DNA from: Actinopolymorpha alba DSM 45243
Lineage (GTDB): Bacteria; Actinomycetota; Actinomycetes; Propionibacteriales; Actinopolymorphaceae
Direction: 5' to 3'
NCBI RefSeq assembly: GCF_000373925.1
Contig: NZ_KB892801.1
Span: forward strand, 62,001-126,000
Length of the DNA stretch: 64,000 nucleotides
The translations under genes were made by a program, and so were the position numbers. Below the pieces are notes generated by a model. The model saw nothing but the letters and a program-made list of their open reading frames with translations, ran no database searches and was not told the DNA's origin. Every line of letters starts with the position of its first letter. The stretch's first letter is position 1. Positions 1-64,000 of the stretch are shown piece by piece.

Positions 1-5
1 CCCGC

Positions 6-920
6 TCACGTGTCCGGCTCAGCGGTCGGGCGGAGCCGGCGGCGGTACTCGCTCGGGGTGAGCCCGACAAGGGTACGGAACCGCCGGGCGAAGTAGGTCG
101 GATCCGGCCACCCCACAAGAGCACCGACCCGGGCGACGGGTGTCGTACCGCCAGCCAGCAGCCCGGCCGCCTTCTCGGCGCGCAGCCGGGCCAGGTAGGC
201 GATCGGTGGAACCCCGAGGTCGCGCCGGAAGAGCCGGGAGAGGTACGCCGGATCCAGGCTCACCAGGCGCGCGATCTCCTCCACCTGCCAGGGGTGTTCC
301 GGTGCCGCGTCGAGTCGGCCGGCGGCTTCGGAGACGGCCGGATGCGGACCCCGAGGCTCGTGCGGGTGCGGCCCGGTGGACCCCGCCGCGGGCAGACCCG
401 CGACGAGTTGGCCGAGGACTGTGAGTAGCTGGCCGAGCAGGAGTACCCGGTCGTGGGGGCGTTCGGCGATCCGCCGTTCCAGAACACTGATCGACGCGAC
501 GGCCTCACGAGCGGCCAAGGCCGAGATCTCGACCGCAAGGACGCCTTGACAGTGTGGCGCGAGTGGCCCCGACCAGAGCAGGTCGGAGACCTCGGGTTCC
601 TCGCGCAGAAACGCCACGTCCCGTAGCAGCGTCGAAGGAGAAAGGCAGGTGTTGGCGACGACCAGCCCACGGCAGCCGGCGAACCCGTGCCAGGTGCCCG
701 GTCGCAGGACGAACACCTGACCCGCGCTCACCGAGGTAGCGCCGTGGGCGCACACGTGCGTGCCGGTACCAGCGCCGACGACGGCGATCTCCAGGAAGTC
801 ATGGCTGTGGATCTCGCTGTCACCGGCGAGGGTGGCGACGTTGGCGAAGAGAGGGAACGCGGCCGCGCGGAACAACTCGCGCTCGCGGTAGATCGGCGCC
901 GGTGGTTGCCCTGCGGACAC
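6..920 (-). CDS. AraC-family transcriptional regulator with N-terminal cupin sensor domain
   Basis: A 304-residue protein starting at GTG. Residues about 30-110 look like a cupin ligand-binding fold, with HSHDFLEI as the typical first cupin stretch of AraC sensors. Residues about 205-297 form the two helix-turn-helix units of the AraC DNA-binding domain; the second includes GWPDPTYFARRFRTLVGLTP, a good match to the family signature. Such proteins usually bind a small molecule, often a sugar, and act on the adjacent promoter. It is divergently transcribed from the PhyH dioxygenase gene, and the 128-bp gap holds a palindrome and a tandem direct repeat that could be its sites. The ligand cannot be read from the sequence, and no strong ribosome binding site precedes the start. 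Confidence 0.9.
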   Translation of the reverse strand: MSAGQPPAPIYRERELFRAAAFPLFANVATLAGDSEIHSHDFLEIAVVGAGTGTHVCAHGATSVSAGQVFVLRPGTWHGFAGCRGLVVANTCLSPSTLLRDVAFLREEPEVSDLLWSGPLAPHCQGVLAVEISALAAREAVASISVLERRIAERPHDRVLLLGQLLTVLGQLVAGLPAAGSTGPHPHEPRGPHPAVSEAAGRLDAAPEHPWQVEEIARLVSLDPAYLSRLFRRDLGVPPIAYLARLRAEKAAGLLAGGTTPVARVGALVGWPDPTYFARRFRTLVGLTPSEYRRRLRPTAEPDT

Positions 921-968
921 GTCAGGATCGTACGAGCGTTGGTCCGGATCTGCCTAGCTATCGGTACC

Positions 969-982
969 CCCTCACGTGAGGG
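969..982. promoter_or_regulatory. 14-bp perfect palindrome in divergent promoter region
   Basis: The sequence CCCTCACGTGAGGG is a perfect palindrome centred on CACGTG, about midway between the divergent AraC and PhyH genes. It is a plausible dimeric operator. Which protein binds it is unknown. Confidence 0.4.
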
Positions 983-1000
983 TAGGAGGCAGGGCACCAT

Positions 1001-1040
1001 CCATCTCCCTTTCGACAGGACCATCCCCATTTCGATAGGA
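1001..1040 (+). promoter_or_regulatory. Two head-to-tail 20-bp direct repeats upstream of the PhyH gene
   Basis: Positions 1001-1020 and 1021-1040 are direct repeats identical at 17 of 20 bases, abutting with no spacer. The second copy ends in the AGGAGGGG ribosome binding site of the PhyH gene. AraC-family dimers typically bind direct half-sites about two helical turns apart, so this is a candidate site for the neighbouring regulator. It would sit where it could block translation or early elongation. Confidence 0.5.
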
Positions 1041-1048
1041 GGGGCGCG

Positions 1049-1852
1049 ATGACCGGAAGCACGTCGCAGGAACGCTGGACCGACCTCGATGCGGCCGGCG
1101 CGGTGAATCAGCGCGTTGTCGACGACTATCGCCGGGACGGATTCGTCCGAGTCCGTGGCATCCTCGAGCCGGCCGAGGTCACGCGGTTCAAGGCCGCGGC
1201 CGAGGCGTATCTCGCGGCACACCGCTCCGAGAACTTCTCCAGGGACGCGGTGTTCACCCAACTCGTCAATGTCTGGCCGCGCGACCCCACGATCGCCGAG
1301 CTCACCCTCCATCCCAGGATCGCCCGGGTCGCTGAGCAGTTGGCCGGCATCCCGCTCCGCATCTGGCACGACCACATGCTCGTCAAGGAGCCTCACAACA
1401 ACGTGGCGACGGAGTTCCACCAGGACCGGCCCTACTGGCCGCACGCCAGTGACCGGCACTCGCTGTCAGCGTGGGTCGCCCTCGTCGACGTACCCTTCGA
1501 GCGCGGTTGTATGACCTTCCTGCCTGGTACGCAGAACCTCACGGGGTTTCGGCCGCAGAACCTCCACGACGAGGAGGATCTGTTCACGGTCGATCCGTCG
1601 TTGCGCTGGCGGCCGCGGGTCACGGTCCCGCTGCGGGCCGGCGACTGCACATTCCACTCCAGCTACACCGGTCACATGGCGCTGCCCAACCGCACCGACC
1701 AGGCCAGGTTCGCGCACGTCACGATCTACATGGACGCCGACACGGTGTACGCGGGTACGCCGCACGTCGTCACCGATCCGCTCGGCCTGGCCGCCGGAGA
1801 CCGGCTTGACGGCGAGACGTTTCCGCGGCCGTGGGGGACCACGGGTGGGTGA
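1049..1852 (+). CDS. Phytanoyl-CoA dioxygenase (PhyH) family Fe(II)/2-oxoglutarate oxygenase
   Basis: A 267-residue cytosolic protein with a strong ribosome binding site (GGAGGGG) before its ATG. It shows the PhyH core: the iron-binding HxD at His124-Gln-Asp126 (EFHQDRPYW), a distal His in the segment 203-209 (HSSYTGH), followed by the NRTDQAR stretch whose Arg220 fits the 2-oxoglutarate carboxylate ligand. The family hydroxylates or chlorinates small molecules using O2 and 2-oxoglutarate. The actual substrate is not evident. It faces an AraC regulator, which suggests substrate-inducible expression, and it has no obvious operon partner. Confidence 0.88.
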   Translation: MTGSTSQERWTDLDAAGAVNQRVVDDYRRDGFVRVRGILEPAEVTRFKAAAEAYLAAHRSENFSRDAVFTQLVNVWPRDPTIAELTLHPRIARVAEQLAGIPLRIWHDHMLVKEPHNNVATEFHQDRPYWPHASDRHSLSAWVALVDVPFERGCMTFLPGTQNLTGFRPQNLHDEEDLFTVDPSLRWRPRVTVPLRAGDCTFHSSYTGHMALPNRTDQARFAHVTIYMDADTVYAGTPHVVTDPLGLAAGDRLDGETFPRPWGTTGG

Positions 1853-2009
1853 CCTTCTTCGAAATCACATTGGTGTGGTTCAGCGGTGCGCGGCCGGGTT
1901 GACCAGAGCTGGTCCTGCCCCAGGCGTTTCATCTGATCACGTGGATAGGTACGTTCCGACCGTCAGGAGATGATCGTCTTACCTGGGGCCGCCGCGAGGA
2001 GGCGAGGTC

Positions 2010-3398
2010 GTGGAGTCGCGAACAGCGCCATCCCGAACAGCGTCGTCACGAACACCGTTCTCCCGAGCACGGTCCTCGCGAGGACCGGCTCGCCAGGCGC
2101 CCGCACCCGCCGGACGCCTGGCCCGATGGTCCCGCGCGGCCGTGGTCCTCGGGGCCGTCCTCGCCCTCGCGCCGGCCGGGATGGCGTACGCCGACCCGCA
2201 GGACCCGGCGAAGGTGCCAAGCCAGCAGCAGGTTGAGGACGCCCGCCGCGAGGTGGACACCGCAGCCGGAAGCGTCGGCCGAATCCAGGCCCAGCTCGCG
2301 TCCGCCGATGCTCGCCTCCGCCAACTCGAGATCGACGCGCAGGCCGCGGCCGAGGTCTATAACACCGCCGTCTACCAGCGTTCGCAGGCCGAGGCCGCCG
2401 CGCGGCAGGCGGCGCAGCGGGCGGAGGCGGCCCGGCGGGCGTCTGAGGAGAAGCGGCGGGATCTCGCGCGGTTGGCGGCGGCGACGTACCGCCTCGATCC
2501 GGGTCTCACGGAAGTAGCGGCGTACCTGCGCGCCGACGGCCCCAGCGGTCTCCTCGACCAGACCTCGACGGTCTCGATGGTGTCGGCGTCCGTGACCGAC
2601 GCCTACCGGTCACTGCGCGCCAGCCAGTCCGTGGCGAGGGTGCTCGACGCCGAGGCGGCGAAGGCGGTGGCCGCCCAGGCCGCGCAAACAGAGCAGGCGG
2701 CGCAGGCCCGGCAGCGCGCCGAGGCGTTGGCAGGCGCCCAGGCAGGGGCGGTCGCGGCGATCAGTACCGAGAAGCGGGCGTTGGTCGAGCGGCTCGCCGA
2801 GCTGGGGCGGATCTCCGTCGACCTCGCCGCCGCCCGCCAGGAGGGTCTGGAACGCCAGGCGCAGGAGCGTGCCGAGCAGGCCCGCCGCCAAGCGGAGGAG
2901 CAGCGCAAGGCCGAGGAGAAGCGCAAGCAGGACGGCGACGACGGGACGGGCGATAACGGGAGCGGTGGCGGTGGCGGTGGCGATACGGGCGGCGACGGGC
3001 CCGACGACGGGGGAGGCGTACCCTCCCCGCGTCAACGCCAGGTTGCGCTGGCGTTCGTGCTCGCCCAGCTTGGTGAACCGTACGTCTTCGGCGCGGCCGG
3101 GCCGGACACCTGGGACTGCTCGGGCCTGACGATGCGGGCCTGGGAAGCCGCCGGGATCTCGATGCCGCACTTCGCCCGTGGGCAGTACCGCCAGTCCCGA
3201 CCGATCGCGATGAGCGAGCTGCGGGCGGGTGACCTGATCTTCTGGGCGAGTAACCCGACCGACTCCAACACGATCTACCACGAGGCGATGTACCTCGGCG
3301 GCGGCCAGATGGTGCATGCGCCCCGGCCCGGCCGGAACGTCGAGAAGCGCTCGATGTTCTACATGGGTACGCCGACGCACTTCGCCCGGCCACGGTGA
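2010..3398 (+). CDS. Secreted NlpC/P60 peptidoglycan endopeptidase, RipA-like
   Basis: A 462-residue protein with a GTG start preceded by GAGGAGGCGAG. After an Arg/Ser-rich n-region, residues about 42-61 form a hydrophobic signal segment ending near AYA/DP. Residues about 70-310 are an Ala/Gln/Glu-rich coiled coil, then a Gly/Asp-rich linker (DDGTGDNGSGGGGG). The C-terminal NlpC/P60 domain (about 345-462) carries the catalytic Cys370 in WDCSGL and His424 in YHEAMYLG. This is the layout of actinobacterial RipA-type hydrolases that cut peptide stems in the cell wall and act in daughter-cell separation. The coiled coil normally holds the enzyme inactive or recruits it to a partner. I saw no c-di-AMP riboswitch in the 157 bp upstream. 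Confidence 0.92.
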   Translation: MESRTAPSRTASSRTPFSRARSSRGPARQAPAPAGRLARWSRAAVVLGAVLALAPAGMAYADPQDPAKVPSQQQVEDARREVDTAAGSVGRIQAQLASADARLRQLEIDAQAAAEVYNTAVYQRSQAEAAARQAAQRAEAARRASEEKRRDLARLAAATYRLDPGLTEVAAYLRADGPSGLLDQTSTVSMVSASVTDAYRSLRASQSVARVLDAEAAKAVAAQAAQTEQAAQARQRAEALAGAQAGAVAAISTEKRALVERLAELGRISVDLAAARQEGLERQAQERAEQARRQAEEQRKAEEKRKQDGDDGTGDNGSGGGGGGDTGGDGPDDGGGVPSPRQRQVALAFVLAQLGEPYVFGAAGPDTWDCSGLTMRAWEAAGISMPHFARGQYRQSRPIAMSELRAGDLIFWASNPTDSNTIYHEAMYLGGGQMVHAPRPGRNVEKRSMFYMGTPTHFARPR

Positions 3399-3440
3399 GT
3401 GGTCGGCGCGGCCTATTCGCGGGAGAAGGTAGCGGGAGGC

Positions 3441-3487
3441 GACTTGGCGGAGGCGTCTCGGCGTCTTTGCCGAAATTCCTCCGCCAG
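3441..3487. repeat. Interspersed hairpin repeat, family A copy 1
   Basis: Outer arms TGGCGGAGG (3445-3453) and CCTCCGCCA (3478-3486) enclose an inner TCGG (3458-3461)/CCGA (3470-3473) stem. The same two-stem design with the same arm sequences recurs at 20084-20131 and 35251-35300. It lies between the NlpC/P60 and acetyltransferase genes. Confidence 0.8.
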
Positions 3488-3554
3488 GGGGGCCATGATC
3501 AACGGTCTCGGGCTCCGACATTCCCATGGCGGCCGTGCTCATATGCTGCCGGAC

Positions 3555-4064
3555 ATGCTGAGGTTGGAACGTCTGCACGCTGACCACGCGCCTGCTCTGC
3601 TGGCGTTCGAGCGGGAGAACCGCGAGTTCTTCGTTCGGACGGTGCCGGATCGCGGGGACGCGTACTTCACCGAGTTCGCCGACCTGCACCGTGCCCGGCT
3701 CGCCGAGCAGGACGCCGGTGTCTGTCATTTTCACGTCGTCATCGACGAACACGGGGATCTGATCGGTCGGGTCAACCTCATCGATGTCAGTGCGGGCGCT
3801 GCTGAGCTCGGCTACCGGATCGGTGAGCGCGCTACTGGCCGGGGCGTCGCGACGGCCGCGGTTGGGGAGGTGCGCCGCCTGGCGGTCGAGGCGTACGACC
3901 TTTCGAACCTCAGGGCGGTCACCACCCGCGACAACCCGGCGTCCATGGCCGTGCTCCAACGCAACGGGTTCACCGCCGTGGCGGACATCCAGCTCGACGG
4001 GCGACCCGGTGTGCGGTACGAGTGCCAGCTGGCCAAGGTGGGTGGGCGCGCCGCCGCCGGCTGA
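3555..4064 (+). CDS. GNAT-family N-acetyltransferase, RimJ/RimL-like
   Basis: About 169 residues, starting MLRLERLHADH; an ATG at 3543 is an alternative and neither has a clear ribosome binding site. The frame is open further upstream but runs through the family A repeat, so a longer start is unlikely. The GNAT core is visible: GYRIGERATGRGVATAAVGE fits motif A with its acetyl-CoA loop, and TRDNPASMAVLQRNGF is the typical motif B of RimJ/RimL enzymes. Members acetylate protein N-termini or small molecules; the substrate here is unknown. The stop is 12 bp before the SAM hydrolase gene, so the two may be co-transcribed. Confidence 0.85.
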   Translation: MLRLERLHADHAPALLAFERENREFFVRTVPDRGDAYFTEFADLHRARLAEQDAGVCHFHVVIDEHGDLIGRVNLIDVSAGAAELGYRIGERATGRGVATAAVGEVRRLAVEAYDLSNLRAVTTRDNPASMAVLQRNGFTAVADIQLDGRPGVRYECQLAKVGGRAAAG

Positions 4065-4076
4065 GAGAATCCGTTC

Positions 4077-4913
4077 ATGCCGCAGCTGATCGCCTTCCTC
4101 ACCGACTACGGCACCCGCGACGGCTTCGCGGCGGTGTGCCACGGCGTCATCACCCAGGCCGCGCCCGGCGTCCAGATGCTTGACGTGAGCCACGACGTAC
4201 CCCCGCAGGATGTCCGTCACGGCGCGGCGGTCCTCGCGCGGGTGGCCAGGTATCTCCCGCCGGCGATCTTCCTCGCGGTGGTCGACCCCGGTGTCGGCAC
4301 GTCCCGGCGGGGTGTCGCGCTGGCCGCCGGCCGGAGCATGCTGGTCGGGCCCGACAACGGCCTGCTCCTGCCGGCCGCGGAGGTCCTGGGTGGCATCACC
4401 GAGGCGCGCGTGCTCAGCAACATGGCGCTGTGGCTGCCCGACGTCGACCAGACGTTCCACGGCCGCGACATCTTCGCGCCGGTGGCGGCCCACCTGGCCC
4501 ATGGCGGCGCGATGTCGGAGGTGGGCGAACTCCTGAAGCCCGCTGACCTGACCCACCTCCCGGAGCCGCGCCGCGAGGTCGCCGACGGGCGGCTGACGTG
4601 TGAGGTGACGTACGTCGACCGGTTCGCGAACGTCCAGCTGGCCGGGGGCCCCGAAGACCTGGAGCTGCTCCGCGAGTGGGCGGTCCGCGGTCCGGAGGAG
4701 CCGCAAGGGCACATTGACATCGAGGCGGGCGATCGTCGGGACCGGGCAGCGGTGGGTACTACGTTCGGCGACGTAGCCACCGGCGAGCTCCTCGCCTACT
4801 GCGACTCCGACGGCCGCCTGGCGCTCGCCGTCAACAACGGGGAGGCGGCGGCTCGGCTCGGCGTGCGCACCGGCGACGTCGTACATTTGCGCCGCCCGAC
4901 AGCTCCTGCCTGA
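4077..4913 (+). CDS. SAM hydrolase (DUF62, SAM hydroxide adenosyltransferase family)
   Basis: A 278-residue protein beginning MPQLIAFLTDYGTRDGF, the hallmark N-terminus of the DUF62/fluorinase superfamily. It keeps the Asp-Arg-His triad of the SAM-hydrolysing branch: VVDPGVGTSRRG supplies Asp and Arg, and TFHGRDIFAP supplies His. That branch activates water and splits S-adenosylmethionine to adenosine and methionine. True fluorinases and chlorinases lack this triad, so halogenation is not expected. Its role in the cell is unsettled. It follows the acetyltransferase by 12 bp and ends 15 bp from the convergent ppa gene. Confidence 0.9.
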   Translation: MPQLIAFLTDYGTRDGFAAVCHGVITQAAPGVQMLDVSHDVPPQDVRHGAAVLARVARYLPPAIFLAVVDPGVGTSRRGVALAAGRSMLVGPDNGLLLPAAEVLGGITEARVLSNMALWLPDVDQTFHGRDIFAPVAAHLAHGGAMSEVGELLKPADLTHLPEPRREVADGRLTCEVTYVDRFANVQLAGGPEDLELLREWAVRGPEEPQGHIDIEAGDRRDRAAVGTTFGDVATGELLAYCDSDGRLALAVNNGEAAARLGVRTGDVVHLRRPTAPA

Positions 4914-4928
4914 CCGCAGACCAGGGCG

Positions 4929-5420
4929 TCAGTGCTTCCCGAGCGCCTGGAAGCGTTCCTGTGACGCGACGATCTCCGCCTCCGCCTCCTGGCGGCCGAC
5001 CCAGGTGGCGCCTTCGACGGACTTACCGGGCTCGAGCTCCTTGTAGACCTCGAAGAAGTGCTGGATCTCCAGGCGGTCGAACGGCGGCATGTCGTCGATG
5101 TCCTGGAAGCGGTCGAGGCGCGGATCGTTGGCGGGTACGCAGACCACCTTGTCGTCGCGGCCCTTCTCGTCGCGCATCCGGAACATCGCCACCGGACGGA
5201 CCCGGATCAGGCAGCCGGGGAACGTCGGCTCCTGCAGGAGGACAAGCGCGTCGAGCGGGTCGCCGTCCTGGCCGAGGGTGTCTTCGATGAAGCCGTAGTC
5301 GGCGGGGTACTGCGTGGCCGTGAAGAGGGTCCTGTCGAGCCGGATCCGCCCACTCTCGTGATCCATCTCGTATTTGTTCCGCTGACCCTTGGGGATCTCG
5401 ATCGTCACGTCGACGTCCAC
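4929..5420 (-). CDS. ppa: Inorganic pyrophosphatase
   Basis: A 163-residue family I soluble pyrophosphatase. I place the start at the GTG at 5420 ([18 protein letters not shown]), which has GGAAGG upstream; the open frame continues farther but into non-conserved repeat sequence. Metal and substrate residues are present: the ExxxGxxxLDR region (ESGRIRLDR), YPADYGF, and the signature [10 protein letters not shown] with its Asp residues. It hydrolyses PPi to phosphate and pulls biosynthetic reactions forward. It is divergent from dacB, the usual actinobacterial arrangement. Confidence 0.97.
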
Positions 5421-5505
5421 AGCGCCCTGCCTTCCGTTATCACCGCGTGCCCTAGTGTCGCGCACGTTCCACCCGGCTAGTGCGAAGGGGCAGGGCGGAT
5501 GACCT

Positions 5506-5618
5506 CCCACCCCCGCTCTGTTGGTTCCGGCCCCACCGGGCTTCGCCCGTCTGGGCCCACCCCCGCTCTGTTGGTTCCGCCCCACCGGGCTTCGCCCGTC
5601 TGGGCCCACCCCCGCCGC
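5506..5618. repeat. Tandem 49-50 bp repeat (2.2 copies) between ppa and dacB
   Basis: Units starting CCCACCCCCGCTCTG at 5506 and 5556 are nearly identical, and a third begins at 5605 and breaks off. Each holds the short hairpin GGGCTTCGCCC. A related stretch of about 25 bp, with the same GGGCTTCGCCC and flanking CCCAC and GGGCCCACC, lies inside the esterase coding region near 16031-16056 on the opposite strand. The block occupies the divergent ppa-dacB promoter region. Confidence 0.8.
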
Positions 5619-5676
5619 GCAGCTGGAAGTGCACGTAAGGTCCCGTACGGGGTATGCGGACCAGGGGAGGTCAACC

Positions 5677-7149
5677 GTGGGGGGTCGACAACAAACCCGG
5701 GAGCCGGCGACCGGCGCCAAGGTCGCGGTGGCGCTAGCGGTCGTTGGCGCCCTCGTCGTGGGCGCGCTGGCGGCGGTCGCCACCGGGGCCGTCAAACTCA
5801 CCTGGTCGCCGCGGACCCCGTCCAGCGTCGTGACCCGCAGCCCGACGCTTCCGCCCGCCACGGCCGCACCCACCCCGACCCGGGCGCCGGCCCGACCGGT
5901 CCTGCGGGCCCTCGACGGGAAGGCCCGCACTCCGACCAACGCCGGCCTCGCCGAGGCACTTGGCCCGCTGCTCGCCTCCCCGGCGCTGGGGGCCCACGCG
6001 TCGGTGGCGGTCCGCGACGTCACGACGGGCAAAGTGGTGTACGGCAAGGACCAGACGGGCTCCTACATCCCCGCGTCCACGACCAAGATCCTCACCAGCG
6101 CGGCCGTGCTCGCCACGCTCGGGCCGGCGCACCGCTTCGACACGAAGGTCGTCGCGGGTTCCCAGCCCGACCAGATCGTGCTGGTCGGCGGCGGTGACCC
6201 GCTGCTTGCCACCGCTCGGGCCCGCACCCGTTCGGACCCGGCCGTCGCCCGCGACTACCCCACACCCGCCACCGTCGACGACCTGGCCGCCCAGACCGCC
6301 CGGCGCCTGCGGGCGTCCGGCACCACGAAGGTGAGCCTGCGGTTCGACGACACGTTGTTCTCGCAGCCGGAGAACCCCGCATGGGAGAGCCAGTACGTTC
6401 CCTCCGGCGTGGTCGCGCGGATCTCATCCCTGTGGGTCGACGAGGCCAAGCTGTCCTGGCCGGCGCGAGTACCGCGAGCCAGCGACCCCGCACAAACCGC
6501 TGCCAAGGCGTTCGCCACCGCACTGACCGCCCGCGGCGTCACCGTGGTCGGATCCCCGGCCCGCGGCAAGGCGCCCGCGAAGTCCACCGAACTCGCCCGC
6601 GTCTCCTCGCCGCCGTTGGAGGAGATCGTCGAACACACGCTGCTGATCAGTGACAACGACGCCGCCGAGGTGCTCGCGCGGCACGTCGCGATCGCCGAGG
6701 GCAAGCCGGCGACCTTCGCGGGGGCGACGAGCGCGATCAAGGAGGTCCTCGCCCGGATCGGGGTCACCGAGGCCGACCAGATCGAGCTGCACGACGGCAG
6801 CGGGCTCTCTCGGCAAGGCCGGCTCAGTGCCGACGTTCTCACCGAGACGCTGGCGCTCGCCGCCCGGCCGGAGTTCCCGGAACTTCGGGCCGTCCTGACC
6901 GGGCTGCCGGTGGCCGGGTTCAGCGGCAGCCTCGACCAGCGGTTCTACGGCGCCGCCGCGACCGGCATCGGCCAGGTGCGCGCCAAGACCGGAACGTTGA
7001 GCGGGATCGGGTCCCTCGCCGGTGTCGCCACCACGAAGGACGGCACCCTCCTGGCGTTCGCGGTGATCTCCGACCAGGCTCGTATGTCAGACCCGCGGCC
7101 GGCGCTCGACCAGATCGCCGCGACGCTCGCCGGATGTGGGTGCCGCTGA
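5677..7149 (+). CDS. dacB: D-alanyl-D-alanine carboxypeptidase/endopeptidase, PBP4 (DacB) type
   Basis: I use the GTG at 5677 because AGGGGAGG lies 6 bp upstream, giving 490 residues. A single hydrophobic segment at residues 14-40 serves as signal anchor and is followed by a Pro/Thr-rich linker. The class C penicillin-binding fold shows all three motifs: SxxK as Ser134-Thr-Thr-Lys137 (PASTTKIL), SxN in LISDNDAAE, and KTG in RAKTGTLSG. The enzyme trims D-Ala from, or cuts cross-links in, peptidoglycan outside the membrane. It stands at the head of the conserved dacB-DUF2342-tilS-hpt-ftsH block. Confidence 0.93.
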
Positions 7150-7270
7150 CAGATCTGCTGGCGGGTGGTGTGACGACAGACCCGCCGACAGTTACGCATC
7201 GATCGGAGCTGGGCTGGCATGACCGCGTACGGTGGGGACATGAGCGATCGGAGCGGAAGCGAGGACGCGT

Positions 7271-8497
7271 ATGAGCGACCGTGCTAACCCGGGCGCGACT
7301 CCGGGGCCCGACCTCTCCGGCGCCCGCGACGATGCGGAGTCGATGGTCGACTGGGACCTCGCCCTTGCGACAGCCAGGCGACTCCTCCGCCCCGGCCCCG
7401 ACGTCACGGTGGACGAGGCCCGCCAGGTCGTTGCCGACCTGAGGGAGTTCGCCACCAAGGCTGAGGGCCACGTGCGCAGCTATACCGGCCTGCACACGAC
7501 CGGCGCCCGGGCGCCGGTGGTCGTCGTCGACCGGAACGGCTGGGTCCAGGCCAACGTCGACGCGTTCCGGCAGGTCCTCGAGCCCCTGGTGGACAAGGTC
7601 CGCGAACGCCGCGGCGGGGCTGATCTCTCCCGAATGGGGACGTTCGGGTCCCGGGTCACCGGTGTCGAGGCCGGCGCTCTCCTGGCGTTTCTGTCCAGCA
7701 AGGTCCTCGGGCAGTTCGACCCGTTCTGGTCCGACGGCGCGGTCGGCGTACCCGCTCCTCGGGTCAGTCCTGACGGCGGGGTGGACGGCGCGGGTGCGGC
7801 TGGTACGCCGGAAGGCCGGGCCGCCGAGCTGGTTCCGAGCGCGCCGCCAGCCGGCCGGCTGCTTCTCGTCGCTCCCAACGTGGCCCACGTCGAGCGGGAG
7901 CTCGGCGTCGACCCGCATGACTTCCGGCTCTGGGTCTGCCTGCATGAGGAGACCCACCGGGTGCAGTTCACGGCGGTGCCGTGGCTCCGCGATCACCTGC
8001 GTGGCCAGATCCGCTCCTTCCTCGAAGAGACCGACATCGACCCGACGGCGATGTTCTCCCACCTCCGCCAGGGCTTCGAGCAGCTCGGTCGGACTGCCCG
8101 CGGTGGCCAGCAGGAGGTGTCGTTCATCGACCTGGTGCAGACGCCGGCGCAGCGGGAGATCCTCGACCAGGTGACGGCGGTGATGTCCCTGCTCGAGGGG
8201 CACGCCGACGTGGTGATGGACGGCGTCGGACCAGAGGTCATCCCCTCGGTCGCCACGATCCGGTCGAGCTTCCAGCAGCGTAGGAGCGGGGGGAGCTGGC
8301 TCGATCAGTTCCTGAAGCGGATGCTCGGTCTTGACGCCAAGCTCCGCCAGTACCGCGATGGCGCGGCGTTCGTCCGCACCACGGTCGCGGCGGTCGGGCA
8401 GGAGGGCTTCAACGCCGTGTGGGCGTCGCCCGCACACCTGCCGACCAAGGCCGAGATACACGACCCCGACGCGTGGGTACGCCGGGTGCACGGATAG
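7271..8497 (+). CDS. DUF2342 zinc-dependent metalloprotease-like protein
   Basis: A 408-residue actinobacteria-specific protein of the family often labelled coenzyme F420 biosynthesis-associated. It has a GAGGAC ribosome binding site before its ATG. The zinc motif HExxH is intact at His225-Glu226 and His229 ([11 protein letters not shown]), followed by a helical region with a likely downstream ligand. No signal peptide or membrane segment is visible, so it is probably cytosolic. The substrate is unknown. It is regularly found immediately upstream of tilS, as here, and the two probably form one transcript. A 14-aa-scale Ala/Gly-rich insert near residues 160-195 looks like a loop. Confidence 0.87.
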
Positions 8498-8511
8498 CCG
8501 AGCTACTGCCG

Positions 8512-9597
8512 ATGGGACCGCACCCCGCGGTGGCGGCGGTCCGGGCGGCCGTCCGCCGTTCACTCGCCGATCTCCAACCCGGCGCACGGATCCTCGTGGC
8601 CTGCTCGGGTGGCGCCGACTCCCTCGCCCTGGCGGCCGCGACGGCGTTCGAGGCCCGCAGGGCCGGGTGGATCGCCGGCGCCATCACGGTCGACCACGGC
8701 CTGCAACCCGGCTCAGCCGGCCGGGCAGCTCAGGTGGCTGAACTCCTGAGATCCCTCGGCCTTCATCCGGTCGAGGTCGCGACCGTCACGGTGAACGCCG
8801 GAGGTGGGCCTGAGGCGGCTGCACGGCGGGCCAGGTACGCCGCGCTCGACGCCGCCGCCGACCGACTCGACGCGCGCGTCGTCCTGCTCGGCCACACCCG
8901 CGACGACCAGGCGGAGACGGTGTTGCTCGGCCTGGCCCGCGGCTCGGGTGCGCGTTCGCTCGCCGGCATGCCGGCACGGGCGCCCGCGGCCTCACCCGAC
9001 GCCGGCCGCGCCGGGCAGCCGGTGCCTGACCGCTATCGCCGGCCGCTGCTCGGACTCGACCGGATCGTCACCCGTGACGCGTGCGCGGCCGCCGGGCTCG
9101 AGGTCTGGGAAGACCCGCACAACGCTGATCCGGCGTACGCCAGGGTCCGGGTTCGCCGGCAGGTGCTCCCGGTGATGGAGCAGGAGCTGGGGCCCGGGAT
9201 CGCCGCGGCCCTGGCCCGCACTGCGGAGCTGCTGCGCGACGACGCGGACGCGCTGGACGCGTGGGCGGATCAGGCGTACGCCGACTGCACCGCGGCCGCC
9301 GACACGCTCGCCGGCACGCACGCCGGCCCGCGCGCCGACCCGCTCCAGGTCGATCGGCTGATCCCGCTGCCCGCGGCGGTCCGCCGCCGGGTGTTCCGCC
9401 GCGCGGCGCTCGGGGCCGGATGCCCCGGCACCGATCTCTTCGCCCGCCACCTCCTGGCGCTCGACGCCCTGGTGACGGACTGGCGCGGTCAGGTCGGCGT
9501 CGACCTGCCTGGTGGTATCCGGGCCTGCCGTCGCGGCGGACTGATCTCCTTCGCCCGACCACCCGCGGCCGAGACGGGGACGCCCCAGCGTTCTTGA
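8512..9597 (+). CDS. tilS: tRNA(Ile)-lysidine synthase
   Basis: About 361 residues from the ATG at 8512; the frame is open back to 8419, overlapping the upstream gene, so the start is uncertain. The PP-loop is clear: [10 protein letters not shown] with Ser-Gly-Gly-x-Asp-Ser at residues 32-37. [15 protein letters not shown] and [16 protein letters not shown] are also typical TilS stretches. The enzyme ligates lysine to C34 of tRNA-Ile(CAU), switching codon reading from AUG to AUA, and is essential in most bacteria. It follows the DUF2342 gene by 14 bp. In many actinomycetes hpt and ftsH follow directly; here a DJ-1 gene on the other strand intervenes. Confidence 0.94.
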
Positions 9598-9600
9598 TCA

Positions 9601-9636
9601 TGCGAGGCTCCAGGTCCCCTTGGTTGGGTCCTCGCA
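9601..9636. terminator. Weak bidirectional hairpin between convergent tilS and DJ-1 genes
   Basis: Arms TGCGAGG (9601-9607) and CCTCGCA (9630-9636) enclose GGTCCCCTTGGTTGGGTCC, which can extend the stem. It is placed between two convergent genes but has no T run. Confidence 0.35.
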
Positions 9637-9645
9637 CAGCGGGCT

Positions 9646-10338
9646 TTACTTGAGCACCTTGAGGAGTTCTTGTGCCAGGGGCGCGGCGGAGGCGGGGTTC
9701 TGCCCGGTGCGTAGGTTGCGATCCTCGACTGTGTACGGCTTCCAGATCTCGCCGCGGCTGAAGTGGACGCCCATGTTGATGAGTTCGTCCTCAAGCAGCC
9801 ACCTGGCTTTTGCGGCCAACCCGACGGCGTCTTCTTCGTCGTTGGTGTAGGCCGTGACCCGGTAGCCGGCGAAAGGTGAAACGCCGTGACGTCGGGCGGC
9901 CAGCATGGCAGCGGGCGCGTGGCAGACGATGGCAAGGGGCTTGCCCGAGGCGAGCGCCGCGGTCAGCAGCCGGCCCGAGTCGGCGTTGACCCACAGGTCC
10001 TCCATCGGACCGTGGCCACCCGGATAGTAGACGGCGTCGTAGTCCTCCAGCCGGGCGCTCGCCAGCTCGATCGGCCGCCGGAGTTCCTCGGCGGACCGCA
10101 GGGTTCCCTCCTGCTCAAGGGCGATCTGCTCACTGCCGGCCATCGAGGGGCGCAGACTCATCACGTCCACGTACGGCACAACGCCGTTAGGGGTGGCCAC
10201 CACGACCTCATGGCCGGCCCCGGTGAGCGCACTGTAGGGGGCCGCGAACTCTTCGGCCCAGTAGCCGGTCGGATGCCTGGTGCCGTCTCTGAGCGTCCAA
10301 TAACTCGCTCCGGTCATCACGAACAGGATCCTTGCCAC
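9646..10338 (-). CDS. DJ-1/PfpI family glutamine amidotransferase-like protein
   Basis: About 230 residues. I choose the GTG at 10338 (MARILFVMTGA) because GAGGTG lies 6 bp upstream; GTG at 10347 would add three residues. The class I glutamine amidotransferase fold is recognisable: the nucleophilic elbow AIVCHAPAAM carries the catalytic Cys, with an acidic residue in YYPGGHGPMED. The architecture resembles Hsp31-like holdases/glyoxalases of the ThiJ/PfpI group, which act on methylglyoxal or damaged proteins. The biochemical role of this copy is unknown. It lies on the minus strand inside an otherwise plus-strand core block, suggesting a later insertion. Confidence 0.88.
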   Translation of the reverse strand: MARILFVMTGASYWTLRDGTRHPTGYWAEEFAAPYSALTGAGHEVVVATPNGVVPYVDVMSLRPSMAGSEQIALEQEGTLRSAEELRRPIELASARLEDYDAVYYPGGHGPMEDLWVNADSGRLLTAALASGKPLAIVCHAPAAMLAARRHGVSPFAGYRVTAYTNDEEDAVGLAAKARWLLEDELINMGVHFSRGEIWKPYTVEDRNLRTGQNPASAAPLAQELLKVLK

Positions 10339-10675
10339 GGAAATCACCTCGTCGTCACAGTCCGGCCGTATGCCTGCAATTCCATAGGCCGAATGGGTGC
10401 ACGTGGACTGCGGCGCCAGGTACGGCGCTCGCGGTCATCACTGCCTGAGGTGGGAGTGCCGCACTCGCGCGCCTTGCCAGTCTAATGGCGCCGAAGGACG
10501 GGACCGGGGCCGCCGCGCTGCTCGCACCTGGCTGTGGCACGCTGGCCTCGAGCTGGGCCTGCGCCCTTCCATGCGTGGGGAGTTCGAGGTTCGTCGTGCC
10601 CTTCGCGCGCTGTCCCTCAGGGCGGCACGGCCCGGCGTCACCTGCCCGTATCGAGAAGACCCCGCGGAGACCTTG
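10339..10675. other. Intergenic region between DJ-1 and hpt
   Basis: This is 337 bp of divergent intergenic DNA that must hold the promoters of both genes. The hpt reading frame is open through most of it, but the codons there do not resemble any hypoxanthine phosphoribosyltransferase N-terminus. I see no convincing hairpin or repeat. Confidence 0.5.
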
Positions 10676-11236
<561 letters not shown>

Positions 11237-11630
11237 CAGACCGCGACCGCCGGAGGGCCGGGTGACGCGGCGTCCGTACGCCGACACCGCTACCGTTGAC
11301 CGCGCGCGGGTAACCGGCCGTTGATCGTCGAGGTGTCGAGAGACGGGTCCGTGGGTAGGTAGACCCTATTTATGGCTCCGGGGGACGCTTGTCCCACGAG
11401 CTTGGGAACACTCGGCCTGACCTGCGTCGTTGCGAAGGTGAGAAGGGTAAGCCAGAGTACGCCGCGTCCGCGCCAGCGATCAGGCCCGTGTACGGTCGTA
11501 CTCTCCCCACGGCGTGTGGGGCGAGAGCGGTGCGATCACCGTTCGCGGGACTGTTGTTCTGGTGCGCCGCAGCGCCGATGGGCGCTGCGGGCTGATGAGC
11601 AGGAGGGACGGGGCCGCAAGCCTCGGGAGT
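11237..11630. other. Leader region between hpt and ftsH
   Basis: This is 394 bp without a convincing gene. A small hairpin, GGGAC-GCTT-GTCCC, lies at 11382-11395. The ftsH frame is open from 11514, but conservation of the protein begins at 11631. The length suggests ftsH has its own promoter and a substantial 5' leader. No known riboswitch class is recognisable. Confidence 0.45.
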
Positions 11631-13664
11631 ATGGACGTCAAGCGATTCTTCCGCGGGCCGATCTTCTGGATCGCCGTACTCATCATCGTGATCCTGCTCG
11701 TCGGAGATCTGATCACCCGATCGGGCGGTTTCAAGCCGGAAGACACCTACAAGGTGGTCGACCAGATCAGGAACGACAAGGTCGCTTCCGCCGTCATTGT
11801 CGGCGGCACCGACCAGGAGATCCGGATCACGACCAAGAGCGGCGAGAAGTTCACTGCCGCGTGGGTCAACGGTCAGGACCTCGAGTTGCAGAAGCTGCTG
11901 CAGCAGAAGGCTGACCAGAAGAAGCTGCCTCAGGGCTACAACGTCGAGATCGCGCAGCCCAGTCTGATCGGCTCACTGATCTCCACCTTGTTGCCGTTCA
12001 TCCTGATCGCGCTGTTGTTCCTGTTCCTGATGAACCAGTTCCAGGGCGGCGGCAGCCGGGTGATGAACTTCGGCAAGTCCAAGGCCAAGCTGATCAGCAA
12101 GGACACCCCCAAGACCACCTTCGCTGACGTGGCCGGGTGTGACGAGGCGATCGAGGAACTCGGCGAGATCAAGGAGTTCCTGCAGGAGCCGGCGAAGTTC
12201 CAGGCAGTTGGCGCCAAGATCCCCAAGGGCGTGCTGTTGTACGGCCAGCCGGGGACCGGCAAGACCCTCCTCGCCCGCGCGGTGGCTGGTGAGGCCGGCG
12301 TTCCCTTCTACTCGATCTCCGGTTCCGACTTCGTCGAGATGTTCGTGGGTGTCGGTGCCTCCCGGGTCCGTGACCTGTTCGAGCAGGCCAAGGCCAATGC
12401 GCCGGCGATCGTGTTCATCGACGAGATCGACGCCGTTGGTCGGCACCGTGGTGCGGGCCTCGGCGGTGGCCACGACGAGCGCGAGCAGACCCTCAACCAG
12501 CTGCTGGTCGAGATGGACGGCTTCGACGTCCGTGGTGGTGTCATCCTCATCGCCGCCACCAACCGCCCCGACATCCTTGACCCGGCGCTGCTGCGTCCGG
12601 GCCGGTTCGACCGGCAGATCAGTGTCGAGGCCCCCGACCTGGTCGGCCGCAACAAGATCCTCCAGGTGCACGCGCGCGGCAAGCCCGTCGCTCCTGGCGT
12701 CGACCTCCTCGCGGTCGCCCGGCGGACCCCCGGCTTCAGCGGCGCGGACCTCGCGAACGTCCTCAACGAGGCGGCCCTGCTCACCGCCCGCCAAAACAAG
12801 AAGCTCATCGACGACGAGGCCCTCGACGAGGCGATCGACCGGGTCATCGCGGGTCCGCAGAAGCGCACCCGCCTGATGAGCGAGAAGGAAAGGAAGATCA
12901 CCGCTTACCACGAGGGCGGGCACGCTCTCGTCGCGGCGGCGCTGCCGGGCACCGACCCGGTGCACAAGGTCACGATCCTTCCGCGCGGCCGGGCCCTCGG
13001 CTACACCATGGTGCTGCCCGACGAAGACAAATACAGCACCACGCGTTCGGAGATGCTCGACAAGCTCGCGTACATGTTGGGCGGCCGGGCCGCGGAGGAG
13101 CTGGTCTTCCACGACCCGACGACTGGCGCGGCCAACGACATCGAGAAGGCGTCGGCGCTCGCGCGGGCGATGGTCACGCAGTACGGCATGACCGAGCGTC
13201 TGGGCGCGATCAGGTTCGGCGAGAACAACAGCGAACCCTTCCTCGGCCGCGACCTCGGCCACCAGCGCAACTACTCCGAGGAGGTTGCCGCGCTGGTCGA
13301 CGAGGAGGTACGCCGGCTCGTCGACACCGCGCACCAGGAGGCGTTCGACATCCTGGTCGACAACCGCGACATCCTCGACAGCCTCGTGCTGGAGCTGTTC
13401 GAGAAGGAGACCCTCGACAAGGCACAGGTCGAGCAGGTGTTCGCCTCGATCCGGCGGCGTCCTGAGCGGCCCGCGTGGACCGGCTCGCCCACCCGGCGTC
13501 CATCGGAGGTCCCGCCGGTGGAGGTGCCGAAGTCGATCTCGCCCAACGGCCAGAACCCCGAAGGCGGATTGGTGATCGCCCCGGCACCCGAAGGTGAGCC
13601 CGACGTCCAGGAGGGTCGCTCGCAAGGCGAACCCAACCCCAACTCCGGCTCCCCCCGGGCCTAG
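11631..13664 (+). CDS. ftsH: ATP-dependent zinc metalloprotease FtsH
   Basis: I place the start at ATG 11631 ([16 protein letters not shown]), which matches other actinomycete FtsH N-termini, although the nearest GGGAG is very close; this gives 677 residues. There are two membrane segments (about 10-26 and 110-133) flanking a small extracytoplasmic domain. The AAA domain has Walker A GQPGTGKT near residue 204, Walker [12 protein letters not shown] and the second region of homology. The zinc site HEGGH lies near residue 426. The C-terminal 60 residues are Pro/Asn-rich and probably disordered. FtsH degrades misassembled membrane proteins and selected regulators. Confidence 0.97.
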
Positions 13665-13726
13665 ATGGCTAACTCCAAGGGGAAGTCGCTCGCGACCACG
13701 GCCTCCGACGGGAGGGTGGGACTGCG

Positions 13727-14332
13727 GTGAGTGTCCCGATTGACCTTCGCGAGATGACCGAGGTCCCGCCGTTCGACCACGAGCGTGCTGAGCGCGCGAT
13801 CCGCGAGCTCCTCGTGGCCGTCGGCGAGGACCCCGATCGGGAGGGCCTGAAGGAGACGCCTGCCCGGGTGGCTCGCGCGTACGCCGAGATGTTCGCGGGG
13901 CTGCGGATGACGCCTGACGCCGTGCTCTCGACGACGTTCGACCTCGGCCACGACGAGATGGTGCTCGTCAAGGACATCGAGGTCTGGTCAGTGTGCGAAC
14001 ACCACCTGGTGCCGTTCACCGGCGTCGCACACATCGGCTACGTCCCTAACGACCGAGGCCAGATCACCGGCCTGTCCAAGCTCGCCCGGCTGGTCGACGT
14101 CTTCGCCAAGCGGCCGCAGGTGCAGGAACGCCTGACCACCCAGATCGCCGACTCGCTGGTCCGCATCCTCGAGCCCCGCGGCGTGATCGTCGTGATCGAG
14201 TGCGAGCACCTGTGCATGACGATGCGAGGAGTCCGCAAGCCGGGCGCCAAGACCGTGACCTCCGCGGTGCGCGGCCAGCTTCGCGACCCCGCGACCCGGG
14301 CCGAGGCGATGAGCCTGATCATCGGCGCCTGA
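13727..14332 (+). CDS. folE: GTP cyclohydrolase I
   Basis: A 201-residue enzyme starting at GTG 13727 behind GGGAGGGTGGG. It converts GTP to dihydroneopterin triphosphate, the first step of folate synthesis. Zinc ligands are visible in VCEHHLVPF (Cys and His near residues 90-92) and [11 protein letters not shown] (second Cys near 161). The [20 protein letters not shown] stretch is the family hallmark. It lies 62 bp after ftsH, as in related genomes, and folP, folB and folK follow about 2 kb later. The stop codon sits inside a tandem 18-bp repeat. Confidence 0.97.
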
Positions 14333-14398
14333 CAGCTCCGCCGTGCCTGACAGCTCCGTGGCGCCTGACAGCTCCGCCGTGCCTGACCGATCCGCGTA
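14327..14398. repeat. Four tandem 18-bp units carrying the folE stop codon
   Basis: Units of the form GCCTGACAGCTCCGCCGT start at 14327, 14345, 14363 and 14381; the first three are nearly identical and the fourth is diverged. Because 18 is a multiple of three, every unit repeats an in-frame TGA of folE. This looks like replication slippage of the gene's end. Confidence 0.8.
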
Positions 14399-14409
14399 CG
14401 TGCCACAAC

Positions 14410-14460
14410 CAGACGCCCCGGCGGCGGGTCCCGTAGGGGAACCGCCAACCGGGGCGTCTG
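14410..14460. terminator. Bidirectional terminator-like hairpin after folE
   Basis: Arms CAGACGCCCCGG (14410-14421) and CCGGGGCGTCTG (14449-14460) are perfect 12-bp complements with a partly paired inner region. It sits between convergent folE and the DUF2795 gene. No T run follows, as is common in high-GC actinomycetes. Confidence 0.7.
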
Positions 14461-14479
14461 TTCGAGAACCTCTGTGAGG

Positions 14480-14743
14480 TTAGAGCCCGACCGGCACGTT
14501 GGGCAGGTGAACCCAGAGCTGGCGCTGGTGGACGTACTGACGGTCGGGGAGTTCTTCAAGCAGGGCGACAAGCTCTGCTCGGGCGCCCTGGGCGCGGGCG
14601 ACGCCCACCAGTTGCCCGCGAGAGGCGGGGCCGACTGCGAACGCGTCGTCGAGGACGTCGAGGATCTCGACCCGGGTGACGGGCTCGGTGGTCGCGACAT
14701 CAACCGCAGGGGCAACGGCGATGTCGACGGTGGCGGTGCTCAT
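14480..14743 (-). CDS. DUF2795 domain small protein
   Basis: An 87-residue protein with a textbook start: AAAGGAG lies 6 bp before ATG 14743. After a short Val/Ala-rich N-terminus, the region EPVTRVEILDVLDDAFAVGP through ELVALLEELPDRQY matches the DUF2795 helical domain common in actinobacteria, where similar proteins contain a D/EALxxLPDRxY pattern. No signal peptide or membrane helix is visible. The function of the domain is unknown; fold resemblance to small DNA-binding or degradation-linked modules has been suggested but is unproven. It stands alone, convergent with folE. Confidence 0.75.
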   Translation of the reverse strand: MSTATVDIAVAPAVDVATTEPVTRVEILDVLDDAFAVGPASRGQLVGVARAQGARAELVALLEELPDRQYVHQRQLWVHLPNVPVGL

Positions 14744-14994
14744 GAAGCTCCTTTCAGCGGCCGGCGGCCTATCCGGCGGCCTGTCCGAGCTAGGTGACCC
14801 ATCCCTCACCCTGAGTCAACGCGCGAACCCTCCTTCAGGCTACGGCTGAACCCGAAAAATTGCCGCGACATCGTGGTGAACGCTCGGAGAATCTCACGGA
14901 CTGTGATAAAGCCGGCGTTTTGCCGTCCAAGCGCTCCTCCACAGCGGCCCCACACCCGCAGCGCGGCAGCCGCACCCCAGCGCAATTGCAGGGG

Positions 14995-16116
14995 TCACCG
15001 CAGGGCAGCGAGCAGCATGGGCAGGGACCGATGCAGCTGGCGTTCCCAGTAACGCCAGCCGTGGGTGCCAGGTCCGTAGAAGTTGGTCACCAGGTGGCGG
15101 GCGCCCAGCCGGGTCAGGCGTTCGGACAGCAGGCGGTTCTCCGACTCCAGCAACGTCTCGAGCGAGCTGGTGGCATCGGGTGGGTCGAACGGTCCGGCCT
15201 CGCCGTTCCCGCAGGAGAGATAGACCGGCAGGTTCCGGAGCCGAGCGGCCAGGTCAACCGGGTTGTGCGCGGCCCAGATCCCAGCCTGCGCGTCCGGATC
15301 GCCCCACAGCGCCAGCGGGTCCGGCACGTTGCTCGCCGCGATGGAGAGGGCGAGATCGGAGGCGCCGGGCGTGTGGCGGGTGTCCACGACGCCGCTGTAC
15401 GACGCCGCGGCGCGGAACATCCCGGGGTTCCGAGCGGCGTACGACAGCGCACCGAACCCACCCATCGACAGGCCGGCGATCACCCGGTGGTTGCTCGCGC
15501 CGTACCCGCGTTCCAGGATCTGGCGGACCTCCGTGAGGTGGAACGTCTCCCATGCGGGCGGCCCGCCGGCTCCGGCGTTCCACCAGTCGCTGTAAAAGCC
15601 CGCTCGGCCGGCCTCGGGCATCACCACGAGAACGCCACGGAGTTCGGGGATGGAGGCGACGTCGGTGCTCCGGGTCCAGCTGAGGTAGCTGGCGCAGCAT
15701 CCGTGCAGTAGGAAGAGCACCGGCCACCGCTGGCCTGGACGGCGGTTCTCCCAGCCGTCGGGAGTCAGCAACCGGACCTTGGCGGTCGTGGCGAGGGCGG
15801 GGGAGGAGATCGTCAGGTCGACCAGGTTGGCGGCGACGCGTACCTCGTCGACGACTCTCGCGCCGTTGCTCGCCTGGACCGGAACCGGCGGGCGTTCGCC
15901 GGAGGCGTCCTCGGCCCCCGCCCGCGCGGTGCCGGTGCTGAGCAGTCCCGCGATCATGAACAGGCAAAGGAGGAGTACGGCGACGAACGGCGCCCGCATG
16001 GGACGCTCTACGATCGCGCCGAGCGGGCGGTGGGCCCTGCGGGCGAAGCCCGTGGGGGTCGGATCCCACCCAGCGGAACGCGTACGCGGTGGTTCGAAGC
16101 GACGTGGCGACGTCAT
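14995..16116 (-). CDS. Secreted alpha/beta-hydrolase esterase, antigen 85/esterase D-like
   Basis: A 373-residue protein whose ATG follows CAGGAGG by 6 bp. A basic, about 40-residue n-region precedes a hydrophobic segment (44-60) ending near ARAGA, so it is exported or anchored. The hydrolase core shows the oxyanion stretch LFLLHGCCASYLSW and the nucleophile elbow GLSMGG with Ser217. The catalytic His is probably in FYGPGTHGWRYWERQL. These features fit the Ag85/FrmB-like esterase family, whose members act as mycolyltransferases or general acyl esterases; this organism type is unlikely to have mycolates, so a carbohydrate or acyl esterase is more likely. Codons for residues 19-30 lie in a segment resembling the ppa-dacB repeat. 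Confidence 0.85.
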   Translation of the reverse strand: MTSPRRFEPPRTRSAGWDPTPTGFARRAHRPLGAIVERPMRAPFVAVLLLCLFMIAGLLSTGTARAGAEDASGERPPVPVQASNGARVVDEVRVAANLVDLTISSPALATTAKVRLLTPDGWENRRPGQRWPVLFLLHGCCASYLSWTRSTDVASIPELRGVLVVMPEAGRAGFYSDWWNAGAGGPPAWETFHLTEVRQILERGYGASNHRVIAGLSMGGFGALSYAARNPGMFRAAASYSGVVDTRHTPGASDLALSIAASNVPDPLALWGDPDAQAGIWAAHNPVDLAARLRNLPVYLSCGNGEAGPFDPPDATSSLETLLESENRLLSERLTRLGARHLVTNFYGPGTHGWRYWERQLHRSLPMLLAALR

Positions 16117-16246
16117 AAGCGGCCTCCTGAGTGGTTGCCGGCGGTGTCGCGCTGAACGTCGTCGACCTGGTGAGTCCCGTCAAGCGTCCCAGCCGCCGTT
16201 GGTCGGCCAGGCCCGGAGCGGAAGCGTCCGCGGAGGGGAGGAGGAT

Positions 16247-17128
16247 ATGGGAGTGAACGGCGTTCCGAAGGGCTCTGTGGCTGGGCTTCCCACGCCTCCT
16301 CGGGCACTGGTGATGGGAGTGCTCAACGTCACCCCCGACTCGTTCTCCGACGGAGGTCTGTGGCTCGAGCCCGAGCGCGCGATCGCCCACGGCCATGAGC
16401 TGTTGGCCGAGGGGGCCGACCTCATCGACGTCGGAGGCGAGTCGACCCGGCCCGGCGCCGCCCGGCCGTCGGAGCAGGAGGAGTTGCGCCGCGTCATCCC
16501 TGTCGTACGCGCCCTTGTCGAGGCCGGCGCCCAGGTGTCGATCGACACGATGCGCGCGCGGGTCGCCCACGAGGCGATCGAGGCGGGTGCGGTTCTGGTC
16601 AATGACGTGTCCGGCGGCCTGGCTGACCCGGAGATGCTGCCGATGGTGGCGTCGTCGGGGGTGGCGTACGTCAGCATGCACTGGCGGGGGTTCTCAGACC
16701 AGATGCAGAGCAGGGCGGTCTACGACGACGTGGTGGCGGAGGTGATCAAGGGGCTGCGTTCTCGGGCCGAGGCGGCGTACGCAGCGGGAATTCCGGCTGA
16801 ACGGATCGCGATCGACCCTGGCCTGGGCTTCGCGAAGACCGGGGAGCACAACTGGACTCTCCTCGCCGCCCTCGACCGGCTGACCGCGGTTGGCCACCCG
16901 GTGCTGCTCGCCGCGTCCCGCAAGACGTTCCTCGGGACTCTGCTCTCCGACCCCGCGACCGGCCGGCCGCGGCGTACGGTCGAGCGCGACGACGCCAGCG
17001 TGGCGATCGCCGTTCTCGCCGCTCGGGCCGGGGTGTGGTGCGTCCGTGCCCACGCGGTCCGCCCGACGCTGGACGCGGTGAAGGTCGCGGCCCGTTGGGG
17101 TGCCGAGGAGGCGGGTACCAGCCCCTAA
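16247..17128 (+). CDS. folP: Dihydropteroate synthase
   Basis: A 293-residue enzyme starting at ATG 16247 behind GGAGGGGAGGAGGAT. It joins p-aminobenzoate to dihydropterin pyrophosphate, the step blocked by sulfonamides. Both family signatures are visible: MGVLNVTPDSFSDGG near residue 24, and GADLIDVGGESTRPGA; DPGLGFAKTGEHN and AASRKTFLG follow in the expected order. It begins the folP-folB-folK run and is divergent from the esterase gene across 130 bp. The 152-bp gap to folB leaves co-transcription open. Confidence 0.97.
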   Translation: MGVNGVPKGSVAGLPTPPRALVMGVLNVTPDSFSDGGLWLEPERAIAHGHELLAEGADLIDVGGESTRPGAARPSEQEELRRVIPVVRALVEAGAQVSIDTMRARVAHEAIEAGAVLVNDVSGGLADPEMLPMVASSGVAYVSMHWRGFSDQMQSRAVYDDVVAEVIKGLRSRAEAAYAAGIPAERIAIDPGLGFAKTGEHNWTLLAALDRLTAVGHPVLLAASRKTFLGTLLSDPATGRPRRTVERDDASVAIAVLAARAGVWCVRAHAVRPTLDAVKVAARWGAEEAGTSP

Positions 17129-17280
17129 CATCGTCGCGGCGGAAGCCGGCATCTCACGGCGGATCGGAAGAAAGGGGGTACCTCTGGTTGTCGTCAGACA
17201 TATGACCGCCGGTACTGTCGTGCGAGGGATTCTCGGCGACCGAGGGATTCTGGTGACAGAGGACAGGAAGGAGGGACGCG

Positions 17281-17643
17281 ATGGCTGACCAGATCACGCT
17301 TCGGGGGCTCCGGGTGTTTGGACACCATGGCGTCCATCCGGAGGAACGCGCCAACGGCCAGCCGTTCGTCATCGACGTGGTGCTGGGAGTCGACACCCGT
17401 CCGGCGGCGCGCACAGACGACCTGACCCAGACAGTGGACTATTCCCTTCTCGCGACGCGGGTCGCCGACGCGGTGAGCAAGGATCCCGTGGACCTCATCG
17501 AGACGGTGGCGCAGCGCGTCGCCGACGTGTGCCTCGAGCAGCCGAGCGTCGCGGATGTCGAGGTCACCATTCACAAGCCCGAGGCGCCTGTCGGCGTGCA
17601 GCTCGACGACGTCGCCGTGACCATTCACCGGAGCCGCACGTGA
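17281..17643 (+). CDS. folB: Dihydroneopterin aldolase
   Basis: A 120-residue protein with AGGAAGGAGGG before its ATG. DQITLRGLRVFGHHGVHPEE is the standard FolB N-terminus, and the catalytic Lys lies in TIHKPEAPV near the C-terminus. Glu in LIETVAQRVAD binds the pterin. The tunnel-fold octameric enzyme cleaves dihydroneopterin to 6-hydroxymethyl-dihydropterin and glycolaldehyde. Its stop overlaps the folK start in a GTGA arrangement, so the two are translationally coupled. Confidence 0.96.
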   Translation: MADQITLRGLRVFGHHGVHPEERANGQPFVIDVVLGVDTRPAARTDDLTQTVDYSLLATRVADAVSKDPVDLIETVAQRVADVCLEQPSVADVEVTIHKPEAPVGVQLDDVAVTIHRSRT

Positions 17644-18206
17644 CCGAGACGCCCAACCCACACATCATCGATGCCGACACGTTGACCGGCGGTCTGCGCC
17701 CGATCAGGCGTGTGGTCCTTGCGCTTGGTAGCAACCTTGGCGACCGTGCGGCCAACCTTCAGGGTGCCCTCAACGCTCTCGCGGACACCCCGGACGTGGA
17801 GGTCGTGGGTGTCTCGCCGGTGTACGAGACCGCGCCGGTTGGTGCCCCGGAGGGCTCGCCCGACTTCCTCAACGCGGTGGTCGTCGCCGACTCGACACTG
17901 CACGCACGGACCCTGCTCGAACGCGCGTTGGCGATCGAGGACGCGTTCGGTCGGGTCCGCACCGAGCCCGGAGCGCCCCGCACCCTTGACGTCGACCTGG
18001 TCGTGGTCGGCGACAAGGTGATCAACGAGGACGACTTCGTCCTCCCGCATCCACGGGCGCATGAGCGGGCGTTCGTGGTGGTCCCATGGTCCGCGGTTGA
18101 TGGCGATGGCGAGATCCCCGGGCACGGGCGGGTCGGCGACCTTGCCCACGGGGTCGACGTCAGGACGATCACCCGTGTGGACGGTCTCGAGCTCAGGCTC
18201 GAGTGA
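17640..18206 (+). CDS. folK: 6-hydroxymethyl-7,8-dihydropterin pyrophosphokinase
   Basis: A 188-residue protein from GTG 17640, overlapping the folB stop by 3 bp. After a 22-residue extension, VVLALGSNLGDRAANLQ is the HPPK N-terminal signature, followed by VSPVYETAPVG, and RTLDVDLVVVGD with the two Mg-binding Asp residues. LPHPRAHERAFVVVPW completes the family set. It transfers pyrophosphate from ATP to hydroxymethyl-dihydropterin, feeding FolP. Its stop overlaps the start of the DUF3180 gene. Confidence 0.96.
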   Translation: MTETPNPHIIDADTLTGGLRPIRRVVLALGSNLGDRAANLQGALNALADTPDVEVVGVSPVYETAPVGAPEGSPDFLNAVVVADSTLHARTLLERALAIEDAFGRVRTEPGAPRTLDVDLVVVGDKVINEDDFVLPHPRAHERAFVVVPWSAVDGDGEIPGHGRVGDLAHGVDVRTITRVDGLELRLE

Positions 18207-18688
18207 GCCCCGTGCGCACCACTCGTCTCACGCTTCTCGTCGTCCTCCTCCTGCTGGGAGGTGCCGTCGGCTGGAGCGGTGTCGCCGTGATGCAGGCGAC
18301 CGGCACCATCGTCGGAAGGGCGCCGTGGTCTGCCGCTGGTGGGCTGGCCTTCTTTGCGGCGCTGCTGCTCGCCGGCGCGTGGTACATGTACGACCGCGTC
18401 CATCGCAAGCGCCGGACGGTCGACGGGCTGACCGCCGTTCGCCTACTTGCCCTGGCCAAGGCGAGCGCGCTCGTCGGCGCGCTGGTGGCAGGTGTGTACG
18501 CGGGCTTCGCGGCGCGCTACCTCCCTGAGTACGGCGTTCCCGACGGTCGCGACCGGGTGATTCGTGGCGGCGTCACAGCGCTCGCCGCGATCGTGGTCGT
18601 CGTGGGAGCACTGCTTCTCGAACGCGCCTGCAAGGTTCCGAAGGGACCCGAAGAGAACGAGAACGCCGAACGCAACCGGCAGCGGTAG
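18203..18688 (+). CDS. DUF3180 membrane protein
   Basis: A 161-residue protein starting at GTG 18203 within the folK stop. Four hydrophobic segments are visible at about residues 8-30, 43-62, 83-103 and 122-140, followed by a charged C-terminal tail ending EENENAERNRQR. DUF3180 proteins are restricted to actinobacteria and routinely follow folK, which is the main basis for this call. Their role is unknown. The overlap argues for translational coupling with folate genes, although that may only reflect operon inheritance. Confidence 0.85.
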   Translation: MSPVRTTRLTLLVVLLLLGGAVGWSGVAVMQATGTIVGRAPWSAAGGLAFFAALLLAGAWYMYDRVHRKRRTVDGLTAVRLLALAKASALVGALVAGVYAGFAARYLPEYGVPDGRDRVIRGGVTALAAIVVVVGALLLERACKVPKGPEENENAERNRQR

Positions 18689-18762
18689 TACGCAGGGCGA
18701 GACAGGAAATCACTGTTCCGTGGTGAGTCCAGGACCTTACGTATGCGACTCTCCGGAAAAGG

Positions 18763-18788
18763 GGGATGTCCTGGCCAATCGACATCCC
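18763..18788. promoter_or_regulatory. Short hairpin just upstream of the 313-residue membrane protein gene
   Basis: Arms GGGATGTC (18763-18770) and GACATCCC (18781-18788) enclose a 10-nt loop, 18 bp before the ATG at 18807. It could be an operator or a hairpin near the ribosome binding site. Confidence 0.35.
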
Positions 18789-18806
18789 AAACCGTAACCT
18801 CTGCGC

Positions 18807-19748
18807 ATGGCACGCAGCGGTGATCACCGTATCCGACACCTCGCCCGGTGGGTGGCAACTCCTGTCCTCCTGCTGGCCGCGGCCTTTGTTTTCTTCGCGG
18901 TCTACCAGGGCGAGACCTCCATGCTGACTGGTGCGGCGGTCGCCTCGCTGGTCGCCGGAGTTCTGGCGGTGGCCGTCTTCGATATCGAGCTGATCCGCAG
19001 CCGTCGTGCCCATGGTGCCGAGCGGGTGGCGCAGGCGCGTTCGTACGCCGCGATGTATGCCGCCCACGTTCGCGTGATGGCGGAAGGGTTCGCGCTCCAG
19101 GCGCACCAGAGCCGCAAGGCCGGCAGAGCGGCGAACGTCGATGAGGTAGCCGCGGCTTCCGTGGTTGTGGACGAGAAGCCCTTCGTCGACGAGAAGCCCG
19201 TCACGGTGGCCGTGCCCGCTGTCGAGGTGAAGGCGAGCGGCGACGAGAAGGCTGTCGAGCCGCAGGACGCGACGATCAAGGTGGCGGCCGAGAAGTCCTC
19301 GGACGAGAAGGCCGCGAAGCCGCAGGGCGCGACCATCGAGGTGGCCGCCGAGAAGGCCTCGGACGAGAAGGTCGAGGCCGGCGCCGCAGCAGCTCAGCAG
19401 GACGCGGACGACCAGGAGACGCCGGCAGCCAAGGCGTCGCGCGACGCGGACTCTGGCAACCAGGATTCTGCCGCCAAGGATTCCGGCGACGAGGTCTCCG
19501 ACCAGAGGGTCAAGGCCGGCGCGGCCGCGGTCCCGATTCCGTTGGCCAAGGACGGCGCTGCCGGCGACACGAGCAAGGCGCCGGAGATGTGGGACAGCCT
19601 GCGGGACGCGCCGACGGTCGTCGACCTGATGGCCTGGGAGGTGCGGGCCCGCCTGGCCGCCGACGAGGAGCAGGACGCGGCAAAGGCAACGGCCGAGGAC
19701 AAAGCCGCCGAGCCGGAAAAGGCAGCCAGCGAACGCCGCGGCGCCTGA
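18807..19748 (+). CDS. Hypothetical membrane protein with acidic repeat-rich tail
   Basis: A 313-residue protein I do not recognise beyond its layout. Two adjacent transmembrane helices lie at about residues 13-32 and 38-56. A basic, probably amphipathic cytoplasmic stretch follows (RSRRAHGAERVAQARSYAAM, to about 110). Residues 110-250 are low-complexity Ala/Glu/Lys/Asp sequence including two 20-residue tandem units (DEKAxxPQxATIxVAAEKxS). The C-terminus regains order with MWDSLRDAPTVVDLMAWEVRARL, a likely short conserved motif for protein contact, then another Ala/Glu tail. A small hairpin precedes the gene. The position beside the folate operon and DUF3180 gene gives no clear functional clue. 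Confidence 0.7.
   Translation: MARSGDHRIRHLARWVATPVLLLAAAFVFFAVYQGETSMLTGAAVASLVAGVLAVAVFDIELIRSRRAHGAERVAQARSYAAMYAAHVRVMAEGFALQAHQSRKAGRAANVDEVAAASVVVDEKPFVDEKPVTVAVPAVEVKASGDEKAVEPQDATIKVAAEKSSDEKAAKPQGATIEVAAEKASDEKVEAGAAAAQQDADDQETPAAKASRDADSGNQDSAAKDSGDEVSDQRVKAGAAAVPIPLAKDGAAGDTSKAPEMWDSLRDAPTVVDLMAWEVRARLAADEEQDAAKATAEDKAAEPEKAASERRGA
19242..19376 (+). repeat. In-frame 60-bp tandem repeat within the 313-residue protein
   Basis: Units begin with GACGAGAAG at 19242, 19302 and 19362; the first two are full 60-bp copies (20 residues each) and the third is partial. Most differences are scattered substitutions, so the duplication is not recent. Confidence 0.85.
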
Positions 19749-19860
19749 GCTTTATCACGGTCCCAGCGCGGGGATCGCCAGGATTGCCTCAGGTGGCGGC
19801 CGCCAAGCCGAGGTGACCTCGGTGGCCGATATCGCATGGTGCGCGACCCTCGAGCAGGAC

Positions 19861-19928
19861 CATGATCAACTTGCGGAAATCGCCCACGATTCGCGCGAAG
19901 TCTGGGCGACTTCTGCAAGTTGATCATG
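19861..19928. repeat. Long inverted repeat, family B copy 1
   Basis: The 28-nt arms 19861-19888 and 19901-19928 start CATGATCAACTTGC and are complementary apart from a few mismatches. The tip reads GCCCACGATTCGCGCGAAG then TCTGGGC, containing the small palindrome TTCGCGCGAA. It lies in the 422-bp gap between the convergent 313-residue protein and M20 genes. The rest of that gap holds two further repeats and no gene. Confidence 0.85.
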
Positions 19929-19992
19929 AAAGACGATCTTTTACCGCGGCGGGCCTGTTTGTCTCGCGGATCGGGCGGCTTGGGGTTGACTC

Positions 19993-20039
19993 AAGATCAT
20001 TTCGGGGAAGTTGCCCACGTTCCGCATGAAGCGTGGGCC
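19993..20039. repeat. Family B copy 2, right outer arm lost
   Basis: The left arm AAGATCATTTCGGGGAAG and the tip GCCCACG...CGTGGGC match the intact copy at 35138-35198, but the sequence after the tip does not pair with the left arm. It looks like a decayed element. Confidence 0.75.
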
Positions 20040-20083
20040 AAGAGAGTGCTCGCTAGGCGAGATCGTCCACCGAGGTTGCGGTT

Positions 20084-20131
20084 ACTTGGCGGAGGTGTGT
20101 CGGCATAGAAGCCGAGATACCTCCGCCAAGT
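20084..20131. repeat. Interspersed hairpin repeat, family A copy 2
   Basis: Perfect 13-bp arms ACTTGGCGGAGGT (20084-20096) and ACCTCCGCCAAGT (20119-20131) enclose an inner TCGG/CCGA stem. Homology to the 35251-35300 copy extends into the flanks: GAGGTTGCGGT on the left, CCCTTCACxxxATGCCGCG on the right. It lies about 50 bp after a family B element, the same pairing seen at 35.1-35.3 kb. Confidence 0.85.
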
Positions 20132-20170
20132 GGCCTTCCGTTCCCTTCACACAATGCCGCGCGGGCGCGG

Positions 20171-21919
20171 TCAGGTCTGCGGCGCGAGTTCGGGTCCGAG
20201 TGAGGAGAACTTCTCCCGGGACACCACCCGCTCCGGCGGCCAGGTGATGTTGGACGGCGGCCAGCTCTGGCCCGTCTGCTTGAGGAAACTCTGCGGCGGC
20301 TCGTACATCGGTGGCTCGAAGCCCTCGGGCAGCGAGCTCTTCCACGTCACGCCCTTGGTGCGTTCGGCGAACTCCGCCTTCAGCTCGGCGAGCCGTTCGG
20401 GTTGGGTCACGAGGTCGAGCGCCGTCGCCGCGAGGTAGCGGGACGCCATGAGCAGGGCGCTGTGCCCCATGGGGGCGCCGGCGCTCGCGGCCACCGCCCA
20501 GTTGTGGGACTTGCAGCCGATGGGCGAGACGGCGGTACCGAGACTCACCGTGGGCACCTGCCAGCTGATGTCGGAGACGTCAGTGGAGCCACCGCCGAGG
20601 AACACCGGGTTCGGTGCCCGGAGGGCTTCGATTCCGGTGGCCTGGCCCTTCTCGGGAATGCCGAGCGAGGACTGGATCTGCTTGGCCAGCTTCTGGTCGG
20701 CGTCGGTGAATGTCGGCGAGCCGATCTTGACCATGTTCTCGTGGAGGAGCTCGGCCGCCGACCGGGAGGGCAGGCGGTTCCAGCAGGCGGCGGTGATGCG
20801 GTACCTCATCACCGTCTGGCTGGCCTTGGCGGCGCCCTCGGCACAGGCGACCACCTTGTCGAAGAGCGCCTTGACCCGGGCCGGGCTGCCTTCGCGTACG
20901 TAGTAGGAGATCTCGGCGATCTCGGGAGTGACGTTCGGTGCGTCGCCGCCGTTGTTGATGACGTAGTGGAGGCGGCCGGACGGCGCGATGTTCTCCTCCC
21001 GCAGGAACTCCGTCATCGTGGCGAGCATGATCACGCCGTCGAGGGCGCTCTTGTTGCCAAGGGGGGTGCCGCCATGTCCGGAGACGCCGAGGAAGGTGAA
21101 CGTCACGGCGGTGAGCGCGGAGTTGGTGCCCCAGCTGGTGGAGTTGCTCATGCCGGGGTGCCAGTCGATCATCGCGTCGAGCCCGTCGTAGACCCCCTGC
21201 TGGACGGCGTACGCCTTGCCGATCAGCTGTTCCTCGGCAGTGGAGCCGTAGAACTTCACCGTGCCGTCGAGGCGGTTCTTGCGGAGGCCCTCCGATACCG
21301 CGATGGCCGCACCGGCGGCGGCGGAGCCGAGTGCGCAGTGGCCGCAGCCGTGGCCGGGTCCGTAGCTTGGCGCCCACGGGTCGTGGATGTAGTCGAGCGG
21401 ATCGTGCACGCCGACGCCGCGTTTCTGCGAGAGCCCTGGGAGCGCGTCGTACTCCCCGCTGAATCCGATGACCGGCCTGCCGCTGCCGTGGCTCGCGGTG
21501 GCGACGAACGCGGTCGGAAAACCGGCCGCTCCCCACTCGATGGTGAAGCCGTTCTTACGAAGGAACTCCGCCTCGGCGACGGAGGACTTCCACTCCCGCA
21601 GCGAAAGCTCGGCGTGGTCCCAGATCTCGTCGTTGAGCGCGAGGATCGCCTTGTCATTCCGGTCGATCCAGGCCAGGGCGGTGTCCTTCGCCGGGGAGTC
21701 CTTGGCGAGTCCGGTCCGTGGTTCGTAGCTGTCGGCGGGCGCCGCGGCTGGCGCGCGGGTGGTCGCGGCGGCGTGGGCGGGATCGGCGGCGAGGCCAGTG
21801 CTGGCCGCACCGATTCCGGCCGCACCGAGAATCTGCAGGATCTGCCGCCGGTTCAGATCTGGTCCGTTGGCAAGCAGATGAGATGGTCCGTGGTCATGCG
21901 TGTGGTCGAGATCGCACAT
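20171..21919 (-). CDS. Tat-exported M20 family amidohydrolase, AbgB-like
   Basis: About 582 residues from ATG 21919, with GGAGGTG upstream; a GTG at 21931 would add four. A His-rich start (LDHTHDHGPSH) precedes a twin-arginine signal (NRRQILQILGAAGIGAAST), so the folded enzyme is exported. The M20 di-metal core is present: GEYDALPG, GPGHGCGHCALG, GSTAEEQLIG and a late metal ligand near PMGHSALLM. The order matches AbgB-type aminobenzoyl-glutamate hydrolases, which cleave amide bonds of N-acyl amino acids. The exact substrate is not evident; folate breakdown products are possible but location near fol genes is weak support. Two 11-bp direct repeats lie upstream. Confidence 0.88.
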   Translation of the reverse strand: MCDLDHTHDHGPSHLLANGPDLNRRQILQILGAAGIGAASTGLAADPAHAAATTRAPAAAPADSYEPRTGLAKDSPAKDTALAWIDRNDKAILALNDEIWDHAELSLREWKSSVAEAEFLRKNGFTIEWGAAGFPTAFVATASHGSGRPVIGFSGEYDALPGLSQKRGVGVHDPLDYIHDPWAPSYGPGHGCGHCALGSAAAGAAIAVSEGLRKNRLDGTVKFYGSTAEEQLIGKAYAVQQGVYDGLDAMIDWHPGMSNSTSWGTNSALTAVTFTFLGVSGHGGTPLGNKSALDGVIMLATMTEFLREENIAPSGRLHYVINNGGDAPNVTPEIAEISYYVREGSPARVKALFDKVVACAEGAAKASQTVMRYRITAACWNRLPSRSAAELLHENMVKIGSPTFTDADQKLAKQIQSSLGIPEKGQATGIEALRAPNPVFLGGGSTDVSDISWQVPTVSLGTAVSPIGCKSHNWAVAASAGAPMGHSALLMASRYLAATALDLVTQPERLAELKAEFAERTKGVTWKSSLPEGFEPPMYEPPQSFLKQTGQSWPPSNITWPPERVVSREKFSSLGPELAPQT

Positions 21920-22012
21920 CGAGCAAGGCACCTCCGGCGACGATCGCGCGGCGCTCCCTGCGAACGCAGGCCCGCACTTGTGACGCTAGGGAGCCATTCA
22001 CGAGCCCGTCAA

Positions 22013-22044
22013 CGGATAGTGAGGGTCCGGCACCGGACAGTGAG
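22013..22044. promoter_or_regulatory. Direct repeat upstream of the M20 gene
   Basis: CGGATAGTGAG (22013-22023) and CGGACAGTGAG (22034-22044) are direct repeats 21 bp apart, about two helical turns, roughly 100-125 bp upstream of the M20 start. They are a candidate activator or repressor site. Confidence 0.4.
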
Positions 22045-22149
22045 AGAACCTTAAATTCCTCGTGATCCCCGCCAGCCTGCGTTGCCCTCAGGTAATCCTT
22101 CGGACACCCAACCGTTGCCGCGCGAAGCGAAGCCGCGATAGAGGGCGGC

Positions 22150-22214
22150 GCGTATTGGGTCGGGGGCACCCTTGGCCAAGAGAGCCGTACAAGGGTGCCC
22201 CCGACCCAATACGC
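22150..22214. repeat. Perfect 25-bp inverted repeat, family D copy 1, downstream of the NuoD-like gene
   Basis: Arms 22150-22174 (GCGTATTGGGTCGGGGGCAC...) and 22190-22214 are perfect complements around a 15-nt loop containing CCAAGAGAGCCGTA. It starts 12 bp beyond the NuoD stop and could terminate that transcript. A diverged copy of the left arm plus loop occurs inverted at 62052-62089. This repeat and the direct repeat above account for the 307-bp gap. Confidence 0.85.
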
Positions 22215-22226
22215 GGGCCCGGGAGC

Positions 22227-23474
22227 CTACTTGTCGATGTCGCCGACCACGAAGAACATCGAGCCCAGGATGGCCACCAGGTCGGCGATCACGCAGCCCG
22301 GCAGGAGTTCGGGCAGGACCGCGATGTTGTTGAACGACGCGGACCGTAGCTTCAGCCGCCACGGTGTCTTTTCCCCACGCGAGACGAGGAAGTAGCCGTT
22401 GAGGCCGAGCGGGCTTTCGGTCCAGGCGTACGTGTGCCCCTCCGGCGCCTTGAGAATCTTGGGCAAGCGGACGTTGACAGGGCCGGGCGGAAGGGACCTC
22501 AGCCGGTCGACGCAGGCCTCCGCGAGATCCAGGGACACCTGAACCTGCTCGCGGAGAAGGGAGAAGCGGGCGAAGCAGTCACCTTCGCTCCGGGTGACGA
22601 CCCGGCCGGGGCCCCCGGGTCCGAAGAGCTCGGTGTACGCGAGATACGGCTCGTCCCGGCGCAGGTCGAAGTCGACACCGGACGCGCGGGCGATCGGGCC
22701 AGAAACGCCGTAGGCGTGGACGAGTGCGGGCGAGAGGACGCCGACGCCACGGGTGCGGGCGGCGAAGATCTCGTTGCCGAAGATGAGGTTCGTAAGCTCC
22801 GGAAGGCGCCGGCGTACCGCCGTGACGGCGGCCGTCACCCGATCGAGCCACCCGGCGGGAAGGTCCTCCTTCAGGCCGCCGACGCGGTTGAACATGTAGT
22901 GCATCCGGCCGCCGGAGATCTCCTCCATCACCTGTTGCAGGGTTTCGCGTTCCCGGAACGCATAGAAGATCGGCGTGATCGCGCCTATCTCGAGCGGATA
23001 GCTGCCGAGGAACATCAGGTGGTTGAGGATGCGGTTGAGTTCGGCGAGCAGCATGCGCGCCCACACCGCGCGGACCGGCACCTCCATGCCCAGCATGCGT
23101 TCGACCGCGAGCACCACACCAAGCTCGTTGGCGAACGCCGACAGCCAGTCGTGGCGGTTGGCGAGCATGATGATCTGGCGGTAGTCGCGGACCTCGAACA
23201 GCTTCTCCGCGCCGCGGTGCATGTAGCCGATGATCGGCTCGCAGGTGACGATGCGTTCGCCGTCGAGAGTCAGCCGCAGGCGCAGGACCCCGTGGGTGGC
23301 GGGATGCTGCGGGCCGATGTTGAGCACCATGTCCTGGGTGGCGAGCTCGGCTCCGCCGCCGCGTTCGTACGACAGGGGGCCGCCCGGGCCACTGGCTGGC
23401 GTCCCCGTGCCGGCGCCGGTGCTGGTCAGCCCGGCCGCCCCGGCTCCGAGGCTCACAATCCGCTCGGTCGTCAC
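22227..23474 (-). CDS. Solitary NADH-quinone oxidoreductase subunit D (NuoD/49-kDa) paralogue
   Basis: A 415-residue protein with a Gly/Ala-rich 45-residue extension, then a full NuoD fold: [45 protein letters not shown], and the C-terminal [18 protein letters not shown]. Aligned by eye with the well-known Thermus Nqo4 sequence, quinone-site His38 is kept (His61), Asp139 is Glu162 and Tyr87 is Trp110. The Arg of HRG (Arg87 here) corresponds, I believe, to the arginine methylated in mammalian NDUFS2. No other nuo gene is present. Downstream genes on the other strand encode PH proteins and a MidA-like methyltransferase. It may serve an alternative complex I or a different role. Confidence 0.9.
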
Positions 23475-23515
23475 GTCGCCATGCTCGCACGCCCGCGTCC
23501 AGATAACCTCCCCTC

Positions 23516-24004
23516 ATGGACAGCCTGTTCGCGCCGCCAGGGGAGCGGTGGCAACCAGTGTCACCGCGGCTGCGTTCACTGCGGCGCGCGCTCCTCGCGT
23601 TCTGGCTTGGCGTGGGCGGGCTCGCCGGCGGCGTCGCCATCGGCGTGCTCCTGAACTGGTGGCTTGCCGCCGGCGCGGTGGTGGTCGCCGCGGGTGCCTT
23701 CGCCTGGGGCTGGTGGCTCGTCGGGCGCAACTGGGAGTCGTGGGGGTACGCCGAGCGCGGAGACGACCTGCTTGTCACCCATGGCGTGCTGTTCAAGACG
23801 CTGGTGGTCGTTCCGTACGGCCGGATGCAGTTCGTGGACGTGACGGCTGGACCGGTCGAGCGGAAGTTCGGTATCGCCACGGTGCAGCTACACACGGCCA
23901 CCCCGGCGACGGACGCCGAGATCCCGGGCCTTACGCCCGAAGAGGCCGAACGCCTTCGAGACCGGCTGGCGGCGCTCGGCGAGGCCCGGGCCGCGGGCCT
24001 ATGA
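23516..24004 (+). CDS. Bacterial PH-domain membrane protein (YdbS-like)
   Basis: A 162-residue protein. Two transmembrane helices at about 25-45 and 50-68 are followed by a bacterial pleckstrin-homology (bPH2/YdbS) domain: YAERGDDLLVTHGVLFKTLVVVPYGRMQFVDVTAGPVERKFGIATVQLHTA holds the typical RMQ and GIATVxLHTA pattern. In Bacillus, YdbS and YdbT have been linked to resistance to a bacteriocin-like agent, but the general role is unknown. Its stop overlaps the start of the next, larger PH protein (ATGA), so the pair is translationally coupled. It is divergent from the NuoD-like gene across 41 bp. Confidence 0.87.
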   Translation: MDSLFAPPGERWQPVSPRLRSLRRALLAFWLGVGGLAGGVAIGVLLNWWLAAGAVVVAAGAFAWGWWLVGRNWESWGYAERGDDLLVTHGVLFKTLVVVPYGRMQFVDVTAGPVERKFGIATVQLHTATPATDAEIPGLTPEEAERLRDRLAALGEARAAGL

Positions 24005-25425
24005 GCCAGATGTCCGAATCAGCAGACCGCGGCCCGGTTGATGGCATACCCGTTGATCCCATAGCCCTCGATCCCATACCCGTTGATCCCATACCTGTTG
24101 ATCCCAACCCCGCTGGTGAGGCGACCGAGTTGCGCCGGCTCCACCCGGCGACCCCGGTGCTCAACGGCTGGAAGTACTTCGCGCTCGTCGTCGCGATCGT
24201 GGGGCAGGAGGCGGTCCGCGACCTGGACTTCCGGTTGTTCGGGATCCAGATGGTGGCGGCCGTGGTGCTGGGCGTTGTCCTCGGCTCCTTCTCGTGGTGG
24301 TTCACGAAGTACCGCATCGAGGGTGAGGAACTCCGGATCGAGAGCGGGTTCCTCTTCCGGCGTTCGCGGCGGATCCGGATCGACCGGCTTCAGGCGGTCG
24401 ACATCGTGCGACCCGTCATGGCCAGGCTGCTCGGTGTGGCGGAGCTTCGGCTGGAGATGGCTGGCGGCGGCAAGACCGAGGCGCCGCTTGCCTATCTCAC
24501 CGAACCCGGCGCCCAGAAGCTTCGGGCCGAACTCCTCGCCCGTGCGGCGGGGCTCGCGGCTGACACTCCCGAGGCGCCGGAACGCCAACTCGTCGCCGTA
24601 CCTCCTGGCGTACTCCTCGCCTCCACCGTGGTGAGTGCGCCGTTCCTGACCGCGGCGTTGGGATTCGTGGTGGTGGCCGCGACGACCACGGTGGTCCGGG
24701 AGATGGTGGGGCTCGCGTTCCTCATCCCCTGGGCGCTCGGTGGGCTCGGCGTGGTGTGGCGGCAGTTCGTGAGCGAGTTCGGGTTCACCGTCAGCGAGTC
24801 GCCGGACGGCCTCCGCATCCGTAAAGGTCTCCTTGACACCTGGGCGCAGACCGTGCCGCCCGGGCGCGTACAGGGTGTCGAGATAGAGCAGCAGTTGCTG
24901 TGGCGGCCCAAGGGCTGGGTGAAGCTCTCGGTCGACGTGGCGGGGTACGGCGGAAAAGGCAACCAGGAAGGGCAGACCGCCTCGACCCTGCTACCGGTCG
25001 CGCCCTGGCCGGTCGCCCGGGCGCTGCTCGAGCGGGTGCTGCCAGGCGTGGACGTCGACGGGGTGGAGCGGGTGCTCGCACCCCGGCGGGCTCGCTGGCT
25101 CCGCCCGATCGGCTGGCGTTACCTCCGCCACGGTGCCGACGACCGGGTGTTCGTCACCGACACGGGGTGGCTGACCCGGCGTACCGCCGTCGTTCCGCAC
25201 GGCAAGATGCAGAGCGTTCGCATTACGCAGGGACCGCTTCAGCGGCGTCTCGATCTCGCGACCGTCCACCTCGACACTCCCGTCGGTCCGGTGAACGCGG
25301 TGGCCCTCCACCGGTCCAGCCAGGTCGCGCGGGAACTCGCCGAGGCGCAGGCCGAACGCTCGAGACAGGCCCGCCGGGCCGCTGGTCCCGAACGCTGGAT
25401 GCAGGCGCAGCTTCCACGAGAGTGA
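24001..25425 (+). CDS. Multi-domain bacterial PH protein (YdbT-like)
   Basis: A 474-residue membrane protein starting in the stop of the previous gene. After a low-complexity N-terminus with four pentads related to IPVDP (residues 16-35), there are two membrane-helix pairs (about 57-100 and 203-243). At least three PH-like repeats are suggested: around YRIEGEELRIESGFLFRRSR, around SPDGLRIRKGLLDTWAQTVP, and the C-terminal VTDTGWLTRRTAVVPHGKMQ with ATVHLDTPVGP. This is the YdbT architecture that normally partners a YdbS protein. Shared PH motifs suggest the two assemble in the membrane. Function is unknown. Confidence 0.87.
   Translation: MSQMSESADRGPVDGIPVDPIALDPIPVDPIPVDPNPAGEATELRRLHPATPVLNGWKYFALVVAIVGQEAVRDLDFRLFGIQMVAAVVLGVVLGSFSWWFTKYRIEGEELRIESGFLFRRSRRIRIDRLQAVDIVRPVMARLLGVAELRLEMAGGGKTEAPLAYLTEPGAQKLRAELLARAAGLAADTPEAPERQLVAVPPGVLLASTVVSAPFLTAALGFVVVAATTTVVREMVGLAFLIPWALGGLGVVWRQFVSEFGFTVSESPDGLRIRKGLLDTWAQTVPPGRVQGVEIEQQLLWRPKGWVKLSVDVAGYGGKGNQEGQTASTLLPVAPWPVARALLERVLPGVDVDGVERVLAPRRARWLRPIGWRYLRHGADDRVFVTDTGWLTRRTAVVPHGKMQSVRITQGPLQRRLDLATVHLDTPVGPVNAVALHRSSQVARELAEAQAERSRQARRAAGPERWMQAQLPRE
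24046..24105 (+). repeat. Four 15-bp units encoding Ile-Pro-Val-Asp-Pro pentads
   Basis: Units of the form ATACCCGTTGATCCC start at 24046, 24061, 24076 and 24091, encoding IPVDP, IALDP, IPVDP and IPVDP at the N-terminus of the larger PH protein. Length polymorphism by slippage would keep the frame. Confidence 0.85.
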
Positions 25426-25431
25426 TCAGGT

Positions 25432-26421
25432 TCAGCCGCCCGCACGGATCTTGAGGGGCGGCAGCTCGGTGTTCCTCGCCTGAGCCAGCCAGCAGAAGTC
25501 GCCGAGGCCACCCGGCGCGATGAGTTCGGCGTCCTCACCAGCCCGAGCCAGCGCGGCCAGATAGGCGCCCGGATCAGCGTGGGCCAGCGTGAGCGGTGGC
25601 CGCGTCCCCGTCACACCCAGGCCACGCAACGCCGACCTCTGGTCGGTGAGAACCGTCGATGCGGCGCCGGCCTCCTCACCAGCGCGGGCCACCGCGTCCA
25701 CCGCGACATGCGAGGTGAGGTCGCAGGAGCCGTCGGGCACCGGTGGGACGAGCCGGCCGGCGCGGTAACCCACCAGCGTTCCGGCGTACGGCCGCCGCTC
25801 CCGCAGGTGCCCGTAGTCAATGGCCACCGCGATGCCGGTACGCAGTCTTCGTACCACCCCGGCCCAGGCGTCGTCGCGCGGCCAGCCCACCTCGGCGCGA
25901 CTCCCCGGCGGGGCGTCCGCGAGGGGCCACCAGCGTTCGACCCAGGCGAGGTCCCGGCCATCGATGGGATCCGCGAGCCGCTCGTCGCCGGTCTCCACCT
26001 GGACCTCGACCAGACGGAGCGCACCGCCGGAGTCGACCTCGACCACATCGAGCGGGACGTCGTCCAGCCATTCGTTCGCGATCACGAGCCCGTCGAGGGT
26101 GTCGGGTACGACGTCCGACCAACCCACCGCGTCCGGCAGGTCCGCCGGCCGGTTGGCCACCTCGACGCCGAGGAGGTCGAGATCCTGCGCGAACTGGTGC
26201 AGCGTGGTCAGCAGCTCACCCCGACCCGCGCCCACATCCGTGACCGCCCGGAGACCCGCCGACCGCGCGAGACGGAACACCGCGTCGGCGAACGCCGAGG
26301 AGACATGCACCGAGGTACGGAAATGCGCGGCCGGCGCCTGCGTACGAAAGAAACCGCCCGGCCCGTACAACGCCCGCGACGTCGCCTCCCGCCAGGTCTG
26401 CCAGGCTCGGTCGGTCGCCAT
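25432..26421 (-). CDS. SAM-dependent methyltransferase, MidA/NDUFAF7 (DUF185) family
   Basis: A 329-residue cytosolic protein. The N-terminal GGFFRTQAPAAHFRTSVH resembles the family start in which a GxxGDFxTSP-like segment precedes the fold. The SAM loop VTDVGAGRGEL lies at residues 60-70, with acidic IANEWLDDVPLDVV, the hallmark of DUF185 (usual form NExxDALP). In eukaryotes NDUFAF7 of this family dimethylates an arginine of NDUFS2, the NuoD homologue, during complex I assembly. Here a NuoD paralogue lies 2 kb away, which makes it the prime candidate substrate. The 3' end is 6 bp from the convergent PH gene. Confidence 0.82.
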   Translation of the reverse strand: MATDRAWQTWREATSRALYGPGGFFRTQAPAAHFRTSVHVSSAFADAVFRLARSAGLRAVTDVGAGRGELLTTLHQFAQDLDLLGVEVANRPADLPDAVGWSDVVPDTLDGLVIANEWLDDVPLDVVEVDSGGALRLVEVQVETGDERLADPIDGRDLAWVERWWPLADAPPGSRAEVGWPRDDAWAGVVRRLRTGIAVAIDYGHLRERRPYAGTLVGYRAGRLVPPVPDGSCDLTSHVAVDAVARAGEEAGAASTVLTDQRSALRGLGVTGTRPPLTLAHADPGAYLAALARAGEDAELIAPGGLGDFCWLAQARNTELPPLKIRAGG

Positions 26422-26571
26422 ACGCGCGACCCTATGCGCCGAATGGGCGGCCCTCCACGCCGAACCCCTTGCCGCCAGGCCCCGTCCTCACCGAGGCTTG
26501 AGGTTCGAGCCTGTTCGTGGATTCCCGCCGCACCCCGTCGGGTGTCCAGGAACAGGCTGAGAGGGGGAGTG

Positions 26572-27186
26572 ATGTTCGAACGGTTCACCGAGGCCGCTCG
26601 ACGGGTGGTGGTCCTGGCGCAGGAGGAGGCCAGGATGCTCAATCACCACTACATCGGGACTGAGCATCTGATGTTGGGACTCGTGCACCAGGGCGAGGGG
26701 GTGGCCGGGCAGGCGTTCGAGAGCCTGGGAATCTCGCTGACGGGCGTGCGGGGGCAGGTTGAGGAAATCGTCGGGGTCGGTAGGGATGAGCCGTCCGGCC
26801 ACATTCCGTTCACGCCCCGCGCCAAGACCGCGCTGGAGCTGTCGCTTCGCGAAGCCCTGCAACTCAAGCATCAGTACATCGGCGCGGAACACCTGCTGCT
26901 TGGTCTGTTGACCGAAGGGAGCGGCGTGGGAATCCAGGCGATCGAACGCCTCGGCGTCAGCAGAGTTCGGCTGCGTCAGGAGATCCTCCTGACCATCGGG
27001 GAGAAAGAGCCCGCGGCTGGTCCGACGTCCGGCGAGCATCCGACGGCGCGTGCACGTGGTGCCGAGTCACCGACCGTCGGCGAGGTCGCCGCCATCATCG
27101 AGGAGAACGCCCGCCTTCACCGTGAGCTCGCCCGCCTTCGAACGCTGCTGCGCCGGCACGGAATCGACGCCGGCCAGTCGTCCTGA
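26572..27186 (+). CDS. ClpC2-like protein: Clp N-terminal domain without ATPase
   Basis: A 204-residue protein from ATG 26572 with a GAGGGGGAG ribosome binding site. Residues 1-145 are the double Clp-N repeat (MFERFTEAARRVVVLAQEEA, YIGTEHLMLGLV, then PRAKTALELSLREAL, YIGAEHLLLGLL), closely matching the N domain of the full ClpC at 40286-42790. No Walker motif follows; instead there is a 30-residue linker and a predicted coiled coil (VAAIIEENARLHRELARLRT). Mycobacterial ClpC2 has this form and can bind ClpC-targeting antibiotics, protecting ClpC1. The likely role is to sequester ligands or substrates, or to modulate ClpC. Confidence 0.88.
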   Translation: MFERFTEAARRVVVLAQEEARMLNHHYIGTEHLMLGLVHQGEGVAGQAFESLGISLTGVRGQVEEIVGVGRDEPSGHIPFTPRAKTALELSLREALQLKHQYIGAEHLLLGLLTEGSGVGIQAIERLGVSRVRLRQEILLTIGEKEPAAGPTSGEHPTARARGAESPTVGEVAAIIEENARLHRELARLRTLLRRHGIDAGQSS

Positions 27187-27215
27187 GCATCGCGTGGCAG
27201 TCACGCCGCGTCCGG

Positions 27216-27268
27216 GTCATCCCTGCGGCGGACGCCAACGGCCGGTGTCATCCCTGTGGTGGACGCCA
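27216..27268. promoter_or_regulatory. 22-bp direct repeats upstream of the two-component genes
   Basis: GTCATCCCTGCGGCGGACGCCA (split for length as GTCATCCCTG then CGGCGGACGCCA) at 27216-27237 recurs at 27247-27268 with two substitutions. The repeat spacing is 31 bp, about three helical turns. The pair lies 32 bp before the histidine kinase start and just after the ClpC2-like gene, so it is a candidate operator, possibly autoregulatory. Confidence 0.5.
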
Positions 27269-27299
27269 GCACGGCACCCGGCACGTACGCTCAACTGCC

Positions 27300-28508
27300 G
27301 TGCGGCACCATCGGATCTACGACTGGCTGCGTCGCCGACCCTATGTCGTCGACGCTGGCATCGTCGTGATCCTTTCGGGCCTGTTGCTCATCGGCAGCGG
27401 GTTCTTCTCGGGCGAGATACCTGGTCTCCTCTCCGCCTTCCTGCTGCTGCCTCTGGTGTGGCGGCGGAGGTACCCGGTCGCGGTCTTCACGGTGGTGTCG
27501 TTCGGCTGCCTGGCACAGCTGATCCTGCTCGACGTTCCGATCAACGGCGATATTGCCTTCCCGTTCGCGCTGTACGCCGTAAGCGCTTACGCGAGGAGGA
27601 TCTGGGTACGGCTGGCGGCCCTCGGCGTCGGGGCGCTGGGGGCGGTCCTCGGTCCGCTCGACTGGGTCCAGCCTGAACAGGCCGGAAACTGGTCGTCGAT
27701 CCTGCTCGTGCATGCCGCACTGGTCGCGCTCAGCTGGACGCTCGGGGACCTGATGCGGACCCGCCGGGCGTACGTGGGGGAGTTGGAGGAGCGGGCCCGG
27801 CGCCTTGAGTTCGAACGCGACCAGCAGGCGCTCCTCGCCCGGGCGGCCGAGCGGGCCCGGATCGCGCGGGAGTTGCATGATGTCGTCGCCCACTCCCTGT
27901 CCGTCGTCGTGGCGCAGGCCGACGGTGGGTTGTACGCGGGTGAGAAGGACGCCGGCGCGGCCCGGGAGGCGCTCAAAACCATCGGGGCGACCAGCCGGCA
28001 GGCGCTGAGCGAGATGCGGCGGCTGCTCGGCGTACTCCGGTCAGGCAACGAGGCAGATGACGCGGAGTTCACGCCGCAACCCTGCCTTGCGCAGCTGCCC
28101 GATCTGGTGGCGCAGGTCCGCTCCAGCGGGATGGCGGTCGACCTGGCTGTCGACGGTGAGCCTCGCGCGCTGGCCGGAGGTACGGAGTTGACGGCGTACC
28201 GCATCGTCCAGGAAGCCTTGACGAACACGCTCAAGCACGGCGGTCCCACTGCCCGCGCCTCGGTGCGGCTGTCGTACGCCGACGACGCGCTGCGGGTGCG
28301 GGTCTGCGATGACGGGCGGGGTGCCGCGGCCAGCTCCGACGGGCAGGGGCAGGGGTTGGCTGGCATGCGGGAACGCATCGCCGTCTACGGTGGACAGCTG
28401 CGTGCCGGTCCGCGCCGGGGCGGAGGTTTTGAGGTGCTGGCCGAGCTTCCGTTGACGGGAGCGGAACGCGGCCGGGTGGCTGGCCGTCTCGTCGGCGATG
28501 GAGTGTGA
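27300..28508 (+). CDS. Sensor histidine kinase, NarX/DesK-like (HisKA_3)
   Basis: A 402-residue membrane kinase starting at GTG 27300. Residues 18-150 hold about five hydrophobic helices with short loops and no large sensor domain. A coiled linker leads to the HisKA_3 dimerisation helix with the phospho-acceptor His193 in RIARELHDVVAHSLSVV. The ATPase domain shows the N box (IVQEALTNTLKHG) and G box (VCDDGRG, GLAGMRERI). Such intramembrane-sensing kinases often respond to envelope stress or antibiotics and control nearby ABC exporters. The response regulator gene follows directly, and an exporter pair lies 150 bp beyond it. Confidence 0.93.
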   Translation: MRHHRIYDWLRRRPYVVDAGIVVILSGLLLIGSGFFSGEIPGLLSAFLLLPLVWRRRYPVAVFTVVSFGCLAQLILLDVPINGDIAFPFALYAVSAYARRIWVRLAALGVGALGAVLGPLDWVQPEQAGNWSSILLVHAALVALSWTLGDLMRTRRAYVGELEERARRLEFERDQQALLARAAERARIARELHDVVAHSLSVVVAQADGGLYAGEKDAGAAREALKTIGATSRQALSEMRRLLGVLRSGNEADDAEFTPQPCLAQLPDLVAQVRSSGMAVDLAVDGEPRALAGGTELTAYRIVQEALTNTLKHGGPTARASVRLSYADDALRVRVCDDGRGAAASSDGQGQGLAGMRERIAVYGGQLRAGPRRGGGFEVLAELPLTGAERGRVAGRLVGDGV

Positions 28509-29180
28509 GTGCTGGTGACGATCCGGGTTTTCCTTGTTGACGATCAGGTTCTTGTCCGTGCGGGTTTCCGGATGGTCGTGGATTCCCAACCCGACATGGA
28601 CGTTGTGGGCGAGGCCGGTGACGGTGTTGAGGCGCTCGCGAAGCTGCGATCAGTGGACGCCGACGTGGTCCTGATGGATGTGCGGATGCCCCGCATGGAC
28701 GGTGTGGAGGCGACCCGCCAGATCCGCGCGCTGGGGGTGGACGCGCCCCGGGTCGTGGTGCTCACGACGTTCGACATCGACGAGTACGCCTTCTCCGCTC
28801 TCAAGGCCGGCGCCGCCGGATTCCTGGTCAAGGACGCTCCTCCTGACGACCTTCTGTCGGGGATCAGGGCCGTACACTCCGGCGACGCCGTGGTGGCCCC
28901 GAGCACGACGCGGCGCCTGCTCGAACGCGTCGCGCCTCTCCTCCCCGACAGCACGCCGCGGCCCGACGAGCGGGTCGCCGGGCTGACCGACCGGGAGCGC
29001 GAGGTGCTGCTCGAGGTGGCTCGCGGGCTGTCGAACGGCGAGATCGCCGGCCGGCTCTTCCTCGCCGAGGCGACGGTCAAGACCCACGTCGGGCGGATCC
29101 TCGCCAAGCTGGGCCTGCGCGATCGCGTGCAGCTGGTGGTGTTCGCGTACGAGAACGGCTTGGTCAGCGCCCGCCGCTAA
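28509..29180 (+). CDS. NarL/FixJ-family response regulator
   Basis: A 223-residue protein starting at GTG 28509, immediately after the kinase stop; GTG 28515 is an alternative. The receiver domain has the acidic pair at VFLVDDQ, the phospho-acceptor Asp57 in VVLMDVRMPRMDGV, and the conserved Lys in FLVKDAPP. The C-terminal LuxR helix-turn-helix reads LTDREREVLLEVARGLSNGE to TVKTHVGRILAKLGLRDR. It should be phosphorylated by the adjacent kinase and bind DNA as a dimer. Likely targets are its own operon, where 31-bp-spaced repeats occur, and the downstream ABC exporter. Confidence 0.94.
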   Translation: MLVTIRVFLVDDQVLVRAGFRMVVDSQPDMDVVGEAGDGVEALAKLRSVDADVVLMDVRMPRMDGVEATRQIRALGVDAPRVVVLTTFDIDEYAFSALKAGAAGFLVKDAPPDDLLSGIRAVHSGDAVVAPSTTRRLLERVAPLLPDSTPRPDERVAGLTDREREVLLEVARGLSNGEIAGRLFLAEATVKTHVGRILAKLGLRDRVQLVVFAYENGLVSARR

Positions 29181-29335
29181 ATCGGCAGAGGCATCACCCG
29201 ATCGTCGTACGCCTTGCGGCGTAAGGGATCCGCCGCGAGCAGTACGCCAGATCGGCCGTCTAGGCGGACGCCTCGCCGAGGCCGCGGCTTCTAGGTTGTG
29301 CGAGTCGGACCGGACACTTTCCGAAAGGCCAATCC

Positions 29336-30088
29336 ATGCATGCCGCAGCTCCGCCCGTGAACGTACAGTCGGCGGTGAGTGCCGTGAACCTCGTCAAGGT
29401 GTACGGCCAGGGCGCCACGTCCGTACGCGCCCTCGACAACGTGACCGTATCGCTCGAGGCCGGCCAGTTCACCGCGATCATGGGTCCGTCGGGCTCGGGA
29501 AAGTCGACGCTCATGCACTGTCTCGCGGGCCTCGACAGCGCGACGTCGGGCGACGTCCTGCTCGGAGGCACCAACCTCACCGAACTCTCTGACAAGCAGC
29601 TCACGGTGCTGCGGCGGGAGCGGGTCGGCTTCGTCTTCCAGTCGTTCAATCTGATGCCGACCCTCACCGCCAGGCAGAACATCCTGCTTCCGCTCGACCT
29701 CGCCGGCACCCGGCCGGACCGCCAGTGGGTCGACAGCCTTGTCGAGGTGCTCGGACTCGCGGACCGGCTGGCCCACCGCCCGGCCGAGCTGTCCGGCGGC
29801 CAGCAGCAACGGGTCGCGGTCGCGCGGGCGCTGGTGACCCGTCCTGACGTGGTGTTCGCGGACGAGCCGACCGGGAACCTCGACTCGCGGACCGGTGCGG
29901 AGGTGCTCGACTTCCTGCGGCGGTCGGTCCGCGAGTTCGGCCAGACGGTGGTGATGGTCACCCACGACCCGGTGGCCGCGTCGTACGCCGACCGCGTGGT
30001 GCTGCTCGCCGACGGCCGGCTGGCCGGCGAGATCCAGCAGCCGACTCCTGACACGGTCCTGTCCGCCATGCGCGAGCTGGGGGCCTGA
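29336..30088 (+). CDS. ABC transporter ATP-binding protein, MacB/LolD type
   Basis: A 250-residue ATPase; GAAAGG precedes ATG 29336. Walker A GPSGSGKSTLM, Q-loop in FVFQSFNLMPTLTARQN, signature LSGGQQQRVAVARAL, Walker B VVFADEPTGNLDS and the switch His in MVTHDP are all intact. The long Q-loop region and DEPTGNLD are typical of the MacB/LolD/BceA group that drives FtsX-type permeases. It ends 3 bp before its permease gene, so they form a transporter unit. The preceding two-component system is the probable regulator. Confidence 0.95.
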   Translation: MHAAAPPVNVQSAVSAVNLVKVYGQGATSVRALDNVTVSLEAGQFTAIMGPSGSGKSTLMHCLAGLDSATSGDVLLGGTNLTELSDKQLTVLRRERVGFVFQSFNLMPTLTARQNILLPLDLAGTRPDRQWVDSLVEVLGLADRLAHRPAELSGGQQQRVAVARALVTRPDVVFADEPTGNLDSRTGAEVLDFLRRSVREFGQTVVMVTHDPVAASYADRVVLLADGRLAGEIQQPTPDTVLSAMRELGA

Positions 30089-30091
30089 ACC

Positions 30092-32584
30092 ATGCGCCGG
30101 ATGATGCTCGCGTCGATCCGGGGCCACGCCGCGCGGTACGTCGCGGGCGGGCTCGCGGTCGTGCTCGGTGTGGCGTTCGTGACGACCGCCCTCCTCGTCC
30201 TGAACTCCACCAAGGCGGCCATGGCGGAGGCGGTCGGCGCGCAGTACGCCCGGGCCGACCTCGTGGTCGCCAGCAACCAGAACGACCTCACGCCGGACGC
30301 CGTACGCCGGATCCAGGGGATGGAGGGAGTCGCCGCCGCCTCCGGTGTCGCCGTGACGGGTGTCGAGGTCCACTACCCCGGCTCGCCCGGATCCGTCTGG
30401 GTCCAGGTCTCAGGCATCCCCCTTGACCCGGACCTGCGGTGGCAGCGGGTCAAGGACGGACGGCTGCCCGAGAAGCCTGACGAGGTGGCGGTGGCCGCCA
30501 GCACGGCCAAGGACAAGAACCTTCGGCTGGGTACCCGCCTCACCCTCACCACCGGCCAGTCGCGCGTCCACGACGTCCGCGTCGTCGGGATCGTCCGCGG
30601 TGGCACGCTGGCCCAGGACATCACCCTGGTGGCGACTGACCAGGCGACCACCGCGTGGGGCGATGGCGCCACCTACCTCGAGGTCCTTGTCCGGGCGGCA
30701 GACGGTGCCGATCTCGCCGCGCTCCGGACCCGGCTGAGCGCCGCGGTCGGTGCGGACATCACCGTCCAGACCGCCAACGAACGCGTGACCGAGCTGGTGG
30801 CCGGCCTGACCGGCGGGGTCGACGTCCTGGGTGCGTTCCTCCTCGGGTTCGCCGGTATCGCGTTGTTCGTGGCGACCCTCGTCGTCGCCAACACGTTCAC
30901 GATCCTGCTGGCCCAGCGGACCCGTGAACTCGCTCTCCTGCGGTGTGTCGGTGCACGACGCGGGCAGGTGTTCGGGTCTGTGCTCCTGGAGTCGGTCGTT
31001 CTCGGTGTCGCCGCGTCCGCGCTCGGCGTGGCCGCGGGCGCCGGACTCGCCGCGCTGGCGGTCCGGCTGCTCGAAGGGCAGGCCAACGGACTGATGCCGT
31101 CCTCGCTGATGCCCAGCACCCCCACGCTCGTCGTCCCGTTCGTTGCCGGTCTGACGGCCACGGTGGCCGCGGCGCTCGCGCCGGCCAGGCGGGCCACCCG
31201 GGTGTCGCCGCTGGCCGCGCTCCGCCCGGAGATGGCGGTGACCGTACGCTCCCGAGCCGGGGTGGTCCGGGTGGTCCTTGCCCTGGTACTCGTCCTCGGC
31301 GGTGGCGCGATCCTGGTCGCGGGCACCCGTACGAGCGCGATCATGGTTGGGCTCGCCGCCGGTATCGGTGGGGGCCTGGTGTCGTTCCTCGGCGTCCTGC
31401 TCGGTGCGCCGGTGCTGGTGCCGGCCGCTGTCCGGCTCATCGGCCTGCTGTCGGCCCGGGTCGGTGGCGTGCCCGGCCGGCTCGCGGTGTCCAACGCCGT
31501 ACGCAATCCGCGGCGTACGGCTGCCACCGCCGCCGCGTTGCTCGTCGGCGTCACCCTGATCTCGCTGATGACCGTCGGAGCGGCGTCTGTCCAACGCACG
31601 CTGCACGAGTCGCTCGACCGGAGCTATCCGCTCGACCTCACCGTTTCCGCCGAAGGTGGGGAACGCCTGGCGGACAGGACGCTCGCCGCACTTCGCGGTG
31701 TCGACGGCCTCGCCGGGACGGTCCCGCTCCGGGCCGGGCAGGTGGCCCTCGTGGACGACCCGTCCATGCGGGTCCAGGTTCACGGAGTCGATCCGGCGGC
31801 GGCAGCCAAACTGCTCCGGAATCCTGGACCGCTCGGCGGGCTTCGCGACGGGCTCGCGATCGTCGGCCCGGTCACCGCGGCGCAGTTCGGGCTCGAGGAG
31901 GGCGGCAGCTGGCGCCTGCGTACGTCCTCGGGCGGCGAACTCACCGTCCGGGTACGCATGGTCCGCGACGAGGACACCCCGTCGGTGATCGTGAGCGCCG
32001 GCGACCTGGCCCGCCTGGCGCCGAAGGCACAGATCGCGGTGCTCTGGGCCCGGATCGGTGAGCCCGCGGACACCAAGGCGGTACTCGAGCGGGTCCAGCA
32101 GGTGGTCGGCGACCTGGACAACGTCTCGGTGGGCGGGGCCGCACCGATGCGGGCGATGTACGACCAGATCCTGGACGTGCTGCTCCTGATCGCGACCGGG
32201 CTGCTCGCGGTCGCCGTCGTCATCGCGCTGGTCGGCGTCGGCAACACGCTGAGCCTGTCAGTGATCGAGCGAACGCGGGAGCAGGCGTTGCTCCGCGCAC
32301 TCGGGCTGACCCGGGGGCAGCTGCGGGGGATGCTGGCGTTCGAGGCGCTACTCATCGCGGCCGCCGCGGTGGTCCTCGGCCTGCTGCTCGGCATCGGGTA
32401 CGGCTGGTCGGGCACAACCGTCCTACTGCGGACCGCGGCCGAGGGTCAGGTGGCGCTCGACATCCCCGTGAGCCGGCTCCTTCTCGTGGCCGGCGTCGCA
32501 CTGGTGGCCGGGTTGGCCGCGTCGGTGCTGCCGGCCCGCCGGGCGGTCCGCGTACCACCCGCCGCGGCCCTCGGCGACGAATGA
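30092..32584 (+). CDS. FtsX-like ABC transporter permease
   Basis: An 830-residue membrane protein starting 3 bp after its ATPase gene. An N-terminal helix (about 16-38) precedes a large extracytoplasmic MacB-like domain (to about 240). Then comes an FtsX domain with helices near 250, 300 and 350, a central helix group with a second extracytoplasmic domain (about 510-680), and a final FtsX domain with helices near 700, 750 and 795. The TRELALLRCVGARRGQVF and TREQALLRALGLTRGQLRGM segments are the two coupling motifs. Related systems export antimicrobial peptides, lipids or transmit mechanical signals to the wall. The cargo is unknown. Confidence 0.93.
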   Translation: MRRMMLASIRGHAARYVAGGLAVVLGVAFVTTALLVLNSTKAAMAEAVGAQYARADLVVASNQNDLTPDAVRRIQGMEGVAAASGVAVTGVEVHYPGSPGSVWVQVSGIPLDPDLRWQRVKDGRLPEKPDEVAVAASTAKDKNLRLGTRLTLTTGQSRVHDVRVVGIVRGGTLAQDITLVATDQATTAWGDGATYLEVLVRAADGADLAALRTRLSAAVGADITVQTANERVTELVAGLTGGVDVLGAFLLGFAGIALFVATLVVANTFTILLAQRTRELALLRCVGARRGQVFGSVLLESVVLGVAASALGVAAGAGLAALAVRLLEGQANGLMPSSLMPSTPTLVVPFVAGLTATVAAALAPARRATRVSPLAALRPEMAVTVRSRAGVVRVVLALVLVLGGGAILVAGTRTSAIMVGLAAGIGGGLVSFLGVLLGAPVLVPAAVRLIGLLSARVGGVPGRLAVSNAVRNPRRTAATAAALLVGVTLISLMTVGAASVQRTLHESLDRSYPLDLTVSAEGGERLADRTLAALRGVDGLAGTVPLRAGQVALVDDPSMRVQVHGVDPAAAAKLLRNPGPLGGLRDGLAIVGPVTAAQFGLEEGGSWRLRTSSGGELTVRVRMVRDEDTPSVIVSAGDLARLAPKAQIAVLWARIGEPADTKAVLERVQQVVGDLDNVSVGGAAPMRAMYDQILDVLLLIATGLLAVAVVIALVGVGNTLSLSVIERTREQALLRALGLTRGQLRGMLAFEALLIAAAAVVLGLLLGIGYGWSGTTVLLRTAAEGQVALDIPVSRLLLVAGVALVAGLAASVLPARRAVRVPPAAALGDE

Positions 32585-32588
32585 CCTC

Positions 32589-33209
32589 TTAACTGCCGAG
32601 ACCGAACAGAACCGCCAGGACGAACCACAACGCGACAAACGCCAACTCGAGGTAACCGAGCACCAGACCGGCGACCGCGAGGCCGACACCATCGCTGTTC
32701 GTACGCCGGATACGGGAGAGCGCCAGGTGCCCCGTCACGATCGCGGGCACCGCGCTCATCCCCGACGTACACAGGCCGAGCACCGCGCAGGCGATCGAGA
32801 CCTTGGCGAGGGGTTCGGTGACCCGGACCGGCGCGGGTACGTAGTTGGCCCAGGGGTTGGCGAGCGGGGCGGGCGGTGGCGGGTTGTCCGGGCGGGGGAC
32901 CAGGGCGTGTACGGGCCTGCCCGGAAGCGCGGGCGGCTGGCCGGGTGGCAGGATCTGTGCCGGCGAGGTGGGCTGGCCGGGTCCGATCTGCTGGCCCGGC
33001 GAGGGGAGCGGGAACGGCGTCGGCCCGACGGGCAGGTCGACGATCAGTGCCTGGAGCTCGCCGTACGTGCGGGCTCTCATGACCGCATCGACCCGCTCCC
33101 GATGCTCCTCCCAGTCGAGCCGGCCCTCGGCGAGGGCGGCCTTCAGCACATCAGCCGCCCGCTCACGGTCCGCGTCCGACGCCCGCATGGAGTACCAGTC
33201 GGCGCTCAT
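32589..33209 (-). CDS. DUF1707/DUF4190 membrane protein, first paralogue
   Basis: A 206-residue protein whose ATG follows GGGGGTGAC. Residues 1-55 are a DUF1707 domain (MRASDADRERAADVLKAALA, GRLDWEEHRERVDAVMRART), common in actinobacteria and possibly DNA- or protein-binding. A long Pro-rich linker (60-130) leads to a DUF4190 region with two helices (about 143-165 and 180-203), including ATGHLALSRI-like sequence (VTGHLALSRIRRT). It ends 4 bp from the convergent permease gene. The next gene is a shorter paralogue with the same order of parts. Function is unknown. Confidence 0.82.
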   Translation of the reverse strand: MSADWYSMRASDADRERAADVLKAALAEGRLDWEEHRERVDAVMRARTYGELQALIVDLPVGPTPFPLPSPGQQIGPGQPTSPAQILPPGQPPALPGRPVHALVPRPDNPPPPAPLANPWANYVPAPVRVTEPLAKVSIACAVLGLCTSGMSAVPAIVTGHLALSRIRRTNSDGVGLAVAGLVLGYLELAFVALWFVLAVLFGLGS

Positions 33210-33434
33210 GTCACCCCCAGCCCGGTAGGGAGCCGGCCCGCATCGGGACGAGGCGGTCCGGAGAACGTCCTCTCCTGCCATTGTGCAGGCCGATCCTGGG
33301 GTTGGCCGAGGTCTGCGACGGACAGCTCGCGCTCTAGGCGTACCCGAAGGCACGAAATCGGCCCCCGGGAATGCGGCGGATATGCCCAAAGCCGAGCGAT
33401 CCCGATATCCGGTACATATGCCGTCGAACGGACC

Positions 33435-33944
33435 TCAGGCCATGATGATGGCGAGGATCCACAAGACGCCCATCGCGACCACGACCCAGCCGATGGTGAC
33501 GCCCGCGATCGCGAGTCCGCGCCCGTCGTCGCCGGTTTCCTTGATCTTGGACAGCGCCAGGTGGCCGGTGACGACCGCGGCGATACCGCTGATGCCGCAG
33601 GTGAGCGGGGTGAGCGCGCCGAGAATCAACGACGCCTTGGCGAGGGGTTCGGTCGGCCGCGCGGGCGTCAGCGGGTATCCCTGCCACGGCTGCGGAGCCC
33701 GGCCGACGGGTGCGGGATACATCGGTGCCGACGGCCCGGGGGACGGCATCGGAGCGGGCCCTGAGGGCAGGTCGGCGATGATCGCCTGCAGCTCGCCGTA
33801 GGTCTGGGAACGCATGAGAGTGTCGAGACGGCGTTCGTGTTCGGCCCAGGTGAGCCGGCCTTCGGCGAGGGCCGCCTTGAGGACGTCAGCGCCGCGCTGG
33901 CGGTCGGCGTCTGAAGCCCGCATCGAGTGCCAGTTGGCGTTCAT
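33435..33944 (-). CDS. DUF1707/DUF4190 membrane protein, second paralogue
   Basis: A 169-residue protein with GGAGGGATGGG before its ATG. It repeats the architecture of the neighbouring gene: DUF1707 at residues 1-52 (SMRASDADRQRGADVLKAAL), a shorter Pro-rich linker, and a two-helix DUF4190 module (TGHLALSKIKETGDDGRGLA). The shared blocks show that the two arose by tandem duplication, with the linker changing most. The upstream gap holds a separate 28-bp direct repeat. DUF4190 proteins are small membrane proteins of unknown role. Confidence 0.82.
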   Translation of the reverse strand: MNANWHSMRASDADRQRGADVLKAALAEGRLTWAEHERRLDTLMRSQTYGELQAIIADLPSGPAPMPSPGPSAPMYPAPVGRAPQPWQGYPLTPARPTEPLAKASLILGALTPLTCGISGIAAVVTGHLALSKIKETGDDGRGLAIAGVTIGWVVVAMGVLWILAIIMA

Positions 33945-33970
33945 CCCATCCCTCCAACGTCACCAGGCCG

Positions 33971-34028
33971 CGTCCTTGCTGCGCTGCGCTCGCTCATGCG
34001 CGTCCTCGCTTCGCTGCGCTCGCTCATG
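33971..34028. repeat. 28-bp direct repeat in the DUF1707-coaX divergent region
   Basis: CGTCCTTGCTGCGCTGCGCT plus CGCTCATG at 33971-33998 recurs at 34001-34028 with two substitutions. A shorter repeat, CCGCCGTGGAAC, occurs twice near 34085-34105. The rest of the 364-bp divergent gap up to coaX shows no gene that I can support. Confidence 0.75.
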
Positions 34029-34308
34029 TGCTCCCCACCGTCGTTCACCTGTTCGCCGTGCGTGGTGTCCTGCCGCGGGCGTTGGCCGCCGTGGAACCGC
34101 CGTGGAACGGCCAGATCATCCCGCCCCCAGCCATTGTGACGTCTCGCGTGGGTCGAACGTGCCGCTTGACCCATCGTCCTGTGGATCTCGCGTACGCGCG
34201 GACCGCTTGACCGGCCCCACCCATGAAACACCTCCTAGTACGCTGACGGGCCGGAATGCCTGGCGGGTTGGCCGGCGGTGAAACTTCATAACGAAAGGGC
34301 GCCAGCCC

Positions 34309-35091
34309 ATGCTCCTCGCGATCGACGTCGGCAACACCCACACCGTTCTGGGGCTCTTCGACCATGCTGAGCTGGTCGAGCACTGGCGGGTGGCGACCGA
34401 CGACCGCCGTACGGCAGACGAACTCGCCGTTCTCGTCGCCGGGCTCCTCGACGGCCACCTCGGTCCGGGCGGTGTGACGGGTGTGTCCATCTGCTCCAGT
34501 GTCCCGGCGGTGCTGCACGAGCTCCGGGAGATGCTCCGCCGCTATTACGGCGATGTTGTGGGCGTGGTGGTGGAGCCCGGCGTCCGCACCGGCGTACCCG
34601 TCCTCATGGACAATCCGCGCGAGGTCGGAGCGGACCGGATCGTCAACGCGCTCGCCGCGTTCGACCTCTACGCCCGGGCGTCGATCGTGGTCGACTTCGG
34701 TACGGCGACGACGTTCGACGTGGTGAGTGCGCGCGGGGAGTACATCGGAGGGGCCATCGCCCCCGGGATCGAGATCTCGCTGGAAGCGCTCGGTCAGCGG
34801 GGAGCCCAACTCCGCAGGGTCGAACTCCTTCGCCCGCGTTCGGTGATCGCCAAGAACACCGTGGAGGCGCTCCAGTCCGGCGCGGTCTACGGGTTCGCGG
34901 GGCAGGTCGACGGCATTGTCGGGCGGATGATCGGTGAACTCGGTGCCGCCCCTGACGACGTGACGGTGGTGGCGACGGGCGGCCTCGCCCCGCTGGTCAT
35001 CGAGGAGTGCCGCACGGTCACCGAGCACGAACCCTGGCTCACCCTGCGAGGGCTCCGCCTGGTGTTCGAGCGCAACCAACCCGCGACCTGA
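34309..35091 (+). CDS. coaX: Type III pantothenate kinase
   Basis: A 260-residue enzyme. LLAIDVGNTHTVLGLF is the CoaX phosphate-1 motif with catalytic Asp, and GADRIVNALAAF and VVDFGTATTFDVV are the other ASKHA nucleotide-binding motifs. AIAPGIEISLEAL completes the family set. It phosphorylates pantothenate, the first committed step of coenzyme A synthesis; the type III class is insensitive to CoA feedback. In many actinomycetes panC, panD and nad genes sit just upstream, but here their place is taken by DUF1707 genes and an ABC system. A long repeat-filled gap follows. Confidence 0.96.
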   Translation: MLLAIDVGNTHTVLGLFDHAELVEHWRVATDDRRTADELAVLVAGLLDGHLGPGGVTGVSICSSVPAVLHELREMLRRYYGDVVGVVVEPGVRTGVPVLMDNPREVGADRIVNALAAFDLYARASIVVDFGTATTFDVVSARGEYIGGAIAPGIEISLEALGQRGAQLRRVELLRPRSVIAKNTVEALQSGAVYGFAGQVDGIVGRMIGELGAAPDDVTVVATGGLAPLVIEECRTVTEHEPWLTLRGLRLVFERNQPAT

Positions 35092-35137
35092 CGCGGGGCG
35101 ATGATGTCTCAACATCCAGGCGGCCTGCGGTCCATCG

Positions 35138-35198
35138 AGATCATTTTGGGGAAGCCCACGTCTCGCGCGGAGCGTGGGCCACTTCCCCGAAATGATCT
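35138..35198. repeat. Long inverted repeat, family B copy 3 (intact)
   Basis: The 17-nt arms AGATCATTTTGGGGAAG (35138-35154) and its complement at 35182-35198 differ by one base; inner arms CCCACG (35155-35160) and CGTGGG (35173-35178) close a TCTCGCGCGGAG loop. It begins a 493-bp gap between convergent coaX and the STAS gene that is filled by four repeat elements. The outer arm matches copy 2 but not copies 1 or 5. Confidence 0.87.
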
Positions 35199-35250
35199 TG
35201 AGCGGGTTCGAGAAGCACCCACTATGTGAGATCGCTCGCGAGGTTGCGGT

Positions 35251-35300
35251 GACTTGGCGGAGGAGTTTCGGGAAAGAAGCCGAGACACCTCCGCCAAGTC
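35251..35300. repeat. Interspersed hairpin repeat, family A copy 3
   Basis: Perfect 13-bp arms GACTTGGCGGAGG (35251-35263) and CCTCCGCCAAGTC (35288-35300) contain inner TCGG (35268-35271)/CCGA (35280-35283). Flanks match copy 2 (GAGGTTGCGGT before; CCCTTCAC and ATGCCGCG after). It follows a family B element, as at 20.0 kb. Confidence 0.87.
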
Positions 35301-35421
35301 GGCTCCGGCTCCCTTCACGATGCCGCGGTCTGTCGGTGCGAGGGCCCTATGAGTAAGCCGCCTTAGAGGTCGCGCGGGTCAATATGCGGGGCTGCCTGGG
35401 TGTACGCGATGTGAAAGCTGG

Positions 35422-35493
35422 GACCTCACGCGCCAAGTCGCCACCATGCAAGGTGAATTCGACTTGCTTCGTAGGGAGACGGCGCGTGGGGTC
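35422..35493. repeat. Inverted repeat with GAATTC loop, family E copy 1
   Basis: Outer arms GACCTCACGCGCC (35422-35434) and GGCGCGTGGGGTC (35481-35493) differ at one pair. An inner GCAAG/CTTGC stem closes the loop GTGAATTCGA. The inner part recurs inverted at 50738-50757. Confidence 0.8.
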
Positions 35494-35536
35494 GGGGCTG
35501 TCTCGAGAATGGCGTACACCTGAGACCCGAAGCGAC

Positions 35537-35576
35537 GATCAACGTGGAGATGCGGCCCACGTCTCGCGCGAGGCGT
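35537..35576. repeat. Partial family B element, copy 4
   Basis: GATCAACGTGGAGATG followed by the tip GGCCCACGTCTCGCGCGAG resembles the left half of copy 1 with the loop of copy 3. The right arm is missing where the STAS gene begins. Confidence 0.6.
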
Positions 35577-35584
35577 ACTCCGGG

Positions 35585-35905
35585 TCAGCTGTACAGCGGC
35601 AGGTGATGCCAGTGCGCTCGGTCCAGCGCCCTGAGCACCGGCTGGCTGATCATGGAGAACGCGACCTCATACCCCTCGGCCTGCCCCCGGCGTTCCATCT
35701 CGAGCAGGAACCGCAGACCGCATTCGTCGAACGCCGTGACCTCGCGGGTGTCCACGACGACGCGGTCCAGATTGCCCAGGTCCTCCAGGAGTGACACCTC
35801 CTGGAGCGCGGCGGCCAGCTTGGACTCCGTTGCCGGCCCGATCATTCCGCGCAGGAACACCACGATCTCGCGACTTCCCCGGTCGACTACCTCGACGTCA
35901 TCCAT
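35585..35905 (-). CDS. STAS-domain protein, anti-sigma factor antagonist-like, with non-canonical active site
   Basis: A 106-residue protein; GAGGAGGCGAGAGGT precedes ATG 35905. It is a single STAS domain of the SpoIIAA/RsbV type: a beta strand pair, LDRVVVDTREVTAFDECGLR and a closing helix. In SpoIIAA the phosphorylated serine lies in the motif Asp-Ser-Ser-Gly. Here the sequence is Asp60-Glu61-Cys62-Gly63, so the usual phospho-Ser is Cys and the preceding Ser is Glu. The protein therefore cannot be switched by serine phosphorylation in the normal way. No anti-sigma kinase or sigma factor gene is adjacent. Confidence 0.85.
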   Translation of the reverse strand: MDDVEVVDRGSREIVVFLRGMIGPATESKLAAALQEVSLLEDLGNLDRVVVDTREVTAFDECGLRFLLEMERRGQAEGYEVAFSMISQPVLRALDRAHWHHLPLYS

Positions 35906-35987
35906 ACCTCTCGCCTCCTCGCGGCTTCGGCGAGTGCGTTCCGGTCCGATGCCCGGGCCATGAAACCGGTGTACCCCCACCGGCCGG

Positions 35988-36070
35988 CCGAACACCAGCC
36001 GTGCGCCGAACACCAGCCGTGCGCCGAACGCCGGACCCGTACGAGGAACGCCGGACCCGTACGAGGAACG
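35988..36070. repeat. Two adjacent tandem repeats (18 bp x2 and 20 bp x2)
   Basis: CCGAACACCAGCCGTGCG occurs at 35988-36005 and 36006-36023. CCGGACCCGTACGAGGAACG occurs at 36031-36050 and 36051-36070. All copies are perfect, suggesting recent duplication. They lie between the FadR-like gene's end and the STAS gene's start. Confidence 0.9.
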
Positions 36071-36096
36071 CCCGGGCCGCGGGTGAGGGATCGCCG

Positions 36097-36807
36097 TCAG
36101 GCCGGCTCCGGGATCGATCCCGGAAGGTCGAGGACGCCGCGGAGCCAGCGTTCGGAGGTGGCGACGTGGACAACGCTCGCCGCCCGGGCGGCCTCCGGGT
36201 CACGGTCGGCCAGAGCGGCATAAATGCCTTCGTGTTGGGCGATAGTGAGGCTCGCCGCGCCCTCCTCGCGCAGGCCCCGCCAGATCCGCGCCCGGAGGGT
36301 GCGACTCGACAGGGCTGATAGCAGCGACGCCAGCGTCGGGTTGCCGCAGGCGGCGATCACCCGGTCATGGAACGCCGTGTCGTAGGACACGAGTTCCTCG
36401 GTGTCGGAGGCGGCGCGCATCTGGTCGAGCAAGGTGCGCAGGTCGGCGAGGAGGTCGCCGTCCGCGTGCCGGGCCGCCAGCGCGGTGGCCTCCGCTTCGA
36501 GGATCCGGCGTACATGCATGACATCGGCGAGATCGCGGTCCTGGATCAGATGGACGGCGAAGCCGATCCCCTCCAGAAGTAGCGCCGGCTCCAGACTCGT
36601 GACGTAGGTGCCGTCTCCACGGCGGACGTCGAGTACGCGGGCGACTTCGAGGGCTTTCACCGCTTCACGTACCGAACCACGCGACATTCCGAGCATGGCG
36701 CAGAGTTGCTTTTCGGGCGGAAGCCGGGCGCCCGGGTGCAGTTCACCGGTCACGATGAGTTCGCGGATCCGGGAGATCGCCTCGTCGGTGCGCGCCATGT
36801 CGGCCAT
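36097..36807 (-). CDS. GntR-family (FadR subfamily) transcriptional regulator
   Basis: About 236 residues from ATG 36807 (MADMARTDEAISRIRELI), with AGGA just upstream; ATG 36798 is an alternative. The winged helix at 8-75 contains GELHPGARLPPEKQLCAMLG and MSRGSVREAVKALE. The FCD ligand domain (about 90-215) has the metal-binding His/Asp pattern, for example FHDRVIAACGNPTLASLLS. FCD regulators sense organic acids, sugar acids or acyl compounds. The gene follows the glycerophosphodiester phosphodiesterase gene on the same strand, separated by 16-bp repeats, so it may control that enzyme. Confidence 0.9.
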   Translation of the reverse strand: MADMARTDEAISRIRELIVTGELHPGARLPPEKQLCAMLGMSRGSVREAVKALEVARVLDVRRGDGTYVTSLEPALLLEGIGFAVHLIQDRDLADVMHVRRILEAEATALAARHADGDLLADLRTLLDQMRAASDTEELVSYDTAFHDRVIAACGNPTLASLLSALSSRTLRARIWRGLREEGAASLTIAQHEGIYAALADRDPEAARAASVVHVATSERWLRGVLDLPGSIPEPA

Positions 36808-36828
36808 TGTCCTGACGTCCTTCTCCGG

Positions 36829-36876
36829 CGACTCAACCCCGGGCCGACTCAACCCCGGGCCGACTCAACCCCGGGC
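36829..36876. repeat. Three perfect tandem 16-bp units covering the GDPD stop codon
   Basis: CGACTCAACCCCGGGC is repeated at 36829-36844, 36845-36860 and 36861-36876. On the minus strand the GDPD stop (36849-36851) lies in the middle unit, and one more unit separates it from the regulator gene. Since 16 is not a multiple of three, unit loss or gain would change the C-terminus. Confidence 0.9.
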
Positions 36877-37586
36877 CGGTTGGCCAGCAACGTCTCGACC
36901 TCGGGGACGCGCCGGCTCGAATCCCGAAGGAGCCCCGGAAAGTCGGAGGTCACTCCGTCGGCGCCGATACGGAGTGCGTGGACGAGTTGGTTTTCATCGT
37001 TGGCCGGCCAGCCAATGACCTCCAGCCTTTCCTGCCGGCACAGCTCGACGAATTCGGCGTCGAGTTCGGCCAGGCCAAGGCAAAGGAGGGGGACGCCCAT
37101 CTCCCGGGCCAGGTCGACGGATTCGCGCCGCGCCCGCGAGGAGATGAGACCGGTACGGACCTCGGGGAGGTACTCGATCGTCGCGCGGATGATGTCGGCC
37201 GAGAACGACGTCACAGTAATACGGTCAAACAGTCCGCGGTCGCGAATCGTGTCGAGAGCGGCACGTGCCGCATCCGGTGCCTTGATCTCGGCCTGGATCG
37301 GGAGTGCGACCGAGTCGAGGACTTCGTCGAACGTCGGGATCGACTCGCCCTCTCCCGCATCGAGTGCCTTGATCTCGGCAAGGGTCATCTCAGCGACCTT
37401 GCCTTTCCCATCTGTCGTTCTCTCCACGTCGCTGTCGTGCAGGATGACGAGCTGGCCGTCGGCGCTCAGGCGCAGGTCGAGTTCGATCGCGTCCGCTCCT
37501 TCCTCGACCGCCCGGCGAAAAGAGCGAAGGGTGTTCTCGGGTTCAAGGCCCATGGCGCCCCGGTGCCCGACCAGTGTGAACGTCAC
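36849..37586 (-). CDS. Glycerophosphodiester phosphodiesterase
   Basis: About 245 residues from GTG 37586 (MTFTLVGHRGAMGLEPENTL); the frame is open to 37643 but family proteins start near this point. The GDPD TIM barrel shows catalytic His-Arg in GHRGAMG, metal ligands in AIELDLRLSADG and the second His in VILHDSDVERTTDGKG. PIQAEIKAP carries a further ligand. It has no signal peptide, so it hydrolyses glycerophosphodiesters to glycerol-3-phosphate and alcohol in the cytosol. The 3' end lies in a tandem 16-bp repeat, and a FadR-like regulator follows. Confidence 0.93.
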   Translation of the reverse strand: MTFTLVGHRGAMGLEPENTLRSFRRAVEEGADAIELDLRLSADGQLVILHDSDVERTTDGKGKVAEMTLAEIKALDAGEGESIPTFDEVLDSVALPIQAEIKAPDAARAALDTIRDRGLFDRITVTSFSADIIRATIEYLPEVRTGLISSRARRESVDLAREMGVPLLCLGLAELDAEFVELCRQERLEVIGWPANDENQLVHALRIGADGVTSDFPGLLRDSSRRVPEVETLLANRPGVESARG

Positions 37587-37809
37587 GTTTACCTGCCTGT
37601 CCGATTCGGCGATGATGGGTGGTGGCTGCTGGAGGCCCGACAAGTGACGACCCTCTCACGTACAGCCGGGATACAGACCGGCGACACCAACGCGCGATAG
37701 CCGGTGAGATACCCGCGGCCAACGCGCGTTCGACATACCATCTGGTGTTCGGCGTCGTACCCCACCCCAATAAACCAGGGTGCGTCCACACCGCATAACC
37801 TTGTGACCT

Positions 37810-39321
37810 ATGACCGAGACGCCCCCGCCCCGCGCTGCGCCGGAGGAGGATCTCCCGGAGCAGATGCGGATTCGGCGCGATAAGAGGGCGCAGCTGATCG
37901 GTCGCGGCATTGATCCGTATCCCGTCTCAGTCACACGGACCCATACTCTCGCCGAGCTTCGCCGTCTCTACGGTGATCTTGAACCCGACCAGGCGACTGG
38001 TCAGATGGCGACGGTTGTGGGGCGGGTCATCTTTTCCAGGATCACCGGCAAGCTGTGTTTTGCACGCCTCCGCGATGGCGACGGCACCGAGGTGCAGGCC
38101 ATGATCTCGGTGGACCGGGTCGGTCAGGAGTCCCTCGCCGACTGGAAATCCATGGTCGACATCGGTGACCACGTCGGTGTTGAGGGTGAGGTCGTCACCA
38201 GCCGGCGCGGCGAACTCTCCGTTGCGGCCACTCGTTGGTTCATCGTCTCCAAAGCGGTACGCCCGCTTCCGGTCGAGCACAAGCACCTGTCCGAGGAATC
38301 CCGGGTACGCCAGCGTTACCTCGATCTCATCCAGCGCCCCGGAGCCCGGGAGTTGCTGGTGGCCCGCTCGGCCGTGGTGTCGACGATTCGGCAGTCCCTT
38401 TCCTCCCGCGACTACGTCGAAGTCGAAACCCCCATCCTGCAGGCCGTCCATGGTGGCGCCGCGGCCCGACCATTCGTGACGCAGTTCAACGCCTTCGACC
38501 GGGAGTACTACCTCCGCATCGCGATCGAGCTGTACCTCAAGAGGCTGGTCGTCGGCGGTGTCCACCGGGTCTTCGAGATCGGTCGTAATTTCCGGAATGA
38601 GGGCGTCGACTCGACGCACTCACCCGAGTTCACGATGCTCGAGGCTTATGAGGCCTACGGCGATTACCACACGATGGCCGGGCTGGTTCGCTCCCTCGTC
38701 CTGGCGGCGGCGACGGCGGTCGGCTCGACAGTGGTCCCCGATGGTCGCGGCGGACAGATCGACCTCACCACCGAATGGCGTTGGCTGCCAATACACGAGG
38801 CGGTCTCCTCTGCCGTTGGCGAAGAAGTGACGCCCGACACTGGCGAGGAGGAGCTGCGGCGATACGCCGACCGCTTCAATGTCGCGCTTCAGCCCGACTG
38901 GAGCACCGGCGAGATCGTCCTCGAGCTCTTTGAGAAGCTCGTCGAGCACACCCTCATCGAGCCGACATTTGTCTGTGACTATCCCGCCGAGGTTCGCCCG
39001 TTGGCTCGGCCCCACCGCAAGGATCCCCGACTTGCCGAGGCCTTCGATCTGGTGGCGGCCGGTGTGGAGTTGGCGGTGGCATATTCGGAGCTCGTCGACC
39101 CGGTCGAACAACGCGACCGGCTCGTCGAGCAGTCCATCCGAGCGGCCGGCGGCGATCCAGAGGCGATGCAGCTCGACGAGGATTTCCTGCGTGCTCTCGA
39201 ATACGGCATGCCGCCGACCGGCGGGATGGGTATGGGAATCGACCGGCTCGTCATGCTGCTGACCGGCGTTCGTTCCATTCGTGACACCATCCTCTTCCCA
39301 CTGGTGAAGCCGGAGGGCTGA
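37810..39321 (+). CDS. lysS: Lysyl-tRNA synthetase, class II
   Basis: A 503-residue enzyme. The OB anticodon-binding domain (about 55-160: GQMATVVGRVIFSRITGKLC) precedes the class II catalytic domain. Motif 1 lies near VEVETPILQAVHGGAAARPF, motif 2 is FRNEGVDSTHSPEFTMLE (about 262-279), and motif 3 is GMGMGIDRLVMLLTG (about 473-487). The insert length matches free-standing LysS rather than the lysyl-phosphatidylglycerol fusion LysX, since no transmembrane region is present. lysS upstream of lsr2 and clpC is the conserved order. Confidence 0.96.
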   Translation: MTETPPPRAAPEEDLPEQMRIRRDKRAQLIGRGIDPYPVSVTRTHTLAELRRLYGDLEPDQATGQMATVVGRVIFSRITGKLCFARLRDGDGTEVQAMISVDRVGQESLADWKSMVDIGDHVGVEGEVVTSRRGELSVAATRWFIVSKAVRPLPVEHKHLSEESRVRQRYLDLIQRPGARELLVARSAVVSTIRQSLSSRDYVEVETPILQAVHGGAAARPFVTQFNAFDREYYLRIAIELYLKRLVVGGVHRVFEIGRNFRNEGVDSTHSPEFTMLEAYEAYGDYHTMAGLVRSLVLAAATAVGSTVVPDGRGGQIDLTTEWRWLPIHEAVSSAVGEEVTPDTGEEELRRYADRFNVALQPDWSTGEIVLELFEKLVEHTLIEPTFVCDYPAEVRPLARPHRKDPRLAEAFDLVAAGVELAVAYSELVDPVEQRDRLVEQSIRAAGGDPEAMQLDEDFLRALEYGMPPTGGMGMGIDRLVMLLTGVRSIRDTILFPLVKPEG

Positions 39322-39448
39322 AGGACGGCGTCGCGAAGACCGGTCGAAGGCAACACGTCCGGTAGTCCTTTGAAGGTTCTGCGGGGCCATTGCGTGGGTA
39401 GCTAGTCAGAGCGCGGAGAGATTGTCCGGAGTAGAAGGTATTCCGTGT

Positions 39449-39478
39449 TTGCTCAAAACCTGCGCGTGGCTCTATTCT
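39449..39478 (+). promoter_or_regulatory. Predicted sigma-70-type promoter of lsr2
   Basis: TTGCTC (39449-39454) and TATTCT (39473-39478) are spaced 18 bp and lie about 40 bp before the lsr2 start. The stretch is more A/T-rich than its surroundings. Confidence 0.5.
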
Positions 39479-39517
39479 TGTGTTAGCCCCCGTGTATTAG
39501 AGAAGGGAACCACTGAA

Positions 39518-39859
39518 GTGGCGACGAAGACTAACGTCGTTCTCATCGATGACATCGATGGTTCGGAGGCCGAGGAGAGCGTGAAGTTTGCGCTCGACGG
39601 CGTCTCCTACGAAATCGACCTGTCCGCCAAGAATGCGGCGAAGTTGCGGAACGTCGTCGCCTCTTACGTCGACTCGGCTCGTCGGGTGGGTGGTCGTGCC
39701 GCCCGTGGACGTGCCGCCAAGCCGGCCGCCGGTGGTGCCGCGCGCAAGCCGGAGACCGCCGAGATCCGTGCTTGGGCCAAGGATCAGGGCTACGACGTGA
39801 GTGACCGTGGTCGGATTCCGGCCGAGATCATCGAGGCCTACCAGAAGGGCCGCCGCTAG
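39518..39859 (+). CDS. lsr2: Lsr2 nucleoid-associated protein
   Basis: A 113-residue protein from GTG 39518 (MATKTNVVLIDDIDGSEAEE), behind AGAAGGGAA. The N-terminal dimerisation domain (VKFALDGVSYEIDLSAKNAAKLR) is followed by a basic Ala/Arg linker and the C-terminal DNA-binding domain with the AT-hook-like RGR in VSDRGRIPAEIIEAYQ. Lsr2 bridges AT-rich DNA and silences horizontally acquired genes in actinobacteria. A terminator hairpin follows. Confidence 0.97.
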   Translation: MATKTNVVLIDDIDGSEAEESVKFALDGVSYEIDLSAKNAAKLRNVVASYVDSARRVGGRAARGRAAKPAAGGAARKPETAEIRAWAKDQGYDVSDRGRIPAEIIEAYQKGRR

Positions 39860-39973
39860 TCAGCTCAGCGGTTGGTGCTTCTGATGTCCGCAGACGCGCG
39901 ATGCCTCTGAAGCCTGTTAACAAGACGTCGCGGCGACCGTTCACTCTGTGACGGAATTGCGCGTCTAAGCGCG

Positions 39974-40003
39974 AAGGCCCCCGAGGTCCTCCTTGGGGGC
40001 CTT
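39974..40003 (+). terminator. Terminator after lsr2
   Basis: Arms AAGGCCCCC (39974-39982) and GGGGGCCTT (39995-40003) form a GC-rich stem with a 12-nt loop, 115 bp after the lsr2 stop. A short mixed T-containing tail (GTCGTGC) follows. Confidence 0.75.
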
Positions 40004-40066
40004 GTCGTGCGCTCGGGGCGTTGCGACGGGTTGCCGCCGTACTGTCACAGGCCGCGGACTTCCCGT

Positions 40067-40084
40067 GTTCGCTTCGGGCGTAAC
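40067..40084. promoter_or_regulatory. ClgR-type operator upstream of clpC
   Basis: GTTCGCTTCGGGCGTAAC is an imperfect palindrome with half-sites GTTCGC and GCGTAAC. It fits the TTCGC-N5-GCG form reported for ClgR, the actinobacterial activator of clp genes. It lies about 200 bp before the clpC start, in a 426-bp region between lsr2 and clpC that contains the lsr2 terminator and no other gene. Confidence 0.6.
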
Positions 40085-40285
40085 ACCTCGCCATAGGGGG
40101 TGGTGGGGGAACAGAGTGGGGAGGCCAGGCAGTTACAGCGTCACGTAATGTTTACCGGCCGCGTCCGGTTGATCCCGACTCGAGACATGGTGCGAGCGGG
40201 TGAGGCCGCGGTCGGGGTCTAGCATGAAGTGCAGGGGCCGGGGTACGTCCGACCCCCGCGCCGTCTCCAGCCCGGGGAGCAAATG

Positions 40286-42790
<2,505 letters not shown>

Positions 42791-42809
42791 ACCCGGTCCA
42801 CCAAGGCAT

Positions 42810-42843
42810 GAGGGGGCGATCCCGTTCGCGGGATCGCCCCCTC
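42810..42843. terminator. Strong bidirectional terminator between clpC and mutY
   Basis: Perfect 14-bp arms GAGGGGGCGATCCC (42810-42823) and GGGATCGCCCCCTC (42830-42843) enclose the loop GTTCGC. It sits between convergent genes. Confidence 0.85.
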
Positions 42844-42889
42844 GGCATATCCGCAGGTAGGACGGGGAGCGTGGTCGGCCGGGCCGCTC

Positions 42890-43789
42890 TCAGCGGGTGG
42901 GCACGGCGGGCGCGCGGACGGGGAGCCGGAAGCGATCTCCGTCCAGAGGCTCTACCAGGCCGTCGGCAACCAGCGTGTCGAGCGCGCGTTCGCGTTGGGA
43001 AGCGTGCGGCCAGGTGGCTTCGAGATCGGCTCGGTGTACCGGCTCGGACGTCTCCCGCAGCGCGCGGAGCAGTCGCCCCCGGCACTGCCGGTCGGTCCCT
43101 TCGTAGGTCTGCCGGCGCCGCGGTGGACCGGCATGGTCCGGCTGTCCTGCCTGATGCCAGGCGCAGTCCCGGGTGATCGGGCAGGCGCCACAACGCGGCG
43201 CGGCCGACGTACACACCAGCGCGCCGACCTCCATGACCGCGACTGCCCAATGCGCCGCCGTCTCGGGTTCGTCCGGCAGGAGATCGGTGGCGATCCTGCG
43301 CTCGCGGGCGGTGGTCGCGGTGGGTGGGTAGCGCACACCCTCGGCGACCCGGGCGAGGACCCGCCGGACGTTGGTGTCGAGGACCGCGTGCCGCTGCCGA
43401 AAGGCGAACGACGCGACGGCCGCCGCGGTGTACTCGCCGACGCCCGGCAGTGAGCGGAGTTCGTCGTACGCCGACGGCACCGCGCCACCATGCCGCTCGA
43501 CCATCGTGGTGGCCGCGGCATGCAGGCGAAGCGCCCGGCGCGGGTAGCCCAGCCGATCCCATTGCCGGACGGCCTCGCCCGGGGCGTCGGCGGCAAGTGC
43601 GGCGGGAGTGGGCCAGTGGGTCAGCCAGGCGGCGTAGGCCGGGAGGACGCGGCTGACCGGAGTCTGCTGGAGCATCACCTCGCTGACGAGGATCGCCCAC
43701 GGAGTCGCATCGGGCTGCCGCCACGGCAGGTCACGCGCGTGGGCGGCGTACCACTCCAGGACGCGAGCGTGCAGGGGCGAGGTCGGCAT
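42890..43789 (-). CDS. mutY: A/G-specific adenine glycosylase
   Basis: A 299-residue enzyme; I use ATG 43789 (MPTSPLHARVLEWYAAHARD), although the frame is open 23 codons further. It removes adenine mispaired with 8-oxoguanine. Catalytic Glu37 lies in ILVSEVMLQQTPV, the helix-hairpin-helix is LPGVGEYTAAAVASFAF, and catalytic Asp138 is in VLDTNVRRVL. The [4Fe-4S] ligands follow the C-X6-C-X2-C-X5-C pattern in CTSAAPRCGACPITRDC. The C-terminal part is a short winged-helix-like region rather than the full MutT-like domain of E. coli MutY, as is usual in this group. Confidence 0.95.
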   Translation of the reverse strand: MPTSPLHARVLEWYAAHARDLPWRQPDATPWAILVSEVMLQQTPVSRVLPAYAAWLTHWPTPAALAADAPGEAVRQWDRLGYPRRALRLHAAATTMVERHGGAVPSAYDELRSLPGVGEYTAAAVASFAFRQRHAVLDTNVRRVLARVAEGVRYPPTATTARERRIATDLLPDEPETAAHWAVAVMEVGALVCTSAAPRCGACPITRDCAWHQAGQPDHAGPPRRRQTYEGTDRQCRGRLLRALRETSEPVHRADLEATWPHASQRERALDTLVADGLVEPLDGDRFRLPVRAPAVPTR

Positions 43790-43887
43790 GGCGCATCGAT
43801 CATCGCATGCCGCGTGGGACTTCCCGGCCGGGCGGCGTACGGCGTGGGTCCACGGCAACGCGCACCTGACTCGTTACCCTCCGCCGT

Positions 43888-44637
43888 ATGAGACCCCTGC
43901 TGCGGCCGGTCGGGTCCCTGCCGGCATCGGTGTACTGGGTCCGGCGGCTTGCCCTTCTTGCCGTGGTCCTGCTTCTTGCCTGGTTGGTGATCAGCCTGGC
44001 GATACCCGACGGTCCGAAGGAAGGTGTCGCGGCCGGCGGTGACAAGACGACCTCGGCGTCAACGACAGCGGCCCGCTCGACGGTCACACCGGGCACCACG
44101 CGCTCTGCCGGGCCCGGGAGTACCCCCGCCCCACGGGTCACCTCGACCGGCGCAGTGAAGGGGAGTGCCTCCTCGAAGCCCGCCACCCCGAGCGTCCCGC
44201 CGGCGAAGAAGCCGACCGCTCCGGCGACCTCGCCGGCGACGCCCGCACGACCCACCGCCTGCGGCCAGGGTTCGCTCGACACCAGCGTCGAGGCGGCGAA
44301 GAACCCGTCCCCAGTAGGGCAGCCGGTCGCCATCAGAGTCACCATCCGCAATGCCGCGTCGGCGGCCTGCCAGCTCACGGTCGACCCGACCTCGCTTCGT
44401 ATCCAGATCACCTCGGGCAACGACCTGATCTGGGACACCCGGCACTGCCCCTCGGTGGTGCCGAAGGGCCCGCTCACACTGGAGCCGAAGAAGTCGCGCA
44501 CACTGACCTTCACCTGGCCGGGTACGCGGTCGCGGGAAGGGTGCCCGTCGGGTCAACCCAATGCGCAGCCGGGCTACTACGCCGCGGAGGTCACCGTGGC
44601 GGGGACCTCCGCCCGGGACCGCTTCCAGCTGACCTGA
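43888..44637 (+). CDS. Membrane-anchored protein with Ser/Thr/Pro linker and Ig-like domain
   Basis: A 249-residue protein with one N-terminal helix (about 21-41) and the rest outside. Residues 45-125 are a Thr/Ser/Pro/Ala-rich linker typical of cell-wall-spanning stalks. The C-terminal 120 residues look like a beta-sandwich: VGQPVAIRVTIRNAASAACQ to TLEPKKSRTLTFTWPGTRSR, with Cys pairs that could form disulfides, similar in style to actinobacterial DUF4232-like domains. Proteins of this layout occur near mutY and disA in related genomes, though their function is unknown. It is divergent from mutY by 98 bp. Confidence 0.72.
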   Translation: MRPLLRPVGSLPASVYWVRRLALLAVVLLLAWLVISLAIPDGPKEGVAAGGDKTTSASTTAARSTVTPGTTRSAGPGSTPAPRVTSTGAVKGSASSKPATPSVPPAKKPTAPATSPATPARPTACGQGSLDTSVEAAKNPSPVGQPVAIRVTIRNAASAACQLTVDPTSLRIQITSGNDLIWDTRHCPSVVPKGPLTLEPKKSRTLTFTWPGTRSREGCPSGQPNAQPGYYAAEVTVAGTSARDRFQLT

Positions 44638-44722
44638 GGAAGCACTGCCCGGGTCGGGCAGCCGCTCCCTGAACACCCAGGTGACACCCCGACCCGGGGC
44701 TACTACTGTGCCTGCCGTACCT

Positions 44723-44734
44723 GCGTAATTACGC
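44723..44734. promoter_or_regulatory. Perfect palindrome GCGTAATTACGC upstream of the oxidoreductase
   Basis: A 12-bp perfect palindrome with an A/T core, 66 bp before the Gfo/Idh/MocA start. It is a plausible dimer operator in an otherwise GC-rich region. Confidence 0.45.
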
Positions 44735-44799
44735 CTGCCATCGCGACGTTCCGATCGCTAATGAGCAGGCTGGGCCTCTGGCGCGTGGACGGGAGCAGT

Positions 44800-45957
44800 A
44801 TGAACGACCTTTCGATCGGCGTGATCGGTTACGGACTTCGCGGGGGACTCGCCCGGCATGCGCACCGGCCCGGCGAGGGTTCGCGGGTCGTCGCGGTCTT
44901 TGACCCCGATGTCGACGCACATCGTCGTTTCCGGGCGGACTTCGGTGACGACGTCCACGCCGGCGATGACCTGGCGGCGTTCCTCGGCCTTGGGCTGGAC
45001 GCGGTGTTCGTGTTGAGCCCGGACTACCTCCACGAGGAACATGCGCTGGCCCTTCTCGACGCCGGCGTCGCCGTCTATCTCGAGAAGCCGATGGCGATCA
45101 CCACCGAAGGATGTGACCGGGTACTCCGGGCCGCGCAAAAGGCTGGCGGCCGTCTTTATCTCGGACACAACATGCGGCACATGCCCTTCGTCCGGGAGAT
45201 GAAGAGGCTCATTGATGCGGGCGCTATTGGTGAGCCCAAAGCCGCCTGGTGCCGGCATTTCGTTGGGCACGGCGGCGATTTCTATTTCGCCGACTGGCAT
45301 GCCGAACGCAGGTACGGCACCAGCCTCCTGCTGCAGAAGGGCGCCCACGACATCGACGTACTCCACTGGCTGTGCGGCTCCTACACCGAAACCGTCACCG
45401 GTATGGGAGAACGCATGGTCTATGACGCCGACCAGGCAGGAGATGCCGAGCCCTGGTGGCGGCAGCAGAACAACCTCACCCGCTGGCCACCGCGTTCGCT
45501 CACCGGACTCAACCCGGCCATGGATGTCGAGGATGTGTCGATGCTCATGATGCGGCTCCAGAACGGCATGCTCGCGTCGTACCAGCAGTGCCACTTCACC
45601 CCCGACTACTGGCGCAACTACACGATCATCGGCACCGAAGGCCGGATCGAGAACTTCGGGAACGGCGAACCAGGCACGGTGATCAGGCTGTGGAACAGCC
45701 GGCACGACTACGACGCGGACGGCGACTCCGCGTTCCCGATCGGGCCGGAGACCGGCGAGCACGGCGGCGCCGATCCGCGCATCGTGGCGGAGTTCCTGAG
45801 GTACGTCCGCGACGGCGGGGCGACCGAGACCTCGCCCGTGGCCGCGAGGTACGCCGTGGCGGCCGGCTGCGCGGGGGCTGACTCGCTGCGGGCAGGGAGC
45901 GTGCCGGTTCGGGTACCCGAGGCTGACACCGAGGTGACGGCCTACTTCGGCGAGTAA
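44800..45957 (+). CDS. Gfo/Idh/MocA-family NAD(P)-dependent oxidoreductase
   Basis: About 385 residues from ATG 44800 (MNDLSIGVIGYGLRGGLARH), with GGGAG upstream; ATG 44761 is an alternative. The Rossmann fold shows GVIGYGLRGG and VVAVFDPD. The family's catalytic EKP motif is in AVYLEKPMAIT, and the substrate-side His-Asp pair is probably in GAHDIDVLHWLCG. Members oxidise or reduce sugars, sugar acids, inositols or glycosidic substrates. No signal peptide is seen. It stands alone between mutY and disA, near a GH78 rhamnosidase, which makes a role in plant glycan use plausible but unproven. Confidence 0.88.
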   Translation: MNDLSIGVIGYGLRGGLARHAHRPGEGSRVVAVFDPDVDAHRRFRADFGDDVHAGDDLAAFLGLGLDAVFVLSPDYLHEEHALALLDAGVAVYLEKPMAITTEGCDRVLRAAQKAGGRLYLGHNMRHMPFVREMKRLIDAGAIGEPKAAWCRHFVGHGGDFYFADWHAERRYGTSLLLQKGAHDIDVLHWLCGSYTETVTGMGERMVYDADQAGDAEPWWRQQNNLTRWPPRSLTGLNPAMDVEDVSMLMMRLQNGMLASYQQCHFTPDYWRNYTIIGTEGRIENFGNGEPGTVIRLWNSRHDYDADGDSAFPIGPETGEHGGADPRIVAEFLRYVRDGGATETSPVAARYAVAAGCAGADSLRAGSVPVRVPEADTEVTAYFGE

Positions 45958-45964
45958 GAGGTCG

Positions 45965-46007
45965 CGTTCGTTCCCGCGCGACCTCACAGGTCGCGCGGGA
46001 ACGAACG
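45965..46007. terminator. Perfect 20-bp inverted repeat between convergent genes
   Basis: Arms CGTTCGTTCCCGCGCGACCT (45965-45984) and its exact complement (45988-46007) flank a 3-nt loop, CAC. It fills the 71-bp gap between the oxidoreductase and disA and probably terminates both. Confidence 0.85.
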
Positions 46008-46028
46008 GAGTGGGTCGAGCGGGCCGAG

Positions 46029-47114
46029 TCAGACGTAGCGTTCGAGGATGCTGGACTCGGCCAGCCGGGAAAGCCCCTCGCGGACCGAGCGGGCGCGGTG
46101 TTCGCCCACTCCTCCGACCGCCTGGAGGTCGTCGATGCTGGCCGCCAGGAGCTTCTGCAGGCTCCCGAAATGCTCGACCAGCCGGTCGATGACCGCCCCG
46201 GGCAGTCGGGGAACCTTGGCCAGGAGGCGGTAACCGCGCGGGCTCACGGCGGCGTCGAGCGCGTCGCCGCCGTGGCCGAGTGCACGAGCGGCCGAGCTGA
46301 TGTCGAGCAACTCCGTCGACGACAGGGCATCCAGCTCGGCCAGCGCCTCCTCGACCCCACGCGAGCGGCGGCCGGTCGACTGCGGGAGGTAGTCACGGGC
46401 GACGAGTTCGCGCTCGGGGTCGACACCCGCCACGAGTTCGTCAAGCTGGAGGGCGAGCAAGCGGCCGTCGACGCCCAACTCGACGACGTACCCGTGGATC
46501 TCGTTGGCGATCCGCCGCACCATCTCGAGCCGCTGCGCCACCTGGGCGACGTCCCGGACAGTCACCAGGTCTTCGATCTCGAGTGCGGAGAGTGTGCCGG
46601 AGACCTCGTCGAGGCGGAGCTTGTAGCGCTCCAGCGTCGCGAGCGCTTGGTTGGCCCGGGACAGGATCTGCCCGGCGTCCTCGAGGACGTACCTGAGGTC
46701 GTCGACGTACAGGCCGATGATCCGCATCGACTGGGACACGGACACGACGGGGAAGCCGGTCTGCTTGGCGATGCGTTCGGCGGTGCGATGGCGGGTGCCC
46801 GTCTCCTCCGTCGGGATCGACGGGTCGGGCATCAGGTGTACGGCGGCGCGGAGGATCCGGGTGCAGTCACGGTCGACGATGATCGCGCCGTCCATCTTGG
46901 CGAGCTCGCGCAGTCCGGTGGCGCTGAACTCGACGTCGAGCGCGAATCCGCCCGTACAGATCGACTCGACGGTGCGGTCGTAGCCCAACACGATAAGCGC
47001 GCCCGTCCGACCGCGGAGGACGCGCTCAAGGCCGTCGCGCAGGGATGTGCCCGGCGCGACGGCGGCGAGTGTCGCCCGGAACTTGGCATCCGGGCTTTTG
47101 TCACTGGCAGCCAC
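46029..47114 (-). CDS. disA: DNA integrity scanning diadenylate cyclase
   Basis: A 361-residue protein starting at GTG 47114 behind AGGAGAGTT. The N-terminal DAC domain has the DGA motif (Asp75-Gly-Ala, KMDGAIIVD) and RHR motif (Arg108-His-Arg110, GTRHRTAER) needed to make c-di-AMP from two ATP. A helical spine leads to C-terminal helix-hairpin-helix DNA binding ([20 protein letters not shown]). It scans for branched DNA and signals via c-di-AMP. In most actinomycetes radA adjoins disA; here a 3.8-kb stretch with a rhamnosidase separates them. Confidence 0.97.
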
Positions 47115-47397
47115 AACTCTCCTGGGATGGTCAGGCCTGCTCGCGTAAGTCTACGGGCCGGGGTTTCGCGATGTACTCCGCGCCATGCGGGGAACGTCCC
47201 GGTCGTGTCGCGTTCATGGTTTGACGTCAGGACCCCGGTCTGGAGTCGCCAGGTTGCCCGAGCTGACCGGTAGTGGACATGAGAGAGCCTCGGGAGTGCC
47301 GGCGTGTCGCCGTCCAGGCGGGGAATTCTGGAGCCCGTATGTCCAGACCGGTCCCATTCGTGCCAGTCGCCTCTCGACGATTTGGAGCCTGCCCCGC

Positions 47398-50064
47398 ATG
47401 AGATTTCTCGTCCCGTACCGCCTGCGAACGGAGTACGCCGACGACCCGATCGGCGTCGATGACGCCCAGCCACGCTTCTCCTGGCTGCTCAGCGCGGTCC
47501 TCACGGGCCCCCAGGGCGGCAGGTACGAAGAGTCCGCCGAGGGAGCGGCGCCCGCGCAGGAGGCGTTCCAGGTCCTCGTCGCGACCGACCCAGCGCTCCT
47601 GTCGGCAGGTCAGGGCGACGTCTGGGACTCCGGGCGGGTGGAGTCGGGAAGCACGTGCCAGGTGGAGTACGCGGGGGCGCCGCTGCGGGCCGCGACCCGG
47701 TATGTCTGGGCCGTTCGGGTCTGGGATGACAACGGCGAGATGTCGGAGTGGTCGGAGCCGGCCGCGTTCGAGATGGGGCTGCTCGAACCCTCCGACTGGT
47801 CCGGCGCGGTGTGGATCAGTCGCCAGGCTGGTGGGGGTGCCGACGGGGCCCGTGCCGCGCTGCCCGCGCCGCTCCTGCGGAAGGCGTTCCACCTGCCGGC
47901 CGGCGACGTGGTGCGGGCGCGGCTCTACGCGTGCGGGCTGGGGTACGGCGAGTTCTTCCTCGACGGTGAACGGGTCGGGCGGGCGGTGCTGGACCCGGCG
48001 CCCACGAACTACGACGCGACCGTCCTCTATTCGGCGTACGACGTGACAGACCTGGTGCGCCGGGGAGGTTCCGAGCACGTGCTGGCGGCGACGCTCGGCC
48101 GCGGCCGGTACGGCGACGCCACCCCGAACGTGTGGTACTGGGAGCAGGCGCCCTGGTGGGACCACCCGAAGGTTCTCGCGCAGCTGGTCGTGTCGTATGC
48201 CGACGGCCGGACCGAGCAGGTCGTGACCGACGCGAGCTGGCGGACGGCCGACGGGCCGATCCAGGAGGACTCGTTGTACGCCGGGGAGCGGTACGACGCG
48301 CGGCAGGAGGTGCCCGGCTGGGCCGGGGTGGGGTTCGACGACTCCGCGTGGGTCTCCGCGGTGCCGGCCGCGGCGCCGAAAGGCGTGCTGCGGTCGCAGC
48401 GGGTGGAGCCGATCGAGCCGCTCGGTGAGGTCGGGCCGGTGGGGCTGCGGGAGCCCGTGCCGGGGGTTCAGGTGTTCGACCTCGGGCAGCAGTTCGCCGG
48501 GTGGGCGCGGCTTCGCCTGTCGGGGCCGGCGGGCACCGAGATCCAGGTGCGTTACGGCGAACGCCTGCTCGATGATGGCACCGTCGATATCAAACAGGGC
48601 CACATCTATCGCGACATGCAGACCGACACGTACGTGCTCCGCGGCGGAGGGGTTGAGATCTACGAGCCGCGGTTCTCATACAAAGGTTTTCAGTACGTCC
48701 AGGTGGAAGGGCTGCCGGAGCCGCCGGAACTCACCGACCTGACCGGGATCGTGGTGCACACCGCAGTGGCGTCGACGGGCGAATTCGAGTGTGACGACGA
48801 CCTGGTGAACCGGATCCATGCGGCCACCAGGTGGGCGGTGCTCAACAACTTGCACGGAATTCCGACGGACACGCCGGTCTTCGAAAAGAACGGTTGGACC
48901 GGCGACGCGCATCTGACCGCCGATGTCGCGGCGTACAACTTCCACCTGCCGCGCTTCTACACGAAGTGGCTGGGGGACTGGGCGGACGCCCAGAAACCGA
49001 ACGGCGAGTTTCCCCCGATCGTGCCCACGAGCGGTTGGGGATATCACGGTGACGAGAAGTCGGGAATCCGCGCGCCGATCCCGGCCTGGGATGTGGCGTA
49101 CGTCGAAATTCCGTGGGTGATGTACCAGCATTACGGCGACATCCGGGTGCTGGAGCGGCACTATGACCGGCAGCGCCGCTATCTCGACTATCTGGTCGAG
49201 GGTTTTGTTCGCGACGAGGTGGTGCTGGTCGGTCTCGGAGACTGGCTGCCGCCGGGCCATCACGGGATGCCGCCGGAGGGGCCGGGAATTTATGAGACGG
49301 CCTACACCTTCCGGTTCGCGCAACTCCTTGGCGAGATCGCGACTGTCCTGGGGCGTCAAGACGACCTTGCGGGGTACGCCGAAGTCGCCGCGAGGGTCCG
49401 GGCGGGCTTCAACCGGACGTTCTACGACGCCGCGACCGCGACCTATCACGGTGAACGGCCGACCGACTATCGCCAGGCGGCGAACGTGATCGCGCTGTGG
49501 TTCGGGCTGGTGCCAGAGGCCGCGTACGACCAGGTCCTGGCCAACCTGGTGGCGGATATTCACGCCCGTCAGGATCACCTTGACACCGGGGTGATCGGGA
49601 CGAAGTTCCTGTTCCCGTTGCTGACCCGGCACGATCACGTCGATCTCGCCTTCACGGTGGCGACCCAGCGGACATATCCGGGCTACGGGTACTGGATGGA
49701 GCAGGGCGCGACCGCGTTGTATGAGCACTGGCAGGCCGATTCCCGCTCGCGTAACCACCATTTCTTCGGGCACGTCGACCAGTGGTTCATCGAGGACCTC
49801 GCCGGCGTACGCCCGGCAGCGCCCGGATATGCGCGGGTGCGGGTGCGCCCGGTGCCGCCGCGGGCGTTGGGGCGGGCGCAGGTGCGCCTTGACACCATCC
49901 GTGGTCGGGTCGCGTCCGCGTGGCGGCGACGTGGGGACGGCTTCGAGGTGACGGTCGAGCTTCCACCGGGTGTGACGGGTGAGGTGCACGTACCTCAGGC
50001 CGGTGGAGGGTACGCCGTACACGAGTGCGGCCCGGGCGCCCACACCTTCGAGTCAGAGAGCTGA
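47398..50064 (+). CDS. Alpha-L-rhamnosidase, GH78
   Basis: About 888 residues from ATG 47398 (MRFLVPYRLRTEYADDPIGV). The frame is open 71 codons upstream without family similarity. N-terminal Fn3-like and rhamnosidase-N domains (to about 430) bear ATRYVWAVRVWDDNGEMSEW. The (alpha/alpha)6 barrel follows, with the general acid Glu496 in FEKNGWTGDAH and a general base Glu776 in TALYEHW. A C-terminal beta domain ends the protein. No signal peptide is seen, so it would act on imported oligosaccharides. It lies between disA and radA and is followed by 880 bp of repeats. Confidence 0.93.
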   Translation: MRFLVPYRLRTEYADDPIGVDDAQPRFSWLLSAVLTGPQGGRYEESAEGAAPAQEAFQVLVATDPALLSAGQGDVWDSGRVESGSTCQVEYAGAPLRAATRYVWAVRVWDDNGEMSEWSEPAAFEMGLLEPSDWSGAVWISRQAGGGADGARAALPAPLLRKAFHLPAGDVVRARLYACGLGYGEFFLDGERVGRAVLDPAPTNYDATVLYSAYDVTDLVRRGGSEHVLAATLGRGRYGDATPNVWYWEQAPWWDHPKVLAQLVVSYADGRTEQVVTDASWRTADGPIQEDSLYAGERYDARQEVPGWAGVGFDDSAWVSAVPAAAPKGVLRSQRVEPIEPLGEVGPVGLREPVPGVQVFDLGQQFAGWARLRLSGPAGTEIQVRYGERLLDDGTVDIKQGHIYRDMQTDTYVLRGGGVEIYEPRFSYKGFQYVQVEGLPEPPELTDLTGIVVHTAVASTGEFECDDDLVNRIHAATRWAVLNNLHGIPTDTPVFEKNGWTGDAHLTADVAAYNFHLPRFYTKWLGDWADAQKPNGEFPPIVPTSGWGYHGDEKSGIRAPIPAWDVAYVEIPWVMYQHYGDIRVLERHYDRQRRYLDYLVEGFVRDEVVLVGLGDWLPPGHHGMPPEGPGIYETAYTFRFAQLLGEIATVLGRQDDLAGYAEVAARVRAGFNRTFYDAATATYHGERPTDYRQAANVIALWFGLVPEAAYDQVLANLVADIHARQDHLDTGVIGTKFLFPLLTRHDHVDLAFTVATQRTYPGYGYWMEQGATALYEHWQADSRSRNHHFFGHVDQWFIEDLAGVRPAAPGYARVRVRPVPPRALGRAQVRLDTIRGRVASAWRRRGDGFEVTVELPPGVTGEVHVPQAGGGYAVHECGPGAHTFESES

Positions 50065-50084
50065 CCCGGTCTTCGGCTGGCACC

Positions 50085-50174
50085 CCCGAGTTGTCATAGG
50101 TTTCTCGGTCTCTTAAGAGACCGAGAAACCTATGACAGCTCGGGCTGACCAAAGGGCTTGTCTCATATCGCGGG
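50085..50174. repeat. Loopless 60-bp palindrome with conserved flank, family C copy 1
   Basis: Positions 50085-50144 form a 60-bp palindrome around TTAA with 29 of 30 pairs matching. The flank 50157-50174 (CTTGTCTCATATCGCGGG) is the exact complement of 58750-58767, which precedes the related hairpin there. The module is thus present twice in opposite orientation. It starts the 878-bp gap between GH78 and radA, which holds five repeat elements and no gene that I can support. Confidence 0.9.
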
Positions 50175-50192
50175 CAGATCTGAAGGGCCTTG

Positions 50193-50255
50193 CGTCGAAC
50201 CTCGAGTAGATGCCCAGTTCCCGCGCAAAAGTGGGCATCTACTCAAGATTCGACG
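50193..50255. repeat. Long inverted repeat, family B copy 5
   Basis: The 24-nt arms 50193-50216 (CGTCGAACCTCGAGTAGATG...) and 50232-50255 differ at two pairs. The tip GCCCAGTTCCCGCGCAAAAGTGGGC resembles the other family B tips although the outer stem is unrelated in sequence. Confidence 0.85.
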
Positions 50256-50421
50256 AGGTCGGTGTCTGTTCGCCGCGATCGCCACCCGCTCCTTGAGAAG
50301 CCCGGCTGGTCGCCGCCGCGAACTCACACCTCGCCGACGATGGAACCGAGCTGCCAGATCGTCACCAGGTCCCAAGACAACGAGCTTTGAGTAAACCCGC
50401 AGTCCGTAGCATCTATTCGGC

Positions 50422-50473
50422 AAGATTGTGAAGGCTTCGGGGTGTTGTAGCACCCTAAAGTCTTCACAATCTT
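50422..50473. repeat. Inverted repeat with inner stem
   Basis: Perfect 12-bp arms AAGATTGTGAAG (50422-50433) and CTTCACAATCTT (50462-50473), with inner GGGTG/CACCC closing a TTGTAG loop. It is more A/T-rich than its surroundings. No second copy was seen in the window. Confidence 0.8.
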
Positions 50474-50609
50474 AGTTGGCCTGAGATTGGCGTGCCCTGA
50501 CGCGCCTTTCCCTACCCTGCCGGGCGAATCCAGCGCGCTTCGTGGGAAGTTGCCACTGAACCTTATTCAAAACCAATCTTCCGGGGCGCGGCTCCTGGAG
50601 TTGTTGGAG

Positions 50610-50685
50610 CGAAGTTGATCAACGGCCCCGGATTCGGACGCCCACCGCGGGGAGCGCCCGATTTGCGGACCGTTGATCAACTTCG
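50610..50685. repeat. Inverted repeat, family F copy 1
   Basis: Perfect 16-bp arms CGAAGTTGATCAACGG (50610-50625) and CCGTTGATCAACTTCG (50670-50685), each containing the palindrome GTTGATCAAC. The stretch TTTGCGGACCGTTGATCAAC (50662-50681) recurs exactly at 58717-58736. Confidence 0.85.
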
Positions 50686-50721
50686 CCCGAGCACGGAGCC
50701 ACGACTGGCGGGACCTCGCGT

Positions 50722-50773
50722 GGCGACTTCCTGCGAAGCAAGCTGAATTCCCCTTGCCTGGCGGGAAGATGCC
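50722..50773. repeat. Inverted repeat with GAATTC loop, family E copy 2
   Basis: Outer arms 50722-50734 and 50761-50773 pair with three mismatches. The inner GCAAG/CTTGC stem and GAATTC loop match, in inverted orientation, the element at 35422-35493. Confidence 0.75.
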
Positions 50774-50942
50774 CTGCCTCGCGCCGGAGAAGGTGTACAC
50801 AAGGTGAGACGCCACCCGTGCCAACGCCCCGACGTGGCGCAGCTGCATCCGCAAAGAAGCCGCGACGGTGGGCTGCTGAATCCGCCATCCGTACGCAAAG
50901 GGCGCGGGTCAACCACCCGGCGAAATCCTGTCCGTGCGACCC

Positions 50943-52346
50943 CTACGAGGTGGGGCGGCGGGGGAGGCTCACGACGGTGCCCAGCCGGGCGGCGACGTGG
51001 AGCGCCTCACCGAGGTGTGGCACCTCCTTGACCCGGATGCCGTCGGGTGCGGGGCCGCTGTCGGGGGGTACGAGCGCCTCCGTGAAGCCCAGGCGTACCG
51101 CCTCGGCCAGCCGTCGCTGCACCCCGGTCACCGGGCGTAGCTCGCCGGCGAGCCCCACTTCACCGAGGGCGATCATCAGGGGCGGCAGCGGCTGGTCGGT
51201 GGTGGAGCTCGCCACGGCGAGGGCCACGGCAAGGTCGGCGGCCGGCTCGCGCAGGCGTACGCCACCGACTGTCGAGGCGTAGACGTCCTGGTTGCCGATC
51301 CGCAGGCGGCCGCGGCGCTCGAGGACGGCGAGCACCATGGCGAGCCGGCTCGAATCCAGCCCGGACGTCGCCCGGCGCGGGCTGGCCAGTGCGGACGGCG
51401 CGACCAGCGCCTGCACCTCGGCGAGCAAGGGACGCTTGCCTTCGACCGTCACGGTGACGCAGCTGCCCGGAACGGGATCCGGACGGCGGGTCAGGAACAA
51501 CCCGCTCGGGTCGGGGAGGCTCCGCAGCCCGCCGTCGGCGAAGTCGAAGCAGCCGACCTCATCGGAGGGGCCGAAGCGGTTCTTGACCGCGCGGACCATC
51601 CGCAGCCGGGAGTGCCGGTCGCCTTCGAAGTGGAGTACGACGTCAACCAGGTGCTCGAGCACCCGCGGCCCCGCGATCGAGCCGTCCTTGGTGACATGGC
51701 CGACGAGCAGGGTCGCGATGCCGCGTTCCTTGGAGACCCGGATCAACGCGGACGCGACCTCGCGCACCTGAGTCACGCCACCCTGGGCGCCGTCGACGGC
51801 CGCGGAAGCCACCGTCTGAACGGAGTCGAGCACGATGAGGTCGGGCTGGACGGCGTCGATGTGGCCCAGCACGGCGGAGAGGTCGGTCTCGGCGGCGAGG
51901 TAGAGAGTGGGTGCGAGGGCGTCGATGCGTTCGGCGCGAAGGCGTACCTGCGCAGTGGATTCTTCCCCCGACACGTAGAGGCTGCGCCCACCCGACCGGG
52001 CCCGCTCGGCGGCCACCTCCAGGAGCAAGGTGGACTTGCCGACCCCCGGCTCGCCCGCGACCAGGATGACACCGCCCCGGACGAGACCACCGCCGAGCAC
52101 CCGGTCGAGCTCGGACACGCGGGTGGGTTCGGAGCGGGCCGCCTCGACGTCCACCTGGCCGATCGGCAAGGCCGGCTCGCTGACGGGCCCGGCGGCCGTG
52201 ATGGTCACCTTGGCGCCGCCGACCTCCTCGACGGTGCCCCATGCCTGGCACTCACCGCAGCGGCCGATCCATTTGACGGTCTGCCAGCCGCATTCGCCGC
52301 AGCGGTAGGCGGGTTTGGGGGAGCGGGAGATCGTTGCTCTGGCCAT
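50943..52346 (-). CDS. radA: DNA repair protein RadA
   Basis: A 467-residue protein from ATG 52346 (MARATISRSPKPAYRCGECG). The N-terminal zinc finger has Cys16, Cys19, Cys30 and Cys33. The RecA-like ATPase shows Walker A GEPGVGKSTLLLEV, Walker B LIVLDSVQTV and the RadA-specific KNRFG (VKNRFGPSDEVG). The C-terminal Lon-like domain includes VNPAVALAVASS-type sequence (DLAVALAVASSTTD) and GEVGLAGELRPV. RadA is a branch-migration helicase in homologous recombination and antagonises DisA in Bacillus. It precedes disA on the same strand but is separated from it by the GH78 gene. Confidence 0.97.
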   Translation of the reverse strand: MARATISRSPKPAYRCGECGWQTVKWIGRCGECQAWGTVEEVGGAKVTITAAGPVSEPALPIGQVDVEAARSEPTRVSELDRVLGGGLVRGGVILVAGEPGVGKSTLLLEVAAERARSGGRSLYVSGEESTAQVRLRAERIDALAPTLYLAAETDLSAVLGHIDAVQPDLIVLDSVQTVASAAVDGAQGGVTQVREVASALIRVSKERGIATLLVGHVTKDGSIAGPRVLEHLVDVVLHFEGDRHSRLRMVRAVKNRFGPSDEVGCFDFADGGLRSLPDPSGLFLTRRPDPVPGSCVTVTVEGKRPLLAEVQALVAPSALASPRRATSGLDSSRLAMVLAVLERRGRLRIGNQDVYASTVGGVRLREPAADLAVALAVASSTTDQPLPPLMIALGEVGLAGELRPVTGVQRRLAEAVRLGFTEALVPPDSGPAPDGIRVKEVPHLGEALHVAARLGTVVSLPRRPTS

Positions 52347-52454
52347 GAGGAGCAAGGCTAGGGTGCGGCTCCGACAATTCAGGCGCCAACTCCGGCCGGG
52401 CCGCCCGGAATTTCTGGTAGGCGAGTTCGGCCGGACGACTTAGGCTGAGGAACT

Positions 52455-52940
52455 GTGAGCACACAGACCAAAACAGATGTGAGCACAGGTATCACGATGG
52501 TGCCCATCGGCGTCGTGGTCGGCGGACGTCAGGAAATCCGTGAGAATGACTGGTCCGATGTCACGGCGCGGATCGTGCTCGACGACGCGCTCCTGGAGCC
52601 TGAGGCGACCCTCGGGCTGGTGGCGTTCTCGCACCTCGAGGTGGTCTATTTCTTCCACCGCTCGACCCGAACCCGCGTGGGCGCCGCACATCCACGAAGC
52701 AACCCGCACTGGCCACGCGTCGGCGTTCTCGCCGATCACAGCCCGCATCGACTCAATCACCTTGGCGTGTCCTGTTGCGAGCTTGTGGGCATTGACGGCC
52801 TGACATTGACGGTCCGTGGGCTCGACGCGGTGGACGGAACGCCGATCCTGGACGTCAAACCGTACGTCGAGGAGTTCGGGCCACGCGGACCTGTCAAGGA
52901 ACCCGCGTGGATCCGCGAACTCATGCGTACCTACTACTAG
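52455..52940 (+). CDS. tRNA m6t6A37 methyltransferase TrmO-like (TsaA/UPF0066)
   Basis: A 161-residue protein starting at GTG 52455 with GAGGAAC upstream. The C-terminal half has the family hallmarks: HPRSNPHWPRVGV resembles the conserved RPNPIG-like segment, and LDAVDGTPILDVKPYVEEF is the diagnostic strand with the Asp-Gly-Thr and Lys-Pro-Tyr. TrmO uses SAM to methylate N6 of t6A37 in some tRNAs. In the RPNPIG block this protein has SNPHWPRV, so it may belong to a divergent branch of the family. It is divergent from radA over 108 bp. Confidence 0.8.
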   Translation: MSTQTKTDVSTGITMVPIGVVVGGRQEIRENDWSDVTARIVLDDALLEPEATLGLVAFSHLEVVYFFHRSTRTRVGAAHPRSNPHWPRVGVLADHSPHRLNHLGVSCCELVGIDGLTLTVRGLDAVDGTPILDVKPYVEEFGPRGPVKEPAWIRELMRTYY

Positions 52941-52965
52941 CCGCCGCGGGGAAGAGTGGCGGCGT

Positions 52966-53664
52966 TCAGAACGCGCGCCACCACAGGTTGACGGCGTAGT
53001 CGACCTCGAGGCCGGGGTGGTTCGCGACCACCCATTCGGCGACCTCGGGCCGGAACTCGATCCTGACCACCGACTCGAAGTCCTCCCGCCGCTCGAAGCG
53101 CCAGCGGATGTCGAGGGGCTCGCGGGACCAGCCCTGGCGCGCCCAGAAGCGTTCGACCTCGCGGGCGTCGTACTTCGGGAACGCCGCGCGGAACCACCCA
53201 CCAAAGGTGCTCCGGGTCGCGTCGTTGTCGATGATGAACGCCGCACCGCCGCGGCGTACCACCCGGCGAAGCTCGGCCAACCCAGGCTCGCACCCGGGCC
53301 CGAAGAAGTACGCCCACCGCGCGTGTACGACGTCGACGGAGGCGTCGGGGACCGGCAGCAGCTGCGCGGAACCCTGCCGGACCTCCACGTTGCGCAACCC
53401 CGCACACCGCCGGCGGGCCCGGTCGACGAGGTCCCCATGGGGCTCCACACCGATCACCCGCGCGGCCTGCGCCGCGAACCCCGGCAGGTGAAAACCGCTG
53501 CCGCAGCCGACGTCGAGGACACGGGCGCCGGTCAAGGGTCGGCGTTCGAGCATGGCGGACTCGATCACCCGGTCGGGGTCGACGGCGAGGTTCTCGAGTT
53601 CGTAGGTCCCGGGGCTGTTCCAGATGTTGGGGCTCGGCCGGGCGCCCTTCGCGATCCGCGGCAT
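52966..53664 (-). CDS. Class I SAM-dependent methyltransferase
   Basis: A 232-residue protein. The SAM-binding loop is ARVLDVGCGSGFHLPGFA, motif II follows in VIGVEPHGDLVDRAR, and post-I/III motifs appear as VDVVHARWAYFFGPG and ELRRVVRRGGAAFIIDND. This order fits the Methyltransf_11 (UbiE/small-molecule) group. The C-terminal third ends with YAVNLWWRAF, where the substrate pocket probably lies. No substrate can be inferred. It ends 25 bp from the convergent trmO gene and starts 27 bp from the stop of the Cys-rich gene, so it may be the second gene of that transcript. Confidence 0.87.
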   Translation of the reverse strand: MPRIAKGARPSPNIWNSPGTYELENLAVDPDRVIESAMLERRPLTGARVLDVGCGSGFHLPGFAAQAARVIGVEPHGDLVDRARRRCAGLRNVEVRQGSAQLLPVPDASVDVVHARWAYFFGPGCEPGLAELRRVVRRGGAAFIIDNDATRSTFGGWFRAAFPKYDAREVERFWARQGWSREPLDIRWRFERREDFESVVRIEFRPEVAEWVVANHPGLEVDYAVNLWWRAF

Positions 53665-53691
53665 GTCGAAGGCTCTGACCTGACCCGTGGC

Positions 53692-54474
53692 TCAGGTGAG
53701 CTTGCGGGCGCGGGACGCCTTCGCCTTGGCCCGCAGCGGGTCCGCGGGATGCGGGGCCAGCCGTTCCCGGGCGGCGAGATGGGCCTCGCAGTGCTTGACG
53801 ACTTCGTCGTACGCACCCTTGCCCATGAGCTCGACCAGCTCGGCCTTGTTGGACAGGTAGAGCGGCTCGCGCGCGGTGTGCGCCTCGGTGTTGCCCGTGC
53901 AGTACCAATCGAAGTCGTGGCCGCCGGGCCCCCATCCGCGCCGGTCGTACTCCGTGATCGTCACCTCGGTGTAGGTGGTGCCGTCGGTGAGTTCGACGTC
54001 GCGGTAGAGCCGCCGGATGGGAAGCTGCCAGCACACCTCCGGCTTGGTCTCCATCGGATGGAGGCCGGTACGCAGCGCGTACTTGTGCAGGGAGCAGCCG
54101 GTGCCGCCCTCGAACCCCGGCCGGTTGTGGAAGATGCAGGCGCCGTCGTAGACGCGGGTCTTGCGGTCGCCGTCCTCGTCGGTCTCGATCCAGCCGTTCT
54201 TGCTGCCTTCGGCGCGTAGCTGCCAGTCCTCGGCGGTGAGCTTCTTGACGAAGCCGCGGACGCGCTTCTCGTCCGCCTTGTCCGCGAAGTGGGCGCCGAG
54301 TACGCAGCACCCGGCGTCGGGTTGTTCGGTGAAGATGCCAGGACAGCCGGCGCCGAAGATGCAGTTCCACCGGGACGTGAGCCAGGTGAGGTCACAGCGG
54401 AAGACCTGGTCGGCGTCGTCGGGGTCGGTGAACTCCACCCACGCGCGAGGGAAGTCAAGCGATACCTCGGGCAC
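53692..54474 (-). CDS. Conserved Cys-rich cytosolic protein of unknown function
   Basis: About 260 residues from GTG 54474 ([20 protein letters not shown]). I recognise this type as widespread in actinobacteria but without known function. Cysteines are clustered: [20 protein letters not shown], then [40 protein letters not shown] and [10 protein letters not shown]. That pattern resembles YkgJ/DUF3109-type proteins predicted to hold zinc or Fe-S clusters. An Arg/Lys/Ala-rich tail ends the chain. The methyltransferase gene follows by 27 bp and may be co-transcribed. Confidence 0.7.
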
Positions 54475-54672
54475 GCCCCGAACCCTACGCCCCGGCCGTC
54501 CGCGCACAGCCGCGCCCCGCCGGACCGGCTCGCGGAGGTCACGCCGCGCCGTACCAGCTCGATCGCCGCGGCCAGTCCTGACCTGGACGGGTTTGTGTCC
54601 AGATGGGCTCCACCCCTGACCAGCCCGGGCGCTGCGGAGCGCCGGTCGGGCCTAACCGGGTAGCGTCAACTC

Positions 54673-55614
54673 ATGCGGCTTGGCGTGCTCGACGTGGGCT
54701 CCAACACCGTCCATCTCCTCGTGGTCGACGCGCGCCCCGGTGCCCGACCCCTTCCGGCCTACTCCCACAAGGCCGAGCTCCGGCTCGCCGAGCACCTCGA
54801 CGACCAGGGCGCTATCTCCGACGCCGGGCGGGCGGCACTCGAGCGGTTCGTGGCCGAGGCGCTCGAGATCGGTGAGGACAAGGGGTGCCAGTCGGTTCTG
54901 GCGTTCGCCACCTCTGCCATCCGGGAGGCGACCAACGGCGACGACGTCCTCCGTGCGGTCGCCGAGTCGACCAGCGTCGAACTCTCCGTTCTGCCCGGTG
55001 CGGAGGAGGCCCGGCTCACCTTCCTCGCCGTGCGCAGGTGGTTCGGATGGTCCTCGCGCCGGCTGCTGGTGTTCGACGTCGGCGGCGGGTCGCTGGAGAT
55101 CGGCATCGGTGTCGACGAGGACCCCGACGCCGCGCTGTCGATGCCGCTGGGTGCGGGTCGCCTGACGCGTGACTGGTTCACGTCCGACCCGCCGGACCGC
55201 GACGAGGTGCGGGCGTTGCGCAAGTACGTCCGAGCCGAGATCGCGCGGCACGCCGGTCTGGTGGTGCGGTTCGGTGCGCCGGACCATGTGGTGGGTACGT
55301 CGAAGACCTTCCGCCAGCTGGTCCGGGTCTGCGGCGCGGCGCCGTCGTCCGAAGGGCCCTACGTCAAGCGGGTGATGGCGCGGAGCGTGCTGGAGCAGTG
55401 GATCCCGAAGCTGGCCGCCATGTCGGCGGGGGAGCGGGTCGAACTGCCTGGCGTCTCACCGGGACGCGCGCACCAACTCCTCGCTGGCGCGATCGTCGCT
55501 GACGCGGCCATGGATCTGTTCGGGGCTGAGGAACTCGAGGCGTGTCCCTGGGCGCTGCGTGAGGGTGTGATCCTCCGGCACCTCGACACGATGGAGCCGG
55601 AGGACTTCGCATGA
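54673..55614 (+). CDS. Ppx/GppA-family exopolyphosphatase
   Basis: A 313-residue protein. The ASKHA fold is evident: [20 protein letters not shown] (phosphate 1), [11 protein letters not shown] with its catalytic-loop residues, [12 protein letters not shown] carrying the expected Glu, and [15 protein letters not shown] (phosphate 2). The length matches the short actinobacterial Ppx1/Ppx2 proteins that lack the C-terminal HD domain. These hydrolyse polyphosphate and/or pppGpp; the two activities cannot be separated by sequence. It starts the ppx-BadF-isomerase run typical of actinomycetes. Confidence 0.92.
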
Positions 55615-55625
55615 CAGAGCTGTCC

Positions 55626-55710
55626 GCGTGAGGGAGGCCGTCGCCTGATGGGGGTCTGCGCGTGATGGGGGTCTTCATGTGATGAGGGACGTCGCGTGAC
55701 GCGGGACTTC
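55626..55710 (+). repeat. Five tandem 17-bp units ending in the start of the BadF gene
   Basis: Units starting at 55626, 55643, 55660, 55677 and 55694 share GCGTGATGGGGGTCTTC-like sequence; the middle ones are most alike. Each contains a purine-rich run and a GTG or TG-A overlap, and the last contains the GTG start of the downstream gene. Since 17 is not a multiple of three, units are in different frames. Confidence 0.8.
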
Positions 55711-56688
55711 GGTGTCCGGTTGGTGGTCGACGGCGGACAGACCATGCTCCGGATGGGCGTCCTCCAGGAGTCGGACCAGCCGGTTCCGCCGCTGCGCGAG
55801 CAGGTCTCGGTTCCGGGGTTCCAGTGGACGGCCGGTGAGGACCCGGTCGAGCAGCAGTGCCAGCGGGTCGTCGCCGCCTGGGAGGCGCTCGGCCGGCCAG
55901 GTCCCGTCGACGTGGTGGCTCTTGGTCTTGCCGGCGGCGCGTCCGACCGGCCGAGCCGGGAACGCCTCGCGCCGCTGGTCGCCGAACGCCTGGGCGCCCG
56001 CAAGGTGCTCCTGACAGGCGACGACGTCACGACGCACCTCGGCGTCCTCGCCGGCGAGCCCGGGGTCGTCGTGGCGGCCGGGACCGGCGTGGCCTGCCTC
56101 GCCGTCACGTCAAGCGGGCAGCTGATCAACATCGACGGGCTGGGCTACCTCTTCGGTGACTCCGGCGGTGGGTTCTCGCTGGGACTGGCCGGTCTGCGGG
56201 CCGCGCTCGCGGGCTACGAGGGCCGGGGCGCCGCGACCGCGTTGACGGCCCGGGCCGAACGCCGGGTCGGCCGGCCGCTGCGGGACGCGGTGAAGACGTG
56301 GTACCGCTCGCCCTCGCTGGTCGCCGACGTCGCGGCGTTCGCGGCAGAGGTGGCCGAGGTCGCGCAGGCGGACCCGGTGGCGCGGGTGCTGTGCCTGTCC
56401 GCCGGTGAGGAACTCGCCGTCAGTGTGACCGCCGCCGTCCGTAAGGGTTTCCCGGCCGCGCCCGACGGGAGTGTGCCGGTTTCCTGGGCCGGTGGGGTCC
56501 TTGGGGCTCCCGTCATCTTCGAGGCGTTCTCGACCGGAATGGCCGAGCTGTGCCCGGCCGCCACGTTGCGTACGCCGCAGGGCGACTCGCTCGGCGGTGC
56601 GGTGCGGCTGGCCGCCAGCGCGGAGGTGCCGCACCTGGCCAGTGTGGTCGTACACCTGACCGCGACCGCCCGCCCCGAGGGGCGGTAA
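55696..56688 (+). CDS. BadF/BadG/BcrA/BcrD-type ATPase, N-acetylglucosamine kinase-like
   Basis: A 330-residue ASKHA kinase starting at GTG 55696. VRLVVDGGQTMLRMGVL is the phosphate-1 motif with catalytic Asp-Gly-Gly, LLTGDDVTTHLGVLAG is the adenine-side segment, and VVVAAGTGVACLAV is phosphate 2. GYLFGDSGGGFSLGLAGLRAA matches N-acetylglucosamine kinases of the BadF group, where Gly-Asp contacts sugar. It probably phosphorylates an amino sugar; substrate choice is inferred. It follows ppx and precedes a TIM-barrel isomerase, as in related genomes. The start lies in a tandem 17-bp repeat and the stop in a 24-bp repeat. Confidence 0.85.
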   Translation: MTRDFGVRLVVDGGQTMLRMGVLQESDQPVPPLREQVSVPGFQWTAGEDPVEQQCQRVVAAWEALGRPGPVDVVALGLAGGASDRPSRERLAPLVAERLGARKVLLTGDDVTTHLGVLAGEPGVVVAAGTGVACLAVTSSGQLINIDGLGYLFGDSGGGFSLGLAGLRAALAGYEGRGAATALTARAERRVGRPLRDAVKTWYRSPSLVADVAAFAAEVAEVAQADPVARVLCLSAGEELAVSVTAAVRKGFPAAPDGSVPVSWAGGVLGAPVIFEAFSTGMAELCPAATLRTPQGDSLGGAVRLAASAEVPHLASVVVHLTATARPEGR

Positions 56689-56741
56689 CCCCGCTGCCTG
56701 AGGGGGTCGGTAAGCGGCTGCCCGAGGGGCGGTAACCGCCC
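56668..56741. repeat. About three 24-bp units carrying the BadF-gene stop codon
   Basis: Units related to CTGCCCGAGGGGCGGTAACC recur in the order original end (stop TAA at 56686-56688), then GCCTGAGGGGGTCGGTAAGC and GCCCGAGGGGCGGTAACC. Each keeps the TAA, like the folE case. Confidence 0.7.
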
Positions 56742-56806
56742 GCCCGGGGGAGCCCGGCTTCGCAGTCGCCGGACCGCGCGGGCGCGGTAGCCGTACGCTG
56801 GGGGCC

Positions 56807-57712
56807 GTGCAGCCCGTCGCGCCCACTACCCATGTCCGGGGCAAGGACGTCGTCGTCCGGGTGCCCGACGCGCGGATCGCGCTGTCCTCGGCGTCGGTCT
56901 ACCCCGAGTCGACCGCGACGGCGTTCGAGCTGGCCGCCCGCCTGGGGTTCGACGGCGTTGAGGTCATGGTGGGTGCCGATCCGCTGAGCCAGGACATCAG
57001 CGCGCTGCGCCGGCTGAGCGACTACCACCAGCTGCCCGTCGTCTCCATCCACGCACCCACGCTGTTGATCACCCAGCGGGTCTGGGGCACGGACCCCTGG
57101 GGCAAGCTCGACCGCAGCGCGGAGGCTGCGAAGGAGCTCGGCGCCTCCGTGGTAGTCGTCCACCCGCCGTTTCGCTGGCAGCGCGACTACGCCCGCGACT
57201 TCGTGACCGGGGTGGCCCAACGCCAGCAGGAAACGGGCATCAGTTTCGCGGTCGAGAACATGTTCCCGTGGCGGGCCGCCGGGCAGGGCCTCCAGGCGTA
57301 CCTCCCGGGTTGGGACCCGCGGGACTTCGACTACGCCGAGGTGACGCTCGACCTGTCCCACACGGCGACGGCGGGCGTGGACGCCTACGAGATGGCGTAC
57401 GACCTGGGCGACCGGCTGACCCACGTGCACCTCGCGGACGGCACCGGCTCCAGCAAGGACGAGCATCTGGTGCCCGGCCGCGGTAACCAGCGCTGTGCCG
57501 AGGTGCTCGAGCTGCTCGCCCGGCGCGGCTTCACCGGCTCCATCGTCCTGGAGGTCAACACCCGGCGGGCGGCCAGCCGGGCAGAGCGGGAGGCTGACCT
57601 CGCCGAGGCACTCGCGTACGCCCGCCTCAACTTCGCGGCTCCCGTCGTTCCTTCCTACGCCGTGACCGTCGACGGCACCATCGAGGCGGTCGGCGGCGGC
57701 ACGTCCGGCTGA
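56807..57712 (+). CDS. TIM-barrel sugar phosphate isomerase/epimerase family protein
   Basis: A 301-residue protein starting at GTG 56807; the first 24 residues may be extra. [20 protein letters not shown] and [10 protein letters not shown] begin the AP endonuclease 2-like barrel. Metal ligands are spread as expected: Glu in [12 protein letters not shown], Asp-His in [12 protein letters not shown], His in LTHVHLADG, and a late Glu in IVLEVNTRR. Members isomerise sugars or inosose or act as nucleases; the isomerase branch fits best. It follows a BadF-like kinase by 118 bp, hinting at one sugar pathway. Confidence 0.85.
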
Positions 57713-57843
57713 CTCCGAGTCGCCGCTACGTTCTCTCTCCCGGGATGCTCACCCGCCTCCCGGACCCGCGCCGTGAACTTCTTTCGGGCAGCCTCTTGCC
57801 CTGAATGTCTCTTTCGCCCATCCTGACTAGGACATCCCTTCCC

Positions 57844-57877
57844 AAATCCGGGCGCCTACCTGCGCACATCCGGATTT
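57844..57877. promoter_or_regulatory. Inverted repeat upstream of the SGNH hydrolase gene
   Basis: AAATCCGG (57844-57851) and CCGGATTT (57870-57877) form an inverted repeat 30 bp before the start, with smaller GCGC repeats inside. It may be an operator or leader hairpin. Confidence 0.4.
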
Positions 57878-57907
57878 CGGGCGCAGCCGGCGAAAAGAGG
57901 TCCGGTG

Positions 57908-58711
57908 ATGGTCAGGATTCGGCATCAGGCGTTCAGACTTCTCGTACTCCTCGGGTTCGCTACCGGATCGCTGATCGCGACCGGTATTCCCGCCGGCGCC
58001 GCCACTCCCACATACACCGCGCTGGGTGACTCGTATTCGTCCGGCGTGGGCACCCGCAGCTATTACTCCGACGGCACGAACTGCAAGCGTTCTCCGTACG
58101 CCTATCCGGTGTTGGACGCCGCCCGGCTCAGCGCCAGGTTGACGTTCGCGGCCTGTTCGGGTGCGAAGGTCGCCGACGTTCGAAATGGTCAGTTGGGCAG
58201 CCTGAATTCCGCGACGACCTACGTCACCGTCTCGGTCGGCGGAAATGACACCGGGTGGTCGTCTGTCCTTCTGAAATGCGCCCAGCCCTGGCCGACGACC
58301 TGCTGGGGCGAGATCGACGCCGCGAATTCGTTCATCCGTAACACCCTGCCGGGTCGGCTCGACGGACTCTATTCGGCGATCAGGGCTGCCGCGCCCAACG
58401 CGCGGGTGGTCGTCGTGGGATATCCGCGCCTCTTCAACGGCCGGGAATGCAATCTCGCGGCCCGGATCAGCCCGGGTGAGCAGAGCGCACTCAACGCCAG
58501 TGCCGATTTGTTGGTGACGACGATCGCGGGTCGGGCGGCGGCACACGGGTTCAGGTTCGTCGACGCGCGGGGACCGTTCACCGGCCACGCGGTCTGTGAC
58601 ACCGTGGAATGGCTCAACGGTCTGTCCAACCCGATCAGCGAGTCCTATCACCCCAACCGGAGTGGGCAGACGGGGTACGCCAACCTGGTGGAATCCGCCC
58701 TGCGAAGCTGA
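57908..58711 (+). CDS. Secreted SGNH/GDSL-type lipase or esterase
   Basis: About 267 residues from ATG 57908 with AAGAGG upstream. A signal peptide (residues 1-32, RLLVLLGFATGSLIATGIPAGAA) is followed by block I YTALGDSYSSGVG with nucleophile Ser42, block II Gly near FAACSGAKV, block III Asn in VSVGGNDTGW, and block V with catalytic His in SYHPNRSG. Four or more Cys probably form disulfides outside the cell. This matches actinobacterial secreted lipases and esterases with broad ester substrates. It stands alone before a repeat-rich convergent junction. Confidence 0.92.
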   Translation: MVRIRHQAFRLLVLLGFATGSLIATGIPAGAATPTYTALGDSYSSGVGTRSYYSDGTNCKRSPYAYPVLDAARLSARLTFAACSGAKVADVRNGQLGSLNSATTYVTVSVGGNDTGWSSVLLKCAQPWPTTCWGEIDAANSFIRNTLPGRLDGLYSAIRAAAPNARVVVVGYPRLFNGRECNLAARISPGEQSALNASADLLVTTIAGRAAAHGFRFVDARGPFTGHAVCDTVEWLNGLSNPISESYHPNRSGQTGYANLVESALRS

Positions 58712-58716
58712 CCGCC

Positions 58717-58830
58717 TTTGCGGACCGTTGATCAACCGTCAGGCCCGCGCCCGCGATATGAGACAAGGCCTCTGAGCTTGTTGGGTTGTCAGAGGTTTCT
58801 CGGTCTCTTGGCCGATAAACCTCTGACAAC
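58717..58830. repeat. Family F fragment plus family C copy 2
   Basis: TTTGCGGACCGTTGATCAAC (58717-58736) exactly repeats 50662-50681. Then CCCGCGATATGAGACAAG (58750-58767) leads to a hairpin with perfect 14-bp arms GTTGTCAGAGGTTT (58785-58798) and AAACCTCTGACAAC (58817-58830) and an inner TCGG/CCGA stem. It lies between convergent SGNH and aceA genes. Confidence 0.87.
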
Positions 58831-58879
58831 GTGCGGGTTACCTTGCGCGGTCTTACTGAGTACCGCCTATTTCTCAGAG

Positions 58880-58944
58880 GCGACCGCACGGAGACGGCGA
58901 TGACCCCCCATTCCCACGCGCCATCGCCGTCTTCGTGCGGTCGC
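58880..58944. terminator. Long inverted repeat downstream of aceA
   Basis: Arms 58880-58902 (GCGACCGCACGGAGACGGCG...) and 58922-58944 pair at 22 of 23 positions around a 19-nt loop. It sits 40 bp beyond the aceA stop and can serve as a bidirectional terminator. No other copy was seen. Confidence 0.75.
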
Positions 58945-58983
58945 GACCGCCGGCCAGGTCAGCCAGCTGATCAGGTCAGCTGA

Positions 58984-60327
58984 TCAGGCCGACCTGAACT
59001 GCTCCTCCTCCGTCGAGCCCGTCAGCGCCGTCGTCGACGACTGCGGAGAGATCGCGGTGCTCACCAGGTCGAAGTAGCCCGTCCCCACCTCGCGCTGGTG
59101 CCTGGTCGCGGTGTAGCCGTCCCGCTCGGCCGCGAACTCGCGCTCCTGCAGAGCGACGTACGCCGTCATGCCATCTCCGGCGTACCCATGCGCGAGCTCG
59201 AACATCGAGTGGTTCAGCGCGTGGAAGCCCGCCAGGGTGATGAACTGGAAGGTGTATCCCATCTCGCCCAGCTCCCGCTGGAACTTCGCGATCGTCCCGT
59301 CGTCGAGGTGCTTCTTCCAGTTGAACGACGGTGAGCAGTTGTAGGCGAGCATCTGGTCGGGGTATTCCGCCTTGATCGCCTCGGCGAACTCCCGCGCCAC
59401 GTCGAGGTCGGGCTTGGAGGTTTCCATCCACAGCAGTTCGGCGTACGGCGCGTAGGCGAGGCCCCGCGCGATGCAGGCGGGCAGGCCGTTGCGGACGCGG
59501 TAGAACCCCTCAGCCGTCCGCTCGCCGGTCACGAACTCCCGGTCCCGCTCGTCGATGTCGCTGGTCACCAGCGTCGCGGCCTGCGCGTCCGTCCGCGCGA
59601 CGATCAGCGAGGGTACGCCGCACACGTCGGCGGCGAGCCGGGCCGCGTTGAGGGTACGGATGTGCTGGCCGGTCGGGATCAGGACCTTTCCACCCAGGTG
59701 GCCGCACTTCTTCTCCGAGGCAAGCTGATCCTCCCAGTGCACGCCGGCCGCGCCCGCGGCGATCATCGCGCGCATGAGTTCGAACGCGTTCAGCACGCCG
59801 CCGAACCCCGCCTCCGCGTCGGCCACGATCGGGGCCAGCCAGTACGGCGCGTCGCGGTCGCCCTCTGCCCAGGTGATCTGGTCGGCCCGGAGCAGTGCGT
59901 TGTTGATCCGGCGAACGACCTGCGGCACGGAGTTCGCGGGGTAGAGGCTCTGGTCGGGATAGGTCTGGCCGGCCTGGTTCGCGTCGGCCGCGACCTGCCA
60001 GCCGGACAGGTAGATCGCCTTCAGTCCGGCGCGTACCTGCTGCACGGCCTGGTTGCCCGTCAGCGCCCCGAGTGCGTTGATGTAGTCCTCTGTGTGGAGG
60101 AGGCGCCACAGCCGCTCCGCTCCCAGCCGGGCGAGGGTGTGTTCCTCCTGGACCGAGCCGCGCAGGCGTACGACGTCCTCGGCGCTGTAGGTCCGCTTGA
60201 TGCCCTTCCACCGTGGGTCGCTCTCCCAGCTTCTCTGTAGCTGCTCGGTGAGAGAGCGTGCCGCCGGTTCCGGCTCGTCCTGAGTCGTGGTGTTCGTTCC
60301 GCTTGACGTCGTCTCCGTTGGCGTCAT
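58984..60327 (-). CDS. aceA: Isocitrate lyase
   Basis: A 447-residue enzyme from ATG 60327, with GGGAGGG upstream; the frame is open far beyond but without similarity. It splits isocitrate to succinate and glyoxylate in the glyoxylate shunt, allowing growth on acetate or fatty acids. The catalytic signature KKCGHLGGK holds Lys206-Lys207-Cys208-Gly-His210, and [18 protein letters not shown]-like sequence begins the barrel ([20 protein letters not shown]). The length fits the short ICL1 type. Malate synthase is not in the window. A RamB-like regulator is divergent, the arrangement expected for local control. Confidence 0.97.
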
Positions 60328-60448
60328 CGCGCTCACCCTCCCATTTGGTGGACCTCTGTCTGAGTCTCGGACGGGTACGACCGAAGGCGGGCCGATCTGC
60401 GGTGGAAACTTCGAGCGTTCTTCTCCTACGATGAACTCACGCCGTTCG

Positions 60449-60471
60449 TTCAGCATGAAAGGATGGCTGAA
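60449..60471. promoter_or_regulatory. Candidate operator at the start of the RamB-like gene
   Basis: TTCAGC (60449-60454) and GCTGAA (60466-60471) form an inverted repeat with an 11-bp spacer. It overlaps the earliest likely start of the regulator and lies about 120 bp from the aceA start, suitable for autoregulation and shunt control. Confidence 0.4.
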
Positions 60472-61912
60472 ATTGCCAACAGATCTGCATCTTGCGACCT
60501 TTGGGCAGCGACTGCGGCATCTGCGTCGGACGCGCCGCCTCACCCTTGCCGAGTTGGGTGCCCGGGTTGGTCGGGCACCGTCCCAGCTGTCCCTGATCGA
60601 GAACGGCCGGCGCGAACCCAAGCTCTCTCTCATCAGCGCGCTCGCGGACGCTCTCGACGTACCCCTCGACGACCTGCTCTCACCGGCGCCTCCGAGCCGC
60701 CGGGCGGAGCTGGAGATCGCGCTCGAGGACTCCCAGCAGGAGCCGCTCTACCGCGGGCTCGAGCTGCCCTACCTCAGGGTCGGCCCGCGCGTCCCGATCG
60801 AGGTGCTCGAACACCTCGCCGCGTTGTACACCGAACTCCGGCGCCGCGACACCAAGCCGACGGCCACCCCGGAGGAGGCGCGGGTCGCCAACGCCGAGTT
60901 GCGGCGGCAGATGCGGCAGCGGGGCAACTACTTCCCCGAGATCGAGCAGCTTGCCGTCGGGATGCTGGACGCGGTGGGATATCGCAGCGGCACGCTGTCA
61001 GACGCGCTCGTCGCGGCGATCGTGCTGCACTGCGGATTCAGCGTGCGGTACGCCGAGGACCTGCCACGGTCAGTCCGCTCCATCGCGGACCTGCGCCACC
61101 GGTGCATCTACCTCCGCCGCGAGTCGCTCGGGATGCACACGCCACGCGGGATCCTGCTCCAGACTCTCGGCCACTTCGTCCTCGACCACGAGCAACCCCG
61201 CGACTTCGCCGACTTCCTGCGCCAGCGGGTCGAGGCCAACTACTTCGCCGCCGCGGTGCTCGTGCCCGAACAGGTCGCCGTGCCGTTCCTGCGGCGGGCG
61301 AGGGACGACCGGGACCTCGCCGTCGAGGACCTGCGGGACGTGTTCTCCGTGTCGTACGAAATGGCCGCCCACAGGTTCACCAACCTGGCCACGAAGCACC
61401 TCGGCGTGCGCTGCCACTTCGTCCGCAACGACGAGGCCGGCACGATCTACAAGGCGTACGAGAACGACGGGCTGGTCTTTCCGTCGGACTCCTCCGGCGC
61501 CATCGAGGGGCAGCGGATGTGCCGGCACTGGGCGGGCCGGCGGGTCTTTTCGTCCCCGGACCGGTACTCCGCCTACTACCAGTACACCGACACCCCCGAG
61601 GGCACCCACTGGTGCGTGGCCCATGTCGATCCCGGCCGCGAACGGAACTTCGCGGTGACGCTCGGCGTGCCGTACGACGACTCGCGGTGGTTCCGGGGGC
61701 GCGAGACCACCAACCGCGCCACCTCCCGCTGCCCGGCGGGGCCGTGCTGCCAGCGCCCGCCCGCGCCGCTGGCCGACCGCTGGTCGGGCATGGCCTGGCC
61801 GTCGGCCCGGGCGCACTCCCACGTGCTCGCCGTACTCCCGCCCGGGTCGTTCCCCGGCGTCGACGAGACGGACGTCTACGCGTTCCTCGACCAGCACGCC
61901 CCGCCCGACTGA
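60455..61912 (+). CDS. RamB-type transcriptional regulator (XRE HTH plus IrrE-like and DUF2083 domains)
   Basis: About 485 residues if it starts at ATG 60455; TTG 60473 behind AAAGGA is another candidate. Residues about 12-70 are an XRE helix-turn-helix ([36 protein letters not shown]). The central part is an IrrE/ImmA-like region in which the metal motif is altered ([15 protein letters not shown] rather than HExxH). The C-terminal DUF2083-like domain has conserved Cys ([30 protein letters not shown]). In corynebacteria and mycobacteria RamB controls aceA in response to carbon source. Its divergence from aceA supports the same job. Confidence 0.9.
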
Positions 61913-61953
61913 CGAATGCCCAACGGCTGGCTGGAAGCGTAGGGTCCGGGCAC

Positions 61954-62041
61954 AAACGATCACGTACACGTGGTCATTGGGGGCTTCGCATGGTGTCGAT
62001 GCCATGCAAGGCGGGTAATGACCACGTTTACGTGATCATTT
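61954..62041. repeat. Long double-stemmed inverted repeat, family G
   Basis: The 25-nt arms 61954-61978 (AAACGATCACGTACACGTGG...) and 62017-62041 pair with about three mismatches. An inner GCATGG/CCATGC stem lies within 61988-62007. It begins the 408-bp gap between the RamB-like and CNNM genes; a family D element and a short reading frame fill the rest. Confidence 0.85.
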
Positions 62042-62051
62042 CGCCGGTGGA

Positions 62052-62089
62052 CCCTGTACGGCGCTCTTGGCCAAGGGTGCTGCCGACCC
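62052..62089 (-). repeat. Diverged family D element, copy 2
   Basis: Read on the minus strand, GGGTCGG..GCACCCTTGGCC then AAGAGCGCCGTACAGGG matches positions 22157-22195 closely. The complementary right arm present at 22190-22214 is not recognisable here, so this copy cannot form the full hairpin. Confidence 0.75.
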
Positions 62090-62180
62090 AGAACCGGTCC
62101 GTTCGGCTCTGCCAGCGGCCGCGCCGGCCGGGTCGTACCCTTGGTCCCAGATGCACCGCCCCCGCGTACCCGAGAAGGAC

Positions 62181-62321
62181 ATGGAAGGCTCACCAGGTTC
62201 CGCGGCCACTCCGCCCGCGTCAGATCCCGTGGGCACTCCGCCCGCGCCTGATCCGACGGCCATACCCGCGCCTGCAGGCCACTCCCGACCTGAACAGAAA
62301 CAGGAGCGCGGGGTGCGCTGA
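62181..62321 (+). CDS. Possible 46-residue leader peptide overlapping the CNNM gene
   Basis: A short frame starting ATG 62181 behind GAGAAGG ends in a TGA that shares its A with the ATG of the CNNM gene (TGATG). The peptide is Pro/Ala-rich (ATPPASDPVGTPPAPDPTAI), encoded partly by a 20-bp direct repeat. No family similarity is seen. The overlap would suit translational coupling, but codon bias alone could keep this frame open. Confidence 0.3.
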   Translation: MEGSPGSAATPPASDPVGTPPAPDPTAIPAPAGHSRPEQKQERGVR

Positions 62322-63655
62322 TGCTGACGACCTGGCTGCTGCTCGCCACCGCGATCCTGCTGATGCTGGTCTGCGGGGTGTTCGTCGCGGCGGAGTTCTC
62401 GCTGGTGACGGTCAGCCGCCCGACGGTCGAACGCGCGGCCGACGCCGGTGTCCCGGGCGCCCGCGGGGTGCGATCGGCGCTGCGTTCCCTGTCGACCCAC
62501 CTGTCGAGCGCCCAGATCGGGATCACTCTCACCAACCTCGTCATCGGCTGGCTGGCCGAGCCCTCGGTGGCCCGGCTGATCGCCGGCCCGCTGGGAGCGG
62601 TCGGTGTTCCGAGCGCGGCCGTGACCGGTGTCGCGTTCGCGCTCGCGCTCGGTCTGGTGACCGTGGCGACGATGGTGTTGGGCGAGCTGGTGCCCAAGAA
62701 TCTCGCGATCGCCCACCCGTTCGGTGTCGCCCGCGTGGTGCAGGCGCCGCAGCGGGCGTTCACGGCGTTCACCCGACCGCTGACGACGTTGCTGAACGCC
62801 GCCGCCAACCGGATCGTCCGCGCGCTTGGTATCGAGCCGCAGGAGGAGCTCGCCTCCGCGCGCGGCCCCGAGGAGCTGGCCTCGGTCGTACGCTCGTCGG
62901 CTGAGTCGGGCTCCCTGCCGCCCTCGACGGCGGCGCTCGTCGAACGCATGCTGCGGTTCGACGACAAGCAGGCGCGGGACGTGATGACGCCGCGGACCCG
63001 TCTCGTCTGGGTGCACGCCACCGATCGGGTACGCCGGGTCATCGAGCTCGCCCGCGAGCACGGAATCTCCCGGTTTCCCGTCGCCGGCGCTGACCTTGAC
63101 GACATCGTGGGGGTCATCGAGCTGAGCCAGGCGGTCGCCGTACCCCGCGAGGCCCGTGACTCGACGATGGTCGGCCCGCTGGCGAGTCCGCCACTGCGGG
63201 TGCCTGACACAGCGCCGCTCGACGAGGTGCTCTGGGCCCTGCGTGACCACGGGACCGAGTTGGCGGTCGTCGCCGACGAGTACGGCGGTACGGCGGGGAT
63301 CGCGACGTTCGAGGACGTCGTGGAGGAGATCGTCGGCGAGGTGTCGGACGAGCACGACCAGCCACGGCCGGTGTATCGCCGGGTGGGCGCGGGTTGGATC
63401 GTCTCCGGCCTGCTGCGGCCCGACGAGCTCCACGCCCTGACCGGGCTCAGGCTGCCCGAGGCGCACCACAGGTACGAAACGATCGCCGGACTGGTGCTCC
63501 AGGAGTTCGGCCGGGTGCCGTGGGCCGGAGAGTCGCTCGTCATCGACGGTCTCGTCGTCACCGTCGAACGCATGGACGGCCGTCGCATCGACCAGGTGCG
63601 GATCGAGCCGGCGCCGGAGGGTACGAACCCACACCCACCGGGCGGTCAGCGATGA
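62321..63655 (+). CDS. CNNM/CorC-type membrane protein with CBS domains (first of a pair)
   Basis: A 444-residue protein starting at ATG 62321. The DUF21/CNNM domain (1-190) has three to four membrane helices, beginning LLLATAILLMLVCGVFVAAEFSLVTVS, and LGELVPKNLAIAHP. Two CBS domains follow (about 220-340: MTPRTRLVWVHATD, AVVADEYGGTAGIATFEDVV), then a CorC_HlyC domain (about 350-430). Despite old hemolysin labels, such proteins are implicated in Mg2+/Co2+ export. A paralogue follows with an ATGA overlap, so the two are coupled and may form a heteromer. Confidence 0.92.
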   Translation: MLTTWLLLATAILLMLVCGVFVAAEFSLVTVSRPTVERAADAGVPGARGVRSALRSLSTHLSSAQIGITLTNLVIGWLAEPSVARLIAGPLGAVGVPSAAVTGVAFALALGLVTVATMVLGELVPKNLAIAHPFGVARVVQAPQRAFTAFTRPLTTLLNAAANRIVRALGIEPQEELASARGPEELASVVRSSAESGSLPPSTAALVERMLRFDDKQARDVMTPRTRLVWVHATDRVRRVIELAREHGISRFPVAGADLDDIVGVIELSQAVAVPREARDSTMVGPLASPPLRVPDTAPLDEVLWALRDHGTELAVVADEYGGTAGIATFEDVVEEIVGEVSDEHDQPRPVYRRVGAGWIVSGLLRPDELHALTGLRLPEAHHRYETIAGLVLQEFGRVPWAGESLVIDGLVVTVERMDGRRIDQVRIEPAPEGTNPHPPGGQR

Positions 63656-64000
63656 GCAACGGCGTCGCGCTGCTGGTGGCTCTGGTGTTGCTGGCCGGCA
63701 ACGCGTTCTTCGTCGGCGCGGAGTTCGCGCTCGTGTCAGTACGCCGCAGCCAGATCGAGCCCCTGGTCGAGAAGGGCTCCCGGCGGGCCCGCGCGACCAT
63801 GTGGGCGATCCGCCGGGTCTCGCTCATGATGGCGGGCGCGCAGCTTGGCATCACCCTGTGCACCGTCGGCCTCGGCGCGGTGGCCGAACCCGCGGTGGCG
63901 CACCTCCTCGAACCCGCGTTCCACTCCCTCGGCCTGCCCGCGGCGGCGGTCCATCCGGTCGCGCTCACGATCGCGTTGGTGATCGTGGTGGCGCTCCACG
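63652..64000 (+). CDS. Second CNNM/CorC-type membrane protein (partial, runs off the window)
   Basis: Starts at ATG 63652, overlapping the stop of the previous gene, and continues past the window end; 116 residues are visible. LVALVLLAGNAFFVGAEFAL and the pattern SRRARATMWAIRRVSLMMAG, AQLGITLCTVGLGAVAEP parallel the DUF21 region of the upstream paralogue. CBS and CorC_HlyC domains are expected downstream. Tandem CNNM pairs with coupled translation are common in actinobacteria. Confidence 0.9.
   Translation, partial: MSNGVALLVALVLLAGNAFFVGAEFALVSVRRSQIEPLVEKGSRRARATMWAIRRVSLMMAGAQLGITLCTVGLGAVAEPAVAHLLEPAFHSLGLPAAAVHPVALTIALVIVVALH

Follow-up and report, generated by a model that had tools for sequence, protein, structure and literature searches.

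A small group of actinobacterial STAS-only proteins without the switch serine

The window analysed here, a 64,000-nucleotide stretch of the Actinopolymorpha alba genome, contains a short gene for a protein that consists of a STAS domain and reads Asp-Glu-Cys-Gly (DECG) at the place where the phospho-switching antagonist SpoIIAA reads Asp-Ser-Ser-Gly (DSSG). This raises the question of whether the missing serine is an oddity of one sequence or a property of a group, and of what a STAS protein without it could do. An earlier note on this DNA had offered three readings: a permanent phosphomimic, a redox switch working through the cysteine, or a STAS domain recruited to another partner. The features referred to below are the following.

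34309..35091 (+): coaX, which encodes type III pantothenate kinase; a conserved flanking gene on one side, with no sign of a functional link
35585..35905 (-): the STAS-only gene, 106 amino acids plus stop
35717..35728 (-): the degenerate site D60-E61-C62-G63 (codons GAC GAA TGC GGT), placed by alignment to SpoIIAA
35867..35884 (-): the beta1-beta2 hairpin DRGSRE, codons 8-13
37810..39321 (+): lysS, which encodes lysyl-tRNA synthetase; the conserved gene on the second flank, where it and the STAS gene are on opposite strands

The gene, its relatives and its genomic place

The STAS gene begins with an ATG preceded by a GAGGAGG-like ribosome site. Its product (MDDVEVVDRGSREIVVFLRG...TAFDECGLRFL...AHWHHLPLYS) matches the Pfam families STAS_2 (PF13466; E 6e-8, 33.2 bits against a curated cut-off of 29.2) and STAS (PF01740; E 1.3e-6, 28.5 bits against a curated cut-off of 22.6), and scores 20 bits with the anti-sigma factor antagonist model TIGR00377, below its cut-off of 53.45. 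An AF2 model (built from the window protein together with two Actinopolymorpha relatives; mean pLDDT 88.4) has a SpoIIAA-like fold, its best structural match being SpoIIAA in the SpoIIAB complex (1til_B; Z 14.3, rmsd 1.9, 102 residues). The top Foldseek rows are RsfB with UsfX and RsbV with RsbW, that is, proteins bound to anti-sigma partners. Two designed repeat proteins at the top of a PDB profile search (4rv1 and 4hxt) were discarded as spurious matches, each being a short stretch that aligns weakly many times over.

Orthologues, defined by synteny and tree, are present in 8/8 of the genomes compared from the window's family, which are Actinopolymorpha relatives and include A. pittospori and A. 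rutila. A class-level sample of 394 genomes searched at E 1e-6 gave matches in 27 genomes, namely the window's own, 22 with strong matches (89-113 bits) and four with weak ones. The five weak matches in these four genomes (L082-L086; 30.9-35 bits against 89-113) fall outside the clade and were left out of the orthologue set, which therefore has 30 members: the eight family genomes and 22 further class genomes, nearly all of one other family. That other main family carries the gene in 21 of the 22 genomes searched, and in 20 of 20 when only those with 90% completeness or more and 5% contamination or less are counted. The order-level sample (391 genomes) returned the eight family genomes and three weak matches; two of the latter have Ser/Thr at the site (L018, DSSG; L019, DSTG) and are not orthologues, and the third (L020) is without a STAS alignment in the frame read. 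The window's own genome was the sole match in a phylum-level sample (396 genomes, E 1e-8), so the group is patchy. A search for carriage by mobile elements gave no match, either in 50,697 records of phages (E 1e-5) or in 72,556 of plasmids (E 1e-3). The 30 orthologues group together in a single clade that is separate from the BldG rows, with support of 98/93, in a tree where several joins with L085 and other long rows are unsure. Twelve of the 30 rows come from a single genus; hence conservation was also computed with one row per genus (9 rows).

The genomic place of the gene was compared, using the genes of the window, in 17 regions (7/7 relatives from the family and 10/22 from the class; the STAS position in the L092 region comes from a profile match, not from BLAST). 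The order coaX-STAS-lysS is found in 16 of them, with the STAS gene on the strand opposite to both, and lsr2 follows lysS in all 17. The seventeenth region, from a family relative (L027, genome G020), has the STAS gene adjoining a GDPD gene and lysS, and BLAST found no coaX beside it (about 8160-9350); two DUF1707-type genes lie next to the STAS gene there, in reversed orientation. A GDPD gene stands between STAS and lysS in the window and in all seven family relatives. The conserved neighbours coaX, lysS, lsr2 and clpC are core genes. Both coaX and lysS are housekeeping genes and lie on the opposite strand; no function was therefore read into this synteny, which may be inertia.

A GntR/FCD regulator (36097-36849) between STAS and GDPD belongs to the window genome alone and is absent from that place in 7/7 family relatives, and a tandem DUF1707-type pair next to coaX (32589-33944, the first also DUF4190) recurs in the seven family relatives. 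The gap between coaX and STAS (35101-35590) holds long palindromes with arms at 35135-35154/35182-35201 and 35251-35271/35280-35300. Relatives of these lie elsewhere in the window (3425-3486, 19864-20161 and 50712-50764) and at three loci of the same genome (L048, L053, L056); the compared loci of other genomes gave no match at E 0.01. They are apparently a dispersed palindromic repeat particular to this genome.

The reading frame is not a chance one, because it has orthologues in 8/8 family genomes, a dN/dS of 0.10-0.60 (closest 40 of 190 pairs among 20 orthologues) and a maintained genomic place. Against each of its two nearest relatives the window gene has a dN/dS of about 0.31. Judged from these sequence comparisons, the STAS group is under purifying selection.

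The phosphorylation site

We take the second serine of DSSG to be the phosphorylated one in SpoIIAA. A profile of the 30 orthologues aligned with SpoIIAA (1th8) places MDSSG of the latter on the same five columns as the site, and the alignment is gap-free there, so that column 62 is the phospho-serine position. Cys62 thus replaces the phospho-serine and Glu61 the serine before it, as the earlier note had proposed. A review also names Ser58 of SpoIIAA (PMC8256260).

The four columns of the tetrad differ widely among the 30 orthologues. Column 60 contains Gly (11), Thr (7), Ser (5), Glu (4) or Asp (3); column 61 contains Asp (14) or Glu (5), and is thus acidic in 19/30, the other 11 rows being spread over eight residues; column 62 is mostly Ala (21), with Pro (3), Val (2) and one each of Cys, Gly, Thr and Ser; and column 63 is Gly (20) or Ala (10). 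Ser and Thr are therefore missing from column 62 in 28/30 orthologues. The earlier note had considered that orthologues might revert to serine or that another serine might occupy the phosphorylation site; neither is seen, as Ser and Thr occur once each and the alignment puts no other serine in the place of column 62. Conservation of the Glu-Cys pair, which the note had put forward for checking, is likewise absent: the pair occurs in 1/30 orthologues, the window protein itself. A BldG-like STAS paralogue (L001/L118) served as a control and holds D-S-T-G in 8/8 of the same family genomes, so the serine loss is specific to this STAS group.

Cys62 is the sole cysteine of the window protein, one fewer than a redox antagonist of the RsfA type needs. 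No cysteine position is common to the group: counting the columns present in the window protein, column 65 is Cys in 5/30 orthologues, and 24/30 are without any cysteine. We read Cys62 as a small, roughly isosteric substitute for Ser or Ala that is particular to this species.

In the AF2 model the site is the start of a helix (61-77), where a Gly, Thr, Ser or Asp is followed by an often acidic and then by a small residue. This pattern and its position look like an ordinary helix N-terminus, which the acidic column 61 fits. Most rows of one genus share the tetrad [TS]DAA, and this stability inside a genus implies that some constraint is left on the tetrad. Two orthologues with Ser (L075, TDSA) or Thr (L060, SGTG) at the phospho column are nested in clades mostly without either residue; these are apparently cases of regain or drift, and in principle both proteins could be phosphorylated.

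Conservation and possible functions

What is conserved in this group is the beta1-beta2 hairpin and the C-terminal helix rather than the phospho-loop. With gaps not counted as a letter, mean column entropy over the 30 rows is 1.29 bits for the whole protein; it is 1.81 for the tetrad and 1.96 for loop 21-25, against 0.57 in hairpin 8-13 and 0.70 in residues 92-99; with one row per genus the corresponding values are 1.19, 1.58, 1.55, 0.48 and 0.66. The tetrad is variable and not extreme, as 14 of the 103 four-residue windows, itself included, are at least as variable. D8, G10, E13 and W99 are invariant in 30/30 orthologues. By the usual topology of STAS domains, the beta1-beta2 turn is at the domain end away from the phospho-loop, and we take the tetrad and loop 21-25 to be the kinase-facing elements of the fold. 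The conservation of the hairpin and the C-terminus may serve folding alone.

The reading that we favour, and hold to be probable, is that the window protein is a non-switching STAS adaptor, always in an unphosphorylated-like state, for a putative partner. On this view, the phosphorylatable serine would have disappeared in a single event from an old protein with the SpoIIAA/RsbV/RsfB fold and STAS as its only domain, earlier than the divergence within the group, and the protein would since have been kept as a small binding protein that always resembles the unphosphorylated form. Its activity would be set by its own amount or by the partner, rather than by a kinase or phosphatase acting on it. 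The surface for the partner has probably moved from the phospho-loop to the hairpin D8-R9-G10-x-R12-E13 together with the C-terminal R92-A93-x-E/D95...W99. Mutants of known proteins bear on the state of such a domain. In RsfB of M. smegmatis, the S63A form stays active and binds RsbW1 as the unphosphorylated wild type does, whereas S63E does not bind (PMC7693655); sypA-S56A of Vibrio fischeri complements and S56D does not (PMC4517449). Because RsfB S63A and SypA S56A work, a protein whose residue here is Ala or a small Cys should, by analogy, be permanently competent and not off. The earlier idea of a STAS domain recruited to another partner is compatible with all of this evidence and is the best of the three original readings. 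Fold, orthology, loss of the serine, purifying selection and the distribution of conservation are observed; the binding of a partner, the surface used for it and the constant competence of the protein are inferred. A bolder version, rather doubtful in our judgement, is that the binding site has shifted to the far end of the domain, at the invariant D8/G10/E13 hairpin, in a dedicated non-switching adaptor whose partner lies outside sigma-factor control, and that a few actinobacterial families have long kept this adaptor in the same chromosomal position.

The main rival to the adaptor, which we consider unlikely, is a constitutive anti-sigma antagonist that binds an RsbW-like protein by the classical face and cannot be phosphorylated off. 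It shares the fold of RsfB, RsbV and SpoIIAA, and the genome could supply the rest of such a system, with two SigB/F/G sigma factors over cut-off, three SpoIIE-type phosphatase domains and a HATPase_c_2 frame of 147 codons that stands alone. A weak HATPase_c_2 protein (19.6 bits, the cut-off being 27.4) also precedes one of the two sigma factors. The activity of RsfB S63A (PMC7693655) agrees with this rival as well. However, the presumed kinase-facing tetrad and loop 21-25 are among the variable parts of the protein, and no such kinase is linked to the gene within the window, the orthologue neighbourhoods having been compared with window genes only. No HATPase_c_2 match in the window exceeds the cut-off, and the sole one below it is in a histidine kinase (27300-28508) beside a response regulator, which agrees with the statement in the earlier note that no anti-sigma kinase is adjacent. 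A role as a subunit, in which the protein would stabilise a transport or enzyme complex as MlaB does on its ABC ATPase and would never have taken part in partner switching, appears improbable. An MlaB chain is among the structural matches (7cha_K, Z 12.7), the model NF033618 (mlaB_1) weakly matches 7/30 members (best E 0.0022), and an ABC ATPase/permease pair (29336-32584) is near the STAS gene in the family. Nevertheless, coaX and two DUF1707-type genes separate that pair from the STAS gene, and the ABC-ATPase matches in 7/10 class regions have no more than 28-35% identity and lie at a distance of kilobases. No MlaFED/Mce-type gene is among those STAS neighbours that were identified.

The two remaining readings of the earlier note fare worse. 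A redox-responsive antagonist with Cys62 as its switch instead of phosphorylation is very improbable: the cysteine is exactly at the switch position and RsfA, with its two-cysteine disulfide (PMC7693655), offers a precedent, but the residue is confined to the window protein, the cysteines elsewhere in the group are the few given above, and an internal RsfA-like disulfide is impossible because Cys62 is the only cysteine. A redox switch as the function of the group is thus not supported; an effect of the cysteine limited to this species may exist. That Glu61 mimics a phosphate and holds the protein permanently off is scarcely credible. The frequent Asp or Glu in column 61 would favour it, but the phosphorylated position corresponds to column 62 instead, which is acidic in 0/30 orthologues, and purifying selection on a permanently-off protein would be unexpected, unless the off state has a job of its own.

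Comparison with known STAS proteins

The loss of the switch serine is old and common to the group, not an oddity of a single sequence, and it cautions against annotating the window protein as a phosphorylation- or redox-controlled anti-sigma antagonist. The group is small, has a fixed genomic address and is open to experiment in culturable Actinopolymorpha. The broader interest is modest, as degenerate domains of this kind are common: four other STAS matches of this genome (L002, L003, L005, L014) are, by eye, also without Ser/Thr at the site. These are longer frames, including glutaminase-like and SulP-like proteins, unlike the STAS-only window protein. The BldG-like paralogue of the same genome belongs to the same fold family but retains D-S-T-G. 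No description of the group was recognised in the literature searched on degenerate or redox STAS proteins or on an antagonist with lsr2 and lysS.

The window protein resembles SpoIIAA, RsbV and RsfB in being a single STAS domain of near size that shares their fold over its whole length (Z 13.5-14.3: 1til, 6m36, 8ih8). It differs from them in that its group lacks the phospho-serine, has variable tetrads for D-S-S-G and is about 12-21% identical to the solved structures; Ser/Thr at the site and an adjacent kinase gene, the latter common and not obligatory for a phospho-switching antagonist of the SpoIIAA/RsbV type, are both missing. RsfA (Rv1365c) of mycobacteria is likewise STAS-type, but has two cysteines whose disulfide inactivates it (PMC7693655), whereas the window protein has one and most orthologues none. 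Also built of a STAS domain alone are the non-canonical STAS-only proteins SypA, RbaV and BtrV, several of which, according to the accessible part of PMC8256260, are active unphosphorylated on unknown targets, with the regulatory serine present. The window group is without that serine, and is a real, conserved, ordinary but new addition to these non-canonical STAS-only proteins.
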